64,000 nucleotides of DNA from Streptomyces sp. CGMCC 4.7035 (GTDB lineage: Bacteria > Actinomycetota > Actinomycetes > Streptomycetales > Streptomycetaceae), in NCBI RefSeq assembly GCF_031583065.1, contig NZ_CP134053.1:4154001-4218000 (forward strand), in the 5' to 3' direction. A program made the position numbers and the translations under genes. Below the pieces are notes generated by a model. The model worked only from the letters and a program-made list of their open reading frames with translations. It made no database searches and was not told the origin of the DNA. Numbering within the stretch: position 1 is the stretch's first letter; each line of letters opens with the position of its first letter. Of the stretch, positions 1 through 64,000 are shown in pieces.

Positions 1-969
1 GTCCACGACCACGAGCCACCACACCCGGCCGTCGTGAGCGGCGAGCGTGCGCAGATTGAGCGTCGAGATGTCCGGGGTGCGCAGCACCTCGTCGAGCAGA
101 TGCGGTACGGGCAGCCCGAAGGGCCCGTCCACGCGGCCATGCCAGGTGGCGCCCAGACCGAGGGTGAACACCGGCCACACCAGGTTGGGCAGCCCCAGCA
201 GGACCACCGCCAACGTCTCGGCGGGGTGCCCGCGGGTGGCGGCCACCACCAGCGCGATGACGACGCCGAGGGCGACGTACGCGAGAAGCAGGGCCACCAT
301 GGCGTACGCGACGGGGCGGACCGACTCCTGGAAGCGCAGCAACCCTGCCGGGAGCGGGGCCCCGCGCGACACCAGCAGGGCGAGGACCAGCACACCCGCC
401 AGCCACAGCAGTCCGAACAGCACGGTGGGCGGCAGGTCCGTCGTGTAGCCGATCTTCGGTTCGACGCCGAACAGGCGGCCGATGTCGCCGATGGTTTCGT
501 CGCCCAGCGGGACCGGGAAGGTCTGGCGGGCCGCGAGCGCGAGCCCGACGAGCGCCAGCAGCCACAGGACGGCGATCCGGGCCGCCCAGCCCGCCAGTTC
601 GGGCGCGCCGGCGACGGCCCGATGCCGCAGCGGGCGAAGGAACCCCGCGGCGATCGCCAGCGCCCCGGCGAGCGCCACCGACAGCGGCATCACCGTCAGT
701 CCCGCCCGCGTGCCGGCGAGCTCGCCTGCGTCGCCCGCCAGCTTCACGGTGCCGCCGACCGCCACGACGACCGTGGCCACGACCACCCGGGGGAAGCCGT
801 TGTCGGGGATGCCGGTTCCGCCCGCCGCCCACAGTCCGAGCGCGGCGCACACACCCATGACGATCAGCCCGGCCAGCACCGTCACGGCGGCCTGGACCCA
901 GCCGTGCGGGGCGATGGGCGGGCCGCCGGTGCGGGCGACGGCCTGGTCGGACGAGGTCGGGGCGCTCAC
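1..969 (-). CDS. Streptophobe family integral membrane protein (C-terminus cut by window edge)
   Basis: The frame opens with GTG at 969 and runs off the left edge, leaving 323 visible residues. The translation is strongly hydrophobic, with at least six or seven likely membrane segments, for example AAVTVLAGLIVMGVCAALGL near the N-terminus and IAVLWLLALVGLALAA in the middle. Composition and layout match the streptomycete streptophobe family, large integral membrane proteins of unknown function often found near regulators. The assignment rests on recognition of this family pattern, not on a search. It is divergent from popR, with about 150 bases between the two starts. Function cannot be inferred beyond membrane location. 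Confidence 0.75.
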   Translation of the reverse strand, partial: MSAPTSSDQAVARTGGPPIAPHGWVQAAVTVLAGLIVMGVCAALGLWAAGGTGIPDNGFPRVVVATVVVAVGGTVKLAGDAGELAGTRAGLTVMPLSVALAGALAIAAGFLRPLRHRAVAGAPELAGWAARIAVLWLLALVGLALAARQTFPVPLGDETIGDIGRLFGVEPKIGYTTDLPPTVLFGLLWLAGVLVLALLVSRGAPLPAGLLRFQESVRPVAYAMVALLLAYVALGVVIALVVAATRGHPAETLAVVLLGLPNLVWPVFTLGLGATWHGRVDGPFGLPVPHLLDEVLRTPDISTLNLRTLAAHDGRVWWLVVVD

Positions 970-1123
970 GCTGCCACGCTAAGCAGCCCTCCCGCACTCC
1001 GCCCGCCGGGTGGGCCGACCGCGTCGGGAGGTGACCTTCCGCCACCACCTCGGCCGCGCGGAATTCACCCAGGGCGGAATGCCGCTCCCTTCCCGTGGCG
1101 CCCCGGATCCCTAGGCTGAAGGA

Positions 1124-1555
1124 GTGAGCAATCATGCGCCGAACGAAGCCCGCGTCATCCCCTTGCGCCACCGGACCGCGCCGCCCCGCACCGACGGGGC
1201 GAGCCGTGCCCCGCAGCAGCCGGCGCAGGCGCCACGGACCCCCGCCCCGAGGGAGCCCCTGTGGCGTGACCTCGTCGGTGACGCGCTGCGGCGCGAACGG
1301 CTCGCCCAGGAGCGCACGCTCAAGGACGTCGCCGAGGCGGCCCGTATCTCGATGCCGTACCTGTCCGAGGTGGAGCGCGGCCGCAAGGAGGCCTCCTCCG
1401 AGGTCCTGGCGGCCGCCGCCCAGGCCCTCGGACTCGGCCTCGCGGACCTGCTCTCGCTCGCCCAGGACGAGCTGGTACGGCACGCCCGGATCCGGACCGG
1501 CCGGGGCCGTACGTCGCCGACGGCGCAGTACGACGGTCTGTGCCTGGCCGCCTGA
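1124..1555 (+). CDS. popR: PopR-like XRE-family transcriptional activator of clpP3-clpP4
   Basis: A 143-residue protein with a disordered, proline-rich N-terminus (about residues 1-45) followed by a helix-turn-helix domain (about 50-115). The domain contains LKDVAEAARISMPYLSEVER, which resembles the Streptomyces ClgR/PopR group. It ends in Leu-Ala-Ala. In S. lividans, PopR activates clpP3-clpP4 and is degraded by Clp in a way that depends on its C-terminal alanines, and this tail fits that model. It is convergent with clpP4, with 36 bases between the stop codons, the expected neighbourhood. The GTG start at 1124 directly abuts a GAAGGAG-like ribosome site, which is unusually close, so a slightly different start is possible. 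The family assignment is confident; direct control of the neighbouring operon is inferred. Confidence 0.85.
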   Translation: MSNHAPNEARVIPLRHRTAPPRTDGASRAPQQPAQAPRTPAPREPLWRDLVGDALRRERLAQERTLKDVAEAARISMPYLSEVERGRKEASSEVLAAAAQALGLGLADLLSLAQDELVRHARIRTGRGRTSPTAQYDGLCLAA

Positions 1556-1591
1556 CGGGCTCGTGGACGTCCGGCGCCCGGCCCGCCAAAA

Positions 1592-2194
1592 TCAGACGAA
1601 AGCGAGCCGTCGGCTCAGCACCTCGTCGGCGAGCCCGTAGGCGACGGCCTCCTCGGCGGTGAACACCTTGTCCCGGTCCATGTCGGCGCGCAGGGTCGCC
1701 ACGTCGTGATGCGTGTGCCGGGACAGGACCTCCTCCACCTGGGAGCGGATGCGGACCATCTCCTTGGCCTGGAGGCTGAGGTCCGAGACCGTGCCCTGCC
1801 GTCCGCCGCTGGCCGGCTGGCCGAGCAGCACCCGGGCGTGCTGGAGCACGAACCGCCGCCCGGGGTCTCCGCCGGCCAGCAGCACCGCCGCGGTGGAGGC
1901 GGCCTGCCCGACGCAGAACGTGGAGATCGGGGCCTGCACGAACGTCATCGTGTCGTAGATCGCCATCAGTGAAGTGAACGATCCGCCGGGCGAGTTGAGG
2001 TAGATCGAGATCTCGTGTTCCGGGTTCGACGACTCCAGATGCAGCAGTTGCGCGATGACGACGTTCGCGACGCCGTCGTCGATCTCGGTGCCGAGGAAGA
2101 TGATCCGCTCGCTCAGCAGCCGGCTGAAGACGTCGTACGAACGCTCGCCCTGCGCGGTACGTTCGACGACGTACGGAACCGTGTACGACCCCAT
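1592..2194 (-). CDS. clpP4: ClpP-family serine protease subunit, ClpP4-like, catalytic His replaced by Gly
   Basis: A 200-residue ClpP fold protein, normal length for the family. The core motifs are present: [11 protein letters not shown] near 65-75, the nucleophile-region GQAAS (Ser100) and the [11 protein letters not shown] acid motif (Asp175). The position that is normally the catalytic histidine, in the MMHQP-type motif, reads VLLGQP, so Gly125 (codon 1820-1822) replaces His. The subunit is therefore probably unable to form a complete triad alone and may serve structurally or regulatorily in a mixed ring with ClpP3. The start is ATG 2194, one base after the clpP3 stop (TGAC-ATG), which implies translational coupling. 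Operon order (clpP3 then clpP4) and the neighbouring popR support the name. Confidence 0.88.
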
Positions 2195-2195
2195 G

Positions 2196-2843
2196 TCACA
2201 ACCCCATCCGTCGGCGCGAGGCGGCCGGGCGGACGTCGGCGAGCGACTCCAAGACCCGGTCCACCATCCCGTACTCCCTGGCCTGCTCGGCCGTGAACCA
2301 GCGGTCCCGGTCGCCGTCGCGCGAGATCGTCTCCTCGCTCTGCCCGGTGTGCTCCGCGGTGATCCGCTCGATGGCCTTCTTGGTGAACTCCAGGTTCTCC
2401 GCCTGGATCTCGATGTCGGCGGTGGTGCCACCGATACCTGCCGACGGCTGGTGCATCATGACCCGCGCGTTCGGCAGCGCGAACCGCTTGCCGCGCGTTC
2501 CCACCGTGAGCAGGAACTGGCCCATGCTGGCGGCGAACCCCATGACCAGCGTCGACACATCGTTCGGGATGAGCCGCATGGTGTCGTAGATGGCGAGCCC
2601 CGCGGTGACTGACCCACCGGGGCTGTTGATGTACAGGCTGATGTCGGTGCGCGGATCCTCCGCCGACAGCAGGAGCAGTTGCGCGCACACGCGATGGGCC
2701 GACACCTCGTCGACCTGGGTGCCCAGGAACACGATCCGCTGGGCCAGCAGTTGCGCGGCCAGATGGTCGTCGAACCGGCTGGGCGGCGTGTCGCCCTCCT
2801 CCGCACGGGGCGAGAGCGTGGTGAGTTGAGGCAGTGGAGTCAT
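2196..2843 (-). CDS. clpP3: ATP-dependent Clp protease proteolytic subunit ClpP3
   Basis: A 215-residue ClpP serine peptidase that would form barrel-shaped proteolytic rings with a Clp ATPase in the cytoplasm. The whole triad is visible: Ser106 in GFAASMGQ, His131 in MMHQPSAG and Asp180 in [12 protein letters not shown]. The start at ATG 2843 is chosen because AAGGAG lies at the right distance; an upstream in-frame extension to 2939 lacks one and would run through the putative PopR boxes. It is the first gene of the clpP3-clpP4 pair. In Streptomyces this pair is normally silent and switches on through PopR when ClpP1 is missing. Confidence 0.9.
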
Positions 2844-2915
2844 CGGGTCTCCTTGTCGCAGGCACGGATGCCGTTGACTCCACTCTTGACCTCGGACGAT
2901 CGCCGGATGCGGATT

Positions 2916-2947
2916 CTCTGCCCGCCGCAGATTCGCCACGGGCAGAG
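2916..2947 (-). promoter_or_regulatory. Putative tandem PopR boxes upstream of clpP3
   Basis: Two 7-3-7 palindrome-like elements overlap by two bases: CTCTGCC-CGC-CGCAGAT at 2916-2932 and ATTCGCC-ACG-GGCAGAG at 2931-2947, with centres 15 bases apart. Together the outer halves make an exact CTCTGCCC/GGGCAGAG inverted repeat. This resembles the PopR motif as I remember it from S. lividans (TTCTGCC-N3-GGCAGAA, in tandem). The element lies about 73-104 bases upstream of the clpP3 start, a suitable position for an activator. The match is by eye; binding is inferred. Confidence 0.6.
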
Positions 2948-2965
2948 CGTGGGATCAGTCCCGGG

Positions 2966-4174
2966 TCAGCCCTTTTCGCGCAGCTGCCGGAAGAACGCCC
3001 GTACGTCGTCCACCAGCAGGTCCGGCTCCTCCATGGCCGCGAAGTGACCACCCCGGTCGAACTCGGTCCACCGCACGATGTTCTCCGTCCGCTCCGCCTT
3101 GTGCCGCAGCGGGATCTGGATCTCGGCGGGGAAGACCGCCAGTGCGGTCGGCGCCGTGGACGGCGCGGCGGGTGCGGCGGCACGCCCTGCGGCGTGCGCC
3201 CGCTCGTAGTAGATCCGGGCCGACGAACCGGCGGTCCCGGTCAGCCAGTACAACATCACGTTCGTCAGCAACCGGTCCCGGTCGACGGCCTCCTCGGGCA
3301 GCTCATCCGAGTCCGTCCACTCCCGGAACTTCTCGATGATCCAGGCGAGTTGACCGACGGGCGAGTCCGTGAGCGCATACGCCAGGGTCTGCGGCCGGGT
3401 GGAGTGCAGCAGGGCGTACGCCGACGCGTCACCCGACCACGCGGACCAGCGGCGCCACGAGGTGAGCGTGCGCTCCTGCTCCTCGGCGCCGAGCGCGGCC
3501 AGCTCCTCGTCGGTGGGCTCGCTCGTCGCCTGGGCGCCCGGCAGCAGGTTGAGGTGGACGCCGGTCACCCGGTCGGGGTGGGCGCGGCCCAGCTCACGGG
3601 AGATCATCGCGCCCCAGTCACCGCCCTGCGCGCCGAAGCGCCGGTAGCCGAGCCGGTCCATCAGCTCCACCCACGCGTCCGCCATCCGGCCCGCCTCCCA
3701 GCCGGTGTCCCGCGTGGGCCCGGACAGCCCGAAGCCCGGAATGCTCGGCACCACGACGTGGAACGCGTCCGCGGGATCGCCGCCGTGCGCGGCCGGATCG
3801 GTGAGCGGCCCCACGACGTCGAGGAACTCCACGATCGAGCCGGGCCAGCCATGGGTGATGACCAGCGGGGTGGCGTCCGGCTGAGGGGAACGGATGTGGG
3901 CGAAGTGGAGGTGCGCCCCGTCGATCTCCGTCGTGAACTGCGGCCACTCGTTCAGCCGCGCCTCGGCGGCCCGCCAGTCGTAGTCGTGGCGCCAGTACCG
4001 TACGAGTTCGCGCAGGTAGTCGCGGGAGACCCCGTACGCCCATCCCACGCCCGGCAGCTCGTCGGGCCAGCGGGTGCGGTCGAGGCGGTCGTGGAGATCG
4101 TCGAGGTCGCTCTGGGGGATCGCGAGACGGAAGGGCCGGATGCTCTCGTGGGGCGATGACGTCATGGTCGGCAT
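2966..4174 (-). CDS. Epoxide hydrolase, alpha/beta hydrolase fold with N-terminal EHN domain
   Basis: A 402-residue protein with the epoxide hydrolase N-terminal (EHN) domain in about the first 100 residues, followed by an alpha/beta hydrolase domain. It shows the oxyanion motif HGWPG at 108-112, the nucleophile Asp186 in GGDWGA and a C-terminal catalytic histidine in DRGGHFAAMEEP. Such enzymes open epoxides to diols in the cytoplasm, for example in detoxification or secondary metabolism. The start is ATG 4174; a second in-frame ATG at 4165 is equally possible because neither has a convincing ribosome site. It sits upstream of clpP3 on the same strand but is separated from it by the putative PopR boxes, so it probably forms its own unit. 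Confidence 0.88.
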   Translation of the reverse strand: MPTMTSSPHESIRPFRLAIPQSDLDDLHDRLDRTRWPDELPGVGWAYGVSRDYLRELVRYWRHDYDWRAAEARLNEWPQFTTEIDGAHLHFAHIRSPQPDATPLVITHGWPGSIVEFLDVVGPLTDPAAHGGDPADAFHVVVPSIPGFGLSGPTRDTGWEAGRMADAWVELMDRLGYRRFGAQGGDWGAMISRELGRAHPDRVTGVHLNLLPGAQATSEPTDEELAALGAEEQERTLTSWRRWSAWSGDASAYALLHSTRPQTLAYALTDSPVGQLAWIIEKFREWTDSDELPEEAVDRDRLLTNVMLYWLTGTAGSSARIYYERAHAAGRAAAPAAPSTAPTALAVFPAEIQIPLRHKAERTENIVRWTEFDRGGHFAAMEEPDLLVDDVRAFFRQLREKG

Positions 4175-4287
4175 GCTAGTTCGGTCGGTGGTGCCGCCAT
4201 CCGGATCAATCTCCGCCCCGGCCGATGAGTTTCGGCGCGAGGATCGGTCGACACAGGTGACCGCGTCCCACGCTCCAGGAGGTACTC

Positions 4288-4770
4288 ATGGCCACCGAAG
4301 GATTCACCACCTGTCTCTGGTTCGACGGCCGGGCCGAGGAGGCCGCGCACTACTACGTCTCGATCTTCAAGAACTCCAGCATCGGGCGGATCGGCCGCTA
4401 CACCGAGGCCGGACCGGGCCCCGCCGGTTCCGTGATCGCCGTCGACTTCGTGGCCAACGGCCATAAGTTCGTGGCGCTGAACGGCGGTCCGCAGTTCACG
4501 TTCAACGAGGCGATCTCCTTCCAGATCTACTGCGAGAACCAGGAGGAGATCGACTACTACTGGAACAAGCTCACCGAGGGCGGCGGTCAGCCGGGCCCCT
4601 GCGGTTGGCTCAAGGACAAGTACGGCGTGTCCTGGCAGGTCATCCCGGACGGGCTCATCGACATGATCGGCGACCCCGACCCCGAGAAGGCGGCCCGCAC
4701 CACGCGGGCGATGCTCGCGATGGGCAAGCTGGACATCGCCGCCCTGGAGAAGGCGTACGCGGGTGAGTAG
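4288..4770 (+). CDS. VOC/PhnB-like protein (3-demethylubiquinone methyltransferase-like fold)
   Basis: A 160-residue protein of the vicinal oxygen chelate superfamily, PhnB-like branch. The opening TTCLWFDGRAEEAAHYYVSI and the later YGVSWQVIP stretch are characteristic of these proteins, which are often labelled 3-demethylubiquinone-9 3-methyltransferase domain proteins although no methyltransfer is proven. It is a single gene with an excellent ribosome site (CAGGAGG, about six bases before ATG 4288). It converges on the GH127 remnant with a hairpin between the ends. The substrate is unknown. Confidence 0.88.
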   Translation: MATEGFTTCLWFDGRAEEAAHYYVSIFKNSSIGRIGRYTEAGPGPAGSVIAVDFVANGHKFVALNGGPQFTFNEAISFQIYCENQEEIDYYWNKLTEGGGQPGPCGWLKDKYGVSWQVIPDGLIDMIGDPDPEKAARTTRAMLAMGKLDIAALEKAYAGE

Positions 4771-4784
4771 CGGCGGACGGGCAC

Positions 4785-4816
4785 GGCCGGCCCGCCCTTG
4801 ACGGGGCGAGCCGGCC
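4785..4816. terminator. Bidirectional hairpin terminator
   Basis: An inverted repeat with outer arms GGCCGGC (4785-4791) and GCCGGCC (4810-4816), plus inner CGCCC/GGGCG pairing around a short TTGAC-type loop. It lies between the convergent ends of the VOC gene and the GH127 remnant. There is no T-run, as usual for Streptomyces. Confidence 0.6.
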
Positions 4817-4822
4817 GCCCGG

Positions 4823-5883
4823 CTACGCGGAGGCCGGCTGTGCCAGTGTCGCCACCTCGGCGGCACTCAGCGTCCGCCCGAACACCCGGAAGTCGTCGAC
4901 GGCCCCCTTCAGATACGGGTCGGCGTACTGCGACCTGCCGATGTATCCGGCGCGGATGTGGTTGCCGAAGTGACGCGGTTCCACGGTCACGCGCGCGTTG
5001 CGGCCCGCCTCCGTGCCGTCCACGTACAGGACGGCGGTGCCGTCGCCGTACGTCACCGCCACGTGCACCCAGCGGTCGCTCGGCAGCGGGGTGGTATCGA
5101 TGCGCTGTTCGGCGCCCGCGCCCCCGGCGGTGATGGAGTACCGAAGCGTGCCGTCACCGCTGAGCGGGGTCAGGAACATGTTGGCGGTGACGCCGGTGCC
5201 GAGGTCGAAGATCCGGCTCCAGGCGCCCGGTTGCCCGTCCAGTCCGACCCAGGCGGCGATCGAGTACGCGGAGGCGCCCGCCAGCAGGTCCTCGGCGAGG
5301 GCCACATGGCCGTCGGTGCCGTCGAGGGCGACCGCCCCGTCGATCCGGCCGGACGGCGACCAGACGGCGCGGCCCACGAGTCGGGCCGTCTTGCCGTTGC
5401 CCGTCGCGTCCGCCGCCGTGGTGCCGGACGTCTCGTCGAAACGGTGCCAGGCCGCGAACTGCGGGGGAGGGGAGGGCGGTTCGCCGGTGAGCCAGTACAC
5501 GGTGTAGTGCTGGTGGTGCACGCGGGCGATCGGCAGCAGCGCGACCTCCTCGCCGTCGGCGCGCGCGGTGAAGCGGAGCGTGTTCGCGGACTCCTGGCGG
5601 ACGGAGGCCACCTCCAGCCGGGGCAGCCATGGATCGGCCCTGTCGCCGTACGCCCCCGCCAGGACGACCGGGCCGTGCAGCACCGCCTGTACGTCGGGGT
5701 CGTCCGGGGTGGCTTCGACGACCGTGCGCATCGGCAGTGTCACTTCGAGACGGTCCCCGGTGCGCCAGGTGCGCTCCAGCGTCAGCCAACTGCCGGGCTC
5801 CGTCCGCCCAGGCCGGGATGCGGACCTGGAGCCGGTGCGCGGCCCTTCCAACGGTGTGCGGATGCGAGGACCGGCCGTCAGGA
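4823..5883 (-). pseudogene. Remnant of a GH127-like glycosidase with C-terminal LamG domain
   Basis: The surviving frame encodes the C-terminal part of a DUF1680/GH127 (beta-L-arabinofuranosidase-like) enzyme, including LTLERTWRTGDRLEVTLPM and VLHGPVVLAG. A complete LamG/concanavalin-type carbohydrate-binding domain follows (from about AAWHRFDETSGTTAAD to the TAG at 4823). The N-terminal catalytic region is absent. Just upstream, another frame (about 5815-5880) reads HRLQVRIPAWADGA, the typical GH127 segment that should precede the surviving part. This shows both a frame change and a short internal deletion near 5810-5820. No ribosome site or credible start was found. The remnant begins right after the SGNH gene stop, so a deletion probably joined the two. 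Confidence 0.75.
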
Positions 5884-5885
5884 AC

Positions 5886-6791
5886 TCACCGTACCTGCGC
5901 CGCGATCGTCCGGGTGATCTCCTGTGCGATGCGCAGGATGCCCGGCGAGCGGACCGGACACGGCTTGGGCGTCGATGTCGTCGGGGCGAGGCAGAAGTGC
6001 AGATAGTCGTCGTCGCGGTGCAGGGCGGTGCGGTCGCGGGCCGGCTGGGTGCAGTACGCCGGGTGCTCGTGCTCGTACGCGGTGCACGGCAGGTACTGCG
6101 CCCAGGTGTAGCGGCCCGAGGCCGGGCTGACGGTGCCTCCCGCGTCGGAGACGAGATCGCCCGAGGAGCGCGCCTGCTGCTCGTACATCTCGTTGACGCG
6201 CCGGACCCGGTCGGGGGTGATCGGATCCGGCCCCTGCAATACCCAGACGATCCTGGGCCGTCGGGTGCCGCCCGCCGCGGCGATCTGCTGGGTGAGACGC
6301 GCCGCGTCGGCCGCGTACCGGGTGAAGTACCTGGCCCGCGCCGCGGCGTAGGTGATCCCGTCCATGCAGGGCGTGTAGCCCCAGGAGTTGCCCCAGAACT
6401 GGAGCACCACGAAGTCCGGGTGCGTCGCACGTACCAGCGCGGCCGCCTTGTCCGCGGCCGGCACGAGCGATCGCTGCGCGCCGCCCTCCAGGTAGTCGCA
6501 CAGGGTGGTGCCCGAGTACGGGGCGCTCGTGTACCTCGCGCGCAGGTCGCTCGTCAGCGTCTGGCCCAGCACCTTCTGGCTTTCCATCGCGAGCGAGTCG
6601 CCCAGATACAGCACGGTGGGAGGCTGGGCAGGGGCGGCGCTCGGCGTGGACACCGCTCGCTGACGCGTCGTCGGCGAGGCCCCGGAGACCTTGGGCGCGG
6701 GGGGAGCCGCCTCGGGCCCGGACGTCGGATCCCCGCACGCGCCGAGCAGCAGCCCGGCCATCAGCACCCCCACGATCCACGGCTTCCGCAT
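5886..6791 (-). CDS. SGNH/GDSL-type hydrolase lipoprotein
   Basis: A 301-residue secreted esterase/acyltransferase-like protein. The start at ATG 6791 gives a classical lipoprotein signal, MRKPWIVGVLMAGLLLGACG with lipobox LGAC, and has a GGGAG site about eight bases upstream. A longer frame beginning at 6848 is therefore rejected. A proline/serine-rich linker (about 25-55) is followed by the SGNH block I motif YLGDSLAMES. FWGNSWG supplies the Asn block and DDDYLHFC the catalytic Asp/His block. Several cysteines in the domain could form disulfides outside the membrane. Proteins of this type act on surface polysaccharides or acyl groups; the substrate is unknown. Confidence 0.85.
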   Translation of the reverse strand: MRKPWIVGVLMAGLLLGACGDPTSGPEAAPPAPKVSGASPTTRQRAVSTPSAAPAQPPTVLYLGDSLAMESQKVLGQTLTSDLRARYTSAPYSGTTLCDYLEGGAQRSLVPAADKAAALVRATHPDFVVLQFWGNSWGYTPCMDGITYAAARARYFTRYAADAARLTQQIAAAGGTRRPRIVWVLQGPDPITPDRVRRVNEMYEQQARSSGDLVSDAGGTVSPASGRYTWAQYLPCTAYEHEHPAYCTQPARDRTALHRDDDYLHFCLAPTTSTPKPCPVRSPGILRIAQEITRTIAAQVR

Positions 6792-6892
6792 GCCGCAACT
6801 CCCGCCCCGACCGCCGAAAGGGCTCCCCAGGCAAGCACAGCAGGGCATACGAGGGAAGACGTAGGACGGCCGTGATGCCTTTCCAAGGAGAA

Positions 6893-6922
6893 GGGCCGCC
6901 GTCTCCCTGAGGACGGCGGCCC
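6893..6922 (-). terminator. Hairpin terminator downstream of the MFS gene
   Basis: A perfect 11-bp stem: GGGCCGCCGTC (6893-6903) pairs with GACGGCGGCCC (6912-6922) around an 8-base loop. It lies 20 bases beyond the MFS stop codon on the minus strand and upstream of the SGNH gene. Confidence 0.7.
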
Positions 6923-6941
6923 CTCGGCCTCGGATCAGTGA

Positions 6942-8441
6942 TTACATGTGGACGACCTGCGCGCCCTCGGGGTCGGGCTGGTGCGCGCCGCGGCGGTAGA
7001 GCAGGAGCGCGATGACCGCGCCCGCGGCGAACAGGCCCGCGGACCACCAGAAGGCGGTGGTGTAGCTCTCGATGGTCGCCTGCGCCTGGACCAGCTTGCT
7101 GGTCGCGTCCTTCCCGGCCAGGTAGTCGCTCGCGGCGCTCGCGGCCAGCGTGTTCAGCAGCGCCGTTCCGATCGAACCGCCCACCTGCTGCATCGCGTTG
7201 ACCGTCGCGGAGGCGACACCCGCGTCCTCGGCCGCCACCCCGCCGGTGGCGAGCTGCATGGCCGAGGGCATCACCAGGCCGAGGCCCAGGCCGATCACGA
7301 CCAGCTGCGGCAGCACCCCGCTCGCGTAGTGCGTGTCGAGCCCGATACCGGTCAGCCAGGCCATGCCGGCCACGGCGACGGCGAAGCCCAGCGGGATGAC
7401 CGCCTTCGGTCCGATCCGTGGCAGCAGCACCGTGGTGCCGAGCTGCGCCGTCACCATCAGCGCGCCGACCATCGGCAGGAACGCCACACCGGTCTTCGTC
7501 GGGCTGAAGCCGAGGTTCAGCTGCAGGTAGTACGTGAGGAACAGGAACACGCCGAACATGCCACCGCCGCTGATCAGGACGGCGAGGAACGAGGCCGCGC
7601 GGTTGCGGTCGAGCAGGACGCGCAGCGGCAGCAGCGGGTGTGCGGCGCGGGTCTGCCACCAGGAGAAGGCCACGAGCAGCAGACCGCCCGCGATCAGGAA
7701 GCCCCAGGTCTGCGGCGAGTCCCAGTCGTGCGTCTCCGCGTTGGAGAAGCCGTAGACCAGGGAGAAGAGGCCTCCGGCGACCAGTACGGTGCCAGGTACG
7801 TCGAGCTTGGAGTTCGCGGCGTCGCGGTGGTTGCCGAGCAGTATCCAGCCGCCCGCGAAGGCGACGACGGCGATGGCCACGTTGACATACAGCGTCCAGC
7901 GCCAGTCGAGCGCGTCGGTGAGGAGGCCGCCGAGCAGCAGGCCGACCGCACCGCCGGCACCGGCGATCGCGCCGTAGACGCTGAAGGCCCGCGCCCGCTC
8001 ACGGGCGTCCGTGAACGTCGTGTTCAGCAGCGACAGCGCGGCCGGCGCGAGCAGCGCGCCGAAGACGCCCTGCAGGGCGCGGGCGGCGACCAGCATGCCG
8101 AAGCCCGTCGCGGCACCGCCGAGCGCGGAGGCCACCGCGAATCCGACGACGCCGACGAGGAAGGCGGGCTTGCGCCCGAACAGATCCGCGATCCGTCCGC
8201 CGAGCAGCAGCAGCGAGGCGAAGGCCAGCGCGTACGCGGTGACGATCCACTGCCGGTTGCCGTCCGAGAAGCCCAGGTCCGCCTGGGCGGACGGCAGGGC
8301 GATGTTCACGATGGTGGCGTCCAGCACCACCATCAGCTGCGCGATCGCGATGATCGCGAGGATCCACCACCGCTTCGGCGAGGCCGGAGCAGGTGCGTCC
8401 AGGTCGCCCGCGAGGGGGCTGTCCTTCACCGTCTGGGTCAT
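6942..8441 (-). CDS. MFS transporter, DHA2 (EmrB/QacA) drug-exporter family
   Basis: About 499 residues with fourteen predicted membrane segments, the DHA2 pattern. Early motifs are LMVVLDATIVNIALP in the first helix and GGRIADLFGRKPAF, the family loop 2-3 motif. Members expel drugs or metabolites using the proton gradient. ATG 8441 is preferred over GTG 8453 because GGAG lies about 11 bases before it and nothing suitable precedes the GTG. The region between this gene and the divergent SRPBCC gene carries three operator-like palindromes, so repression by a TetR-type regulator encoded elsewhere is likely. No regulator gene is adjacent. Confidence 0.92.
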   Translation of the reverse strand: MTQTVKDSPLAGDLDAPAPASPKRWWILAIIAIAQLMVVLDATIVNIALPSAQADLGFSDGNRQWIVTAYALAFASLLLLGGRIADLFGRKPAFLVGVVGFAVASALGGAATGFGMLVAARALQGVFGALLAPAALSLLNTTFTDARERARAFSVYGAIAGAGGAVGLLLGGLLTDALDWRWTLYVNVAIAVVAFAGGWILLGNHRDAANSKLDVPGTVLVAGGLFSLVYGFSNAETHDWDSPQTWGFLIAGGLLLVAFSWWQTRAAHPLLPLRVLLDRNRAASFLAVLISGGGMFGVFLFLTYYLQLNLGFSPTKTGVAFLPMVGALMVTAQLGTTVLLPRIGPKAVIPLGFAVAVAGMAWLTGIGLDTHYASGVLPQLVVIGLGLGLVMPSAMQLATGGVAAEDAGVASATVNAMQQVGGSIGTALLNTLAASAASDYLAGKDATSKLVQAQATIESYTTAFWWSAGLFAAGAVIALLLYRRGAHQPDPEGAQVVHM

Positions 8442-8473
8442 CGGAGAAACCACTCCAGGGAAAGTCGTCCGGG

Positions 8474-8546
8474 TTACGAGTTCGTAAACGAAACCGTTTC
8501 GTACACCTGGAGCCTAAACCTGTTCCCGCGAAACGGCAACGTTTCG
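8474..8546. promoter_or_regulatory. Cluster of three palindromic operator-like sites
   Basis: Between the MFS gene and the SRPBCC gene are three dyads: TTACGA-GT-TCGTAA (8474-8487), ACGAAA-CCG-TTTCGT (8488-8502) and CGAAACG-GCAA-CGTTTCG (8529-8546). The first two abut, and the last two share the CGAAAC/GTTTCG core. The cluster begins 33 bases upstream of the MFS start. This is typical of TetR-type repressor operators. The rest of 8454-8698 holds no recognisable gene. Confidence 0.55.
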
Positions 8547-8698
8547 ATGGATGGGTGTCGTGGATCACGCGGCCGGCCGGTGTCGTGCCGATCCTGGAGC
8601 GGCCCCGGCCCGTCGGTGAGATCGTCGAGGTGTGCGGCCCCGGCCGGCCGAGCGCGTCGAACGACACCGACGAACCCACCGCGAAGGACTGATCCACC

Positions 8699-9229
8699 AT
8701 GTCCGCAGACCTCACCGGTACCTACCTCACCCTCGACGACGGTCGCCCCGCCGTCCGCTTCAGCCGCGTCTACGACCACCCGGTCGACCGCGTCTGGCAA
8801 TTCGTCACCGACCCCGGCGAACTCGCCCAGTGGTTCCCCTCCCGCGCCGAGTTCGACCTGCGTCCCGGCGGCACCGTCAGCTTCAGCGGGGACCCGAACA
8901 TGCCCGAGTCGACCGGCACGGTCGTCGCCGTCGACGCGCCGCGGCACCTCGTCTTCGAGTGGGGCGGCGACGAGCTGCGCTTCGCCCTGGAGGATCTCGA
9001 CGAGGGGCGCACCCGCTTCACGCTCACCGACGTCCTGGGCGAGGAGAACGCCGCCGCCCGCAACGGCGCCGGCTGGGAGGTCTGCCTCACGGCCCTGGAC
9101 GCCAAGGCCCGCGGCGAACGCTTCGAGGGCCCGCACGCCGGGCCGAGCGCGCCCTGGAAGGAGTACTACGAGGGGTACGTCGAGGCCGGGGTCCCCTCGG
9201 GTGCGCCCATCCCGGGCACGGGCGCCTGA
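8699..9229 (+). CDS. SRPBCC (AHSA1-like) family protein
   Basis: A 176-residue START/Bet v1-like protein. The segment FSRVYDHPVDRVWQFVTDPG followed by LAQWFP is the standard opening of AHSA1-domain proteins, and HLVFEWGGDE and GWEVCLTAL are in their usual places. The fold forms a hydrophobic pocket for small molecules; the ligand is unknown. It is divergent from the MFS exporter across a region with operator-like palindromes, so the two may respond to the same signal. Only four bases separate its stop from the convergent NHLM ABC gene. The ribosome site is weak. Confidence 0.85.
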   Translation: MSADLTGTYLTLDDGRPAVRFSRVYDHPVDRVWQFVTDPGELAQWFPSRAEFDLRPGGTVSFSGDPNMPESTGTVVAVDAPRHLVFEWGGDELRFALEDLDEGRTRFTLTDVLGEENAAARNGAGWEVCLTALDAKARGERFEGPHAGPSAPWKEYYEGYVEAGVPSGAPIPGTGA

Positions 9230-9233
9230 CCGC

Positions 9234-12050
9234 TCACGCCAGCTGTCGCCGCACCAGCTCGTGCAGCCGTCCGTTCGTGTCCGCGAGCAGCTGCGCCGGC
9301 GGCCCCTGCTGGGCGACCCTGCCGTCCTCCATCACGATGACGCGGTCCGCGTCCAGCACCGTGGACAGGCGGTGGGCGATCACGATCCGGGTGGCGTTCA
9401 GAGCGCGGGTGGACTCGATGACCTTGCGCTGGGTCTCGTTGTCCAACGCGCTCGTCGCCTCGTCGAAGAACAGGATGCGCGGGCGCCGGATCAGCGCCTG
9501 GGCGATCATCAGACGCTGGCGCTGGCCGCCGGAGATCGCGCCGCTGCCCTGGACGATGGTGTGCAGCCCCATCGGCATCCGCTTGATGTCCTCGGCGAGT
9601 CCCGCCATCTCGGCCGCCGCCATCGCCTCCTCCGGCGTGTACGGCTCGGTTCCGCAGATGACGTCCAGGAGGGAGCCGGTGAACGGCTGGGCGTGCTGGA
9701 GCACCACCCCGCACTGACGGCGCACCGCCGACTGGTCGAGCGCCGCCAGGTCCTGGCCGTCGTACAGGACGCTGCCCGAGGCCGGTTTGTCGAAGCCGAT
9801 CAGCAGGCGCAGCAGCGTGGACTTGCCGCAGCCGCTCGGGCCCACGATCGCCACGAACTCGCCCGGCTTCACCTCGAAGGAGACGTCGTCGAGGACGAGA
9901 GGACCGTCGTCGGCGTACCGGAACGACAGCCGGCGCGCCTCGATACCGCCGGACAGGACGCCGGGGCGCGTACTCGCCGTGCGTACCTCCGGCGTGGCGT
10001 CCAGCACCGGCCTGATCTCCTCGAACAGCGGCAGCGCCGCCACCGCCGAGACGAACGCGCCCGTCAGCTGCGTGACCGAGGTCAGCAGCATGGTCACCGA
10101 CGTGGTGAAGGTGAGGAAGTCGGCGGCCGACAGGGCGCCCCTGGCCGGGCCCGCGAGCAGCATGAACAGCAGCAGCGAGCACAGCGGCAGATAGACCGCG
10201 CCCAGAACCGTGGTGAGGTTCTTGATCCGGCCGACCTTCTGCTGGAGCTCACGGCTGCGCGCGAACTCCCGCGCCCAGGCGGCGTACGCGTAGTTCTCGG
10301 CCGCCGCGACGCGCAGCTTCGGCAGGCCGCGCAGGGTCTGGAACGCCTGGTTGTTCAGCTTGTTGGAGAGCTGGACCAGGCGCCGCTGCCAGCGCACCTG
10401 CCACAGTCCGAGCCCCAGGAACACGACGGCGATGACGACGAGCATGCCGATCGCGGCCAGCGCCATGGGCACGCTGTACCAGAGCAGCAGGCCCAGGTTC
10501 ATCGCCCCCACCGTCACCGACTGCGCCACCACCGGACCGACCCCGGCCAGCAGCCGGCGGATGGCGCTGATGCCCATCGCCGCGCTCGCCAGCTCACCGG
10601 TCGAGCGCTCGGCGAAGAACTTCGTCGGCAGCCTCAACAGGCGGTCCCAGACGGCCGGTTGGAGCGTCGCCTCGATGCGCCCCTCCAGGCGCAGGATGGT
10701 CATGTTCTCCAGCAGCATGAACGCCGCCGCGACCACGCCGGTCACCATGAGGGCGAGGCAGACCTGGACGATCAGCCCCTCCTGCGCCTTCGGCACGTAC
10801 TCGCCGAGCACCTTGCCGGTGGCGATGGGCACCAGCGCGCCGATCGCCACGGTCACCAGACCGCTGAGCAGGAGGCCGACCAGATCACCGCCCGTGCCGC
10901 GCATGCTGAACCGCAGCAGCCGCAACGGGCTGAGGCGCTGCTCGGGCAGGGGGCGGTAGAACATCACGGCCCGCGATTCAAACTCCGCCGCGTTCGCCTT
11001 CTCGATCGGCGTCTCGCGCCCCGACGACGGCTGGACGGCGACATAACCGCCCCGCCGCCACAGCAGCGCCACCGGCGCACCCGACAGGGCCCGGTGACCC
11101 ACCAGCGGGCCGATGTCGTCGTGCCACCAGCGCCCGTCGAGCCGTACGGCCCGGGTACGGACCCGGGAGGCGACCGCGATGCGCTCGACCGGGTCGAGGC
11201 GGTCGCTCTCGGTGCCGCTCTGCGCGGGTTCGGCGAGGGTGATCCCGGCGGCGCGTGCGACGAGCTTGCAGGCCGCGTACGTGGCGTCGGCGTCGGCCGC
11301 CGTCACGCGCTTCGCCGACGACGTGCCGATCGAGGCGAGCAGGGTCCGGTCGGCCTGGGCGCGGACCGCCTCGCCCGCCTTGATGCCGGCCGCCGTGCGG
11401 GTCTCGTGGGTGCGCTCCACCTGCTCGATCCACCGGTCGAGGGTGGCGAGCAACCGGTACTGCTGGTCGACCATGCCCTGCCAGACCGCGGGGTCCACCA
11501 GCAGATCGGCCGCCGCTTCCGCACCGTACAGGGAGCCGTACTGGACGCTGCCCGGCGGCACCTGCATCCAGAAGACGTCGTCGTCGGTGATGTCGGCGGC
11601 CCGTTCGGTGGCCATCGGTGCCTGGAAGAGGATGGACAGGCCGCGGCCGACGCCCAGGGCGAGGGCGTACTCCAGGGGGCTCGTGGTGGGCGGTACGTAC
11701 TGGGGGTTGCCGTACGCGTCGTACGACCAGGTCTGGGTGTCCGGGGTCTGGTACAGCTCGCGCAGCTGGATGCGGCGCACCACACAGTCGCGCACCGGCC
11801 GGGCGACCAGGGTGTGCTGGGGTCCTGTGACCGGGCCGAGCAGCAAGGAGCCCGCTTCGAGTCGGCCGAGGTGGTGCCAGTGGCCCTGGACGGCCGCGTC
11901 GACCGCGTACAGGTCCAGCGCGCCGGTCACGACCAGCCACAGCACCTGCGGCCCCTCCAGATCGAGCCGGCCGGTCCCGGAGCAGTCGATCGGGGTGCCC
12001 ATCCGGCCGAGGGCATCGAGGACGAGGTCGCCCTCCTGAACCGCCGTCAT
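9234..12050 (-). CDS. NHLM-type peptide export ABC transporter, permease/ATP-binding protein (second ABC subunit)
   Basis: A 938-residue membrane protein. Roughly the first 330 residues form a sensor-like region reminiscent of a cyclic-nucleotide-binding/cupin fold. A six-helix ABC exporter domain follows (about 390-680), then an ATPase domain with Walker A GPSGCGKST, signature SGGQRQRL and Walker B ILFFDEATSALD. This architecture is that of the second ABC protein of NHLM bacteriocin export systems. The start is ATG 12050, one base after the stop of the C39-ABC gene (TGA-G-ATG), so translation is coupled. It is the last gene of the precursor-adaptor-transporter cassette and presumably forms the export channel with the upstream ABC protein. 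It lacks a peptidase domain. Confidence 0.9.
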   Translation of the reverse strand: MTAVQEGDLVLDALGRMGTPIDCSGTGRLDLEGPQVLWLVVTGALDLYAVDAAVQGHWHHLGRLEAGSLLLGPVTGPQHTLVARPVRDCVVRRIQLRELYQTPDTQTWSYDAYGNPQYVPPTTSPLEYALALGVGRGLSILFQAPMATERAADITDDDVFWMQVPPGSVQYGSLYGAEAAADLLVDPAVWQGMVDQQYRLLATLDRWIEQVERTHETRTAAGIKAGEAVRAQADRTLLASIGTSSAKRVTAADADATYAACKLVARAAGITLAEPAQSGTESDRLDPVERIAVASRVRTRAVRLDGRWWHDDIGPLVGHRALSGAPVALLWRRGGYVAVQPSSGRETPIEKANAAEFESRAVMFYRPLPEQRLSPLRLLRFSMRGTGGDLVGLLLSGLVTVAIGALVPIATGKVLGEYVPKAQEGLIVQVCLALMVTGVVAAAFMLLENMTILRLEGRIEATLQPAVWDRLLRLPTKFFAERSTGELASAAMGISAIRRLLAGVGPVVAQSVTVGAMNLGLLLWYSVPMALAAIGMLVVIAVVFLGLGLWQVRWQRRLVQLSNKLNNQAFQTLRGLPKLRVAAAENYAYAAWAREFARSRELQQKVGRIKNLTTVLGAVYLPLCSLLLFMLLAGPARGALSAADFLTFTTSVTMLLTSVTQLTGAFVSAVAALPLFEEIRPVLDATPEVRTASTRPGVLSGGIEARRLSFRYADDGPLVLDDVSFEVKPGEFVAIVGPSGCGKSTLLRLLIGFDKPASGSVLYDGQDLAALDQSAVRRQCGVVLQHAQPFTGSLLDVICGTEPYTPEEAMAAAEMAGLAEDIKRMPMGLHTIVQGSGAISGGQRQRLMIAQALIRRPRILFFDEATSALDNETQRKVIESTRALNATRIVIAHRLSTVLDADRVIVMEDGRVAQQGPPAQLLADTNGRLHELVRRQLA

Positions 12051-12051
12051 C

Positions 12052-14286
12052 TCACCGCTCCTTGACCAGTTCGGCGTATGCCCCACCGGCCGCCACCAGG
12101 GCGTCGTGCCGCCCGCGTTCCACGATCGTGCCGTGCTGGAGCACCACGATCTCGTCGCTGTCGCGCACGGTGCTGAGCCGGTGCGCGATGACCACACAGG
12201 CGCAGCCGCGCTTGCGCAGGTTGTCGATCACGGTCTGCTCGGTCTCCGCGTCCAGGGCGCTGGTCACCTCGTCGAGGACCAGAATGCTGGGGTCGCGCAC
12301 CAGAGCCCGTGCGATCTCCAGGCGTTGGCGTTGCCCGCCGGAGAAGTTCCGCCCGTCCTGCTCGACCCGGCTGTGGATGCCGCCCGGACGGCGCATCACG
12401 ACGTCGTACAGCGCGGCGTCCCGCAGCGCGGCGACCACCGCGTCGTCCGGGATCGACGGGTCCCACAGCGCCACGTTGTCGCGGACCGTGCCCTCGAAGA
12501 GGAAGACGTCCTGGTCGACGAAGGAGACGGACGCGGCGAGCGCGCCGCGCGGAATGTCCTCCAGACGCCGGCCGTCGATGCGGATCACGCCCTCCCACGG
12601 GGCGTACAGACCCGAGATCAGCCGGGAGACCGTGGACTTGCCGCTGCCCGAGCCGCCGACCAGCGCAACCTGCCGGCCGGGGCCGACCGTCAGGTCGAAG
12701 CCGCTCAGCAGCGGCTTGTCGAGCGGGCTGTAACCGAACGTGATGTTCTCCAGCTCGACATGGCCGTGCAGACGGCGGGTCGACGCGCCGCGGCCCGAGC
12801 GGCCGTAGAGGGGGTCGGCCTGGAAGTTCTCCACGTCCTTCAGCCGGGCCACGTCCGCCGCGAAGTCCTGGATGCGGCCCGCGACCCCGTTGAGCCGGGT
12901 GATCGGCGCGGTGAACCGGGTCACCAGGGCCTGGAAGGCGACCAGCAGACCCACTGATATATGACCCTCGACCGCCCGCAGACCGCCGATCCACAGGATC
13001 AGCGCGCTGTTGAGCGTGGCGAGCGTCGGCGCGACCACACCCAGCCAGGCGCTGGGCACACCGAGCCGCTGCTGCTCCTCCAGTGTGGTGGCGTGCTGCC
13101 CGGCCCACTTGCGGAAGTAGCCGTCCTCGCCGCCGGTCGCCTTCATCGTCTCGATCAACTGCAGCCCGGTGTACGCCGTGTTGGTCAGCCGGGCGCTGTC
13201 GGCGCGCAGCTTCGCCGTGCGGGTCGCGCGCAGCCGTACGACGACCCGCATCGCCACCACGTTGAGCAGCGCGACGCCGATGCCGACGAAGGTCAACTGG
13301 GGGTCGTACGTGTACAGCAGCACCGCGTACAGCACGACGACGATCGCGTCGACGCCCGCCGCCGCGAGGTCGCGGGCCAGGGTCTCGGCGACCGCGTCGT
13401 TGGACTGCAGGCGCTGCACGAGATCGGCGGGGCTGCGCTGGGCGAAGAACGTCACCGGAAGCCGCAGCAGATGCCGCAGGAAGCGCGCGCTGGAGAGCGT
13501 CGAGGAGATGACACGGCCGCGCAGCAGGTTCGCCTGTTGCAGCCAGGTCAGTACGACCGTGAGCAGGACGCAGGCGGCCATCGACGTGAACAGCACGCCG
13601 AGCATCGAGGTCTGCCCGCCGATGAGGAACATGTCGATGTACGTCCGGCTGAGCGCGGGCAGCGCGGCGCCGACCGCCACCAGGAGGAGGCTCGCGAGGA
13701 TGGCGGCGGGCATGGTGCCCGACGTACCGCGCAGCCGGGCCGGCAGGGCGCCCAGGACGCCCGGCCTGCGGCCGCCCTTGGTGAAGTCCTCGCCCGGCTC
13801 CATCACCAGGACGACCCCGGTGAAGCTGGTGTCGAAGTCCTCCATCGGCACGAAACGGCGGCCCTTGCCGGGGTCGTTGACGTACACCCCCCGGCGGCCG
13901 AAGCGGCGGCCCATGCCGTCGTAGACGACGTAGTGGTTGAACTCCCAGAACAGGATCGCGGGCGCCCTCACCTCGGCGAGCGCGGCCGTGTCCATCTGCA
14001 TGCCCTTGGCCGTCAGGCCATAACTGCGGGCCGCCTTGAGGAGGTTACTGGCGCGCGAGCCGTCGCGGGAGACACCGCAGGCGATGCGCAGCTCCTCGAG
14101 CGGGATGTGCCGGCCGTAGTGGCCGAGCACCATGGCGAGCGAAGCGGCGCCGCACTCCACGGCCTCCATCTGGAGCACCGTGGGCGTGCGGACGGTCCTC
14201 TGCCGGCTCTTGGGCACGGTGCGCTTCGGCGGTGCGGCGCGGCGTCTGCCCCGTACCGGGGGCAGGGTGTCCTGGGGAGCGGTCAC
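12052..14286 (-). CDS. NHLM-type ABC transporter with N-terminal C39 leader peptidase
   Basis: A 744-residue fusion of peptidase, membrane and ATPase domains that cuts double-glycine leaders and exports the peptide. The C39 domain (about 35-165) shows Gln39 and Cys45 in VLQMEAVECGAAS, His118 in FNHYVVYDG and Asp138 in VNDPGKG, all the expected active-site residues. The ABC exporter domain follows, then Walker A GGSGSGKST, signature FSGGQRQRL and Walker B ILVLDEVTSALD. The start is GTG 14286, which overlaps the adaptor stop as GTGA; a longer frame to 14388 would run deep into the adaptor gene. The matching substrate is the Gly-Gly precursor at 15181-15396. Confidence 0.92.
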   Translation of the reverse strand: MTAPQDTLPPVRGRRRAAPPKRTVPKSRQRTVRTPTVLQMEAVECGAASLAMVLGHYGRHIPLEELRIACGVSRDGSRASNLLKAARSYGLTAKGMQMDTAALAEVRAPAILFWEFNHYVVYDGMGRRFGRRGVYVNDPGKGRRFVPMEDFDTSFTGVVLVMEPGEDFTKGGRRPGVLGALPARLRGTSGTMPAAILASLLLVAVGAALPALSRTYIDMFLIGGQTSMLGVLFTSMAACVLLTVVLTWLQQANLLRGRVISSTLSSARFLRHLLRLPVTFFAQRSPADLVQRLQSNDAVAETLARDLAAAGVDAIVVVLYAVLLYTYDPQLTFVGIGVALLNVVAMRVVVRLRATRTAKLRADSARLTNTAYTGLQLIETMKATGGEDGYFRKWAGQHATTLEEQQRLGVPSAWLGVVAPTLATLNSALILWIGGLRAVEGHISVGLLVAFQALVTRFTAPITRLNGVAGRIQDFAADVARLKDVENFQADPLYGRSGRGASTRRLHGHVELENITFGYSPLDKPLLSGFDLTVGPGRQVALVGGSGSGKSTVSRLISGLYAPWEGVIRIDGRRLEDIPRGALAASVSFVDQDVFLFEGTVRDNVALWDPSIPDDAVVAALRDAALYDVVMRRPGGIHSRVEQDGRNFSGGQRQRLEIARALVRDPSILVLDEVTSALDAETEQTVIDNLRKRGCACVVIAHRLSTVRDSDEIVVLQHGTIVERGRHDALVAAGGAYAELVKER

Positions 14287-15089
14287 GGCAGAAGCCAATC
14301 GATGGGGCGCTGATCGGCCAGGCGGATCGAACCCGTGGCCAGGGTCATGGAGGAGAGGGCGAACGGCGGGCCGTCCACGGACGACCACCTGTAGCCGCTC
14401 TTGGTGCCGGACGACCGGTCGAGCCGTACGAGTACGGCCACCGGGCGGCCCTTCCTGGTGAACTGCTCGCCCAACTGGCTGTCCCCGAGGTACGCGGCGA
14501 TCCGCTGCGCCGACTGGGCCGTACGGTCCACGGACTTCACATGGCCGCGCAGCACGCCGTACTCCTGGGCGGGCACCGACTGGACGGTGAGGTCGACGGA
14601 GGCGTTCGCGGGGATGGAGGCGGCGTTCTCGGCGGGGACGTACACCGTCGCGTACAGCGGGTCCGACGAGTGGGCGACCTTCTCCACGGCGGCGACGTTC
14701 GCCCCGGTCTGGATGATCTGGCCGATGGTGGCGGCGAGCGCGGTGACGCGGCCCGCGGCGACCGTACGGACCACCGAGTCGCCTTGCTCTGTACGGACCT
14801 TGAGAACGGGCGAGTTCGCGGGCAGTCGCTCGCCCTCCTTGGCGAGGACCGCGACGACCTGCCCGGCCACGGGGCTCTGCAGGATGTAACTGCCCTCGCC
14901 GTGCGTGAGGATGGCGGGCGCGCCGACGGTGGAGGCCACCGAGCCGGTGACGGCCCAGACGGACGCGGCGGCCATGACGACCACGGTCACGGAGAGCACG
15001 AGCCAGCCCTGGGGGCGCGCGAAGCGCACCGGGAGGTCGAGCTCTTCGGGCGATTGCAGCTTGGCGAGGGCCTGCCTACGGAACTGCAC
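14283..15089 (-). CDS. HlyD-family adaptor of the NHLM peptide export system
   Basis: A 268-residue membrane-fusion-type protein. One N-terminal membrane anchor (about 28-50, GWLVLSVTVVVMAAASVWAV) is followed by a lipoyl/barrel-sandwich region (HGEGSYILQSPVAGQVVAVLA) and a C-terminal beta-barrel part. It probably couples the two ABC proteins to the cell envelope and is shorter than Gram-negative HlyD. The start is GTG 15089 with GAGGG upstream. The 3' end overlaps the C39-ABC start by four bases. The bases just before the start (GGGAAGTTCC) repeat exactly those before the precursor gene. Confidence 0.87.
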   Translation of the reverse strand: MQFRRQALAKLQSPEELDLPVRFARPQGWLVLSVTVVVMAAASVWAVTGSVASTVGAPAILTHGEGSYILQSPVAGQVVAVLAKEGERLPANSPVLKVRTEQGDSVVRTVAAGRVTALAATIGQIIQTGANVAAVEKVAHSSDPLYATVYVPAENAASIPANASVDLTVQSVPAQEYGVLRGHVKSVDRTAQSAQRIAAYLGDSQLGEQFTRKGRPVAVLVRLDRSSGTKSGYRWSSVDGPPFALSSMTLATGSIRLADQRPIDWLLP

Positions 15090-15129
15090 GGAACTTCCCT
15101 CACCTGTCGGAGAGATCTACGGCATCCGA

Positions 15130-15162
15130 GAGTCCCGGAACCGGGATGCGGTTCCGGGACTC
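15130..15162 (-). terminator. Hairpin between peptide precursor and export genes (terminator/attenuator)
   Basis: A perfect 13-bp stem, GAGTCCCGGAACC (15130-15142) with GGTTCCGGGACTC (15150-15162), around a 7-base loop. It lies 18 bases after the precursor stop and about 40 bases before the adaptor start on the same strand. Partial termination here would allow much more precursor than exporter to be made, a common arrangement in bacteriocin operons. Confidence 0.7.
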
Positions 15163-15180
15163 AACGGCACAAAGGTGCGA

Positions 15181-15396
15181 TCAGAGACCGGCGACCAGGT
15201 TCGTGACCGGGGCGGTGTTCAGGCCGGTGACACCCTCGACGGTGCCGACAACCGTGCCGACCAGGCCGGAAACCGGGGCGACGCCGTCCACCAGGCCGGT
15301 GACGGTGCCCACGGCGTTCAGCGACAGGCCACCGGACACGGCGTCCAGCTCGGCGTCCGAGATCTCGGCGGTCTCAACCTGGGGGGTGGAGTTCAT
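15181..15396 (-). CDS. Double-glycine-leader peptide precursor, cysteine-free core (bacteriocin/RiPP-like)
   Basis: A 71-residue peptide. The leader (1-23) contains TAEISDAELDAVSGG, a textbook C39 recognition sequence ending in Gly-Gly. Predicted cleavage leaves a 48-residue core (24-71). The core has no Cys, no Lys or Arg, no aromatic residue and only two acidic residues, and is dominated by Val, Gly, Leu and Thr. It contains two similar segments, 32-47 (VTGLVDGVAPVSGLVG) and 56-70 (VTGLNTAPVTNLVAG). Similar Streptomyces peptides are often labelled type A2 lantipeptide, but without Cys and without a LanM-type enzyme nearby thioether rings are impossible from this gene set. ATG 15396 has GAAGGGAAG upstream. 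The downstream hairpin and exporter genes complete the cassette. Its activity is unknown. Confidence 0.85.
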   Translation of the reverse strand: MNSTPQVETAEISDAELDAVSGGLSLNAVGTVTGLVDGVAPVSGLVGTVVGTVEGVTGLNTAPVTNLVAGL

Positions 15397-15874
15397 GATG
15401 GAACTTCCCTTCATATGGATATTCACAAGGGGGAGAGCGGCCCCCCTCTGGGGACAGACGGTCGGCCGCGGTCCGCGGGCGCCGGGCACCCGTTGCCGGG
15501 ACCCTCTGGAGTGGCCCCCGCGGTGCAACGGATCAAAGCACGCCGACGCGCGGCGGTTCCACTCAACCACCGCTCTCACCAGGGCAATTGGCGTTCTCGG
15601 GCGCAGATCCGTGCAGGCGTGCGCACGTCTTGGCGGCGACTTCTTCACACCCTTCGCGGCATCGGCGCGCGAGGCCCCTTGCCGCCCCGCGACCGAATGG
15701 GGCAGTCCCGGCCCAATGGCTCGGCCCCCGGCGCGTGACTGTGCAGATCCGCCGTGCGCCGTGACCCGCTTGCGCAGCCGATGTGCAGATTCCCTGAAGC
15801 CGGGATTCCGCTCAGCACCTTGAACCGACCGTTACCAGCCGGTAGCGGATCGTGTCCGCGTGTGCGCCCAGGCT
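15397..15874. other. Intergenic region upstream of the peptide precursor
   Basis: These 478 bases carry no convincing gene on either strand. On the minus strand the stretch next to the precursor must hold its promoter, including an A/T-richer patch near 15405-15430 just before the ribosome site, but I could not fix -35 and -10 boxes. A weak hairpin, CCGTTACC with GGTAGCGG (about 15828-15847), lies 28 bases beyond the thioesterase stop and may terminate that gene. Confidence 0.4.
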
Positions 15875-16282
15875 CTAGCCCAGCAGCGCGTACACGGTGC
15901 TCGCCCGCGCCGCGATCTCGGCCGAGCCCTCCGCGGTCATCGTGATGTCGGCGAACGCCATGCGCCGGCCGAGCTTGGTGAGAACCGTCTGCACGAGCAC
16001 GTCCGCCTCCACGACCGCGCGCTGGAAGCTGGTGGACTGCTGGACCGTCGTCATCGGGACGAAGCCGCCGCGCGCCGCCGAGATCGCGATCACCGTCGCC
16101 GTGTCGGCCGCGGCCATCAGCGCCTGCCCCGACAGCCCGCCGCCCTCCCGGGCCAGCCGCGTGGACCACGGCAGCCGGAGTACGGCCCGGTGGTCGTCCA
16201 ACTCCACGACCGTGAGGCCCAGATCGAGCACCCAGGGGGCGAAGTTGGCGGCGAGGATCTTGTCGGCTTCGGCAGGCGTCAT
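15875..16282 (-). CDS. PaaI/YigI-type hotdog-fold thioesterase
   Basis: A 135-residue single-domain protein with the hotdog pattern of PaaI-like acyl-CoA thioesterases. The central helix motif LSGQALMAAADTATVIAIS follows a glycine-rich turn (EGGG). FADITMTAEG matches the late beta strands. Such enzymes hydrolyse small acyl- or aryl-CoA thioesters in the cytoplasm. The start is ATG 16282; its ribosome site is weak. It is divergent from the secreted protease and shows no operon partner, so the substrate cannot be inferred. Confidence 0.85.
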   Translation of the reverse strand: MTPAEADKILAANFAPWVLDLGLTVVELDDHRAVLRLPWSTRLAREGGGLSGQALMAAADTATVIAISAARGGFVPMTTVQQSTSFQRAVVEADVLVQTVLTKLGRRMAFADITMTAEGSAEIAARASTVYALLG

Positions 16283-16476
16283 GCGTGTTTTCTTCCCGCT
16301 CTCGCGCCCCGGCAGACACGTTTGCCGCCTATTTCACGCTTTCGCATACGCCAAGTCGGCCAGTTGCAAGGAGCGTTGAACACCCCACCTGACACGCGCG
16401 TATCAACAGGCATCCAGGCGCCCCCAGTCAGCTGCCGGACGGCGGCAACGGACCCCGTCCCCAGGAGGTCAAGAAG

Positions 16477-17883
16477 TTGAGTCACAAACGCGTACCCAAG
16501 CGCAAGGCCGCGATCGCGGCGGGAAGCGTGGCGGCGCTCGGAGCTGCGGCCCTCTTTCTGCCCAACGCCATGGCGTCCCAGACGGACTCGTCGAACAACG
16601 CCACGGCCAGAACGTTCAAGGCGGACGACGTCTCGGACATAGCCGCGCAGCTGGCCTCCCAGCTGGGTGACGCCTTCGCGGGTTCGTACTACAACGCCGA
16701 CAAGCAGCAGGTCGTCATCAACGTGGTCGGCGACAACAGCAACGTCGTCAACATCATCAAAAAGGCGGGGGCGATCCCCAACCAGGTGCGGAACAGCACC
16801 GCCACGCTCCAGGCCGCCGCCAAGACGCTCAGGACCAGGGCGACGATCGCCGGTACCGCGTGGTCCGTCGACCCCAAGACCAACGAGATCCAGGTCAGCG
16901 CCGACAGCACCGTCAGCGGCACCAAGTGGGACACGCTGGAGTCGACGGTCAAGAGCCTCGGCTCGGGCGTAGCGACCCTGAAGAAGTCCGCGGGCACCTT
17001 CAAGACGTTCGTGTCGGGCGGTGACGCCATCTTCGCCCAGGCCGACGCGGGCGGCGTCCGTTGCTCCCTCGGCTTCAACGTCACCGCGAGCGACGGCAGC
17101 CCCGCCTTCCTGACGGCGGGTCACTGCGGAGTCGCGGCGAAGCAGTGGTCCGACTCCCAGAACGGGCAGCCGATCGCCACCGTCGACCAGGCCACCTTCC
17201 CCGGCGAGGGCGACTTCTCGCTCGTCAAGTACGACGACCCGGGCACCCAGGCCCCCAGCGAGGTCAACGTCGGCAACGGCCAGACGGTCCAGATCAACCA
17301 GGCCGCGGACGCGGTGGTGGGCCAGCAGGTCTTCCGGATGGGCAGCACGACCGGTCTGCACGACGGCACCGTCACCGGCCTCGACGCCACCGTCAACTTC
17401 CAGAGCGAGACCGACCCGGGCGGTGTCGACACCGTCACCGGCCTCATCCAGACCAACGTCTGCGCCGAGGCGGGGGACAGCGGCGGCTCCCTGTTCACCC
17501 AGGACGGCAGCGCGGTCGGCCTGACGTCGGGCGGCAGCGGCGACTGCACCGCCGGCGGCGAGACCTTCTTCCAGCCGGTGACCACCGCACTCCAGGCGAC
17601 CGGTGCGACGCTCGGCGCGGGCGGCGCGGCGGGCGCCGGCGACCAGGGCGGTGCCGCTGACCAGAGCGCCGGCCCGGGTGACGAGGGCGCCGGCGCCGGC
17701 GACCAGAGCGGTGCGGGCGACCAGGGCGGTGCCGCTGACCAGAGCGCCGGCACCGGTGACGAGAGCGGCGCCGGTGACCAGGCGGGCGGCGCGGCCGACC
17801 AGTCCGGCAGCGCCCACGACCAGTCCGGGCAGTCGGACCACAGCGGTGCCGGCGACGGCTCCGGACTGGAGTCGAGCCACTGA
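16477..17883 (+). CDS. Secreted S1-family serine protease (streptogrisin/alpha-lytic type) with repetitive C-terminal tail
   Basis: A 468-residue pre-pro-protease. A signal peptide (about 1-34, cleavage near AMAS) is followed by a long propeptide (about 35-190) of the alpha-lytic/streptogrisin kind that assists folding. The chymotrypsin-like domain (about 191-375) carries the full triad: His216 in LTAGHCG, Asp246 in GEGDFSLV and Ser335 in GDSGGSLF. Paired cysteines lie around His and Ser. Residues from about 383 to the end are a low-complexity Gly/Asp/Gln/Ala/Ser tail with repeats of the type GDQGGAADQSAG. The start is TTG 16477, supported by AGGAGG eight bases upstream. A strong hairpin follows. 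It probably acts as an extracellular protease; the tail may hold it in the wall or matrix. Confidence 0.93.
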   Translation: MSHKRVPKRKAAIAAGSVAALGAAALFLPNAMASQTDSSNNATARTFKADDVSDIAAQLASQLGDAFAGSYYNADKQQVVINVVGDNSNVVNIIKKAGAIPNQVRNSTATLQAAAKTLRTRATIAGTAWSVDPKTNEIQVSADSTVSGTKWDTLESTVKSLGSGVATLKKSAGTFKTFVSGGDAIFAQADAGGVRCSLGFNVTASDGSPAFLTAGHCGVAAKQWSDSQNGQPIATVDQATFPGEGDFSLVKYDDPGTQAPSEVNVGNGQTVQINQAADAVVGQQVFRMGSTTGLHDGTVTGLDATVNFQSETDPGGVDTVTGLIQTNVCAEAGDSGGSLFTQDGSAVGLTSGGSGDCTAGGETFFQPVTTALQATGATLGAGGAAGAGDQGGAADQSAGPGDEGAGAGDQSGAGDQGGAADQSAGTGDESGAGDQAGGAADQSGSAHDQSGQSDHSGAGDGSGLESSH

Positions 17884-17918
17884 CCGGGACACGCTAGCGG
17901 TTCACCCGGGCAGTGAAA

Positions 17919-17950
17919 CGGTCCGGCCCTCCGGCGGGAGGGCCGGACCG
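17919..17950 (+). terminator. Hairpin terminator of the S1 protease gene
   Basis: A perfect 13-bp stem, CGGTCCGGCCCTC (17919-17931) with GAGGGCCGGACCG (17938-17950), around a 6-base loop. It lies 36 bases after the protease stop and also faces the 3' end of the convergent phosphatase gene, so it may act in both directions. Confidence 0.75.
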
Positions 17951-18064
17951 CTCCGCGTGCGCTTCCGTACGCCTCGAACGGACGACGCCCGACACATCTC
18001 AAGCGGGCGCTCGGCATGCCTCATGCGGGCGCTACGCACGATTCGGCCGACCGCTCCACACGCC

Positions 18065-20209
18065 TCAGTCGGACGTTCGCGCTCGCAAAAGAAGCAACGC
18101 CACGTCGTCCAGTCGCTCCTCGTCCCGCGCCGTGTCCCGCACCAGCCGGTCGGCCAGCGCCTCCAGCGATTCGCCGCCGCCCTGCGAGAACCGCTCGCCC
18201 AGCTCCGCCAGCGCGTCCTCGATGTCCACCCCTGGGGACTCGATCAGCCCGTCGGTGTAGAGCGCGAGCACCGAACCCGGCGCCAGCGCGAACTCGGTCG
18301 TCGGATACCGGGCGGGCCCCTCGATCCCCAGCAGCGGCCCTCCGGCCAGATCGAGCACCCGTACCCGCCCGTCCGGTCTGCGCAGCAGCGGCGGCGGATG
18401 CCCCGCCCGCGCCATGACCACCCGCCCCCGCTCGGGGTCCAGCCGCAGATACACACAGCTCGCGAACAGTTCGGCCCCCAGGTCGATCAGCAGCCGGTTC
18501 GTGCTGCGCATCACCTCGGACGGCGACTGCCCGACGGTCGTGTACGCCCGTACGGCCGTACGGATCTGCCCCATCAGTCCCGCCGCCGTCACGTTGTGCC
18601 CCTGCACGTCCCCGATCACGGCGGCCGCCCCCGCTCCGGTGGGCACCAGGTCGTAGAAGTCGCCCCCGATCTCCATCCCCTGCGTGGCGGGCAGATAGCG
18701 GGCGGCCGCCTCGATGCCCGGCAGCGACGGCAACGAGTCCGGCAGCAGCGCGGCCTGCAGCCCGTGCGCCAGCTGGTTCTTGGCGTCGTAGAGCAGGGCC
18801 CGCTCCAGTGCCTGCGCGATCAGCCCGCTGAGGCTGGTCAGCACGGCCCGCTCGTCGGCCGGGAACGCATGCGGTTCGGTGAACGCGAGAACACATGTGC
18901 CCACCGGCCGCCCCGAGGCGATCAGCGGCAGATACGCCCACGCGGCCATCCCGTCCGGCGTGGCCTGCCGTATCGGGTACAGGTGCTCGAGCTGCTGTCG
19001 CGAGTCGAAGAACGCGGGCACCCCGGTGCTCAGCACGTGGGCTCCCGGAATCGGCGCGGTCAGCGGCGCGCCGTGCCAGCGCTCCACGACGGACGGGTCC
19101 GGATAACCGCGGTGCCCGAGCACATGCAGCCGGCCGCCGTGCGAGCCGAGGATCACCAGGGCCCTGCTGCCGACGGCGGGCGCGATCTCGTCGGCGACCA
19201 GCTGCACCACGTCCTGTACCCCCACCGCCTCGGTGAGCGCGCTGGCCAGGCTCAGCACGTGCGAGATCGTCACCAGCCGCCTGCCGCCCTCGGCCGGCCG
19301 GGGCCCGGTGCGGCTCATGTCGGAGACCGCGCGGGCCCGGGCGATGCGGAGACTCAGCCCGTTGGTGCTCGGGTAGAGACGGAAGGAGAGCCAGTCGCCG
19401 GGCGGCCGCAACGCCACGAACGACGTCACATGCTGGCTGATCAGCGCGGCCCGGTACTGGTCCTCGTACATCGGATCGTTCAGCCATGGCACCGCGGCCC
19501 ACAGCTGGGTGCCGAGCAGGGTGCCGGCCGGAACGCCGAGCATCTCGGCCGCGGCCGGATTCGCGTAGCTGATCCGCCCGTGCATGTCGAGCGCGCACAG
19601 CCCGTACGGAAGCCGTGCCACCATCCGGGCCGCCTCCATCCAGCCGACCGTGCCCGCCGCGGCCGTCAGCGGCAGGGCGGCGAGCAGATCGGGCTCGGGA
19701 CCCACCGGGCGGTTCTCGGCCGCGGCCCGCTCCAGACGCTGCGCGAGCCGTTCACAGGCCGCCATCAGATGGCCCCGCGCACGGTCGGACAGTTCGGGCT
19801 GATGGGAACCGGGCCAGGTCACGAACACCGCGCCGTACCGGGTATCCGGTGTGGCCACGGGCATCGCGGCCAGGGCGAACGGATACGGCAGCACCACCGC
19901 GATCCGTGGATAGCGTTTCGCCATCTCCTCCTCGCCGCTCACCCAGACGAGCCGCCGCTCGCGCAGCGCCTCCGCGACGGGTAGCGGCGTGCCGAGCCCG
20001 ATCCGTTCCCAGGGGGCGGCGAACGCGCGGGGCAGCCCCGCCATGACCGCCATCTCCAGGACCGGCTCGTCGTGCGCCAGCAGATACACCGCCCCGGAAT
20101 GCGCGTGGACGTCGTCCAGCATGGCCGCCAGCGTCAGCGACAGCATCGGACGCCGCACCGGCACTGTGGCGGCGGGCGGCTCCCGGGTGGGCGTCTGCCA
20201 GTCGGACAC
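18065..20209 (-). CDS. PP2C/SpoIIE-type serine phosphatase with GAF and PAS sensor domains
   Basis: A 714-residue multidomain protein. An N-terminal GAF-like region (about 25-165) and a PAS domain (about 205-290, YGLCALDMHGRISYANPAAA) come first. A second GAF (about 315-460) and a C-terminal SpoIIE phosphatase domain (about 490-710) follow. Metal-binding motifs are present: GGDFYDLV, IGDVQGHN, YTDGLIE and LDDVALLLL. Such proteins dephosphorylate anti-anti-sigma factors in response to signals bound by the sensor domains. The start is GTG 20209 with AGGAGG upstream. It is divergent from a paralogue at 20457. There is no ATP-binding anti-sigma domain, unlike the neighbour. Confidence 0.9.
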   Translation of the reverse strand: MSDWQTPTREPPAATVPVRRPMLSLTLAAMLDDVHAHSGAVYLLAHDEPVLEMAVMAGLPRAFAAPWERIGLGTPLPVAEALRERRLVWVSGEEEMAKRYPRIAVVLPYPFALAAMPVATPDTRYGAVFVTWPGSHQPELSDRARGHLMAACERLAQRLERAAAENRPVGPEPDLLAALPLTAAAGTVGWMEAARMVARLPYGLCALDMHGRISYANPAAAEMLGVPAGTLLGTQLWAAVPWLNDPMYEDQYRAALISQHVTSFVALRPPGDWLSFRLYPSTNGLSLRIARARAVSDMSRTGPRPAEGGRRLVTISHVLSLASALTEAVGVQDVVQLVADEIAPAVGSRALVILGSHGGRLHVLGHRGYPDPSVVERWHGAPLTAPIPGAHVLSTGVPAFFDSRQQLEHLYPIRQATPDGMAAWAYLPLIASGRPVGTCVLAFTEPHAFPADERAVLTSLSGLIAQALERALLYDAKNQLAHGLQAALLPDSLPSLPGIEAAARYLPATQGMEIGGDFYDLVPTGAGAAAVIGDVQGHNVTAAGLMGQIRTAVRAYTTVGQSPSEVMRSTNRLLIDLGAELFASCVYLRLDPERGRVVMARAGHPPPLLRRPDGRVRVLDLAGGPLLGIEGPARYPTTEFALAPGSVLALYTDGLIESPGVDIEDALAELGERFSQGGGESLEALADRLVRDTARDEERLDDVALLLLRARTSD

Positions 20210-20456
20210 GCGACCACCTCCTCGCACGGCCGCGCGACGGGTCCCCCACGGATCAAGGCTCCCTCCTGACGGGGCGTCGCGCACGGCGAGCGCGGGAGTT
20301 CCGGCGTATCGGTCCACCGTGCTCCCGGACCGTCACCCTTCGTCGTCGGAGGGAGGGCAGGAATGCCCTGTCACTCCCAGAAGCACAAGGGCGGCGCCGG
20401 ACCTCCACATGGTCACAGGGGCTGCGCGAGCGTCCTGGAAGCGCTGTAATGACAGG

Positions 20457-22910
20457 GTGGGCAGTGAGGGCGCTGCGGGACGCAGAACGAGAACCCTACG
20501 TGCGGAACTTGCCCTCAAGACGCTCACCGAGGACCTCGACCCGCGGGAGCGCCTGCGCCGCGTGCTCGAACAGGCGCTCGTTTTCGCGGGGGCGACCCTG
20601 GCCGCCGTCTACACCCCGGACGAGGCGGGTGGCCAGCTGCGCGTCACCGAGTCGGTCGGCGTACCGAGGGCGCTGTACGGGCTGCGCGACACCTATCCCC
20701 TTGCCGACGGCGGCCCCGCGGCGGACGTGTACCGCTCCGGGCAGCCTCTGTGGCTCGCCGCGGAGGACCTGGGCCGGTGCGTCGATGCCCGCCGCCTGCC
20801 CGTCAGGGACTTCTCGCTGGCCGTCCTGCCACTGCGTGACGGCGGTGCTCTGGCGGCCGTCAGCGACAGCCCGGACGGCTTCGACGCCGAGGAACGCGAG
20901 TGCCTCCAGATGCTCGCCGAGGCCGTCGTCGGCCCCACGCGCGCCTCCGCAACACCCAGTGAGCCGACCGGCAGTTCCTTCAGCCTGGCCATGGACAGTG
21001 GCCGGGTCGAGGTCGACGACGAGATGCTGGAGCTGTTCGAGATCGACCCGCAGGATTTCGACGGCAGGGTCGAGACCCTGCTCGCCCGGACCGTGCCGGA
21101 GGACCTGCCCGCCCTGATGTCCGTGGTCGAAGCCGACCACATGTCCATCGGCGACCGGGAGCTGGAGTTCCGCATCCTCCAGCCCTCCGGTGAGCCGAGG
21201 TGGCTGCGGCTGCGCGGGCGCCTGCTCCCTGCGGGCGAGGGACGCCCGGACCTGCTCGTCGGCACGGTCGCCGACGCCTCGAAGCTGCGCCCCGCCGTCA
21301 GCGACGTCACCCGCATCCAGCGGCTCGCCGCGGCCCTCGCCACCGCGGGCACCGTCCGTGACGTGAGCCGGGCCGTGGTCGCCGCCCTGCGCAAGCCGCT
21401 GCAGGCCGACCGCGTCGCCCTCGCCGAGCTGGAGTCCGACCGGCTCGTCGTCACCGTCCTGGACCCGCCCGAACCCGAGGCCTGGCCCGAGCTGTGGCGC
21501 ACGGAGTGGCGCTCGGAGTGGCCCGACGCTCCTGTGCGCGCCATGCCGACCCTAGCCACCGCGCTCCGGGAGGGGCGCGCCCAGATCTGGCCCGCCGGCA
21601 CTGCGCTGGAGCCCGCGCTCGCGGAGGTCGGCCCCGGCGGTCTGGCCGTGCTGCCGCTGTCGGCCAGTGGGGGCCTGGCCGGCGCCTGCCTGGTCGGCTG
21701 GAACGACCCCCATGACTTCGCCCCCGACGAACGCGCCCTGCTCACCGCCGTGGCGGGCCTTGCCGGACAGGCGCTGCTGCGCGCCCACTCGTTCGACGCC
21801 GAGCACGAGCTGATCGGCATGCTCCAGCGCGCCCTCCTGCCGCGTCGCTTGCCGCGGCTGCCGGGCGCGGTCGCCGTGGCCCGCTATCTGCCCACCACCG
21901 CGGGCCTGGAGCTCGGCGGCGACTGGTACGACGTGATCCCGCTGCCGGACAACCACGTCGCCCTCGTCATCGGCGACGTCCAGGGCCACAGCGCCGGCGC
22001 CGCCACCCTGATGGGCCAGCTGCGCACGGCCCTGCGCGCGTACGCCGTCGAGGGGCACCCGCCGGACGTCGTCGTCTCGCGTGCCAACCGGCTCCTGTTG
22101 GACATGGAGTCCGACCTCTTCGCGACCTGCTGCTATGTCGACGTCGACATGGAGGAGGGCACCGCCTGGTACGTCCGCGCCGGACACCTCCCGCCCGTGC
22201 TGCGGCATCCGGACGGCACCACGGAGATCGTCGAGTCCGAGGGCGGACCACCCCTCGGCGTCATCACCCAGGCCGACTTCCCGGTGAGCCCGTTGCGGTT
22301 GCAGCCCGGCACGCTGGTCGCCCTGACCACGGACGGCCTGGTCGAGTCAGCCGAGCTCGACCTCGAGGACGGTCTCGAACGGCTGGCCGACCAACTGTCC
22401 GCCGCCGACCCCGGGCACCTCGGGCTCGTCGCGGACGCCGTGCTCACCGAGGCCAACCGCAGCGACGACGTGGCCCTGCTGCTCGTGCGCTACGACGGCA
22501 TGGCGGTGCGCCCGCTGCGCGAGAGCTGGACGGTGTGGCGCGTACCCGAGGCGGTCCGGCACGCCCGCCGCTTCACCCGGCGCACGATGCGGGCCTGGGG
22601 GGTGACGGAGGACCTCGACACGGTGCAGCTCGTCGTCTCCGAACTCGTCACCAACGCCCTCGTCCACACCGACGGCCAGGTCCGTCTCGACCTCACCCTC
22701 ATCAACCACCGGTTGCGCATCGCGGTCGCCGACTCCTCACCGCGTACGCCGGTCAAGCCGACGAGCATCGGCTGGGAGGCGACGGGCGGCCGCGGCATCC
22801 TCCTCGTCGAGGCAGTGTCGGCCGGGTGGGGGACGCTCCCGGTCAGCGGCGGCAAGCAGGTGTGGGCGGACGTCGCGCTGGAGCACTCGCCGCTCACGGC
22901 GGGCACGTGA
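20457..22910 (+). CDS. SpoIIE-type phosphatase with GAF/PAS domains and C-terminal anti-sigma kinase-like domain
   Basis: About 817 residues. A GAF domain (about 15-160) is followed by a PAS-like segment (about 175-275) and another GAF (about 285-440). The SpoIIE phosphatase domain (about 460-675) has GGDWYDVI, IGDVQGHS, TTDGLVE and SDDVALLLV. The C-terminal RsbW-type ATPase domain (about 690-810) has VSELVTNALVHT and GGRGILLV. The protein therefore combines both halves of a partner-switching module: phosphatase toward an anti-anti-sigma factor and kinase/anti-sigma activity. GTG 20457 is chosen because it begins the conserved region after a large intergenic space, but its ribosome site is weak and the start is uncertain. 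No sigma factor gene is adjacent. Confidence 0.87.
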   Translation: MGSEGAAGRRTRTLRAELALKTLTEDLDPRERLRRVLEQALVFAGATLAAVYTPDEAGGQLRVTESVGVPRALYGLRDTYPLADGGPAADVYRSGQPLWLAAEDLGRCVDARRLPVRDFSLAVLPLRDGGALAAVSDSPDGFDAEERECLQMLAEAVVGPTRASATPSEPTGSSFSLAMDSGRVEVDDEMLELFEIDPQDFDGRVETLLARTVPEDLPALMSVVEADHMSIGDRELEFRILQPSGEPRWLRLRGRLLPAGEGRPDLLVGTVADASKLRPAVSDVTRIQRLAAALATAGTVRDVSRAVVAALRKPLQADRVALAELESDRLVVTVLDPPEPEAWPELWRTEWRSEWPDAPVRAMPTLATALREGRAQIWPAGTALEPALAEVGPGGLAVLPLSASGGLAGACLVGWNDPHDFAPDERALLTAVAGLAGQALLRAHSFDAEHELIGMLQRALLPRRLPRLPGAVAVARYLPTTAGLELGGDWYDVIPLPDNHVALVIGDVQGHSAGAATLMGQLRTALRAYAVEGHPPDVVVSRANRLLLDMESDLFATCCYVDVDMEEGTAWYVRAGHLPPVLRHPDGTTEIVESEGGPPLGVITQADFPVSPLRLQPGTLVALTTDGLVESAELDLEDGLERLADQLSAADPGHLGLVADAVLTEANRSDDVALLLVRYDGMAVRPLRESWTVWRVPEAVRHARRFTRRTMRAWGVTEDLDTVQLVVSELVTNALVHTDGQVRLDLTLINHRLRIAVADSSPRTPVKPTSIGWEATGGRGILLVEAVSAGWGTLPVSGGKQVWADVALEHSPLTAGT

Positions 22911-22945
22911 CGCCGGGTTCCCCGCCGCCATGACACCCTGACGTC

Positions 22946-23461
22946 GTGCGCCTGCTCCTGATGTCCGACACCCACCTGCCCAAGCGCGCCAGGGAACTGC
23001 CCGCCCCGCTGCTCGCCGAACTCCCGCGTGCCGATGTCGTGGTGCACGCCGGTGACTGGGTGGACGTCGCCACGCTCGACCTGCTGGAGAGCCGGTCCGT
23101 GCGGCTGATCGGCGTGTACGGCAACAACGACGGGCCGGCCCTGCGGGCCCGGCTCCCCGAGGTGGCCCGGGCCGACCTCGACGGCCTGCGCCTCGGCGTG
23201 GTCCACGAGACCGGCGCCGCCCAGGGCCGCGAACGCCGCTGCGCCGAGCGCTTCCCCGATCTCGATGTGCTGGTCTTCGGGCACAGCCACATCCCCTGGG
23301 ACACGACGACCGACACCGGCCTGCGCCTGCTCAACCCGGGCTCCCCGACGGACCGCCGCCGCCAGCCCCACTGCACCTACATGACCGCGACCGTGACGGA
23401 CGGCGCGCTGACGGACGTGGCACTGCACCGTCTGCCCGCCCGCACCGGCCGACCGGCCTGA
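22946..23461 (+). CDS. YfcE/MJ0936-type metallophosphoesterase
   Basis: A 171-residue calcineurin-like phosphoesterase. All metal-site motifs are present: LMSDTHLP near the N-terminus, HAGDWVD, YGNND, GVVHE and FGHSHIPW. Length and order match the small YfcE/MJ0936 group, which hydrolyses phosphodiesters; the natural substrate is unknown. The start is GTG 22946, 35 bases after the phosphatase stop, so the two may be co-transcribed. It converges on the XdhC-like gene with no obvious terminator in the 43-base gap. Confidence 0.9.
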   Translation: MRLLLMSDTHLPKRARELPAPLLAELPRADVVVHAGDWVDVATLDLLESRSVRLIGVYGNNDGPALRARLPEVARADLDGLRLGVVHETGAAQGRERRCAERFPDLDVLVFGHSHIPWDTTTDTGLRLLNPGSPTDRRRQPHCTYMTATVTDGALTDVALHRLPARTGRPA

Positions 23462-23504
23462 ACCGCTCGGACGCGCCCGCACCCGTGTATCCCTTCGTTC
23501 CTCC

Positions 23505-24617
23505 TCATGACGTTGCCGGGCCGGTCGGATGGATCGCCCCCGCCGTCGCTGTCAGCGGCGCCCCGCTGCCGCCCCACCGCAGCGACACGATCTCGGCGGC
23601 GACGGAGACCGCCACCTCCTCGGGCGTGCGCGCCCCGAGATCCAGACCGATCGGCGAGCGCAGCCGGGCGAGTTCGGCCCGGGAAAGACCGGCCTCGGTC
23701 AGCCGCTTCATGCGGTCGTCGTGGGTGCGGCGGCTGCCCATCGCCCCGATGTATGCGGCCGGCCGGCGCAGCGCCTCCTGAAGCAGGGGTACGTCGAACT
23801 TCGGGTCGTGGGTGAGCACGCAGATCACCGTGCGGTCGTCGGTGGCCGTGCCCCGCAGATAGCGGTGCGGCCAGTCCACGACGACCTCCGCGCCCCCGGG
23901 AAAGCGCTTCGGAGTGGCGAAGACCGGGCGGGCGTCGCACACCGTGACCCGGTAGCCGAGGAAGGCGCCGATGCGGGCGACCGCGGCCGCGTAGTCGATG
24001 GCGCCGAACACGAGCATCCGCGGCGGCGGCGCGAAGGAGTGCAGGAAGACGGTGACGTCGTCCTCACGCCGCTCGCCGTGCGGGCCGTAGTGCCGCTGCC
24101 CCGTGGCTCCCAGCGCGAGTTCGCCCCGGGCATCGGCGGTGACCGCCACGTCCAGCCCCGTCGACCCCAGCGACCCCGACACCTCCTCGGGCCACACGGC
24201 GAGAGCGGCCCCACGCGGCGCGGGACCGTCGATCACGGTCGCCACGGTCACCGGGTGCCCGGCGGTCACCGAATCGGCCACCGCCCCGAACGAGGTGTCC
24301 TCCTCCGGCGTCACCCGCCGCACCAGCAGCGTGATCTCGCCACCGCAGGTGAGCCCCACGGCGAACGCGTCCTCGTCGCTGTAGCCGAAGGTCTCCAGGC
24401 GGGCCTCGCCCGACTCCACGACCTCCTGGGCCAGTTCGAACACCGCGCCCTCGACACAGCCGCCGGAGACGCTGCCCACCACCTCGTCGCCGGGACCGAC
24501 GGCCATCGCCGCCCCCGGCCCACGCGGCGCGCTGCGGCTCACGCCGACGACCGTGGCGAGTCCGAACGGGGATCCCGCCGCGTACCACCGGCGCAGCGCC
24601 GGGATGATCTCACGCAT
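23505..24617 (-). CDS. XdhC/CoxF family protein (molybdenum hydroxylase maturation-type)
   Basis: About 370 residues. The N-terminal XdhC/CoxI segment contains SRSAPRGPGAAMAV and VGSVSGGCVEGAVF, which define the family. The C-terminal Rossmann-like domain contains MLVFGAIDYAAAVARIGAFLG. Family members help insert or sulfurate the molybdenum cofactor of xanthine-dehydrogenase-type enzymes. No xdh structural genes lie within the window, so the client is elsewhere or the role differs. ATG 24617 is preferred over GTG 24620 because GGGAG lies six bases before it. Confidence 0.88.
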   Translation of the reverse strand: MREIIPALRRWYAAGSPFGLATVVGVSRSAPRGPGAAMAVGPGDEVVGSVSGGCVEGAVFELAQEVVESGEARLETFGYSDEDAFAVGLTCGGEITLLVRRVTPEEDTSFGAVADSVTAGHPVTVATVIDGPAPRGAALAVWPEEVSGSLGSTGLDVAVTADARGELALGATGQRHYGPHGERREDDVTVFLHSFAPPPRMLVFGAIDYAAAVARIGAFLGYRVTVCDARPVFATPKRFPGGAEVVVDWPHRYLRGTATDDRTVICVLTHDPKFDVPLLQEALRRPAAYIGAMGSRRTHDDRMKRLTEAGLSRAELARLRSPIGLDLGARTPEEVAVSVAAEIVSLRWGGSGAPLTATAGAIHPTGPATS

Positions 24618-25001
24618 CACGCGCTCCCTCGCTCACGCCCCAGCTCCTCTCACCGCCGCAGCCGGCCACTGTGGCGCGGCCGGGCTGTGCCCCAAACGGC
24701 GAACGCGTCCACGCTCGGCACAGCCGCCGCCCTGCGTGCGGCCAGGAGCGCACAGTCGGGGCGCGCCTGACCCGCACCGGCCCGGTCACATGACCTACCG
24801 GTGCGTCGGCCGGTGCGGAAGGCGCGCCCGGCCCGCGAGCAGGCGCGATCACCGCGGTGACGTGCGTCACTCTATGGCCGAGCGCCGGGGGCGGCGAGCG
24901 GCGCGACGTGGGGTGACGGCCGATCCACGGGGCGAAAGTTCCCTCGTGGCGCCATGGAGTCTCCCGGGGTGTTGACGGGCCCCCCGAATCGCCTGATTGT
25001 A
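24618..25001. other. Divergent intergenic region between XdhC-like and GH5 genes
   Basis: 384 bases with no convincing coding sequence. It holds a Crp-like site at 24857-24870. A possible promoter for the GH5 gene follows: TTGACG at 24972-24977 and GATTGT at 24995-25000, 17 bases apart. That promoter would start transcription at or just before the ATG at 25008. Confidence 0.45.
24857..24870. promoter_or_regulatory. Crp-like palindrome GTGACG-TG-CGTCAC
   Basis: A perfect palindrome with 6-base arms. It fits the S. coelicolor Crp consensus GTG-N6-GNCAC as I remember it. It lies about 145 bases upstream of the secreted GH5 gene and 240 bases upstream of the XdhC-like gene. Function is inferred from pattern only. 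Confidence 0.4.
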
Positions 25002-26876
25002 ATGTTCATGGCAACGTTACGCGTGCGTATGCTCGGCGTTCTCGTGTCGCTCACCGGCCTCCTCGCGGCGACGGGTGCCCAGCCCGCGGCAGCCGCCTCC
25101 CTTCCCGACTCCCTCTGGTTCGACGCCCAGGCGTCCGCCCCCCTCACCGTCCAAAGCGGTCACTTCGCCGACGGCCTCGGACGCGAGGTCGTCCTGCGCG
25201 GATACAACGTCTCCGGCGAGACCAAGCTGGAGGAGAACGGCGGACTGCCGTTCGCCTCGGTCGCCGACGCCAAGAAGTCGGCGACCGCCCTGCGCGCCCT
25301 CGGCGGCGGCAACACCGTCCGCTTCCTGCTCTCCTGGGCCCATGCCGAGCCCGTGCGCGGCCAGGTCGACACGGCGTACCTCGCCGCCGTCACCGACCAG
25401 ATGCGCGCGTTCCTCGACGCCGGAATCCGCGTCTACCCCGACTTCCACCAGGACCTCTACTCCCGCTACCTCTTCAACGAGGGCAGCTGGTACACCGGCG
25501 ACGGCGCCCCCGAGTGGGCGGTGGATGCCGGGAACTACCCCGCCGAGTCCTGCGGGATCTGCCTCTTCTGGGGCCAGAACATCACCCAGAACCAGGCGGT
25601 GACGAAGGGGTCGTACGACTTCTGGCACAACGCGTACGGCGTGCAGGACGCCTTCCTCGCCACCGCCGAGAAGACCATGGCCTACGTTCAACAGCACCTG
25701 ACGAGCGACGAGTTCGCGGGTGTCGTCGGCTTCGACCCGTTCAACGAGCCGTATGCGGGCACGTACGACTCCGGGCAGACCAGCCGTACCTGGGAGAAGA
25801 ACGTGCTCTGGCCGTTCTACGTCAGGTTCCGCGCGCGCATGGACTCGGCGGGCTGGCAGGACAAGCCCGCCTTCGTCGAGCCCAACCTCTTCTGGAACGC
25901 CAACATCTCCTCCCAGAAGCAGGAGGGCGGACTCCTCGACGCGGGCACGATCGGCTCGCGCTACGTCTTCAACACCCACTTCTACGACCAGAAGGCCATC
26001 TCCGGCATCCTCATGTGGGGCAAGGCGGGGGACGGGCAGTACGCGAGTGACTTCGGGACCGTGCGTGGCCGGACCACCGCCCTGGGCACGGCCGGGATCG
26101 TCAGCGAGTTCGGCCATCCGCTCTCCGGCTCGGTCTCCGACAAGGCGCCGACGGTGGGCAAGGCGATGTACCAGGCGCTCGACTCCCGTCTTCCGGGTGC
26201 GAGTTGGTGGTCGAACCCGACCGGCTCCGGCCCGGTGCTGTCCGGCACGCAGTGGCAGTGGGACCTCTACAGCGGTCGCCATCACGAGCTGATGAACGGC
26301 AACTCCGACAAGGTCCTCACCGCCGGGGACGCCTGGAACGACGAGGACCTCTCGGCGGTGGCCCTCGACAACTCGGGCAATCCCGTGCTGCGCCAGGACG
26401 CCCGGCTGCTGGACCGCCTGTACCCGAGCGCCACCGCGGGAAGCGCGGTCGCCTTCACCTACGAGGACCGCTCCCGGGACGGCTCGACGACGCTGACCTG
26501 GAATCCCGTACCCAGCTCGCTCCCTAATGTCGCGCAACTGGTGGGCTCGGGCCAGTACGGCCTCCTGGTCTGGCGCTCGAACGGTTCCACGGCGCCCACC
26601 GAGCTGCATCTGCCCGCTTCCTTCCCGGCCGCCTCCACCACGGTGGTCTCCGACCTCGGCACCACGGCCGGCCTGCCCGCGTACACGAAGACGACGCCGA
26701 TCGCCGTGGCGAACGAGGTGGGCGGCACGGGCAGCAAGCGGCTCCTGCTGACCGCGTCCGACACGAACGTCGTGCACTACGCGCTGGTCACCAGCGGGGC
26801 GACGGCTCCGTCCGCGTCGCTGCTGAGCGCGGCGCGGACGGAGCTGTCGGCGTGGGCGGCGAAGCAGATCAGCTAG
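25002..26876 (+). CDS. Secreted GH5-family glycosidase (endoglycoceramidase-like)
   Basis: About 624 residues. A signal peptide (about 1-32, ending AQPAAAAS) precedes a GH5 TIM-barrel catalytic domain with NTVRFLLSWAHAEP, DFHQDLYSR, the acid/base Glu in FDPFNEPY and the nucleophile Glu in GIVSEFGHP. A C-terminal beta-sandwich domain (about 500-600) follows. The DxHQDLYSR motif is typical of endoglycosylceramidase-type GH5 enzymes, which cut glycans from glycolipids; cellulase-like activity is the alternative. In-frame ATGs at 25002 and 25008 and one further upstream at 24954 lack ribosome sites. A promoter-like pair would place the transcript start at about 25008, suggesting a leaderless message. 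The last eight bases overlap the convergent propeller gene. Confidence 0.87.
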   Translation: MFMATLRVRMLGVLVSLTGLLAATGAQPAAAASLPDSLWFDAQASAPLTVQSGHFADGLGREVVLRGYNVSGETKLEENGGLPFASVADAKKSATALRALGGGNTVRFLLSWAHAEPVRGQVDTAYLAAVTDQMRAFLDAGIRVYPDFHQDLYSRYLFNEGSWYTGDGAPEWAVDAGNYPAESCGICLFWGQNITQNQAVTKGSYDFWHNAYGVQDAFLATAEKTMAYVQQHLTSDEFAGVVGFDPFNEPYAGTYDSGQTSRTWEKNVLWPFYVRFRARMDSAGWQDKPAFVEPNLFWNANISSQKQEGGLLDAGTIGSRYVFNTHFYDQKAISGILMWGKAGDGQYASDFGTVRGRTTALGTAGIVSEFGHPLSGSVSDKAPTVGKAMYQALDSRLPGASWWSNPTGSGPVLSGTQWQWDLYSGRHHELMNGNSDKVLTAGDAWNDEDLSAVALDNSGNPVLRQDARLLDRLYPSATAGSAVAFTYEDRSRDGSTTLTWNPVPSSLPNVAQLVGSGQYGLLVWRSNGSTAPTELHLPASFPAASTTVVSDLGTTAGLPAYTKTTPIAVANEVGGTGSKRLLLTASDTNVVHYALVTSGATAPSASLLSAARTELSAWAAKQIS

Positions 26877-28119
26877 CGGAAGGCCCCGTCCAGTCGGCGG
26901 GTACGTGCGCCAGGCGTACCCGCTGCGGGTGGTCGCCGACCGGGACCGAGACCACCTTCCGGCCCGTCGCGAAGTCGATCGCGGTGACCTGGTCGGCGCC
27001 GCTCTCCGAGATGACGCAGTCCTGGCCGTCGCCGCTGACAGTCGCCCAGTAGGGCTTGGAGGCGGTGACGAGCGGGCCCTCCTGGAGGGTGGCGCGGTCG
27101 ACGACGGTCGCGTAGTCGTCCATCGTGCCCGCGACACACAGTTTGGTGCCGGACGGGTTCATCGAAAGACCGTGGTGGCGCGAGTCGTTGACCCACGTCG
27201 TACGGTCCTCACTGGTGGCCGGGTTCTTCGGCAGGGTCTTCACCCGGGTGATCTTGTCGGCGGCCACGTCGTACTCCAGGAAGCCGTTGAAGAACGACAC
27301 CTGGAAGTAGAGCTTGGACTCGTCGGGGCTGAAGACCGCGGGCCGTACCGCGTCGGAGAAGTCCTTGAGCCCGATCGCGTCCAGCCGGTTCCGCATGTCG
27401 ATGACCTTGACCTGCTTGAAGGTGGTGGCGTCCGCGATCGTGATGTGGCGGTCGCCCTTCGTCCAGTCCGCGGACGGGTCGTCGAGCGAGGTGTTCACAT
27501 CGCCGATCGCCATGTTCCAGATGTACTTGCCGTCCTTGGTGAAGATGTTCTCGTGCGGTTTGTCGCCGGTGGCGAACTCGCCCAGTTTCTTACCGGCGTT
27601 GATGTCCAGCACGTGCACCTTGTTGGCGGTGGAGGCGGAGACCGCGACCTTGGTGCCGTCGGGGGAGACCGCCATGTGGTCGGCCCGGTAACCGGACACC
27701 GCGAAGCGCCAGTTGATCTTCCCGGTGGCGAGGTCGATCGACACGACGTCGGCGAAGCTCGGCCGGGAGACGACCATCGACTTCCCGTCCGGCGTGGAGT
27801 ACATGTCGTCGACGAACTGGTCGTGCCCCTCGCCGACGCTGTTGCGGATGGCCATGAAGTAGATCCACTTGATCGGGTCGGCGTTGATCTCCGCCATCCG
27901 CTGCGCCTTGTCCGGGATCACGTTGACGCGGCCGATCTTGGCGAAGTCGCCCGTCGACTTGATGACGTCGGCGGTGCCCTCCCAGTTGTTGCCCACGAAC
28001 ATCACCTCGCGCAGCGCGGCGGAGGCATCCTGCGCGGAGGCGGCCGTCGCCGTGCCGCCCGCGGTCAGGGCGAGGGCGGCGGCGAGGGAGAAGAGGTGCC
28101 GGGGTCTGAGGACAGCCAT
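26869..28119 (-). CDS. Secreted YVTN/PQQ-type beta-propeller repeat protein
   Basis: A 416-residue protein with a signal peptide (about 1-29, cleavage after ATAASA). Six or seven blades of WD/YVTN-like repeats follow, seen as recurring VSPDGTKVAVS, FTKDGKYIW, FSPDESKLYF and MNPSGTKLCVAG turns. Such propellers act as extracellular binding or lyase-like scaffolds; no catalytic residues can be assigned. The start is ATG 28119 with only a weak ribosome site. It is divergent from a TetR regulator across a 216-base region that contains a perfect operator-like palindrome. Its stop overlaps the 3' end of the GH5 gene by eight bases in convergent orientation. Confidence 0.85.
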   Translation of the reverse strand: MAVLRPRHLFSLAAALALTAGGTATAASAQDASAALREVMFVGNNWEGTADVIKSTGDFAKIGRVNVIPDKAQRMAEINADPIKWIYFMAIRNSVGEGHDQFVDDMYSTPDGKSMVVSRPSFADVVSIDLATGKINWRFAVSGYRADHMAVSPDGTKVAVSASTANKVHVLDINAGKKLGEFATGDKPHENIFTKDGKYIWNMAIGDVNTSLDDPSADWTKGDRHITIADATTFKQVKVIDMRNRLDAIGLKDFSDAVRPAVFSPDESKLYFQVSFFNGFLEYDVAADKITRVKTLPKNPATSEDRTTWVNDSRHHGLSMNPSGTKLCVAGTMDDYATVVDRATLQEGPLVTASKPYWATVSGDGQDCVISESGADQVTAIDFATGRKVVSVPVGDHPQRVRLAHVPADWTGPSAS

Positions 28120-28165
28120 GGCATGGTCCCAATCTTTGGTGGGGGCATGACAACAGATCGTTGAA

Positions 28166-28208
28166 GGTGCTCCGGCTCGGGGAAGTCGGAGGTGCTGCGG
28201 CTCGGGGA
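28166..28208. repeat. Short direct repeat upstream of the propeller gene
   Basis: GGTGCTCCGGCTCGGGGA (28166-28183) recurs as GGTGCTGCGGCTCGGGGA (28191-28208), with 17 of 18 bases identical and a 25-base period. It lies about 50-90 bases upstream of the propeller start and may be a regulatory duplication. Confidence 0.5.
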
Positions 28209-28235
28209 TCTGAATACGCCCGCGTTCAGAGTGTA

Positions 28236-28251
28236 CTTACTGGAAAGTAAG
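28236..28251. promoter_or_regulatory. TetR-type operator CTTACT-GGAA-AGTAAG
   Basis: A perfect palindrome with 6-base arms and a 4-base spacer, in the only A/T-richer part of the divergent promoter region between the propeller gene and the TetR gene. TTACT/AGTAA half-sites are common for TetR regulators that control divergently transcribed neighbours, so autoregulation and control of the propeller gene are likely. Confidence 0.6.
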
Positions 28252-28335
28252 GAAGGGGCGGCTGTCTTCACAAGACTTCGTGCAGGACAAAATTGACCGA
28301 CAGGCGACGGATCACCGAGCGACGAGGGGGAGCGC

Positions 28336-28995
28336 GTGGCGGGCAGGCTCAGGCAGCCGACGGGCCGGTACGGGGGCAAGTCGGCCGAGGAGCGGCAGGC
28401 CGAGCGGCGCCGGCGGTTCCTGGACGCGGCGCTCCAGCTCTTCGGCGACAGCCCCGGCTTCCGGTCCACCACGGTCGCCGCGCTGAGCGAGGCGGCGGGG
28501 CTGTCCACGCGTCAGTTCTACGAGGAGTTCCGCACGCTTGAGGACGTCCTTGCCGCCCTCCACCTCCAGGTGAACGACTGGGCGGAGGAGGCCGCGGCCG
28601 TCGCCCTCGCCGAGGCCCGGGACCTGCCGCTCGCCGAGCGCGCCGCCGCGATCTTCCGGGCGTACGCGGCGAACGTCACCTCCGATCCGCGCCGGATCCG
28701 CATCACCTTCGTCGAGATCATCGGCGTCAGCCCGCGACTGGAGGAACAGCGGCTCGAACGCCGCTCCCGCTGGGTCGACTTCATCTGCGCGGAGGCCGCC
28801 GACGCCGCCGCGCGCGGTGAGGCGGCGCCGCGCGACTACCGGATCGCGGCCACGGCGTTCATCGGCAGCGTCAACGGTCTGCTGCACGACTGGCGAGCGG
28901 GCTGGGTGGACGCGACCCTGGACGACATAGTGGACGAACTGGTCCGGCAGCTGCTGGCCATTCTGCGCCCGGCGGGCTGGCTGCCGGACGTCTGA
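28336..28995 (+). CDS. TetR-family transcriptional regulator
   Basis: A 219-residue protein. The N-terminal helix-turn-helix (about 20-70) contains RRRRFLDAALQLFGDSPGF followed by TTVAALSEAAGLSTRQFYEEF, the family hallmark. The C-terminal two-thirds form a ligand-binding helical domain. The start is GTG 28336. It is divergent from the secreted beta-propeller gene and probably represses it and itself through the palindrome at 28236-28251. The ligand is unknown. A small hairpin (29013-29031) follows the stop. Confidence 0.9.
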   Translation: MAGRLRQPTGRYGGKSAEERQAERRRRFLDAALQLFGDSPGFRSTTVAALSEAAGLSTRQFYEEFRTLEDVLAALHLQVNDWAEEAAAVALAEARDLPLAERAAAIFRAYAANVTSDPRRIRITFVEIIGVSPRLEEQRLERRSRWVDFICAEAADAAARGEAAPRDYRIAATAFIGSVNGLLHDWRAGWVDATLDDIVDELVRQLLAILRPAGWLPDV

Positions 28996-29012
28996 GGGGT
29001 GCCGTTTCGCCG

Positions 29013-29031
29013 GCAGGTCCGATTGACCTGC
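29013..29031 (+). terminator. Hairpin after the TetR gene
   Basis: GCAGGTC (29013-29019) pairs with GACCTGC (29025-29031) around a 5-base loop, 18 bases after the TetR stop. Further GC-rich pairing follows downstream (GTCGGCCGGCCC with GGGCCGGGCCGAC), which could strengthen termination. Confidence 0.5.
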
Positions 29032-29286
29032 GGGGTCGGCCGGCCCGGTTGTGCTGCGGGGCTGGTTGGGCCGGGCCGACCGGACGGAAGCCGGTGCGCA
29101 CGGTCGTACGGCCACCAGTAGTCGGTGACGTCCAGGCTGTGTCGCCAGTCGCGCGGTCTGGGCACCACCGCGCGGTCTGGGCACCATCAGCGGGCTGAGA
29201 CCGTGGAGCACCGGCCACCCCGGCCGCTCCCGGGCGCGGCGGGTGGCTCCGAGCCCCGGTCGCAGCTCGGCTGCGGTGACGGTCCC

Positions 29287-29484
29287 CGGCGCCGCGTGCG
29301 GGTTCGGCTCACCGACGCCGGACACGACGCCTTCGAGCGGCACGCGGTGGCGGATGACAGGGGCGAGCACGGGCTGCTCGCAGTATCGACCGAAGAAGAG
29401 AAACGGACACGCGCCAACCCATTGCGGAAACCGGTCGTGGCAGTCGAGTCCGGCCCTGGCGGCCCAGTTCCGCCCGCGCCGTGA
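29287..29484 (+). pseudogene. C-terminal remnant of a MarR-family regulator
   Basis: The plus-strand frame reads RRRVRVRLTDAGHDAFERHA, then EHGLLAVSTEEEKRTRANPL and RKPVVAVES. This is the wing and dimerisation helix of MarR-type regulators, where VRLTDAG and an LLRKLVVAVE-like helix are typical. Everything before it, including the recognition helix, is missing, and the segment has suspicious substitutions (Pro within the last helix). No start or ribosome site is visible. The rest of 28996-29534 holds two hairpins and no other recognisable gene. Confidence 0.6.
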
Positions 29485-29522
29485 AGGTCCAGGAGAGCCG
29501 CGAGCTGACCTGGACCTTCACG
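29480..29522. terminator. Inverted repeat between MarR remnant and NTF2-like gene
   Basis: Perfect 13-base arms, CGTGAAGGTCCAG (29480-29492) and CTGGACCTTCACG (29510-29522), with a 17-base interior. It sits between convergent reading directions, and the stop codon of the MarR remnant lies inside its left arm. It is probably a bidirectional terminator. Confidence 0.6.
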
Positions 29523-29534
29523 ACCGTTCCCCTT

Positions 29535-29900
29535 CTACTCGTCCCACGCCTGGATGAGGACCTGTTCGGCGATCTTGCCGTCGCGCAACGACACCATCGA
29601 GTTGGCCAGCACCCGGACGCCGTCCCTGTACTCGCACGACTCGGTGAAGGCGACGTGGTCGCCCTGGACGACGCACTGGTCCAGGTGATGGGTCATGTCC
29701 CGGCTGTAGACGTCGTTGAGCATTTCGCTGATCTGGTCCCGGCCGTGGACGATCTTCGGGTGGCTGGGCTGGGTGTTGCGGTCGATGATGCGTATCTCCG
29801 CGTCGTCCCTGTAAAGGGACAGCAGAGTCGCCGCGTTCTCTCCCTCGATGCCTCGGCGCAGGGTCTCTGCGTCGAAGGCGCTGCCTGCCGCGGTGCCCAT
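29535..29900 (-). CDS. NTF2/SnoaL-like family protein
   Basis: A 121-residue alpha+beta-barrel protein. The segment LLSLYRDDAEIRIIDRN followed by IVHGRDQISEMLNDVY and later VLANSMVSLRDGKIAEQVLI follows the SnoaL/NTF2 pattern used by small cyclases, isomerases and ligand-binding proteins. The start is ATG 29900 with a very strong GAAGGAGG site; longer frames upstream are rejected. It is a single gene with no operon partner and an unknown substrate. Confidence 0.85.
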   Translation of the reverse strand: MGTAAGSAFDAETLRRGIEGENAATLLSLYRDDAEIRIIDRNTQPSHPKIVHGRDQISEMLNDVYSRDMTHHLDQCVVQGDHVAFTESCEYRDGVRVLANSMVSLRDGKIAEQVLIQAWDE

Positions 29901-30070
29901 GGTGACCTCCTTCGAAGGCCGCGGCCCGGCGGGCGGCGGGCCGCTGAGGGCCTCTCCTTCGAGCCTCCCCCGCCCCGGGACCCCCGGCAAACGCAGCCGG
30001 CCCTGCGCCTCTCGGGTGAGCGAGGGCCCGGTCCCGTGACCGTCCCCGGCCCGCTGCCGTTGCTGAAGGC

Positions 30071-30367
30071 ATGATCTCCACACGACGTATCGTCGCCGCC
30101 GTCGGTCTCGCCGTCGGCGTCACAGGTCTCGCCGCGCCGCTGGCGAGCGCGGCCGCCGCCGACACCCCGGACGCGGGCAGACTGAACCCGGTCACCCTGC
30201 TCGACTCGCTGGCCCGCAGCGGCGTCCCGGCGGAACACCGGGACGAGATCCCCGGGCTCTCCGGGCAGCTCGGCGGCCTGAACCAGCTGCACGACCTGAA
30301 TCAGCTGCACCAGGCCACCGACCTGGTGGCGCCCGTCACCGGGCTGCTTCCGGCCGTCCAGACCTGA
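30071..30367 (+). CDS. Small secreted protein of unknown function
   Basis: 98 residues. The signal peptide (about 1-31, MISTRRIVAAVGLAVGVTGL then LASAAAA) is convincing. The mature part is about 67 residues, rich in Leu, Gln, Asn and Pro, with GGLNQLHDLNQLHQATDLV and a terminal LVAPVTGLLPAVQT. No cysteine is present, so it is not a chaplin. Similar short secreted proteins occur in streptomycetes under uninformative names. The start is ATG 30071 with GAAGG very close upstream. A hairpin terminator follows. Confidence 0.75.
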   Translation: MISTRRIVAAVGLAVGVTGLAAPLASAAAADTPDAGRLNPVTLLDSLARSGVPAEHRDEIPGLSGQLGGLNQLHDLNQLHQATDLVAPVTGLLPAVQT

Positions 30368-30390
30368 GAGCCGCGCGACGACTTCCTGTG

Positions 30391-30412
30391 CCCCCGGCCC
30401 GGACGCCGGGGG
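30391..30412 (+). terminator. Hairpin terminator of the small secreted protein gene
   Basis: CCCCCGGC (30391-30398) pairs perfectly with GCCGGGGG (30405-30412) around a 6-base loop, 24 bases after the stop. The -35 box of the next gene follows immediately. Confidence 0.65.
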
Positions 30413-30414
30413 CC

Positions 30415-30471
30415 TTGACATTCCCGGAGACCGGCCGGAGCATCGCGGTAGATCGGTGAACGAGAGTTCAC
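30415..30471 (+). promoter_or_regulatory. Promoter and operator of the aldehyde dehydrogenase gene
   Basis: A consensus -35 TTGACA (30415-30420) is followed 17 bases later by GAGCAT (30438-30443) as a plausible -10. Just downstream of the expected start point lies a perfect palindrome GTGAAC-GAGA-GTTCAC (30456-30471). The operator is placed to block transcription. The responsible regulator is not identifiable here. Confidence 0.5.
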
Positions 30472-30541
30472 TGGGCGAACGCGGTCCTGTGGCCGGGGTT
30501 CGCATACGTACCGCCGCAGCTACGTACCGAAGGAAGCCGTC

Positions 30542-31999
30542 ATGCCCCTCACCCGCGAACTCCTCATCGGCGGCAAGGACGTACCCGCCGCGTCCGGCCG
30601 CACCACCGTGGACGTGAACCCCTACACCTCAGAGGTGTACGCGACGGTCGCGGCGGCCGGGCCGGAGGATGTGACGCGGGCCGTGGACGCCGCCGCGGCG
30701 GCCTTCGCGGACTGGGCGGCGCTCGCCCCCTTCGCCCGCCGGGCCATCTTCCTCAAGGCGGCCGACCTGCTGGAGGCGCGGGGCGAGCAGGTGGCCGAGA
30801 TCATGGCGCACGAGGCGGGCGGCACCCGGCCGTGGGCCTACTTCAACGTGGCCCTGGCCGCGAACATCCTGCGCGAGGCGGCGGCCGCGATCACGGCGCC
30901 GCGCGGTGAGGTGCTCAGCGCCCAGGAGCAGGGCGCGCTCGGGCTCGCGGTGCGCGAACCGCTGGGCGTGGTGGCCGCGTTCGCGCCGTGGAACGCGCCC
31001 GTCATCCTCGGTGTACGGGCCGTGGCGGCGCCCCTCGCGGCGGGCAACACGGTGGTCGTCAAGCCGAGCGAGGACGCCCCGATCGCCTGCGCGCTGTTCG
31101 TCGCGGACGTACTGCGCGAGGCCGGGCTCCCGGACGGCGTGCTGAACGTCGTCACCAACGCCCCGGAGAACGCGGCCGAGATCGCCGAGACGCTGATCGC
31201 CGACCAGCGGGTGCGGGCGGTGAACTTCACCGGCTCCACGGGTGTGGGCCGGATCATCGGTGAGCACGCGGCGCGTCATCTCAAGCCCGCCGTCCTGGAG
31301 CTGGGCGGCAAGAACGCGGTGATCGTGCTGGACGACGCCGACATCGACTACGCCGTCGACGCGGTCACGTTCAGCGTGTTCATGAACGCCGGGCAGATCT
31401 GCATGTCCGGCGACCGGATCCTCGTCCACGAGTCGCTCGCCGAGGAGTTCGGGCGGAAGTTCGTGGAGAAGGTCGCCTCGCTGCCGGCGGGAGACCCGGC
31501 ACATCCGCGGACCGTGGTCGGTCCGCTGGTCAGCCCGGCGGCCGCGCGGCGCGTGGCCGGACTGGTGACGGACGCCGTGGCCAAGGGCGCCAAGGTCCTC
31601 ATCGGCGGCGAGCCCGAGGGCGCCGTCCACCCGGCGACCGTCCTCACCGACGTGCCCCAGGACGCCGACCTGTACCGCACCGAGGCCTTCGGCCCGGTCT
31701 GCGTGCTGGAGACGTTCGCCGACGACGACACCGCGATCAGGCTCGCCAACGACACCGAGAACGGTCTGACCTGCGGAATCATCACCGAGAACGCCACCCA
31801 CGGCCTGACCGTCGCCCGCCGGGTGCAGACCGGCATCGTGCACATCAACGACCAGTCGGTGGCCGACGAACCCCACGCGCCCTTCGGCGGGGTGAAGGCC
31901 TCCGGCTACGGCCGCTTCGGTGGGCGGTGGGGCATCGAGGCGTTCTCCAACACCCGCTGGGTCACCATCGCCACCCAGCACGCCCACTACCCCTTCTGA
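30542..31999 (+). CDS. Aldehyde dehydrogenase (aromatic aldehyde/vanillin-type)
   Basis: A 485-residue NAD(P)-dependent aldehyde dehydrogenase with all key parts: PWNAPVILGVRA, the VVVKPSEDAP cofactor motif, FTGSTGVG, general base Glu253 in LELGGKNA and catalytic Cys287 in NAGQICMSGDR. The AHEAGG and HINDQSVADEPHAPFGGVKASGYGRFGG segments resemble vanillin/benzaldehyde dehydrogenases, which oxidise aromatic aldehydes to acids, but the exact substrate is inferred. ATG 30542 has GAAGGAAG upstream. It has its own promoter and operator and converges on the alcohol dehydrogenase at 32065, whose product could in principle be its substrate. Confidence 0.92.
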   Translation: MPLTRELLIGGKDVPAASGRTTVDVNPYTSEVYATVAAAGPEDVTRAVDAAAAAFADWAALAPFARRAIFLKAADLLEARGEQVAEIMAHEAGGTRPWAYFNVALAANILREAAAAITAPRGEVLSAQEQGALGLAVREPLGVVAAFAPWNAPVILGVRAVAAPLAAGNTVVVKPSEDAPIACALFVADVLREAGLPDGVLNVVTNAPENAAEIAETLIADQRVRAVNFTGSTGVGRIIGEHAARHLKPAVLELGGKNAVIVLDDADIDYAVDAVTFSVFMNAGQICMSGDRILVHESLAEEFGRKFVEKVASLPAGDPAHPRTVVGPLVSPAAARRVAGLVTDAVAKGAKVLIGGEPEGAVHPATVLTDVPQDADLYRTEAFGPVCVLETFADDDTAIRLANDTENGLTCGIITENATHGLTVARRVQTGIVHINDQSVADEPHAPFGGVKASGYGRFGGRWGIEAFSNTRWVTIATQHAHYPF

Positions 32000-32064
32000 C
32001 CGACGATGGGCCGTCAGGGCACCGGTGGGCCCTGAGGGCACCGCGGCGCCCTGAGGGCGGAGCG

Positions 32065-33108
32065 TCACTCGTCGAAGGTGACGACGACCTTCTCCGCCGC
32101 CCCCGGCGTCATGGTGAGCTCGAAGGCCTGCTCGACCTCGGAGAACGGCACGCGGTGGCTGATGAGCCTCGCGAACCGCTCGTGGTGCTCGACGAGTTCG
32201 GGGGTCACCTCGAAGATCTCGGTCGGGTAGCCCTGGGAGGCGACGAGCGTGAGTTCGCTGCGCAGCATGCCGCCGAGGTCGAACTCGGATCCCTTCTTCT
32301 GCACAGCCACCATGACCAGCTTCGCGCCCCACTTCGCCGAGGCCACCGTGGTGTTGAAGACGGCGGGGGCACCGGCCGCGTCGATGTAGATGTCGGTACC
32401 CGGCCGGGGCTGGCCGAGCGCGTTGGCCGCCTGGCCGTGCAGCTCGGTCAGCCGGGCGGTCATGTCCTCCTCGGCGGAGTTGATCACGGCGTCGGCGCCG
32501 ATGGCCAGCGCCTTCTCCAGCCGCGAGGGAATGACGTCGGCCACCACCACGTGCTCCACCCCGCGCAGCTTCAGCCAGATCGCGGCGCCCAGGCCGATCG
32601 GTCCGGCACCGAACACCACGACCCTGTCGGCCGGCCCCGCCTCGGAGCGGTTGACGCAGTGGCGGGCGACCGCCATCGGCTCGTTCAGGGCGGCCACCTC
32701 GAAGGGGACGGTGTCGGGGAAGACCGCGACGCTCTTGTCGACCTCGGCGTTCTCGATGAGCAGGTACTCGCTCATGCCGCCCCACTTGCCGCCGCAGCCG
32801 ATGATCCCGGTGGGTGCGTCCTGCGGGTTGACGACCACGCGGTCGCCCACCTGGAGGTCGGTGACCTCGGCGCCCACCTCGACGATCTCACCGGCGGGTT
32901 CGTGGCCCACGGCGACGGGGACCAGGTCTCCGCCCAGGTGTGCGCGGGCCGGCATGCCGCCCATGTGGAGGAAGGTGACGTCGGTGCCGCAGATGCCGCA
33001 GGCGCGGATCCGCATCAGCACGTCCTTGGGGCCGGGTACGGGACGTTCGATGTCCACCACGTCGATCTTGCCGACGGCACCGGTCTGTACGGACTTCATC
33101 GTGGCCAT
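32065..33108 (-). CDS. Zinc-dependent alcohol/polyol dehydrogenase, MDR family
   Basis: A 347-residue medium-chain dehydrogenase. Catalytic zinc motifs are visible: ACGICGTD (Cys40) and the VAVGHEPAGE block. The GAGPIGLGAAIWLK cofactor motif lies about halfway. The usual structural-zinc run of four closely spaced cysteines is missing; that region reads NPQDAPTGIIGCGGKWGG. It therefore differs from threonine or sorbitol dehydrogenases in this loop. The start is ATG 33108; GGAAAG lies 12 bases or more upstream, so the ribosome site is imperfect. It is preceded on the same strand by an SDR remnant and two MarR-type boxes, so the MarR protein at 37887 may control it. Confidence 0.88.
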   Translation of the reverse strand: MATMKSVQTGAVGKIDVVDIERPVPGPKDVLMRIRACGICGTDVTFLHMGGMPARAHLGGDLVPVAVGHEPAGEIVEVGAEVTDLQVGDRVVVNPQDAPTGIIGCGGKWGGMSEYLLIENAEVDKSVAVFPDTVPFEVAALNEPMAVARHCVNRSEAGPADRVVVFGAGPIGLGAAIWLKLRGVEHVVVADVIPSRLEKALAIGADAVINSAEEDMTARLTELHGQAANALGQPRPGTDIYIDAAGAPAVFNTTVASAKWGAKLVMVAVQKKGSEFDLGGMLRSELTLVASQGYPTEIFEVTPELVEHHERFARLISHRVPFSEVEQAFELTMTPGAAEKVVVTFDE

Positions 33109-33151
33109 GGGGTGACTCGCTTTCCAAGTGGGTGATCAGTGGTTCTTCGTA

Positions 33152-33193
33152 GGCGGGAGGCGGGAGGCGGGAGGCGGGAGGCGGGAGGCGGGG
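33152..33193. repeat. 7-bp tandem repeat (GGCGGGA)
   Basis: Five exact copies of GGCGGGA plus one imperfect copy, lying between the alcohol dehydrogenase start and the SDR remnant. It is noncoding and a likely site of slippage or length variation. Confidence 0.8.
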
Positions 33194-33232
33194 GCGTGGG
33201 GGCGGGGGCGCGGCCACCCGTCAGACGGCCGA

Positions 33233-33538
33233 TCAGCCGTTGTCGACGGGCAGGACGACACCGTTGACGTTGTTCGCGGCGTCGGAGGCGGTTCGCCGGA
33301 TGCAGAGGGCACTCAGGACGGCGTCGGCCATGTACGCGGCCCCGGCCGTCTCGGTCCGCTTCCGCAGCTTGGCGTTGAGCGGTGCGGTCAGGTTCGTGAG
33401 GGTGGCGCCGCCCCAGCTGACGTCGCGGAAGTCGGCGGCTTCGAGCCCCAGTCCGCGCCCAGGTGGACGTACGGGCCCTTCGGCGGCCACGCCGCAGTCG
33501 AGCACCCCAGCCGGCCCGGCTCGTGCGGAGGTCTTCAT
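33233..33538 (-). pseudogene. C-terminal remnant of a short-chain dehydrogenase (SDR)
   Basis: A minus-strand frame ending TGA at 33233 reads AVLSALCIRRTASDAANNVN and then GVVLPVDNG, the unmistakable end of 3-oxoacyl-reductase-type SDRs. The Rossmann N-terminus and the YxxxK active site are absent. The first plausible start (ATG 33538) would give only about 101 residues, without SDR-like sequence before the end. It lies between two MarR-type boxes and the alcohol dehydrogenase, so it was probably once the first gene of that operon. Confidence 0.65.
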
Positions 33539-33722
33539 CGCTGTGTCCTGTCTGCCGTGCGAGGTGGTGCCGCGCCGACGTGCCGGACGGGGGGAGTGGG
33601 CCGGCCCGGCCCGAAGACGGCGCCGTTCCCCGTCCCCACGGGATGCGACGCGCAGGGGCCGCCACCGCTCGAGACGGCCCCTGGTCCGAAGTTCACGGCA
33701 GGGGACCGTGAGCCTCGGGGGA

Positions 33723-33767
33723 TTGCTTGAGTTAGGCAAGCGTAAATGACTTACTTGAGTCAAGCAA
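33723..33767. promoter_or_regulatory. Pair of MarR-type operator boxes
   Basis: TTGCTTGAGTTAGGCAA (33723-33739) and TTACTTGAGTCAAGCAA (33751-33767), 28 bases apart start to start. The second is an almost perfect palindrome (TTxCTTGA/TCAAGxAA). Both match the element at 37850-37866 in front of the MarR gene. They lie in an unusually A/T-rich patch upstream of the SDR remnant and alcohol dehydrogenase. The following stretch to 33964 holds no recognisable gene. Confidence 0.65.
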
Positions 33768-33964
33768 TGGAATTCAGAATTCCTGCTGGGGTGCCGTTGG
33801 ACCGCGCTGCGGTTGTCAGTACGAGATGAACATCCAGGCGGACGGCTCCGTGGCCGCGTACCGCACCGGTGAAGGAGATCGCCCGGGGTGGGTCGCCGCT
33901 CTGAGGAATCCCGAGGTGGTCGCGGCGGCCGTCAGCCGACACCGTGAGTCGTCATCCGCAGCCG

Positions 33965-34873
33965 TCAGCCACGCCGTGCGGCGATGCTGACCGTGTTGGC
34001 GGCGACGACGGCTCCGATGCCCGCCCACTCCGTCCAGCCCAGCCGCTGGCCGAGGACGATCCATCCGACCACGGCGGCCAGGACGGGGTTGACGCTCATG
34101 AAGAGCCCGAACGCCGGCGCCGAGACACGGCGCAGCGTCAGCAGGTCCGCGAGGTACGGCACCGCGGACGAGAGGACACCGGCGGCGACGGCACAGGCGG
34201 CGGCCGCGGCGGTCGGCGGGTGGCGGAGGGCGACGACGACTCCGACCGGCAGGAACACCAGGGCGGACACTCCGGCCGCGGCCGCCGCTCCCTGGGCCCC
34301 TGCGGTGCGCCGGCCGACGGTGCGGTTGAGCAGGATGTACGACGCCCAGCAGCCGGCGGCCAGCAGCCCCAGCCCCATCCCGAGGTAGTCCGTGGACGGC
34401 CGCGGCCGCATCAACGTGACCACGCCCGCCGCGGCGATCAGCGCACAGCACGCGTCGACGCGCCGCCGTGAGGCGGCCAGGGCGATGCTGAGCGGGCCGA
34501 GGAACTCCAGGGTCACCGCGAGCCCGAGGCCGATACGGTCCACGGCGGTGTACAGGGACAGGTTCATCGTCCCGAACACCGCGGCGAGCAGCAGCACGGG
34601 CCACCACTGCCGCCAGGTGAAGGTCCGCAGCCGGGGCCGGCCGACGGCCAGCAGGGCGAGCGCGGCGACGTACTGGCGCACCGCCACGACACCGACGGGC
34701 CCGAGGACGGGGAAGGCCAGCGACCCGATCGCGGCACCGATCTGGTTGGACAGACCGCTGCCGACCATGGTGAGGACACCGGTCAGGGTCGTTTCGGCGG
34801 ACTTCGTACCCTCGGGTGCCGGGGCGGCCCGGCGCGTGGCCGGTGCCGCCGGTCGTGCGGATGCTCCGTGCAT
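33965..34873 (-). CDS. EamA/DMT-family transporter (RhtA-like)
   Basis: About 302 residues with ten predicted membrane segments in two EamA repeats. Examples are SGLSNQIGAAIGSLAFPVLG early and APAFGLFMSVNPVLAAVVGW late; the latter is the conserved end of the second repeat. Family members export amino acids or small metabolites. ATG 34873 is chosen; the next possible start at 34930 would leave only 11 bases to the divergent LysR gene. The divergent LysR regulator suggests that it controls this exporter, a common pairing. Confidence 0.9.
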   Translation of the reverse strand: MHGASARPAAPATRRAAPAPEGTKSAETTLTGVLTMVGSGLSNQIGAAIGSLAFPVLGPVGVVAVRQYVAALALLAVGRPRLRTFTWRQWWPVLLLAAVFGTMNLSLYTAVDRIGLGLAVTLEFLGPLSIALAASRRRVDACCALIAAAGVVTLMRPRPSTDYLGMGLGLLAAGCWASYILLNRTVGRRTAGAQGAAAAAGVSALVFLPVGVVVALRHPPTAAAAACAVAAGVLSSAVPYLADLLTLRRVSAPAFGLFMSVNPVLAAVVGWIVLGQRLGWTEWAGIGAVVAANTVSIAARRG

Positions 34874-34941
34874 GCTCCGATCGTGGGACTCTCCCGGCCT
34901 TGCGAAAAATGCATCCGCACCGCCATCCATACGCTGTAGTC

Positions 34942-35799
34942 ATGCACGATGTGGAGTTGCGGCAGCTGCGCTGTCTCGTCGCGATCGTCGACGAGGGGAC
35001 GTTCACCGACGCCGCCATCGCCCTGGGGGTTTCCCAGGCGGCCGTGTCCCGCACACTGGCCTCGCTCGAACGCGCCCTGGGCGTACGACTGCTGCGCCGT
35101 ACCTCCCGCGAGGTGAGCCCGACCGGCACCGGTCTGCGTGTGGTGGCGCACGCCCGGCGGGTGCTCGCCGAGGTGGAGGGCCTGGTCCGCGACGCCACGT
35201 CGGGCCACGCCCGGCTGCGGATCGGATACGCCTGGTCGGCGCTCGGCCGCCACACGCTCGCCTTCCAGCGGTCCTGGCGGGTGCAGCACCCGGAGACCGA
35301 CCTGCACCTCGTGCGCGTCAACTCGGCCACGGCCGGCCTTGCGGAAGGGGCCTGTGATCTCGCGGTGATGCGCAGGCCGCTGGACGACCGGCGCTTCGAG
35401 TCGGCGATCGTCGGGCTCGAACGGCGGCTGTGCGCCATGGCCGCCGACGATCCGCTGGCCGGGCGCCGCTCGGTGCGACTCGCCGACCTCAGTGGACGCA
35501 CCCTCCTGGTCGACCGCCGCACCGGCACCACGACCGCGGACCTGTGGCCGGTGGACGCCCGGCCCGCCACCGAGGACACGCACGACGTCGACGACTGGCT
35601 GGCCGCGATCTCCACCGGCCGCCGCATCGGCGTGACAGCGGAGTCCACCGCCAACCAGTACTCCCGGCCCGGCGTCGTCTACCGGCCGGTGCGCGACGCC
35701 GAGCCGATCGCCGTACGGCTCGCCTGGTGGCGGGACGATCCGCACCCCGCCGCCCAGGCCGTGATGGAGCTGCTCACCTCGCTCTACCGCACGCACTGA
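34942..35799 (+). CDS. LysR-family transcriptional regulator
   Basis: A 285-residue protein. The N-terminal winged helix (about 1-60) has VELRQLRCLVAIVDEGTFTD and GVSQAAVSRTLASLERALG, the family signature. The C-terminal effector-binding domain (about 90-280) follows, starting at ARLRIGYAWS. The start is ATG 34942. It is divergent from the EamA exporter with 68 bases between starts, where the shared operator must lie. The effector is unknown. Confidence 0.92.
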   Translation: MHDVELRQLRCLVAIVDEGTFTDAAIALGVSQAAVSRTLASLERALGVRLLRRTSREVSPTGTGLRVVAHARRVLAEVEGLVRDATSGHARLRIGYAWSALGRHTLAFQRSWRVQHPETDLHLVRVNSATAGLAEGACDLAVMRRPLDDRRFESAIVGLERRLCAMAADDPLAGRRSVRLADLSGRTLLVDRRTGTTTADLWPVDARPATEDTHDVDDWLAAISTGRRIGVTAESTANQYSRPGVVYRPVRDAEPIAVRLAWWRDDPHPAAQAVMELLTSLYRTH

Positions 35800-35889
35800 G
35801 GCCCGGCGGCCGCGCGGACCCGCCGGGCGACGGAAGCCGAACGGGGATCAGCCGGAGGCCTTGCGGCGGAGCGCGAGGGAAACGGGACT

Positions 35890-36266
35890 TCATGGTCGGC
35901 GCGAGCGGTGGCCAAGGCGGCCGTCGCGGCCAGTGACGAGCAGCTGGCCGAACTGGCCGACCTGGGCGCGGGATGACCAAGGCCGTCGCCGACGGCGAGC
36001 CGGTGACGTACTCCGAGCTCAACCAGGAACTGCACGACCGGATCAGGCAGTTCTCCGGCCAGCAGACGGCCGTGGAACTGCTGGAGCGGCTCAACGCACA
36101 ACTGGTCCGCCATCGCTTCCAGTTGGCGCTGCGGCCGGGACGCCCGCAGCACTCCCTGAACGAGCACCTGGCCATGATCGAGGCAATTCGGGCCAGGGAT
36201 CCGCAGGCGGCCGAGGCGGCCGTCCGCGCCCACCTCACCAGCGTGATCGAGGCGCTGCGCGACTGA
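35890..36266 (+). pseudogene. Frameshifted remnant of a GntR/FCD-family regulator
   Basis: The frame from 35973 to 36266 encodes an FCD ligand-binding fragment: MTKAVADGEPVTYSELNQEL, then HSLNEHLAMIEAIRARDPQA and AAVRAHL. The sequence just before it, AVAKAAVAASDEQLAELADL, is also FCD but lies in another frame that stops at a TGA overlapping the ATG near 35971. The two pieces join by a single frameshift. The DNA-binding GntR domain is absent. The 97-codon downstream piece may still be translated, but it cannot be a functional regulator alone. Confidence 0.7.
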
Positions 36267-36710
36267 CGCGAGCGAGGCGGGCGCGCACGCGCCCGCCTCC
36301 CCCAAACTCTCGGCTTCCCCACTCCCGGCTTCGCCCGAGCGGGGGACCCCCGTGAGCGGACGGCGTCGAGCGGGACGCCGCAGGAGCTGGTCGCGACGCA
36401 CTGACGGGCGCCGCGCACTGAGGGGCACGATTGTTTCCCGGTACTGCGTCGAACGACGTTACGAAGGGCGCCTCCGTGGCCACCAGCCGGCACGTACCGG
36501 GAAGGGGGTGCCCGTGGCGCCCAAGGTGTGGCGCGAGCTGACGCTGCACGCCGGGAGGCTCGGCATCACGCCGCCCACGACCGGCGCGCGAGTCTGACAG
36601 CGCCCGCCCGAGGAGAGAGCCCGCCCGGGGGAGGGGAGGGCCGGGTGGTCGGGGTGTCCGGGTGGGGTCACGGCCGCCCCGGCCGTCGTACCGGGGCGCG
36701 CCGAGTCGTC
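36267..36710. other. Intergenic region with no recognised gene
   Basis: 444 bases between the GntR remnant and the 3' end of the alpha/beta hydrolase. A short plus-strand frame ending TGA at 36597 (from GTG 36513, VAPKVWRELTLHAGRLGITP) has coding-like composition but no recognisable homology or complete gene. It may be another decayed 3' end. Confidence 0.35.
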
Positions 36711-36817
36711 CGCCCGGCTCATGGGGTGTCGTCGACGGCCTTGCGTACCTGGAGTGCCGAGTTCGCCCGGCTCATGGGGTGTCGGGCACCTCGGTGTCGA
36801 CCGCCTTGCGTACCTGG
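36711..36817. repeat. Partial tandem duplication of the 3' end of the alpha/beta hydrolase gene
   Basis: Copy one (36711-36752) repeats the end of the hydrolase gene (copy two, 36764-36817). Both begin CGCCCGGCTCATGGGGTGTC and end with CGCCTTGCGTACCTGG or one mismatch to it. Copy two carries 12 extra bases in the middle. On the minus strand both encode QVRKAVD...DTP and a stop, so the gene tail was duplicated just downstream of itself. Confidence 0.7.
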
Positions 36818-37719
36818 CGCGCGATCAGGGCGTAGATCTCGCGGGCCTTCTCGTCGTCCGTGCCGTCGTACCCGTGATCGGCGCCGGGCACGTCGTAGTA
36901 CTCGACCAACGCGCCCGCCTCGCGCAGCCGTTCGGCGTAGCGCTGTCCCTCAGCCTTGAGCAGGTCGTACTCCGCGGTGACGACCAGGGCCGGGGCGATA
37001 CCCCTGAGGTCCGCGGTGTCCGACGGATGGGCGGGCGAGACCAGAGGGTCGGCACGCCGGCGCGGTTCCGGCACGTACGAGGTGTCGAAGACCTCCGCCA
37101 TCCACGGGCGCAGCAGCGGCCTGGCGATGGCGGCGCGCTTGTCCTTGGCGCTCGTGGCGAGGTCGAGCGGGGGATAGTGGAGGACCTGGAGGGCGATCCC
37201 GGGCCCGCCCTCTTCTAGGGCCTGCCGTGCCACGGCCGCCGCGAGGCCGCCTCCGGCGCTCTGCCCGCCCACGGTGAGCCGGCCGCCGTCCCAGCCCTGC
37301 TCGGCACCGTGCTCGGCGACCCAGCGGACGATGTCGTACGCCTGACGGGGCGGGGCGGGAAACGGGTGTTGCGGTGCGACGACGTAGTCCACGTTGATCA
37401 CGGCGACTCCCGCTTGCGCGGCGAGAGCGCGGCAGAACGGATCGTCCGTCTCCGTCAGCGGCATGACGTAGCCGCCGCCGTGGAAGTTGACGTGGACGGG
37501 GGGCGTGCCCTTGGTCCGAGGCAGGTAGACCACGACCCTGGCCGGGGCGACGGAGGTCGGTACGGTCAACTCACGCGTGTTGCGCGGAAACTCCGGCAGG
37601 CGGGCGAGTGAGGAGGCCCGGGAACCCCGTCCGGAGGGCCGTCGCTCGGCCATGACGGACAGACGTTGCATGGTCTTGGCGGCGAAGGCGGCCACCGCGG
37701 GCCGGGCCAGGACGGACAT
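36772..37719 (-). CDS. Alpha/beta hydrolase (hormone-sensitive lipase-type esterase)
   Basis: A 315-residue esterase. The HSL oxyanion motif HGGGY (80-84), nucleophile Ser154 in GGQSAGGG, and a C-terminal acid/His pair in EYYDVPGADHGYDG are visible. Such enzymes cleave short acyl or aryl esters. The start is ATG 37719 with GGAG upstream. It is divergent from the MarR regulator, with the 17-bp MarR-type box in the intervening 167 bases, so it may be a direct target. The last 50 bases are partially duplicated downstream. Confidence 0.9.
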   Translation of the reverse strand: MSVLARPAVAAFAAKTMQRLSVMAERRPSGRGSRASSLARLPEFPRNTRELTVPTSVAPARVVVYLPRTKGTPPVHVNFHGGGYVMPLTETDDPFCRALAAQAGVAVINVDYVVAPQHPFPAPPRQAYDIVRWVAEHGAEQGWDGGRLTVGGQSAGGGLAAAVARQALEEGGPGIALQVLHYPPLDLATSAKDKRAAIARPLLRPWMAEVFDTSYVPEPRRRADPLVSPAHPSDTADLRGIAPALVVTAEYDLLKAEGQRYAERLREAGALVEYYDVPGADHGYDGTDDEKAREIYALIARQVRKAVDTEVPDTP

Positions 37720-37849
37720 ACGGCTCCGATCGGTCGAACGTGTTTCTCGTCGGCACCTGAATCATCAGGTTTCCTGGCGATCGATGGGGGGTGACGATAC
37801 ACGTTTCGGCCGTGGCCCGGCTACGGCTGCGGGGGCGGGTCATCGGAAG

Positions 37850-37866
37850 TTACTTGAGTTAGGCAA
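37850..37866. promoter_or_regulatory. MarR-type operator box at the marR/esterase divergent promoter
   Basis: TTACTTGAGTTAGGCAA lies 20 bases before the MarR start and matches both boxes at 33723-33767 (14 to 16 of 17 bases). It overlaps the expected promoter (TATGGT or TAAACT as -10 just downstream), so binding would repress marR. Control of the divergent esterase is also possible. Confidence 0.65.
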
Positions 37867-37886
37867 CGATATGGTAAACTTGCTGT

Positions 37887-38411
37887 GTGCCCACTCCACA
37901 GCCCCCGTCGGCCCCCGCCTCGCCGGAAGTGATCGAGATCGAGCGCGCGCTCAACCGCATCACCTATTTGAGCACGCGCGCCCGACAGCACAACCACCTG
38001 ATGGCTCTGGCCGGTGTGCCGCTGGACCGTGCCGCCGTGGCGCTGCTGCGGCAGATCGCCGACTCCGAGCCGCTGCGTCCGGGGGAGCTGGCCAACCGGC
38101 TCGGAGTCGAGGCCTCCCATGTGACGCGGCAGGTGCAGCAGCTGCAGAAGGCCGGGTACGTCTCCCGCGTGCCCGACCCCGACGACCGCCGCGCCCAGCG
38201 CATCGAACTCACCACGCTCGGTCAGCAGGCCATCGACCGCATCCGCGAGGCCGGCGTGAGGGGCATGCAGGTGGCTCTGTCCCGGTGGTCGCCCGAGGAG
38301 CTGCGGCAGCTCGCCACCCTCTTCCACCGCATGGTCGACGACTTCCTCGCCTACGCCGTCGACGAGGACGCCGTCCAGGAGATCCTCGCGGCCGCACGCC
38401 CCGAATCCTGA
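37887..38411 (+). CDS. MarR-family transcriptional regulator
   Basis: A 174-residue winged-helix regulator. The DNA-binding part (about 45-110) has LRPGELANRLGVEASHVTRQ and the wing DPDDRRAQRIELTTLG, both family hallmarks. The start is GTG 37887 with no clear ribosome site; the -10-like TAAACT lies only 6-12 bases before it, so the message may be nearly leaderless. It is probably self-regulated through the box at 37850-37866. The recurrence of that box at 33.7 kb points to the alcohol dehydrogenase unit as another target. The next gene, an ABC exporter on the opposite strand, converges with 12 bases between ends. Confidence 0.9.
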   Translation: MPTPQPPSAPASPEVIEIERALNRITYLSTRARQHNHLMALAGVPLDRAAVALLRQIADSEPLRPGELANRLGVEASHVTRQVQQLQKAGYVSRVPDPDDRRAQRIELTTLGQQAIDRIREAGVRGMQVALSRWSPEELRQLATLFHRMVDDFLAYAVDEDAVQEILAAARPES

Positions 38412-38423
38412 CGTGACCCGGCG

Positions 38424-40190
38424 TCAGCCGGCCGTGGCGAGGAACTGGGTCGCGGCCAGTTCGGCGTAGAGCGGGTCCGCGGCGACCAGTTCGCGGTGCG
38501 TTCCGACCGCGCGGACGCGGCCCGCGTCCATGACGACGATCCGGTCGGCCATCGTCACGGTGGACAGCCGGTGCGCGACCACCAGCACCGTCGTGGACCG
38601 CGCCACATCCGCGACCGTGTCCCGCAGCGCCGCCTCGTTGACCGCGTCGAGCTGCGAGGTCGCCTCGTCCAGGAGCAGCAGACGCGGGCGGCGCAGCAAC
38701 GCGCGGGCGATCGCGACACGCTGGCGTTCGCCGCCGGACAGCTTGGTCCCACGATGCCCGACCAGGGTGTCCGGACCACGGGGGAGCCGCTCCACCAGAC
38801 CGTCCAGCCGCGTCGTCTTGAGCACGCCCTCCAGCTCCGCGCCGTCGGCCTCCGGATTGCCGAGAAGCAGGTTGTCGCGCAGGGAACCGGACAGCACGGG
38901 CGCGTCCTGCTCCACATAACCGATCGCGGCCCGCAGCGCGGACAGCTCCCACTCGGTCACGTCACGGCCGTCGAGCGTGATCGTGCCCGCCTCGGGGTCG
39001 TAGAACCGCTCGATCAGCGAGAACACGGTCGTCTTGCCCGCGCCCGAGGGGCCGACGAACGCGGTCATGCCCTGCGCAGGCACCGCGAAGGTCACGCCGT
39101 GGTGCACGTACGGCAGGTCGTCCGCGTACCGGAAGCGCACATCCTGGAAGGCGAGCGCGGCTGGCTGCGCACCGGGGGACGGCAACGGCGCGGGCCGCGT
39201 GGACGGTTCGGCCGGCAGGCGCAGCGCCTCCTGGATGCGGCTGAGCGCGGCGGCGCCCGTCTGGTACTGGGTGATCGCCCCCACCACCTGCTGGATCGGC
39301 GACATCAGATAGAAGACATAGAGCAGGAAGGCGACCAGCGTGCCCACGTCGACGGCGCCGGTCGCGACCCGGGCACCGCCCACCGCCAGCACGGTGATGA
39401 ACGCGATCTGCATGGCGAGGCCCGCCGTGTTGCCCGCGGCCGCCGACCACCTGGCGGCCCGCACGCTCTGCCGCCACGACTCCTCGGCCGCCGCGTGGAC
39501 GCCCTCCTCCTCGCGGTGTTCCGCACCCGACGCCTTGACGGTGCGCAGCGCGCCGAGTACCCGCTCCAGGGACGCGCCCATCGCGCCCACCGCGTCCTGC
39601 GCCTGCCGGCTCGCCCGGTTGATGCGCGGCACGATGACGCCGAGCACGGTGCCCGCCAGCAGGATCACTGCGAGCGTGACGCCCAGCAGCACCGCGTCGA
39701 CCAGGCCCATCATCACCACCGTCGCGAGCAGCGTCAGCCCGCCGGTGCCGAAGCCGACCAGCGAGTCGGTGGTGACCTCCCGCAGCAGTGTCGTGTCGGA
39801 GGTGACGCGGGCCATCAGGTCGCCGGGTTCGGTGCGGTCCACGGCGGATATCCGCAGCCGCAGCAGATACGACGACAGCGCGCGCCGCGCACCGAGCACC
39901 ACGGACTCGGCGGTACGCCGCAGCACGTACGAACCCAGTGCGCCCACCGCCGCGTTGGCGACCACCAGCCCCGACATGCCGAGCAGGGCCCGCGTGATGG
40001 GCCGGTCGTGCTCCAGGTCGTCGATCAGACCGCGGGCGACCAGTGGCAGAAGGAGCCCGGTGGCGCCGGTGGCCAGCGCCAGCAGCGCGCCCGTGAACAG
40101 CGACCACCGGTGCGGTCGTACGTAACCGAGGAGCAGCCGCCACGCGGGCGGCCCGGATCGCGGCTCTGCTTCCGTCTTTGTGATGCTCAC
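38424..40190 (-). CDS. ABC exporter, fused membrane and ATP-binding domains (MsbA/LmrA-like)
   Basis: A 588-residue half-transporter that would act as a homodimer. Six membrane helices (about 20-310) are followed by an ATPase domain with Walker [10 protein letters not shown], signature LSGGERQRV, Walker [13 protein letters not shown] and the switch His in VVAHRLST. Such proteins export lipids, drugs or peptides. There is no peptidase domain and no partner, unlike the NHLM pair at 9-14 kb. The start is GTG 40190. It converges on the MarR gene and is divergent from the mycothiol dehydrogenase. Confidence 0.92.
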
Positions 40191-40415
40191 GGCGTTCCTC
40201 GCGGGGTCGGGGGCGTTCAGCCTACGTCCGGCGTGTCATGCGGATGCCGTCCCCGTGCCTGTGCACGGACCGGTACTTGGCGTCGATCTCACTTCCGTCG
40301 CGCGGAATACGTGCAGAAGACGTGCCTGTCGAGCAAGGATCATGTGTGTGGGCCGCCGTGGCCCGCACCGGGCGCGCACCGCGCTCGCGCTTCACCGACG
40401 GAAGGCAGCACCACC

Positions 40416-41504
40416 ATGGCTCAGGAAGTACGCGGCGTGATCGCCCCTGGCAAGGACGAGCCGGTTCGGGTCGAGACGATCGTCGTACCGGATCCGGGTC
40501 CTGGTGAGGCGGTGGTGCGGGTCCAGGCCTGCGGGGTGTGCCATACCGACCTGCACTACAAGCAGGGCGGTATCAGCGACGACTTCCCGTTCCTGCTCGG
40601 CCACGAGGCGGCCGGGATCGTCGAGTCGGTCGGCGAGGGCGTCACGGACGTCGCGCCCGGCGACTTCGTCATCCTCAACTGGCGGGCGGTGTGCGGCCAG
40701 TGCCGCGCCTGTCTGCGCGGCCGCCCCTGGTACTGCTTCAACACGCACAACGCGAAGCAGAAAATGACCCTCGCCTCCACCGGCCAGGAGCTCTCCCCGG
40801 CCCTCGGCATCGGCGCCTTCGCGGAGAAGACCCTGGTCGCGGCCGGACAGTGCACCAAGGTCGACCCGTCCGTCTCCCCGGCGGTGGCCGGGCTCCTGGG
40901 CTGCGGTGTGATGGCGGGCATCGGCGCCGCCATCAACACCGGAAACGTCGGCCGGGGCGACTCGGTCGCGGTCATCGGCTGCGGCGGTGTCGGCGACGCC
41001 GCGATCGCGGGATCGTACCTGGCGGGCGCGTCGAAGATCATCGCGGTGGACGTCGACGACCGCAAGCTCACCACGGCGAAGGAACTGGGTGCGACCCACG
41101 CCGTCAACTCCAAGGAGACCGACCCCGTCGAGGCGATCCGCGAGCTGACCGGCGGCTTCGGCGCCGACGTCGTCATCGAGGCGGTCGGCCGCCCGGAGAC
41201 GTACAAGCAGGCCTTCTACGCCCGCGACCTGGCCGGCACGGTCGTCCTCGTCGGTGTTCCCACCCCCGAGATGAAGCTGGAACTGCCGCTCCTCGACGTC
41301 TTCGGGCGCGGCGGCGCCCTGAAGTCCTCCTGGTACGGCGACTGCCTGCCCTCCCGCGACTTCCCGACGCTGATCGACCTGCATCTCCAGGGCCGTCTGC
41401 CGCTGGAGAAGTTCGTCTCCGAGACCATCGCCCTGGACGAGGTCGAGAAGGCCTTCGAGCGGATGCACCACGGGGACGTGCTGCGCTCGGTGGTGGTGCT
41501 GTGA
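40416..41504 (+). CDS. mscR: S-(hydroxymethyl)mycothiol dehydrogenase
   Basis: A 362-residue zinc medium-chain dehydrogenase of the mycothiol-dependent formaldehyde dehydrogenase group. Catalytic zinc ligands lie in [11 protein letters not shown] and GHEAAG. The structural zinc cysteines lie in [15 protein letters not shown], and the NAD motif is [12 protein letters not shown]. The [12 protein letters not shown] stretch is characteristic. It oxidises the formaldehyde-mycothiol adduct and also reduces S-nitrosomycothiol. The start is ATG 40416 with GAAGG upstream. Its stop overlaps the start of the metallo-hydrolase gene, the usual partner. Confidence 0.93.
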
Positions 41505-42133
41505 TGGCCGCGCGCATCGACCACCTGGTCACCTCCGGCACCTTCTCGCTCGACGGCGGTACCTGGGAGGTGGACAACAACGTGTGGATCGTCGGCGACG
41601 ACCGCGAGGCCGTGGTCATCGACGCCGCCCACGACGCCGACGCGATCGCCGAGGCCGTCGGCGACCGGCGGCTGCGTGCCATCGTGTGCACGCACGCCCA
41701 CAACGACCACATCGACGCGGCGCCCGCGCTCGCCGACCGGACCGGCGCGACGATCTGGCTCCACCCGGACGACCTGCCGCTGTGGAAGCTCACCCACCCC
41801 GACCGCCTCCCCGACCGCTGGCTGGCCGACGGCCAGGTCATCGAGACGGCCGGCACGGATCTGACGGTTCTGCACACCCCCGGCCATGCGCCCGGTGCCG
41901 TCTGCCTCTACGACCCGGGCCTCGGCACGGTGTTCACCGGCGACACCCTCTTCCAGGGCGGCCCGGGGGCCACCGGACGCTCGTACTCCCACTTCCCGAC
42001 GATCATCGCGTCGATCCGTGACCGGCTGCTGACCCTGCCGCCCGAGACGGTGGTCCGCACGGGGCACGGCGAGACGACGACCATCGGCGCCGAGGCACCC
42101 CACCTCGACGAGTGGATCACGCGCGGCCACTGA
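41504..42133 (+). CDS. MBL-fold metallo-hydrolase, mycothiol pathway partner
   Basis: A 209-residue glyoxalase II-like enzyme. The metal motif is THAHNDHID, a variant of HxHxDH, followed by HTPGHAPGAVCLYD and FTGDTLFQGGPG. It is translated from an ATG that overlaps the mscR stop (TGATG). In actinomycetes this gene pair accompanies mycothiol-dependent formaldehyde oxidation, and the hydrolase probably cleaves the S-formylmycothiol product or a related thioester. The exact substrate is inferred from this conserved pairing. Confidence 0.9.
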   Translation: MAARIDHLVTSGTFSLDGGTWEVDNNVWIVGDDREAVVIDAAHDADAIAEAVGDRRLRAIVCTHAHNDHIDAAPALADRTGATIWLHPDDLPLWKLTHPDRLPDRWLADGQVIETAGTDLTVLHTPGHAPGAVCLYDPGLGTVFTGDTLFQGGPGATGRSYSHFPTIIASIRDRLLTLPPETVVRTGHGETTTIGAEAPHLDEWITRGH

Positions 42134-42240
42134 CGAAAGCCACGGGCCTCTGACCGGAAAACCGGAAAGGGCGACAGAAGGTGTCCGGCTTTCGCGACAT
42201 CCTCGATGCGAAATCGGTTCGAGGAGCGCGGAGGTCGGAC

Positions 42241-43155
42241 ATGTCGGGGCCATTGGAAGGCAAGATCGCACTGGTCGCCGGGGCGACGCGGGGCGCGGGA
42301 CGGGGAATCGCCGTGGAGCTGGGCGCGGCCGGGGCCACCGTCTACGCGACCGGGCGCAGCACGCGTGAGCGGCGCTCGGAATACGACCGGCCCGAGACCA
42401 TCGAGGACACCGCCGAGCTGGTGACCGCGGCGGGTGGGCGCGGCATCGCCGTGCCCACCGACCACCTGGTCCCCGCCGAGGTGCGCGCCCTCGTGGACCG
42501 TATCGAGGCCGAACAGGGGCGCCTGGACATCCTCGTGAACGACATCTGGGGCGGCGAGAAGCTCTTCGAATGGGACCGTCCCGTGTGGGAACACGACCTC
42601 GACAAGGGGCTGCACCTGCTGCGGCTCGCCGTCGACACGCACGCGATCACCCAGCACCACGCGCTGCCCCTGCTGCTGCGTCACCCCGGCGGCCTGGTCG
42701 TCGAGATGACCGACGGAACGGCCGAGTACAACCGCGAAACCTACCGGGTCTCGTTCTACTACGACCTCGCCAAGGCGTCCGTGCTGCGCATGGCCTTCGC
42801 CCTCGGCCATGAACTCGGGCCGCGCGGCGCCACCGCGGTGGCCCTCACCCCCGGCTGGTTGCGCTCGGAGCTGATGCTCGACCTGTTCGGGGTGACGGAG
42901 GAGAACTGGCGCGACGCCCTGGAGCGCGTACCGCACTTCTGTATCTCCGAGAGCCCGTACTACGTCGGCCGCGCCGTCGCCGCCCTGGCCGCCGACCCCG
43001 GCGTGGCGCGCTGGAACGGCGCGTCCCTCTCCAGCGGGCAGCTCGCCCAGGTGTACGGCTTCACGGACCGCGACGGGAGCCGCCCGGACGCCTGGCGGTA
43101 TCTCGTCGAGGTGCAGGACGCGGGCAAGCCGGCGGACGCGACGGGGTACCGCTGA
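42241..43155 (+). CDS. SDR-family oxidoreductase
   Basis: A 304-residue short-chain dehydrogenase. The N-terminal cofactor motif is GATRGAGRG, then NDIWGGE in place of the usual NNAG, and an active-site YYDLAKAS (YxxxK type). LTPGWLRSELML occupies the substrate-loop position. It belongs to the larger SDR group with a long C-terminal extension seen in actinomycetes. ATG 42241 has GGAGGT five bases before it, which decides against the upstream in-frame GTG at 42181. The substrate is unknown. Confidence 0.9.
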   Translation: MSGPLEGKIALVAGATRGAGRGIAVELGAAGATVYATGRSTRERRSEYDRPETIEDTAELVTAAGGRGIAVPTDHLVPAEVRALVDRIEAEQGRLDILVNDIWGGEKLFEWDRPVWEHDLDKGLHLLRLAVDTHAITQHHALPLLLRHPGGLVVEMTDGTAEYNRETYRVSFYYDLAKASVLRMAFALGHELGPRGATAVALTPGWLRSELMLDLFGVTEENWRDALERVPHFCISESPYYVGRAVAALAADPGVARWNGASLSSGQLAQVYGFTDRDGSRPDAWRYLVEVQDAGKPADATGYR

Positions 43156-43313
43156 CCGGATCCCCGGGAGCGCTCGGCATCAGGGCCGCACGGCGCCTAG
43201 GCTGGGCAACGATCACGTCGTCGGGGGCGACGGTGCCGTCACGCGGCCCATGAGCGGTCGTCGCCGGGCGGTCCGCGGTGCCCCGCCCCGCCCCGAGTGA
43301 AGGCAGGAGTCGC

Positions 43314-44282
43314 ATGGAGTACGTGAAGCTCGGTTCGACGGGACTGGACGTGTCCCGCATCTGCCTGGGCTGTATGAGCTTCGGCATCCCCGACCGCGGC
43401 ACGCACACCTGGACCCTTGACGAGGAGGCCTCCCGCCCCCTGATCCGCCGGGCGCTCGACGCCGGCATCAACTTCTTCGACACGGCGAACGTCTACTCGG
43501 ACGGCACGAGCGAGGAGATCGTCGGCCGGGTGCTCGCCGAACACGCCCGCCGCGACGAGATCGTGCTGGCGACGAAGGTGCACGGCCGTATGCGGCCCGG
43601 ACCCAACGGCGGCGGCCTGTCCCGCAAGGCGATCATGACGGAGATCGACCACAGTCTGCGCCGGCTCGGCACCGACTACGTCGACCTCTACCAGATCCAC
43701 CGCTTCGACCCCGTCACCCCCATCGAGGAGACGATGGAGGCCCTGCACGACGTGGTCAAGGCGGGTAAGGCCCGCTACATCGGGGCGAGTTCGATGTACG
43801 CCTGGCAGTTCTCCAAGGCTCAGTACACGGCGCGGCTGAACGGCTGGACGCGGTTCGTCTCCATGCAGAACCACTACAACCTCCTCTACCGGGAAGAGGA
43901 ACGCGAGATGCTGCCGCTGTGCGCCGACCAGGGCGTGGGCGTCCTGCCCTGGAGCCCGCTGGCGCGCGGGCGTCTGACCCGTGACTGGGACGACACCAGC
44001 GAGCGCAGCCGCACCGACGAGTTCGGCAGGCGGCTCTACCAGGAGGGCGACCGGGCGATTGTCGAGGCGGTGGCAGCGGTCGCCGCCGAACGGGGCGTCC
44101 CGCGCGCCCGGGTCGCCCTGGCCTGGCTGCTGCACCAGTCCACCGTGACCGCGCCCATCGTCGGCGTCACCAAGCCGCACCACATCGACGACGCGGTCGC
44201 CGCGGTCGGCATCGAACTCACCGACAAGGAGATCGAGGCACTTCAGGAGCCGTACACACCGCGCGCCATCAGCGGCCACTGA
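43314..44282 (+). CDS. Aldo/keto reductase
   Basis: A 322-residue TIM-barrel reductase. The start MEYVKLGSTGLDVSRICLGC and the tetrad motifs FFDTANVYSDG (Asp/Tyr), LATKVHG (Lys) and YQIHRFD (His) are all present. NADPH-binding is seen in LAWLLHQSTVTAPIVGVTKP. It reduces aldehydes or ketones; the natural substrate is unknown. ATG 43314 has AGGCAGGAG upstream. A strong terminator follows 19 bases after the stop. Confidence 0.93.
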   Translation: MEYVKLGSTGLDVSRICLGCMSFGIPDRGTHTWTLDEEASRPLIRRALDAGINFFDTANVYSDGTSEEIVGRVLAEHARRDEIVLATKVHGRMRPGPNGGGLSRKAIMTEIDHSLRRLGTDYVDLYQIHRFDPVTPIEETMEALHDVVKAGKARYIGASSMYAWQFSKAQYTARLNGWTRFVSMQNHYNLLYREEEREMLPLCADQGVGVLPWSPLARGRLTRDWDDTSERSRTDEFGRRLYQEGDRAIVEAVAAVAAERGVPRARVALAWLLHQSTVTAPIVGVTKPHHIDDAVAAVGIELTDKEIEALQEPYTPRAISGH

Positions 44283-44301
44283 CACCGCGTCGGGATACGG
44301 A

Positions 44302-44330
44302 AGGGGCGGTACGGTGCCCGTACCGCCCCT
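44302..44330 (+). terminator. Strong hairpin terminator of the aldo/keto reductase gene
   Basis: A perfect 13-bp stem, AGGGGCGGTACGG (44302-44314) with CCGTACCGCCCCT (44318-44330), and a 3-base loop. Confidence 0.8.
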
Positions 44331-44402
44331 GCGCGCGAGGCCCCCGACGCGCCCGCGTCACCGAAGACGACGGTGAGCTGACGGGCGCCCCCGGGCCGTC
44401 GC

Positions 44403-44699
44403 ACCCTCGCCGGACACGCGGCGGCGCGCGGGGTCCGTGTCAACCTCGTGGCGCCCGGCACGGTCCGCACCACCGCGTGGGAGGGCCGCGACGCGGACCT
44501 CGCCGCGGCGAGCGGGCTGTACCCGCTCGGCCGGGTCGGCGAGCCGGAGGACATCGCGGCGGCCGTCGCGTTCCTCGCCTCCCGGGACGCCGCGTGGATC
44601 ACAGGCACGACACTCCGCGTCGACGGCGGTCTGCTCGCCGTGAACACGGGATTCCGGCGGGCGGTGCGGCAGCGCGAGGAGAGCCACGAGTCGCTGTAG
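44403..44699 (+). pseudogene. C-terminal remnant of an SDR oxidoreductase
   Basis: The plus-strand frame reads AAARGVRVNLVAPGTVRTTA, then YPLGRVGEPEDIAAAVAFLA and ITGTTLRVDGGLLAV, the last third of a classical SDR. The cofactor and active-site regions are absent. The short piece before it (TLAGHAAARGVRVN) looks as if a few codons of the usual active-site helix were deleted. There is no start with a ribosome site. It sits between the AKR terminator and the 3' end of the GT39 gene. Confidence 0.75.
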
Positions 44700-44705
44700 G
44701 GCGGT

Positions 44706-46691
44706 TCAGCGGCCGGATCCTGTCTCGCACCGGTAGAGCAGGGGCAGGTGGGCATCGGAACCGTATGCCGTCCCCGGTACTTTCGCGCAGTGCGATGTGA
44801 CCCAACGCGTGACCTCGTTGCCGGGAGGGGCGGCCGCTCGGGGCAGCCCGGCCGGGTGGGCGTGCCGGAGCGCCACATACCGCAGTTCGCCCGTGTCGAT
44901 CAGGTGGCGGAACCCGTCGAGGGTGGGGTAGGGAACCTTGCCGGTGTAGCCGCCCATGGGGAGCACCGACGCGTCGGCCTCCAGGATGTAGGGCGCGGCG
45001 TCGGACCATCGGGGCATGGCCACAAGGTACTTCGCCCCGTTCCGGTGTGCCGTGAGGTAGGCAAGGAGCCGCAGGTCCGCCGGCGAGAGCAGTGACGCTC
45101 CGCTGCCTTGCGGGCGGACGACGGGACCGACCCGGCCCATGCCGCCGGGCTGGTTGTAACGGGGGGACAGCGCCGAGGCAGACCATGCGGCCGGCACCAG
45201 GAGGAGCGCGGCGAGACCGGCCGCCAGGCCGGCCACGAGGATCCGTGGCCGCTTGGCCATGAGCCGGTGGCCCACGCCGAGGACGGCCAGGGCGAGGAGA
45301 CACAGGGCGACGGCGGCGGGGGCGAGCCAGCCGAAGAAGTGCGGGTACCACAGCGTCAGAACCACACACCACACGACGTTCGCGGCGGTCACCGCCGGCA
45401 GCACCCAGGCACCGCGGCCACCGGCCCGGCACGCCCGCCAGGCGCGGACCAGCCCGGCACCGCTCAGCGCCGACAAGGCCACGGCGACGACACCCATGTA
45501 GTACGTGTGACCGGTGACGCTGCCGAAACTGAACGCGGCGAAGAAGGTGGCCAGCCACACGCCCCACATCAGATACCCCGCGAGTGCCCGGTCGGTACGG
45601 GCGACGCGGCGGCGCCACGCGACCGTGAGACCCCATACGAGGGCGCACCCGGCCAGCGGGTACAGCCACCCCGTCTGTGTGGCCAGTCCCGGGCTGAACA
45701 TCTTGAACACGCTGTGTTCCATGTCCGGGCCCGGACGTACGGCAGCCCGTGAGCCCTGGCCGGTGACGACGCTGCCCGTGGCGGCCGCGTCGATGCCGAC
45801 CGCGTTGAACCGGGTCAGGAAGTTGTAGCCGACGACCAGGCTGAAGGCCGAGTTGTCCGTGGTGCCGTCGAGATAGGGGCGGGACTGAGCGGGGACGACC
45901 GTCGCGACGACCATCCAGGACGCCGACACCGCCAGGGTGACCGCACCGGCCAGGGCGACATGGCCGGCCCTGCGGCGCAGGCTTGTGGGCGCGGCGACCA
46001 GATAGGCGACGGCCAACGCCGGCAGCACCGCCCAGGCCTCCAGCATCTTGCACTGGAAGGCCACCCCGACCCAGACCGCGGCCGGCAGCAGCGTACGCAG
46101 CCGGGGCCGCTCGACGGCCCGCCAAGTGGCCTCGGCGGCCAGGAGAAGCAGCAGGACGAACGGCGCGTCCTCCACGATCGACCGGCCCAGCCCCACGGTC
46201 ACCGGGGTGAGCGTGAGGAAGGCCGCCGCCAGCAGCCCCGCCGGGACACCGGCCCAGCGGCGGACCAGCAGATGGAGGAGGAGTACGCAGGCCACGCCCT
46301 CGATCGCCTGGGGCAGCACCAACGCCCACGGGTGAAAGCCGAAGACCATGACCGACAGGGCCTGAGGCCACAGGAAGCCGGGCAACTTGTCGAGGGTGAT
46401 GGAGTTGCCCGGGTCGAACGACCCGAAGAAGAACGCGACCGGGTTGTCGGTCATGCTGCGCACGGCGGAGCCGTAGAACGTGTGGTAGACGCTGTGGTCG
46501 ATGCCCCACGTGTAAAGGACGGCCGCGAGCGCCGTGATGGACAGCAGCACCGGAAGCTCGTAGCTCGGCCGTGGCAGCCGTGGCTCACGGGGAGGCCTTC
46601 CTCCGTCGTGAGGGCGGGCCGTGGCGGTCGCCAAGGCCGTCGTGGGCTCGGCGCCGGGCGCCGCAGTCGATCGGGCATGGGGGCTGAGCAT
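44706..46691 (-). CDS. GT39/PMT-like membrane glycosyltransferase (YkcB-type mannosyltransferase)
   Basis: A 661-residue polytopic membrane protein with about eleven to twelve helices. The first extracytoplasmic loop contains TWGIDHSVYHTFYGSAVRSM and SITLDKLPGFLWPQAL, where the Asp and the DKLP/P-type motif are typical of the ArnT/PMT superfamily that uses polyprenyl-phosphate sugars. The C-terminal soluble part (about 540-655) follows AYLTAHRNGAKYLVAMPRWS, as in actinobacterial YkcB-like proteins. It probably glycosylates a cell-envelope substrate. The start is ATG 46691. There is no operon partner. Confidence 0.88.
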   Translation of the reverse strand: MLSPHARSTAAPGAEPTTALATATARPHDGGRPPREPRLPRPSYELPVLLSITALAAVLYTWGIDHSVYHTFYGSAVRSMTDNPVAFFFGSFDPGNSITLDKLPGFLWPQALSVMVFGFHPWALVLPQAIEGVACVLLLHLLVRRWAGVPAGLLAAAFLTLTPVTVGLGRSIVEDAPFVLLLLLAAEATWRAVERPRLRTLLPAAVWVGVAFQCKMLEAWAVLPALAVAYLVAAPTSLRRRAGHVALAGAVTLAVSASWMVVATVVPAQSRPYLDGTTDNSAFSLVVGYNFLTRFNAVGIDAAATGSVVTGQGSRAAVRPGPDMEHSVFKMFSPGLATQTGWLYPLAGCALVWGLTVAWRRRVARTDRALAGYLMWGVWLATFFAAFSFGSVTGHTYYMGVVAVALSALSGAGLVRAWRACRAGGRGAWVLPAVTAANVVWCVVLTLWYPHFFGWLAPAAVALCLLALAVLGVGHRLMAKRPRILVAGLAAGLAALLLVPAAWSASALSPRYNQPGGMGRVGPVVRPQGSGASLLSPADLRLLAYLTAHRNGAKYLVAMPRWSDAAPYILEADASVLPMGGYTGKVPYPTLDGFRHLIDTGELRYVALRHAHPAGLPRAAAPPGNEVTRWVTSHCAKVPGTAYGSDAHLPLLYRCETGSGR

Positions 46692-46919
46692 GGCTGCGCC
46701 TTCCAGGTCTCCCGCGGATTCTTCACCGTCGCGTCGGTCCGGCTCGGCCGCATCGCCTCACCGGACCATCGACCACGAAGAGGGAGTCGTGCGCGGCCTC
46801 GTTGTCCGATTCATTCAGGAGCTCGGTAAGAAGTCGCTCACCCTGCCCGACGGGGTGGCGCACAGGTGATGCCCCCATGCCCCGGTACGGGGCGTCCCCC
46901 GATGACCCGAGCTTCCCGA

Positions 46920-47603
46920 TCAGGAACCGGTGGTGCCAAGGGCGGCGAACACGGCGCGGTGCTCGCCGCCGTCCGGGGAGCGCCAGCCGGCGGTGACGTG
47001 GCCCGAGGTGTTGGCGGGGGAGGCGTCGGCGGGGGAGGCGGCGGGCAGGAGGACACGCGCCACGTGGAGGGCCGACGGCCGGTCGGGCGCGGACGCGGCG
47101 GCAGCCACGGTGAGACGGGTGCCGTCAGGGCCGTTGGCCACCGTCGTCGAGACGAGCCCGGTCGTGACAGCGGCGCCGCCCACGTGGACCGTGACGGACG
47201 GGTCGGGTGTGTCGGTCAGACTCTGGGCCTGTGGTTCGGTGCGGCCCTGGAGGAGTTCCAGCAACTGGGCGACCAACACAGGGTCCTGTGTTCCGTCGTA
47301 GATCCACCGCTTTCCCAGGACGCCGTGCTCGGAGGTGCCGATGAGGGCCCCTTCGGCTCCTTCGAGGGCTGCGCCCCGGTAACTGAGCGGTACGTGGTAG
47401 GAGACCGGCTGGTCGCCGGACTCGTCGGTGACCACCATGAACTCGATCCCGACCTCACCCTGCGGGTCGTCCAGCCGGAACCCGCCGGCCTTGGACAACA
47501 CCGGCTCGCGGTCCGCGCCGAGATACCAGGGCTGGGTGGGGAGCCAGGGGGTGAGGAGCTCCAGCTTGGTGGGGGTCAAGGTGGTCCTGTGAATGATCGC
47601 CAT
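46920..47603 (-). CDS. Maltokinase N-terminal cap-like domain protein
   Basis: A 227-residue protein beginning MAIIHRTTLTPTKLELLTPW, with KAGGFRLDDPQGEVGIEFMV and IGTSEHGVLGKRWIYDGTQD. This is the pattern of the maltokinase N-terminal cap domain (often mislabelled 1,4-alpha-glucan branching protein). The kinase domain itself is absent, so it is a stand-alone cap-like protein and its function is unknown. The start is ATG 47603 with AGGGGG almost abutting it. The 228 bases upstream of the GT39 gene (46692-46919) hold no gene. Confidence 0.8.
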   Translation of the reverse strand: MAIIHRTTLTPTKLELLTPWLPTQPWYLGADREPVLSKAGGFRLDDPQGEVGIEFMVVTDESGDQPVSYHVPLSYRGAALEGAEGALIGTSEHGVLGKRWIYDGTQDPVLVAQLLELLQGRTEPQAQSLTDTPDPSVTVHVGGAAVTTGLVSTTVANGPDGTRLTVAAAASAPDRPSALHVARVLLPAASPADASPANTSGHVTAGWRSPDGGEHRAVFAALGTTGS

Positions 47604-48040
47604 GCCCCCTGAACGTGTACCGCGACACCCCCGATTCCCGGCCGTGCTCGCGGAGTTGTGAAGGTTCCGTGTCCCGAGCCGGTCCGCAGGCCGGCCCGGA
47701 TCGGAGGCCGCGCCGGCGGCGTTCACGCCAGGCGTCAACGACCCGTGGCACGCCGTGGACCAGCACCTCGCCGCCGAGCCGGTACCCGCACTGCGCCGGG
47801 CACCGGCCGAACTTCCCGCGGATCGAGGCCGCCGCCCCGGTCGGCATCCCCGCCAGGACGGGCCGCGGTACAGCGCGGCCGCCGCGGACGAGGCTGCGGT
47901 CGGCCGCACCGTGGTAACCCCGATCCGGCCCCGATCGGAAGCTCGGCGCGAAGCGGGCGTGACGCCCTTCCGGCGAACGGGTGAAGGGATTCGTCCTCTC
48001 GGCCGGGCGGACGGTACACGAGCGGCGTACAGGGAAGGGG
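47604..48040. other. Divergent intergenic region before the malic enzyme
   Basis: 437 bases with open frames on several strands but no recognisable protein, consistent ribosome site or motif. It must contain the promoters of the maltokinase-cap gene and the malic enzyme gene; I could not place them. Confidence 0.4.
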
Positions 48041-49738
48041 ATGCACGACCCCTCTTCACTGGACCGTACGATGACCCACCTTCCCGGACAGACCACCACT
48101 CAGGGCGCCGCGCTCCTCGCCGACCCCCTGCTCAACAAGGGCACAGCGTTCACCCGGCCCGAACGCGAGGCGCTCGGTCTCGACGGGCTGCTGCCGCCCG
48201 CCGTCGAGACCCTCCACGAGCAGGTGGCCCGCGCCCACCAGGCATTCCTCGGCTACGACAAGCCGCTCAACCGGCACATCTATCTGCGCCAACTGCAGGA
48301 CACCAACGAGGTGCTCTTCTACCGTCTGGTCACCGAGTACCTGGAAGAGCTCCTGCCGATCGTCTACACACCCACCGTCGGGGAGGCGTGCCGGCGCTTC
48401 AGCGACATCTACCGGCGGCCGCGCGGTCTTTTCCTGGCCTGGGAGGACCGCGACCGGTTCCGCGAGATCCTGCGCAACCGCCCGTACAAGGGCTCCGTCG
48501 ACGTCATCGTCGTCACCGACGGCCAGCGCATCCTCGGCCTCGGCGACCAGGGCGTCGGCGGCATGGGCATCCCGATCGGCAAGCTCAGCCTCTACACCGC
48601 CATCGGCGGTATCCCGCCGGCGCGCACCCTGCCGATCCTGCTGGACGTCGGCACCGACAACGAACAACTGCTGTCCGATCCACGCTATCTGGGCCGACGC
48701 GAACACCGGCTCACCGGTGCCGAGTACGACGAGATGATCGAGACGTTCGTCTCGGCGGTCGAGGCGGAGCTGCCGGGGACGCTGCTGCAGTGGGAGGATT
48801 TCGCCACCGTCCACGCCCGCCCGATCCTCACCCGCTACCGTGACCGGCTGCTCACCTTCAACGACGACATCCAGGGCACCGCGGCGGTCGTGCTGGGCGC
48901 GCTCTCCACGGCGTGTCAGGTGGCCGGCTCGCCCTTGACCGAACAGCGGCTGGTGGTGCTGGGGGCGGGCTCCGCCGCCGTGGGCGTGGCCGACATGATC
49001 CGCACCGCCCTCGTGGACGAGGGCCTCTCGGAGGCGGAGGCGGCCGACCGGTTCTGGTTCGTCGACGTCGACGGGCTCCTTGTGACCTCGCGCACCGATC
49101 TGACGGAGGAGCAGCGGCTGTACGCGCGTGCGGACGGCGAGGTGTCCGGCTGGGACGGCACCGGGCTCGCCGAGGTGGTGCGCCATGTCGAGCCGACGGC
49201 GCTGATCGGTCTGTCGACGGCGCACGGCGCGTTCACCGAGGAGATCGTGCGGCAGATGGCCTCGACCTGTGAGCGGCCGGTCATCTTCCCGCTGTCCAAC
49301 CCGACCTCGCACGCCGAGGCCGAACCGGCGGACCTCGCCCGCTGGACGGACGGGCGGGCGCTGATCGCCACCGGTTCCCCGTTCCCGCCGCTGGAGGTGG
49401 ACGGCCGGGACGTCCCCGTGGCGCAGGCCAACAACGTGTACATCTTCCCGGCCATGGGCCTTGCCGTGGCGGCCGGCGGGGCGACCAGGGTCACCGACCG
49501 GATGCTGGTGGCCGCCGCGCGTGCCGTCGCCCGGCATGCGACGCGGGCGGCCGCCGGCGTCCCGGGACCGGCGCCGCTGCTGCCGCCGCTCGGCGGCATG
49601 CGCGAGGCGGCACGGGAGATCGCGGTGGCCGCGGCGCTCGCCGCCGTCGAGGACGGGGTGGCTCCGAAGGCGACCGAGGCGGACCTGCGCGAGGCGGTGG
49701 CGCAGACGCAGTGGACCCCGGACTACCCGGCCTCCTGA
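48041..49738 (+). CDS. NAD-dependent malic enzyme
   Basis: A 565-residue enzyme of the long MaeA/eukaryotic-like type, oxidatively decarboxylating malate to pyruvate. Diagnostic blocks are LPIVYTPTVGEACRRFSDIY near the N-terminus, DGQRILGLGDQGVGGMGIPI, the metal/substrate motif FNDDIQGTAAVVLGAL, the dinucleotide motif VVLGAGSAAVGVADMI and PVIFPLSNPTSHAEA. ATG 48041 follows an AGGGAAGGGG run; ATG 48071 is an alternative without a ribosome site. It probably feeds pyruvate and reducing power in growth on C4 acids. It is followed by the 13-bp minisatellite. Confidence 0.93.
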   Translation: MHDPSSLDRTMTHLPGQTTTQGAALLADPLLNKGTAFTRPEREALGLDGLLPPAVETLHEQVARAHQAFLGYDKPLNRHIYLRQLQDTNEVLFYRLVTEYLEELLPIVYTPTVGEACRRFSDIYRRPRGLFLAWEDRDRFREILRNRPYKGSVDVIVVTDGQRILGLGDQGVGGMGIPIGKLSLYTAIGGIPPARTLPILLDVGTDNEQLLSDPRYLGRREHRLTGAEYDEMIETFVSAVEAELPGTLLQWEDFATVHARPILTRYRDRLLTFNDDIQGTAAVVLGALSTACQVAGSPLTEQRLVVLGAGSAAVGVADMIRTALVDEGLSEAEAADRFWFVDVDGLLVTSRTDLTEEQRLYARADGEVSGWDGTGLAEVVRHVEPTALIGLSTAHGAFTEEIVRQMASTCERPVIFPLSNPTSHAEAEPADLARWTDGRALIATGSPFPPLEVDGRDVPVAQANNVYIFPAMGLAVAAGGATRVTDRMLVAAARAVARHATRAAAGVPGPAPLLPPLGGMREAAREIAVAAALAAVEDGVAPKATEADLREAVAQTQWTPDYPAS

Positions 49739-49842
49739 TGCCCGGCGACCGGTCGTCTCCGCGCCCGGCACCGACGTACGGACGCCACGGCCGCCGCCGG
49801 GCGGCCATTGACCGCGCCGGGCAGCCGCCCTGCCTGTCCCAT

Positions 49843-50096
49843 GGCCGACGTGCGTGGCCGACATGGGTGGCCGAGGTGCGTGGCCGACGTGCGGCCGACG
49901 TGCATGGCCGACACGGGTGGCCGCCATGGGTGGCCGCCATGGGTGGCCAACGTGCGTGGCCGACATGGGTGGCCAACGTGCACGGCCGACGCGTATGGCC
50001 GACACGGGTGGCCGACATGCGGCCGACATGCGGCCGACGCGCGCGGCCCGCATGGGTGGCCGACGTGCGTCGCCGACGCGTACGGCCGACACGCAC
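49843..50096. repeat. 13-bp minisatellite, about 20 units
   Basis: Twenty head-to-tail units with consensus GGCCGACRTGSGT. Seventeen are 13 bp and three are 11 bp (at 49882, 50010 and 50021). The two main variants are GGCCGACATGGGT and GGCCGACGTGCGT. A 13-bp period cannot keep a reading frame, so this is not a protein repeat. It lies between the malic enzyme stop and the glycosyltransferase operon. The rest of 49739-50331 holds only a hairpin (50187-50212). Confidence 0.9.
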
Positions 50097-50186
50097 GGCG
50101 TGCCGCGGACGCGGCCCCCGCCGTGCCCCTTCACGTAGCGTGGAAGGGCGGAGGGCACAGCCCTCGCCGCCACGAGTCGCGCAAGC

Positions 50187-50212
50187 GCGACCCCGCGCGA
50201 TGCGGGGGTCGC
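50187..50212 (+). terminator. Hairpin upstream of the polyol-phosphate transferase operon
   Basis: GCGACCCCGC (50187-50196) pairs with GCGGGGGTCGC (50202-50212) with one bulged G and a 5-base loop. It may terminate transcription from malic enzyme through the minisatellite. Confidence 0.5.
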
Positions 50213-50331
50213 CGTGCCAGTGCTGAATCCGGGCGCACCCCGGCCCGCGGGATGCCTTCGCGGGCGCCGCCGAGCCGCGGCGGTGACGAGACCGCTGTCC
50301 GGAGAGTCCGAATCCGAGACGAGAGGTGGCC

Positions 50332-53226
50332 GTGTCCATGGATACCCCCGAGCCAGGCGGGACGGAGCCGGACATCAGCGTCGTCGTCATCGTCTACAAC
50401 GATGCCCGGCGCCTGACGGCAGCCGTACGCTCCGTGCTCGACCAGACGTTGCGCAACGTGGAAGCGATCATCGCCGACGACTGTTCGACCGACACGTCGT
50501 TCGAGGTCGCCCAGTCACTGGCCGCCGCCCACCCCCGCCGCGTACGGGCGATCCGGCTGTCGGAGAACAGCGGCGGCTGCGGCGAGCCCCGCAACCAGGG
50601 CATGGCCGTGGCCCGCGGGCGCTACGTCATGTTCCTCGACAGCGACGACATGCTGGAGCCCAACGCGTGCCGCAACCTGCTGGAAGCGGCCGACCGCACC
50701 GGTGCCGACCTGGTCTCGGGACTCTGCGTCCGGGTGCACACCGACAGCAGGCACGACAAGAGGATCCCCTGGTACCCCTGGCTGTACCGGTCCACGCGCA
50801 CCGTCGAGTCCATCGCCGAACTGCCGGACCTCTTCGTCTTCGACACCCTGTCGACGAACAAGTGCTACCGGCGCGACTTCCTCGTCGAGAACGGGCTCGC
50901 CTTCCCGCGCGGCATCCACTACGAGGACCTGCTGTTCTCGGCGCAGGCCTACCTCGCGGCAGGGCGGATCACCCTGATCCCCAACACGGTCTACTACTGG
51001 AACGTGGCCCACAAGACCGCGGCCAAGTCGATCAGCAACCGGCGCCATGAGATCAACAACTTCACCGACCGGCTGGAGATCCACCGCCGTATCGACTCCG
51101 TCCTCGGCAGGCGCGGCCTCGACGAGCTGAAGCTGCACAAGGACATCAAGTTCCTCAAGCACGACCTCGTCCTCTACCTGCGCGACCTGCCGTTCCTCGA
51201 CGACGGCTACCGGCACCGCTTCGCGGAGCTGGCCCGCGGCTACATCCAGGACTTCTCCGAAGCGGCGTACGGCCGACTGGACCGGGTACACGCCATCTGC
51301 GCCTACCTGCTGCTGCGGGAGGACTGGGAGAACCTGATGCCGGCCGTCGACACGCTGATCAACCGGAACAAGATCTCCGCACCGCTCGTCGAGCGGGAAG
51401 GCCGCATCTACTGGTGCGACCGGCATCTCGACGATCCGAAGGCACGAGACGTCATGGACGTCACCGGCCTCGGCTACCACGGCAGACCGCTGGAGAGGAT
51501 GTTCCTGCGCAACCTGCTCACCGGGTACTCCGTGCGCGGTGACGAGGTGCTGCTCGACGGCGCGGTGGTCAACCCGCTGCACACCGTGTCCGCGGACGCC
51601 GACCTCACCGCCGAGCTGGAGTTCCGGGCTCGCCGCCGCAGCCTGCAGACCTTCCGGTTCCCCGTGCGGACGGTTCGTCACCAGGGCGACACCATCGCCT
51701 GGCAGGCGGCGATCCCGCTGGCCCGTCGCTTCCGGCCGGTGGGTGTCGTCGACGAGGTGTGGGACGTCCGGTTGCACCTGACGGCGGACGGGAAGCGGAC
51801 CACGTCCCGGATCACGGCCGGCAACGTCGACCTGGAGAGTGCCGCGTCCGTGCCCGTACGCCCCCGGCTCAGCCGGCTCGTCGCCGACCGGCTCGAACCG
51901 CAGGTGTCCGCCAAGGGCCATCTGGCCTTCCGGCTGACCCAGCACGGCACGGCGGCGCTGCGCGGGCGCGCCGTCGTGGACCGCAATCTGCACTGCTCCG
52001 CCGCCCGGACCGTCAAGGGCGCCTACCGCACGCTCCGGGCCGTCAGGAGGGACCTGGCCTCCGGACCGCGCAAGGTGCAGGGCTACCACCGCATGGTGCG
52101 GCTGCTCCCGGTCCGCAAGGGCACTGTCGTCTTCGAGAGTCATCTCGGCAAGCAGTACAGCGACAGCCCACGGGCGATCTACGAGGAACTCCGGCGCCGC
52201 CAGGTGCCCGTCACCGCGATCTGGTCCTACGCGGGCGAGAGGCCCGAGGGCTTCCCGAAGGACGTCGAACTGGTCCGCCGGTGGTCATGGCGCTACCTCA
52301 GGGCGCTGGCCCAGGCGGAGTTCTGGATCGACAACCAGGGCTTCCCCCTCAAGCTGGCCAAGCGCCCGGAGACCACCTACATCCAGACGTGGCACGGCTC
52401 GGCACTCAAGAGGATGGGCTTCGACGAGCCCGGCTACCGCGTGATGTCCGAGCAGGAACAGCGCTCCTACCAGGAGGCGTTGGACCGCTTCGACCACTTC
52501 GTGGTCCGCAGCGAACACGACGTCCGCACCCTCGCCCGGGCCTACCGCGTCCCCGAGGAGAAGCTGCTGCGCACCGGCTACGCGCGCAACGACGCCCTCG
52601 TACGCGCGGCCCGTGACCCGAGGGCACCCGACCCGGCCGTACGGCGGCTGGCCGAACGCCTCGGCGTCCTCCCGGACCGCCGCGTGCTGCTGTACGCGCC
52701 CACGTTCCGCGCCCGTCCGGACGGCCGCGTACGGGACTTCGAGCTTCCCTTCGACGTGGAACGCTTCGCCGACCGCTTCGGGGACCGGTACACCCTCCTG
52801 GTCCGTTCGCATTACCTGAACCGGGTCACCCTGCCGCCGTCGGTGGCGGGCCGCGTGATCGATGTGACCGGTGAACCGGACATCACGCCGCTCCTGCTGC
52901 TCGCCGACGCCCTGATCACCGACTACTCGTCGGTGATGTTCGACTATGCGCTGCTGCGCCGGCCACTCGTGTTCTACGCCTACGACTGGGAGGAGTACTC
53001 CCAGGACATGCGCGGCACCTACTTCGACCTCTTCGAAGAGGCTCCGGGCCCGGTCGCACGCACCGAGGACGAACTCTTCGCCGCGCTGTCCGACCTGCGC
53101 ACCGTCGGCGCCCAGTACGAGGCGCGGCTGAAGGAGTTCGTGGACAAGTACGGCGAGTACGACCGCGGGGACGCGGCTGCTCGCATCGTGGACCGTTTCT
53201 TCGGACCCGCGGGAGAGACCCGATGA
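50332..53226 (+). CDS. Bifunctional GT2 glycosyltransferase / CDP-glycerol:polyol-phosphate transferase (TagF-like)
   Basis: About 964 residues. The N-terminal GT-A family 2 domain (about 13-250) has DISVVVIVYNDARR, IIADDCSTD and the VMFLDSDDM metal motif. A middle linker region (about 400-570) resembles a beta-rich TagF insert. The C-terminal CDP-glycerol glycerophosphotransferase domain (about 590-955) has YIQTWHGSALKRMG, LYAPTFRARPDGR and LITDYSSVMFDYALL. Such proteins build teichoic-acid-like or capsular polyol-phosphate polymers at the inner membrane face. GTG 50332 with GAGAGG five bases upstream is preferred; GTG 50326 and ATG 50338 are alternatives. It overlaps the next gene by four bases (ATGA). 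Confidence 0.9.
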   Translation: MSMDTPEPGGTEPDISVVVIVYNDARRLTAAVRSVLDQTLRNVEAIIADDCSTDTSFEVAQSLAAAHPRRVRAIRLSENSGGCGEPRNQGMAVARGRYVMFLDSDDMLEPNACRNLLEAADRTGADLVSGLCVRVHTDSRHDKRIPWYPWLYRSTRTVESIAELPDLFVFDTLSTNKCYRRDFLVENGLAFPRGIHYEDLLFSAQAYLAAGRITLIPNTVYYWNVAHKTAAKSISNRRHEINNFTDRLEIHRRIDSVLGRRGLDELKLHKDIKFLKHDLVLYLRDLPFLDDGYRHRFAELARGYIQDFSEAAYGRLDRVHAICAYLLLREDWENLMPAVDTLINRNKISAPLVEREGRIYWCDRHLDDPKARDVMDVTGLGYHGRPLERMFLRNLLTGYSVRGDEVLLDGAVVNPLHTVSADADLTAELEFRARRRSLQTFRFPVRTVRHQGDTIAWQAAIPLARRFRPVGVVDEVWDVRLHLTADGKRTTSRITAGNVDLESAASVPVRPRLSRLVADRLEPQVSAKGHLAFRLTQHGTAALRGRAVVDRNLHCSAARTVKGAYRTLRAVRRDLASGPRKVQGYHRMVRLLPVRKGTVVFESHLGKQYSDSPRAIYEELRRRQVPVTAIWSYAGERPEGFPKDVELVRRWSWRYLRALAQAEFWIDNQGFPLKLAKRPETTYIQTWHGSALKRMGFDEPGYRVMSEQEQRSYQEALDRFDHFVVRSEHDVRTLARAYRVPEEKLLRTGYARNDALVRAARDPRAPDPAVRRLAERLGVLPDRRVLLYAPTFRARPDGRVRDFELPFDVERFADRFGDRYTLLVRSHYLNRVTLPPSVAGRVIDVTGEPDITPLLLLADALITDYSSVMFDYALLRRPLVFYAYDWEEYSQDMRGTYFDLFEEAPGPVARTEDELFAALSDLRTVGAQYEARLKEFVDKYGEYDRGDAAARIVDRFFGPAGETR

Positions 53227-54356
53227 CCCAGCGTGAGATCTTCTTCGTCGCCAACGAGGTCAACGAACTCGGCGGCGTGGGCCGCTGGCAGACCCAGATG
53301 GCCCGGCTGCTGGCCGAGCGCGGTCACCGGGTCCGGATCATCGGCGTCTCCCCGCCCGAGGTGGCGATGGACCTCGGCCCGAATCCGCCGTTCGAGACGC
53401 TGACCCTGTACGACCGGCGGCCCCCGGGCCGTCACCCGCGGCACGCTCTGGTCGACCGGTGGGACCCGGCCCTGCGGCGGCAGGAGGCGGACAGGCGCGC
53501 CGCCGCGGAGCGCCTGTCGCGTGTGTTCCGCGCCGCGCGGTCCGGTGCCGTGATCATCGTGACCCAGGTGTGGGCGATGGAGTGGGTGGCGCTCGCGGAC
53601 ACCGCGGGGCATCCGGTGATCGGCATGAGCCATGAGTCGTTCGATGCGTCGCGCCGGTCCTCACGCTTCGAGCGTGTGCGGACGTACTACAAGGATGTGG
53701 ACCGGCTGCTGGTGCTGACCCAGGAGGACGCCGACCTCTGGGTGGGGGCGGGCCTCAACAACGTGGGCTTCATGCCGAATCCACTGCCGGTGACACCCGG
53801 CTCCCCGTCACCGCGCACGGAGAAGGTGGTGGCCAGCATCGGGCGGCTGAGCCACGCGAAGGGCGTCGACCTGCTGCTGGACGTCTGGGCCGAGGCCGCA
53901 CCGCTGCAACCCGGCTGGATCCTGCGCGTCTACGGCGCCGGAGACCACGAGGCCGTGCTCCGGCAGCAGTGCACGGAACTCGGTCTGGACGACTCGGTGG
54001 AGTGGGCGGGGCAGACGGACGACGTGACCGGCGCGCTCAGGCGGTCGTCCGTGTTCGTCCAGTCCTCCCGCGGCGAGGGTTTTCCACTGGTCCTCCTGGA
54101 GGCGATGGCCTGCGGAGTGCCGTGTGCCGCGTTCGACTGTTCCCCCGGCGTGCGCGAGATCGTCACGGACGGCGAGGACGGACTGCTGGCGCGGCACGGT
54201 AACACCTCCGAACTCGCCCGCCACCTCGTACGGTTGATGGCCGACGAGAACCTGCGCGACACGATGGGGGAGCGGGCGCGGCAGAACGTGCGGCGTTTCG
54301 CCCCGGACGTGATCACCCGCCGGTGGGAGGAACTCTTCGACTTCCTGGAGCGCTGA
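53223..54356 (+). CDS. GT4-family glycosyltransferase
   Basis: A 377-residue GT-B glycosyltransferase. An N-terminal EVNELGGVGRW acceptor loop precedes a C-terminal nucleotide-sugar part with ASIGRLSHAKGVDLLLDVW, SSRGEGFPLVLLEAMACGVP and the EXE-type FDCSPGVREIV. It is translated from an ATG overlapping the TagF-like stop, so the two enzymes likely work on one glycopolymer. In the TagF-like partner the GT2 domain would add another sugar. A perfect 13-bp terminator follows five bases after the stop. Confidence 0.92.
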   Translation: MTQREIFFVANEVNELGGVGRWQTQMARLLAERGHRVRIIGVSPPEVAMDLGPNPPFETLTLYDRRPPGRHPRHALVDRWDPALRRQEADRRAAAERLSRVFRAARSGAVIIVTQVWAMEWVALADTAGHPVIGMSHESFDASRRSSRFERVRTYYKDVDRLLVLTQEDADLWVGAGLNNVGFMPNPLPVTPGSPSPRTEKVVASIGRLSHAKGVDLLLDVWAEAAPLQPGWILRVYGAGDHEAVLRQQCTELGLDDSVEWAGQTDDVTGALRRSSVFVQSSRGEGFPLVLLEAMACGVPCAAFDCSPGVREIVTDGEDGLLARHGNTSELARHLVRLMADENLRDTMGERARQNVRRFAPDVITRRWEELFDFLER

Positions 54357-54360
54357 GGGA

Positions 54361-54390
54361 CGTCGGCCCCGGCGCGAGCCGGGGCCGACG
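54361..54390 (+). terminator. Terminator with GCGA tetraloop
   Basis: A perfect 13-bp stem, CGTCGGCCCCGGC (54361-54373) with GCCGGGGCCGACG (54378-54390), closed by a stable GNRA-type GCGA loop. It ends the glycopolymer operon. Confidence 0.85.
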
Positions 54391-54443
54391 GGTGTGCGGC
54401 CGGGCGGGGTGCCCGCCGGAGTTCCGTCGGCGTGTCAAAACTC

Positions 54444-54490
54444 TTGACGGCCCTATCGCTTGAGGTTTAACTCACGTCCTAAATTAAGCC
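54444..54490 (+). promoter_or_regulatory. Promoter and dyad operator of the sugar ABC operon
   Basis: -35 TTGACG (54444-54449) and -10 TTAACT (54467-54472) are 17 bases apart, close to the vegetative consensus. A dyad GGTTTAA (54464-54470) and TTAAGCC (54484-54490), with one mismatch, overlaps the -10 and start point. The A/T-rich half-sites resemble ROK-type repressor sites, but the regulator is not in the window. Confidence 0.6.
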
Positions 54491-54574
54491 GTGAGGGGCT
54501 TCGGGAGTCGAACGCGTGTCGCTCCCGAGGCCTTCCTCGGGGTTCTTCCCTCCCGGAAAGGGACACCAGGAGTC

Positions 54575-55891
54575 ATGCGCAGCATCCGAGCCGCCGCCGT
54601 AGGCGCCGTCACCATGTCTCTCGCCCTTGCCGCCTCGGCCTGCGGTGGCGGTTCGTCGACGGGTGGCGGGTCGAACGACTCGCCCAAGACGCTTACGTAC
54701 TGGGCCTCCAACCAGGGCGCCAGCATCGAGGTCGACAAGAAGGTCCTCCAGCCCGAACTCGACAAGTTCGAGAAGCAGACCGGCATCAAGGTGAAGCTGG
54801 AGGTCGTGCCCTGGTCGGACCTGCTCAACCGGATCCTCACCGCGACCACCTCCGGCCAGGGTCCCGACGTCCTCAACATCGGCAACACCTGGAGCGCCTC
54901 GCTTCAGGCCACCGGGGCGCTGCTGCCATGGGACGCCGAGAACTTCGGCAAGATCGGCGGCAAGGACCGCTTCGTGGACTCGGCGCTCGGCTCGACGGGT
55001 GCGCAGGGCAAGGACCCGGCCGCCGTGCCGCTGTACTCGATGGCCTACGCGCTCTACTACAACAAGAAGATGTTCGCCGACGCGGGCCTCTCCAAGCCGC
55101 CGGCCACCTGGGACGAGCTGATCGCCGACGGAAAGAAGATCTCCACGGGCGGCAAGTGGGGCCTCGGCGCCGAGGGTTCGAACCTCTCCGAGAACATCCA
55201 CCACGCCTTCGTCTTCGGCAAGCAGCACGGCGCGGACTTCTTCACCAGCGACGGAAAGCCCGACTTCACCTCCGAGAAGGCGGTCGCCGCGATCAAGCAG
55301 TACGTCGACCTCATGGCCACCGACAAGATCATCGCGCCCGGCAACGCCGAGTACGCCCAGAACCAGTCCCTGAGTGACTTCGCCAAGGGCAAAACAGCGA
55401 TGGTCCTGTGGCAGACCGCGTCAGCCACCCTCAAGAACCTCGGCATGAAGGACGACGACTGGGGCGTCGCCCCGGTGCCCGTGCCGTCCGGTACTCCGGG
55501 CACCGGCACGAACGTCAACTCGATGGTCGCGGGCATCAACCTGGCCGTCTTCAAGAACACCAGGAACCGCGACGGTGCCACCAAGTTCGTGAAGTTCATG
55601 ACGAGCGACGACGAGCAGAAGCTCCTCAACACGGCGTACGGTTCCATACCGCCGGTCAGGTCCGCCCAGTCGGACGCCGCGTTCAACTCCCCGGCCACGA
55701 CCGTCCTGAAGGACACCCTCGCGAAGAGTGCCGCGGCGCTGCCGCAGGTGGCCGACGAGTCCCAGTTCGAGACGACGGTCGGTACGGCCGTCAAGGAGCT
55801 GTTCGCCGACGCTGCCGCGGGACGCCCGGTGACCACCGCGTCGGTGAAGGCCAAGCTCGAGAAGGCCCAGCAGCAGATGCCGGCGAAGTGA
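54575..55891 (+). CDS. Sugar ABC transporter substrate-binding lipoprotein
   Basis: A 438-residue solute-binding protein. The lipoprotein signal is MRSIRAAAVGAVTMSLALAA followed by lipobox SAC. The mature part has the family 1 fold: PKTLTYWASNQGAS, KFEKQTGIKVKLEVVPWSDL and GPDVLNIGNTW. It binds an oligosaccharide or beta-glucoside outside the membrane, judging from the operon's GH1 enzyme. ATG 54575 with AGGAG upstream decides against the longer frame from 54491. Its stop overlaps the first permease start (GTGA). Confidence 0.92.
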   Translation: MRSIRAAAVGAVTMSLALAASACGGGSSTGGGSNDSPKTLTYWASNQGASIEVDKKVLQPELDKFEKQTGIKVKLEVVPWSDLLNRILTATTSGQGPDVLNIGNTWSASLQATGALLPWDAENFGKIGGKDRFVDSALGSTGAQGKDPAAVPLYSMAYALYYNKKMFADAGLSKPPATWDELIADGKKISTGGKWGLGAEGSNLSENIHHAFVFGKQHGADFFTSDGKPDFTSEKAVAAIKQYVDLMATDKIIAPGNAEYAQNQSLSDFAKGKTAMVLWQTASATLKNLGMKDDDWGVAPVPVPSGTPGTGTNVNSMVAGINLAVFKNTRNRDGATKFVKFMTSDDEQKLLNTAYGSIPPVRSAQSDAAFNSPATTVLKDTLAKSAAALPQVADESQFETTVGTAVKELFADAAAGRPVTTASVKAKLEKAQQQMPAK

Positions 55892-56892
55892 GCGCGATGA
55901 CGACCACTGCCACCGTGGAGGCCAGGGGCCGGACGGCCTCCACACGTTCCCCCGGTGCGGCGCGCGGCCCGCGCCGCACCGGGCGGATCCGCCGCATCGG
56001 ACTGCCGTACCTGCTGCTCCTGCCCGCGCTGCTTCTCGAACTCCTCGTCCACCTGGTGCCGATGGCGATCGGCATCGTGATGAGCTTCAAGGAGCTCACC
56101 CAGTTCTACATCCGCGACTGGGGCACCGCGCCCTGGTCCGGAATCGACAACTACCGGATGTCGGTCGACTTCAACGCGCCCGTCGGTGACGCGCTGCTCC
56201 ACTCGTTCCTCGTCACCTGCGGCTTCACCCTGCTGTCGGTGGCCCTGTGCTGGCTGATCGGCACCGCGGCCGCGCTGTACATGCAGGACACCTTCCGCGG
56301 CCGGGGCCTCCTGCGCGCCCTGTTCCTGGTCCCGTACGCGCTGCCCGTCTACGCGGCCGTCGTCACCTGGGCGTTCATGTTCCAGCACGACAACGGCCTG
56401 GTGAACCACGTCCTCCACGACCAGCTGCACCTCACCGACGAGCCCTCCTTCTGGCTCATCGGAGGCAACAGCTTCGTGGCCCTGCTGACCGTGTCGGTGT
56501 GGAAAGGCTGGCCGTTCGCCTTCCTGATCGTCATGGCCGGACTGCAGAACATTCCGAAGGACCTGTACGAGGCGGCGGCCCTGGACGGGGCCGGCCTGTG
56601 GCAGCAGATCCGGCGCATCACCCTGCCGTCACTGCGCCCGGTCAACCAGGTCCTGGTCCTCGTCCTGTTCCTGTGGACGTTCAACGACTTCAACACGCCG
56701 TACGTCCTGTTCGGCAGGGCCGCACCGCAGGCCGCCGACCTCATCTCGATCCACATCTACCAGGCGTCGTTCGTCACCTGGAACTTCGGCACCGGCTCCG
56801 CGATGTCCGTCCTGCTCCTGCTCTTCCTGCTGGTCGTGACGGGCGCGTATCTCGCCCTCACCTCGCGCGGGCGGAGGAGGGCCGATGCCTAG
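55888..56892 (+). CDS. Sugar ABC transporter permease (MalF-like)
   Basis: About 334 residues with six membrane helices. The EAA motif is in YEAAALDGAGLWQQIRRITLP, the docking site for the ATPase. The short N-terminus before IGLPYLLLLPALLLELLVHL is typical of CebF/MalF-like subunits in Streptomyces. The start is GTG 55888, overlapping the substrate-binding gene stop; ATG 55897 is the alternative. The next permease overlaps by eight bases. No ATPase gene follows, so a shared MsiK-type ATPase must energise uptake. Confidence 0.92.
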   Translation: MSAMTTTATVEARGRTASTRSPGAARGPRRTGRIRRIGLPYLLLLPALLLELLVHLVPMAIGIVMSFKELTQFYIRDWGTAPWSGIDNYRMSVDFNAPVGDALLHSFLVTCGFTLLSVALCWLIGTAAALYMQDTFRGRGLLRALFLVPYALPVYAAVVTWAFMFQHDNGLVNHVLHDQLHLTDEPSFWLIGGNSFVALLTVSVWKGWPFAFLIVMAGLQNIPKDLYEAAALDGAGLWQQIRRITLPSLRPVNQVLVLVLFLWTFNDFNTPYVLFGRAAPQAADLISIHIYQASFVTWNFGTGSAMSVLLLLFLLVVTGAYLALTSRGRRRADA

Positions 56893-57739
56893 ATCCCCGA
56901 TGGCGCCCCCGCGCTCCTTCCTCTGGTCGCGCCGGGTCTTCCTCACCCTGCTCACCGGATTCGTCCTGCTGCCGGTGTACGTCATGGTCTCCAGCTCCCT
57001 GAAGCCGCTTCAGGACGTCTCGGGGAAGTTCCGCTGGTGGCCGAGCGGACTGACGATCCGGCCCTACATCGACATCTGGTCGACGGTGCCGCTGGCGAAG
57101 TACTTCATGAACTCCCTGATCGTGGCGGGAGCGGCGACCGTCTGCTCGGTGGTGATCGCCGTCTTCGCCGGATACGCGGTCAGCCGCTACGACTTCCCCG
57201 GCAAGCGCGTGTTCACGGTCACCGTCCTGTCCACGCAGATGTTCCCCGGCATCCTCTTCCTGCTGCCGCTGTTCCTCCTCTACGTCAACATCGGCAACGC
57301 CACCGGCATCGCCCTGTTCGGCTCGCGCGGCGGACTGATCCTCACGTATCTGACGTTCTCGTTGCCGTTCTCGATCTGGATGCTGATCGGGTACTTCGAC
57401 TCGGTGCCGCGCGATCTGGACGAGGCGGCGCTGGTGGACGGTTGCGGCCCGCTCGGCGCGCTGCTGCGTGTCGTCGTCCCGGCCGCGATCCCCGGCATCG
57501 TCGCCGTCGCCGTCTACGCCTTCATGACCGCGTGGGGCGAGGTGCTCTTCGCCTCCGTGATGACCAACGACACCACCCGCACGCTCGCCATCGGCCTGCA
57601 GGGCTACTCCACCCAGAACGAGGTGTACTGGAACCAGATCATGGCCGCCTCGCTCGTCGTGAGCGTCCCCGTGGTCGCGGGCTTCCTGCTGCTGCAGCGC
57701 TACCTCGTCACCGGGCTCACCGCCGGAGCCGTGAAGTGA
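56885..57739 (+). CDS. Sugar ABC transporter permease (MalG-like)
   Basis: A 284-residue inner-membrane subunit with six helices. [20 protein letters not shown] opens the protein and the EAA motif is [20 protein letters not shown]. The stretch near [13 protein letters not shown] is typical of MalG/CebG-type permeases. It starts with ATG inside the end of the first permease gene, so the pair is translationally coupled. Together they import the ligand of the lipoprotein at 54575. Confidence 0.92.
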
Positions 57740-57768
57740 CCAACGCCCCCATCCCTGAGAGGACTTCC

Positions 57769-59133
<1,365 letters not shown>

Positions 59134-59151
59134 GGCACACCGCCGACATGG

Positions 59152-59187
59152 GTGCCGGTCCGAGCCCCATGGGGCCCGGACCGGCAC
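59152..59187. terminator. Bidirectional terminator between GH1 and Gly/Tyr-rich genes
   Basis: GTGCCGGTCCG (59152-59162) pairs with CGGACCGGCAC (59177-59187), with a further GCCCC/GGGGC inner stem after one mismatch. It lies between convergent genes. Confidence 0.75.
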
Positions 59188-59209
59188 ACGGTGGGTGGGT
59201 CAGGTGCGG

Positions 59210-59602
59210 TCACCGCCAGCCGTAGCCGCCGTAGCCGCCGTAGCCGCCGAAGCCGCCGTAGCCGCCGTAGCCGCCGTAGCCGCCGAAGCCGCCATAGCCG
59301 CCGTAGCCGCCGAAGCCGCCGTAGCCGCCGTAGCCGCCGAAGCCGCGGTTGAAGTTGACGAAAACGAAGTTGCCGCGGTCACGGAAGCCGCCGAAGCCGC
59401 AGTTGTTGTTCCACCAGTTGCCGCCCCAGTTGCCGCCCCAACCACCACGGAAGTTGCAGAACCCCCCGTTGTTCTGGATGGAGGTGTGCGCCGCCGTGGG
59501 GGTGCTCGCCGGAGTGCTCGCCATGGCGACACCGCTGCTCGCCGCGCCGGCCAGCACCATCGTGCCGGCGATCAGTGCGATCCTGCGTCGGACGATCGTC
59601 AT
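59210..59602 (-). CDS. Secreted Gly/Tyr/Phe-rich repeat protein
   Basis: 130 residues. The signal peptide (about 1-29, MTIVRRRIALIAGTMVLAGA to VAMAS) is clear. The mature part has a Trp/Asn/Gly segment (about 46-70) with two cysteines (Cys49, Cys68). It ends in about 40 residues of GGY and GGF triplets (88-128), about fourteen units. The DNA has the matching 9-base periodicity. Such glycine/aromatic repeats are typical of structural or phase-separating extracellular proteins, and no catalytic role is apparent. It is divergent from a two-component system across 191 bases and may be its target. This is a real gene, judged by its signal peptide, start and codon pattern, although its composition is extreme. 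Confidence 0.8.
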   Translation of the reverse strand: MTIVRRRIALIAGTMVLAGAASSGVAMASTPASTPTAAHTSIQNNGGFCNFRGGWGGNWGGNWWNNNCGFGGFRDRGNFVFVNFNRGFGGYGGYGGFGGYGGYGGFGGYGGYGGYGGFGGYGGYGGYGWR

Positions 59603-59793
59603 CGTGTCTCTCCTTCGTCTGACGGGCGCGGAAGCGCTCGTTCATCCCGTTGCCATCAGCGTGCGGCAGACCCCCTGAGAGGAGGCTGAGAAAGACGGGG
59701 CATTCGGTCACCACCCGGAGTGACGCCGTCACCAGGCGTGCTGGGCGCGCGGCCCTGACCATGTCTTCATAGGGTGAGAAGAGAGGTCGGGCC

Positions 59794-60471
59794 ATGCGAG
59801 TGCTGGTGATCGAGGACGAACGCGGGCTCGCCGCGGCGGTCGCCCACGGGCTCGCCGAGGAGGGCTTTGTCGCCGATGTGGCGTACGACGGCGTCGACGG
59901 GCTGTGGCGGGCCGTGAACGAGCCGTACGACGTGATCGTGCTGGACCTCATGCTGCCCGGCTTGTCCGGTTACGAGGTCCTCAAGCGGCTGCGGGCGGCC
60001 AGTGTGTGGACGCCCGTGCTCATCCTCACCGCCAAGGACGGCGAGTACGACGAGGCGGACGCCCTGGACCTCGGCGCCGACGACTACCTGAGCAAGCCGT
60101 TCTCGTACGTGGTGCTGGTCGCCCATCTGCGGGCGCTGCTGCGGCGCGGGGCGCCCGCCCGGCCCGCCGTGCTGGAGGCCGGCGACCTCGACCTGGATCC
60201 GGCGCGCCGCCGCTGTCACCGCGGGGGCCGGGAGATCACCCTGACGGCTCGCGAATTCACCCTCCTGGAGTTCCTGCTCCGGCATCCCGACGAGGTGGTC
60301 AGCAAGACGGACATCCTCGAACACGTCTGGGACGAGAACTTCGACGGCGACACCAACATCGTCGAGGTCTATATCGGCTATCTGCGGCGCAAGATCGACG
60401 CCCCGTTCGGCCGCCGGACGATCGAGACCGTCCGGGGCGCCGGCTACAGACTGCGCGGTACCGGGAGGTGA
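59794..60471 (+). CDS. OmpR-family response regulator
   Basis: A 225-residue regulator. The receiver domain (about 1-115) has the acidic pair Glu-Asp in VIEDERG, phospho-acceptor Asp51 in VLDLMLPG, TAKDGE and Lys101 in LSKPF. The C-terminal winged helix (about 130-220) has REITLTAREFTLLEFLLRHP and VEVYIGYLRRKID, typical of OmpR/PhoB. The start is ATG 59794. The cognate kinase gene starts four bases after the stop. Confidence 0.95.
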   Translation: MRVLVIEDERGLAAAVAHGLAEEGFVADVAYDGVDGLWRAVNEPYDVIVLDLMLPGLSGYEVLKRLRAASVWTPVLILTAKDGEYDEADALDLGADDYLSKPFSYVVLVAHLRALLRRGAPARPAVLEAGDLDLDPARRRCHRGGREITLTAREFTLLEFLLRHPDEVVSKTDILEHVWDENFDGDTNIVEVYIGYLRRKIDAPFGRRTIETVRGAGYRLRGTGR

Positions 60472-60475
60472 ACCG

Positions 60476-61852
60476 GTGCGTATCCCCGCCCCCGCGTGCT
60501 GGGCCCGCCGCTCTCTGCGGCTCAGGCTGACGGCCGCGGCGGCCCTGATCATCGCGGTGGCACTGGTCGGCGCGTCCTGCCTGCTGGTCGTCTGGCTGCG
60601 CATGAGCCTGATCACCGGGCTGGACCAGACCGCGCTCCAGCGGGCCCAGGTCATCGCGGCGAGCGTCGACAACGGCACTCTCGCCCGCGTCCTTCCGGTC
60701 TCCGGCGGCGACACCGCCGTGCAGGTCGTCGGCGCGGGTGGCTCGGTGCGGTGCAGTTCGGCGAATCTGGCGGGGAAACCCGCGCTTTTCACCTTCCCCC
60801 CGACCCCCTCGGGCGCGACGCCGCAGGCCCACAGCGTGCGCGGCCTGCCCCTGAGCGGGGACGGCACCTGGCGCGCGCTGGCCATCTCCGCCGGTGGCAG
60901 GAGCGACCCGGTGACCGTGTATGTCGCCGTGCCCACCAAGGCCGTGAGTGACAACCTGGCCAAGCTCACCCTGGGCCTGGCCATCGCCGTGCCGCCGGCC
61001 GTCGCCCTGCTCACCGGCGTGGTCTGGCTGCTGACCGGACGCGCGCTTCGGCCCGTGGAGGCCCTGAGCGCCCAGACCGCCGAGATCACCGCCTGCGACC
61101 TGGGCCGCCGCCTGGACGTGCCGCCGGCCGACGACGCCCTGGGCCGGCTGGCGCGGACCCTCAACGACCTGCTCGCCCGGCTGGACGTCTCCCAGCAGCG
61201 ACAGCGGCAGTTCGTCGCGGACGCGGCACACGAGCTGCGCAGCCCCCTCAGCAGCCTGCACACCCAGCTGGAGGTGGCGGTCCGGCACCCCGGCTCCGCG
61301 GACTGGCCCTCCCGCGGCCCCGCCCTGATCGAGGAGAGCGAACGGCTGTCCGGGCTCGTCGACGACCTCGTACGGATGGCCCGCCTCGACGCCCTGCCCC
61401 GGCTGCGCAAACGTCCCGTGGACCTGGACGAGGTCGTCTTCCAGGAAGTCCGCCACGCCCGCCGCCGCACCTCTCTCGTCATCGACCAGCACGCCGTGTG
61501 CGCGGCCCGTGTGTACGGCGACGGTGATGCCCTGGCCAGGGTCGTGCGCAATCTGCTGGACAACGCCATCCGGTACGCGGACGACCGGATCGTGGTGCGT
61601 CTGGGCGTCCGCGACGGCATCGCGTGCCTGGTCGTCGCCGACGACGGTCCCGGCATCCCGGTGGCCGACCGGAACCGCGTCTTCGACCGTTTCACCCGAT
61701 TGGACGGGGCCCGCGCCCGGGACACCGGCGGAAGCGGTCTGGGGCTGGCGATCGTCCACGACCTGGTCCTCGCGCACCACGGGCACATCCACATCGAGGA
61801 CAACGACCCCGGCGCCCGGATGGTGGTGCGCATACCGGCCACCGAGCTGTGA
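60476..61852 (+). CDS. Two-component sensor histidine kinase
   Basis: A 458-residue membrane kinase. The first membrane helix (about 20-42, TAAAALIIAVALVGASCLLV) and second (about 165-185) enclose a sensor domain of about 120 residues outside the cell. A HAMP region (about 190-240) leads to the dimerisation helix with phospho-acceptor His252 in DAAHELRSPLSSL. The ATPase domain (about 350-455) has LLDNAIRYADD, DDGPGIP and GGSGLGLAIV. The start is GTG 60476, close after the response regulator. The sensed signal is unknown. Only one cysteine is in the sensor part, so a CutS-like disulfide sensor is unlikely. Confidence 0.94.
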   Translation: MRIPAPACWARRSLRLRLTAAAALIIAVALVGASCLLVVWLRMSLITGLDQTALQRAQVIAASVDNGTLARVLPVSGGDTAVQVVGAGGSVRCSSANLAGKPALFTFPPTPSGATPQAHSVRGLPLSGDGTWRALAISAGGRSDPVTVYVAVPTKAVSDNLAKLTLGLAIAVPPAVALLTGVVWLLTGRALRPVEALSAQTAEITACDLGRRLDVPPADDALGRLARTLNDLLARLDVSQQRQRQFVADAAHELRSPLSSLHTQLEVAVRHPGSADWPSRGPALIEESERLSGLVDDLVRMARLDALPRLRKRPVDLDEVVFQEVRHARRRTSLVIDQHAVCAARVYGDGDALARVVRNLLDNAIRYADDRIVVRLGVRDGIACLVVADDGPGIPVADRNRVFDRFTRLDGARARDTGGSGLGLAIVHDLVLAHHGHIHIEDNDPGARMVVRIPATEL

Positions 61853-62087
61853 CGGGTGAGCCGACTGCGCCGGTCGACTGCGCCCGCCCTCAGCCGGTGA
61901 TGCCGCGCAGGACCTTCTCCGCGAGCTCCCGGCCGGCCGACCGCGCGATGCGGACTGTCACGGTTTCGTCGCAGTGTGATCCGTCCCTGCAACCCCCATG
62001 CCCCGCGGCTTGTCTACCTGGCAGGAAACGCGCCGCGTACGGGACGCGCGCCGAGCGCAAGTCCGTACAGAAGACGAAGGGTCCGCC

Positions 62088-62783
62088 ATGGGGGACATAC
62101 GCAGACGGGGAGCCGTCGCACTCGGGATCACCGCGCTGGTGACACCGCTCACGCTCGCGCTCGGCACCGCGCCCGCCGGTGCCGCGAGCTGCACCACGCA
62201 GACCGGCCCGTATCAGAAGCAGGTCGAGAAGTTCCTCGGCCGGCCGGTCGACGGCAGGCAGTCCAGCGCCGACTGCAAGGCGATCCAGGCCTTCCAGAAC
62301 AAGCACGGCATCACCCCCGCCGTGGGCTACGCGGGCCCGGTGACCTGGGGCGTCATGGACCTCATGAACAAGCAGAAGGCCGTCGGGAACAAGCCCAACA
62401 AGGACGGGAAGTGCCCCGTCAACAAGGGCCGCATCGCCTGCGTCAACCTCACGCTCCAGCTCAGCTGGATCCAGGACGGCGACCGTCTCGTCTACGGCCC
62501 CGTCCCGGTCCGGACCGGCCGCAACGGCTACGAGACCCGCACCGGCCTGAAGAAGATCTACTGGCGGGACATCGACCATGTGTCGAGCGTGTACCACGTG
62601 CCCATGCCCTACAGCCAGTTCTTCGACGGCGGCCAGGCCTTCCACTCGGTCGGCCTCAGCATGTGGAATCCGCCGGGCTCGCACGGCTGCGTCAACATGA
62701 CCAAGACCGACGCCAAGAAGTACTGGTCGCTGCTGAAGACCGGCGACGACGTGTTCGTCTACGGCCGCAAGCCCGGCACCTGA
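62088..62783 (+). CDS. Secreted L,D-transpeptidase with peptidoglycan-binding domain
   Basis: A 231-residue cell-wall enzyme. A signal peptide (about 1-33, ending GTAPAGAAS) precedes a PG_binding_1 domain (about 35-95, VEKFLGRPVDGRQSSADCKA). The YkuD catalytic domain (about 105-228) has HSVGLSMWNPPGSHGCVNMT, with His199 and nucleophile Cys201 of the SHGCVN motif. It forms 3-3 cross-links or anchors in peptidoglycan. The start is ATG 62088 with GAAGG upstream. A perfect terminator follows. The region between the kinase stop and this start (61853-62087) holds no supported gene. Confidence 0.93.
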   Translation: MGDIRRRGAVALGITALVTPLTLALGTAPAGAASCTTQTGPYQKQVEKFLGRPVDGRQSSADCKAIQAFQNKHGITPAVGYAGPVTWGVMDLMNKQKAVGNKPNKDGKCPVNKGRIACVNLTLQLSWIQDGDRLVYGPVPVRTGRNGYETRTGLKKIYWRDIDHVSSVYHVPMPYSQFFDGGQAFHSVGLSMWNPPGSHGCVNMTKTDAKKYWSLLKTGDDVFVYGRKPGT

Positions 62784-62787
62784 CGTG

Positions 62788-62827
62788 TGTGCGGTCCGGC
62801 CGTCCTCGTGAACGGCCGGACCGCACA
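62788..62827. terminator. Long bidirectional hairpin terminator
   Basis: A perfect 16-bp stem, TGTGCGGTCCGGCCGT (62788-62803) with ACGGCCGGACCGCACA (62812-62827), and an 8-base loop, between the convergent L,D-transpeptidase and oxidoreductase genes. Confidence 0.85.
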
Positions 62828-62833
62828 GGCGAG

Positions 62834-64000
62834 TTACGCGGGTGCGTCTCCGAAGTCCGGGATCTCCAGCCGGACCCCGCCCCTGAGCGCCGACTCGTGC
62901 GCGACGATCCCCGGTAGCGTGTAGCGGGCCGCGACCCACGCGTTCACGGACGGCAGGGTACGGGTGCCCACAGCGGTCACGAAGTCGTCCACCAGGAAGT
63001 GGTGGCTCCCCTCGTGCCCGTTGTGCAGGTTGTCGAACTCCCGCGGTAGCCGCGACCGGTCGTGCACCGGAGCCGAACCGGAGGTGAAGGCGGCCCGCAG
63101 CTCCGGCGCGATGTGCTGGAGCGACGGGTCGTCAGGGGACATCGTGGGCTTGGGCTCCAGCAGCTCGCTGATGTCCTTGACCCCCTTCTTGTCCTGCCAC
63201 AGAGCCACGGTGGCGAGCTGCTCCATGCTCGCCTCGGTGCCGAAGAACCGGAAACGCGACTCCCTTATGTGCGAGGGGTAGCCGACCCGCCGGAACTCGT
63301 TCGTACGGAAGGAGCCGCCGCCCGCCACCTCGAACAGCGCGCTGGCGTTGGAGAAGTCGTTGCCGAACTGGCTGATCTCCTTGTCGAAGACCCCGTCCCC
63401 GCGGTCGTCGCGCACGCCGATCGCGGACACGCTCACCGCGTGCGTCTGCCAGGCGCCGAGCACACCGCCGACCGAGTGGGTCGGGTAGAGCAGCGGGGGA
63501 TAGCTGGCGGTCGCCTTCCAGTTCTCGCCGCCGCTGTACTGGTACGCCTCATAGAACCCGAGGTCCATGTCGTGGACGTAGTCGCCCTCGGCGTAGAAGA
63601 GCCGTCCGAAGGCGCCCTCGGCGATCTGGTTGCGGGCGTGCACGGTCGCCGGGTTGTACTGGCTCGTCTCGCCCATCATGTACGTCAGTCCGGTGGCCTT
63701 GACCGCATCGATGATCGCCGCGATCTCCTCGGTGCTGATCGCCATGGGGACGGCGGAGTACACGTGCTTGCCGGCGTTGAGCGCCTGGACCACGAGGGGG
63801 CCGTGGGTCCAGCGCTGGGTGAAGATCGCGACGGCGTCGACGGCCGCGGACTCCAGCATGGCCTCGTACGACGGGAAGGTGCCCGCGAGACCCTGGGCAG
63901 CGGCGAGCTGCTCCGCCCGTTCGGGCAGCAGGTCGGTGACGTAGACGTCGCCGACGCCGGGGTGGGCCTGGAACAGGGTGGCGAACTGGCCCGAGAACTG
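62834..64000 (-). CDS. Gfo/Idh/MocA-family oxidoreductase (N-terminus cut by window edge)
   Basis: At least 388 codons are visible; the start and the GxGxxG cofactor motif lie beyond position 64000. The visible part opens QFSGQFATLFQAHPGVGDVY and has the family segment AVDAVAIFTQRWTHGPLVVQALNAGKHVYSAVPM (residues split here by normal reading; the key motif is AGKHVYSAVPM). A C-terminal alpha/beta domain continues through YQYSGGENWKATASYPPLLY. Such enzymes oxidise or reduce sugars and inositols with NAD(P). The variant AVPM in place of the usual EKP after GKHV is notable, because that Lys is catalytic in many members. The stop is TGA or TAA at 62834-62836. Confidence 0.85.
   Translation of the reverse strand, partial: QFSGQFATLFQAHPGVGDVYVTDLLPERAEQLAAAQGLAGTFPSYEAMLESAAVDAVAIFTQRWTHGPLVVQALNAGKHVYSAVPMAISTEEIAAIIDAVKATGLTYMMGETSQYNPATVHARNQIAEGAFGRLFYAEGDYVHDMDLGFYEAYQYSGGENWKATASYPPLLYPTHSVGGVLGAWQTHAVSVSAIGVRDDRGDGVFDKEISQFGNDFSNASALFEVAGGGSFRTNEFRRVGYPSHIRESRFRFFGTEASMEQLATVALWQDKKGVKDISELLEPKPTMSPDDPSLQHIAPELRAAFTSGSAPVHDRSRLPREFDNLHNGHEGSHHFLVDDFVTAVGTRTLPSVNAWVAARYTLPGIVAHESALRGGVRLEIPDFGDAPA

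Follow-up and report, generated by a model that had tools for sequence, protein, structure and literature searches.

The window, that is, the whole stretch of 64,000 nucleotides from Streptomyces sp. CGMCC 4.7035 that was analysed, carries on its reverse strand a cassette of four genes preceded by a conserved promoter/regulatory block (Table 1). The first gene encodes a precursor with a double-glycine leader, as the earlier note had read it; an in-frame upstream ATG at 15414 gives an alternative reading of 77 aa. The leader ends in ...ISDAELDAVSGG, and its columns P5, V7, T9, E11, D14, L17, D18, V20, and G23 are invariant in 22 homologues. The core is Thr-rich, has a net charge of -2 and contains no Cys, Lys, Arg, Phe, Trp, or Tyr, in keeping with the same note. 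The adaptor, the C39 leader peptidase/ABC protein and the second NHLM ABC protein that it had placed after the precursor are all present on the same strand. The adaptor scored just under the cut-off with TIGR03794 (149.6 bits, cut-off 156.2; E 1.2e-43) and over the cut-off with PF13437. The C39-ABC protein, which alone in the genome passed the cut-off of TIGR03796 (1021 bits, cut-off 853), also matched PF03412 with E 4e-35, and ABC2 matched TIGR03797 with 902 bits (cut-off 709).

Table 1. Features of the cassette, with positions in the window.
Feature	Position	Strand	Basis
Conserved promoter/regulatory block, GTGAAGaag box ... ~110 bp ... GTGCTTTGATCc box	15518..15649	-	aligned upstream regions of 87 cassettes
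Double-glycine precursor peptide, 71 aa + stop	15181..15396	-	reading frame and homologues
Leader, residues 1-23 (MNSTPQVETAEISDAELDAVSGG)	15328..15396	-	sequence
Core, residues 24-71	15184..15327	-	sequence; family composition
HlyD-like adaptor, 268 aa	14283..15089	-	TIGR03794 and PF13437
C39 peptidase/ABC exporter (NHLM ABC1)	12052..~14283	-	TIGR03796 and PF03412; start inferred from overlap with HlyD stop codon
Second NHLM ABC permease/ATPase (ABC2)	9234..~12050	-	TIGR03797; start inferred

Judged by these models, the exporter belongs to the NHLP/NHLM peptide export systems and the precursor does not, the NHLP (TIGR03793) and Nif11-type (TIGR03798) leader models being absent from its nine matches at E<=1. 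Sub-threshold matches were obtained with Pfam L_biotic_typeA (13.9 bits, cut-off 21.7), Pfam Bacteriocin_IIc (E 0.027) and a graspetide-type model. The AlphaFold model of the peptide predicts helices at low confidence (pLDDT 63).

Homologues of the peptide were found in 201 of 295 genomes of the same genus. The earlier note had proposed a search of other Streptomyces for NHLM genes behind the leader and core pattern, and the order peptide-HlyD-ABC1-ABC2 was indeed present in 20/20, 19/19, and 79/80 loci of three batches, all of them picked by a peptide match. The 20th locus of the second batch, L133, is an orphan, and the sole miss of the third is a truncated contig of 4 kb. The 35 genomes that lack a convincing peptide match also lack an exporter of at least 76% identity, whereas seven of eight genomes with a weak match only have one. 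Sister NHLM exporters of 49–56% identity also exist in G028, G038, G320, and G330 and were not counted with this system. The core of the cassette peptide is well conserved across species, and of 100 distinct cassette peptides all but one have a net charge of -2 or -3. The ratio pN/pS was 0.26 for the leader and 0.50 for the core (79 distinct genes), which lends only mild support to constraint because pS is low.

Domains of LanM, YcaO, radical-SAM, and other RiPP-modifying enzymes were absent from the called ORFs in about 20 kb on each side of the cassette (Pfam, E<=1e-5; ORFs called by composition, at least 60 aa inside the window and at least 80 aa in the 11 kb of genome to its left), which upholds the earlier claim that the surrounding 20 kb hold no modifying gene. 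That note would have been contradicted by homologous cassettes with a modifying gene regularly beside them; this pattern was also looked for and not seen in 39 divergent loci. When the genes called at 119 cassette loci were clustered (the window, 79 named and 39 divergent loci, most with flanks of about 4–5 kb before the peptide and 2–6 kb after the exporter), no family besides the four cassette genes turned up in more than five of the divergent loci. A secreted alpha-lytic-type protease family is present in 70 of the 119 loci; it and other syntenic neighbors are missing from the 39 divergent loci and were therefore not taken as parts of the cassette. Beyond ABC2 the window has an AHSA1-like gene and not Ppx, and the relatives L157 and L166 have Ppx-GppA at that place. 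The genome-wide search for modifying enzymes covered LanC-like proteins. Its single match was a partial C-terminal piece (G000:C1:3974046), which was rejected as a cassette enzyme, being partial and 195 kb away, with no LanM or LanB seen by eye in the surrounding 3.4 kb. Cys was found in none of the 100 distinct cassette peptides and in none of 19 further divergent ones, so that lanthionine is excluded, as had been argued for the window's peptide, and the lantipeptide label was rejected on the absence of both Cys and a synthetase. Export without modification is likely.

Other species encode unlinked "orphan" peptides that carry the same leader in front of different cores, with no cassette exporter adjoining. 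Twenty-one such loci were fetched without the cassette exporter and four more were found via the promoter; the window's own genome shows the cassette member and no orphan. In one genome, G425, a promoter-bearing orphan occurs in the absence of an orthologous exporter. At L104 a generic ABC stretch, 37% identical to ABC1, was not counted as the exporter. Regulators of the HTH_31/DUF5753 type lie near orphans (eight genes in seven loci, one member put to Pfam) and were taken as probable local synteny.

Orphans and cassettes have a common upstream architecture of a GTGAAG-type box, about 110 bp and a GTGCTTTGATC box, which in the window ends 122 bp before the peptide ATG. An HMM trained on 86 loci, each with the HlyD gene and none an orphan, gave 102.7 bits on the window's block, the best match in the window (the block itself being in the training set). 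With this model, 19 of the 21 orphan loci had their best match 40–160 bp ahead of the orphan, against 0.08 expected; in seven of the 19 the score did not exceed that of the top shuffled locus. The two failures were L117 and L109, the latter with its second-best match at the right place. In 20 cassette genomes a further model, R1, gave 39 matches at E<1e-4, and every one of them precedes a same-leader peptide (10 of the 15 already-known orphan matches being in its training set); at that threshold it gave no match in 24 genomes without the system. The window's block, also in the R1 training set, is the only match of its genome at E<=0.1. Twelve weak R1 matches (E over 5e-4) were recorded, 11 of them with no same-leader peptide in the scanned stretch and the twelfth upstream of the known orphan L120 of G406, which R1 matched only at E 0.019. 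Two of the weak matches, L259 and L261, were set aside as resembling coding sequence. Another, L260 (E 0.0075), precedes a secreted-hydrolase-like ORF. In four of the most divergent cassettes, L127, L128, L132, and L134, the promoter match was undetectable, and in L124 and L130 it was partial only. A scan with sigma-70 and terminator consensus sequences found nothing. The cassette described as "self-contained" in the earlier note does carry its own exporter; the term is too narrow, since elsewhere in the genus the cassette is part of a promoter-sharing set with unlinked same-leader peptides.

The cassette itself is, by description, already known as SCO0753-SCO0756 of Streptomyces coelicolor. 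In the excerpted text of PMC6629963, SCO0753 is a gene for a 77-aa cysteine-free hydrophobic peptide upstream of HlyD, ABC, and ABC; the missing cysteines, the link to the exporter and the organization conserved in many species were thus published for S. coelicolor in 2019. SCO0753 is regulated by a two-component system. No other gene was overexpressed as strongly in the dispersed sco5282-D125G strain, and the null mutant hardly expressed the operon (PMC6629963). The window's cassette fits this description in its 77-aa reading, its lack of Cys and its gene order, rather than by comparison with the SCO0753 sequence; L157 and L166 also resemble it in what follows the cassette, SCO0757 being an exopolyphosphatase (PMC6629963). 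The unlinked same-leader peptides and the shared promoter block are not reported in the part of PMC6629963 at hand, and it is these orphans and the architecture that they have in common with the cassettes that the present sequence comparison adds.

We consider it probable that the cassette exports one unmodified, hydrophobic, anionic peptide that stands at the head of a genus-wide regulon, with the hyphal surface or envelope as its site of action. The C39 domain would cut after Gly23, and the complex of ABC1, ABC2, and HlyD would export the 48-residue core. The cassette peptide would be the most conserved member, within the genus, of a dedicated regulon controlled by a SCO5282/5283-like two-component system, and the orphans would presumably be processed in trans by the cassette exporter. 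The core would most likely serve at the hyphal surface or envelope, in morphology or aggregation, rather than as a toxin. A wider reading, a secreted-peptide regulon in which a conserved cassette and variable, strain-specific, unlinked peptides with interchangeable cores are turned on jointly through one promoter architecture and use one exporter, is offered tentatively, at somewhat less than an even chance. Recent duplication, instead of a function in common, could in part account for the common promoter and leader.

Typical bacteriocins are cationic and diversify fast, whereas the cassette core is anionic and well conserved. Together with the lack of a recurring immunity-gene candidate, either beside the cassette (called ORFs of at least 60 aa) or among ten orphan neighbors put to Pfam, this makes it unlikely that the core is a class II type bacteriocin, unmodified and inserting into the membranes of competitors, perhaps by GxxxG-type helix packing. 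The double-glycine leader with a C39 exporter, the sub-threshold Bacteriocin_IIc match and the diversity of orphan cores are nevertheless what such a peptide would show, as is the spacing within the core, with Gly at a spacing of 4 (4 cases against 1.4 expected, p 0.03) and Val/Leu/Ile at a spacing of 3 (12 against 6.8 expected, p 0.003), both uncorrected for the 16 spacings tested. Pheromones are usually shorter than 48 hydrophobic residues, and no kinase, receptor or regulator recurred at the cassette in the 39 divergent loci. A role in cell-cell signaling, with the whole core or part of it sensed by neighboring hyphae, is rather improbable on these grounds, even with its conservation in about two thirds of the sampled species, its dedicated promoter and the two-component regulation in S. 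coelicolor (PMC6629963). Modification of the core by a distantly encoded enzyme, whether dehydration, lactam or lactone formation or another, would agree with the abundance of Thr, with the sub-threshold lantibiotic and graspetide-type matches and with the excerpted account of NHLP exporters as often adjoining modifying enzymes (PMC2887384). We hold it to be very improbable in view of the Cys-free cassette peptides, the lack of a recurring enzyme at the cassette loci and the distant, partial nature of the one LanC-like match.

In pneumococci, ComAB/BlpAB serve unlinked double-glycine peptides with one type of regulatory site and common exporters, which resembles the unlinked peptides and single regulatory architecture described here. 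These pneumococcal peptides are pheromones and bacteriocins accompanied by receptor or immunity genes, which were not found among the recurring neighbors here. SapB is a modified lanthipeptide and the chaplins use Sec signal peptides, unlike the cassette peptide with its GG leader, C39 exporter and lack of cysteine. Like it, they are small hydrophobic exported peptides proposed for the hyphal surface (for SapB, see PMC6629963). The NHLP/NHLM systems (TIGR03794/03796/03797), as excerpted from PMC2887384, have the same three-gene exporter, which several precursors may share; the present leader differs in matching neither the nitrile-hydratase-like nor the Nif11-like model, and the present precursors are unlinked yet promoter-sharing and have no modifying enzyme. 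Cyanobacterial double-glycine bacteriocin clusters also combine C39-ABC and HlyD proteins with double-glycine precursors, some of them distant from the cluster, but in the available part of that report they form dense precursor arrays with modification enzymes and very little conserved cores (PMC3140520), whereas the present cassettes have a conserved core and the orphans occur singly.

The absence of cysteine corrects the label "type A2 lantipeptide" on many database entries, which implies a lanthionine that cannot form. A gene so labelled, whether or not a member of the cassette family, was read as an antimicrobial lantipeptide in a 2026 genome paper, according to the portion available (PMC13047742). 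The most overexpressed gene of a dispersed-growth S. coelicolor strain has so far had no explained role, and if SCO0753 heads a promoter-defined, export-tagged family, a concrete set of genes and a regulatory site would be at hand for experiments. The promoter would then also be a route to precursor genes that come out with low ranks in peptide searches. If the wider reading is true, the variable cores would give Streptomyces a species-specific repertoire of hyphal-surface or self/non-self peptides released through a common outlet.

The gene arrangement read from the sequence in the earlier note, a double-glycine peptide followed by an adaptor, a C39-ABC protein (ABC1) and a second NHLM ABC protein (ABC2), is borne out by NCBIfam matches and gene order. 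Across the 8.09-Mb genome no other match to the ABC1 model exceeds the cut-off or covers the peptidase end of the model. By its sequence, the peptide core has no Cys, Lys, Arg or aromatic residues. The claim that no modifying gene surrounds the cassette also held, with no RiPP-modifying domain detected by Pfam (E ≤ 1e-5) in composition-called ORFs across about 20 kb on each side. A secreted alpha-lytic-type protease gene (window 16477-17883, + strand) adjoins the peptide gene, and its family occurs in 70 of 119 cassette loci and in none of the divergent ones. Two large PAS/GAF/SpoIIE-phosphatase genes (18065-20317, - strand; 19989-22910, + strand) are divergent and overlap as called. Elsewhere in the genome lies a lone, partial LanC-like reading frame (G000:C1:3974046-3974498, L051), possibly a remnant of a lanthipeptide cluster; visual reading of 3.4 kb there showed neither LanM nor LanB.

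Features of the cassette and its promoter in the window
Feature	Position	Strand	Basis or remark
Double-glycine precursor peptide, 71 residues	15181-15396	-	77 residues from in-frame ATG at 15414
HlyD-like adaptor	14283-15089	-	NCBIfam match just under curated cut-off
C39-ABC (ABC1)	12052 to about 14283	-	NCBIfam match above curated cut-off
Second NHLM ABC (ABC2)	9234 to about 12050	-	NCBIfam match above curated cut-off
Promoter block	15518-15649	-	Alignment of cassette upstream regions

Peptide homologues exist in at least 201 of 295 same-genus genomes, a lower bound because 5 of 20 genomes counted as negative hold divergent cassettes. A 22-sequence profile matched 140 of 197 genomes (2 of 6 genera) in an order-level sample that overlaps the former. 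Among the matches listed (120 of 626), "type A2 lantipeptide" is a frequent database name; the peptide's match to the Pfam lantibiotic model stays below cut-off. None of 100 distinct cassette peptides contains Cys or a core aromatic residue, one has a core Lys/Arg, and 99 have a net charge of -2 or -3. Nineteen further divergent peptides likewise have no Cys or core aromatic residue, and three have Lys/Arg. The order peptide-HlyD-ABC1-ABC2 was found in 79 of 80 named loci (a truncated 4-kb contig accounts for the one miss), in 20/20 divergent and in 19/19 yet more divergent loci, all chosen non-randomly by peptide match. When called genes from 119 loci were clustered, the commonest families were the cassette's own. 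Gene calls were crude and recovered these in only 38, 33, 29 and 14 of the 39 divergent loci, a second peptide cluster adding 6. The most frequent non-cassette family reached 5 of the 39. The earlier note had named a consistently adjacent modifying gene as a refuting result; this test favoured the note, within flanks that for most loci span about 4-5 kb on the peptide side and 2-6 kb beyond the exporter.

Exporter and peptide tend to occur together. An exporter of at least 76% identity is missing from all 35 genomes that gave no convincing peptide match, four of which have one of 49-56%; such an exporter (≥76%) is present in 7 of 8 genomes with only weak peptide matches. The four sister NHLM exporters, by ABC1 identity, are L283 (G038), L284 (G330), L285 (G320) and L279 (G028), in genomes without the cassette peptide family; beyond that of L283 a short GG-type peptide lies on the opposite strand. 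An exception in the opposite direction is genome G425, which keeps a same-leader peptide (L133, G425:C1:827665-827814) with a strong promoter match, lacks the orthologous exporter and has no C39-NHLM match that exceeds the cut-off. The exporter may have been lost or may fall in an assembly gap, or the peptide may use another outlet.

At least two peptide matches, partly inspected, were obtained with the 22-sequence profile in 56 of the 197 order-sample genomes. Twenty second-site loci and L133 formed a set of orphans, i.e., unlinked same-leader peptide genes, to which four were added later. The 21 encode 67-80 residues each with a leader of roughly the type MNxxPQVETxEISDADLDxVSGG; their cores, in many cases Gly-, Ala-, Ser- and Val-rich, are unlike the cassette core. 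No cassette adaptor or exporter lies in the 12-16 kb around any of the 21, and Pfam found no RiPP-modifying enzyme among 10 orphan-neighbour genes. A single Cys is present in 7 of 25 orphans and none in 18. One gene family (one member HTH_31/DUF5753), often tail to tail with the orphan, lies near L109, L110, L111, L113, L114, L120 and L133, which may simply reflect the family's general abundance in Streptomyces.

Alignment of 87 cassette upstream regions revealed a GTGAAGaa box, about 110 bp, and then a CGTGCTTTGATCc box. A promoter HMM was built from 86 of these loci, all with an HlyD gene and none among the 21 orphans (L087, where the block was unseen, was left out; the window's own promoter is included twice). 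Both strands of the orphan loci were searched; in 19/21 the best match of the locus shared the orphan's strand and stood 40-160 bp upstream of it, versus 0.08 expected at random. Shuffled loci gave best scores with a median of 2.2 and a maximum of 13.1 bits; because 7 of the 19 do not reach this top value, the argument rests on the placement statistic. In L109 the second-best match is correctly placed, and in L117 the test failed. The block was not detected in divergent cassettes L127, L128, L132 and L134 and was partial in L124 and L130.

A second, sequence-only model (R1), trained on 24 promoters including 13 of orphans, was run on 20 genomes picked for the cassette, 17 of which also carried an orphan known beforehand or the window. 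Matches at E<1e-4 numbered 39, each located upstream of a same-leader peptide. Twenty are at cassettes, with an HlyD gene confirmed alongside in 20/20, and 15 at previously known orphans, 10 of which were in training. The other 4 are at new places with the peptide 40-119 bp downstream, and are not fully blind because G341, G384, G026 and G040 had earlier shown extra unlisted peptide matches. Scoring was limited to about 150 candidates in each genome, so some sites may have escaped detection. The only site in the window genome is its own cassette promoter, and the best match in 24 genomes without the system has E 0.006. In L260 (4903-5050, - strand) a secreted-hydrolase-like ORF is preceded by a promoter-like match at E 0.0075, which could be chance or mark a non-peptide regulon member.

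The most likely mechanism is cleavage at Gly-Gly and export of the core without modification, and orphan cores would leave through the same exporter. Orphans may be duplicates that brought promoter and leader along, but only these were kept while the cores diverged, and the boxes are the main invariant columns across the 24 promoters. This argues that promoter and leader are both under selection and does not prove export in trans. The promoter block is long and nearly fixed, its consensus has a GTG-type repeat about 22 bp apart, and it may resemble a response-regulator site. Such a promoter would fit control by a system like the S. coelicolor two-component system SCO5282/5283.

By description and gene order, the cassette is likened to SCO0753-0756 of S. 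coelicolor. A Ppx/GppA gene, expected from SCO0757, follows the cassette in two close relatives and is absent there in the window. In published studies, sco0753 tops the overexpressed genes of the dispersed sco5282-D125G strain (log2 6.3; PMC6629963) and is up on aor1 deletion (PMC5733086), and sco0756 is among changed genes (PMC5882110; PMC6414726). Among the titles and abstracts listed by searches of open-access literature, none describes the orphan set or shared promoter. Core spacings of 3 for Val/Leu/Ile and 4 for Gly favour helices, and a weak AlphaFold model is likewise helical. The best-supported guess, drawn chiefly from expression in S. coelicolor and from the finding that no immunity gene recurs, is that the peptide has a role at the surface or in morphology.
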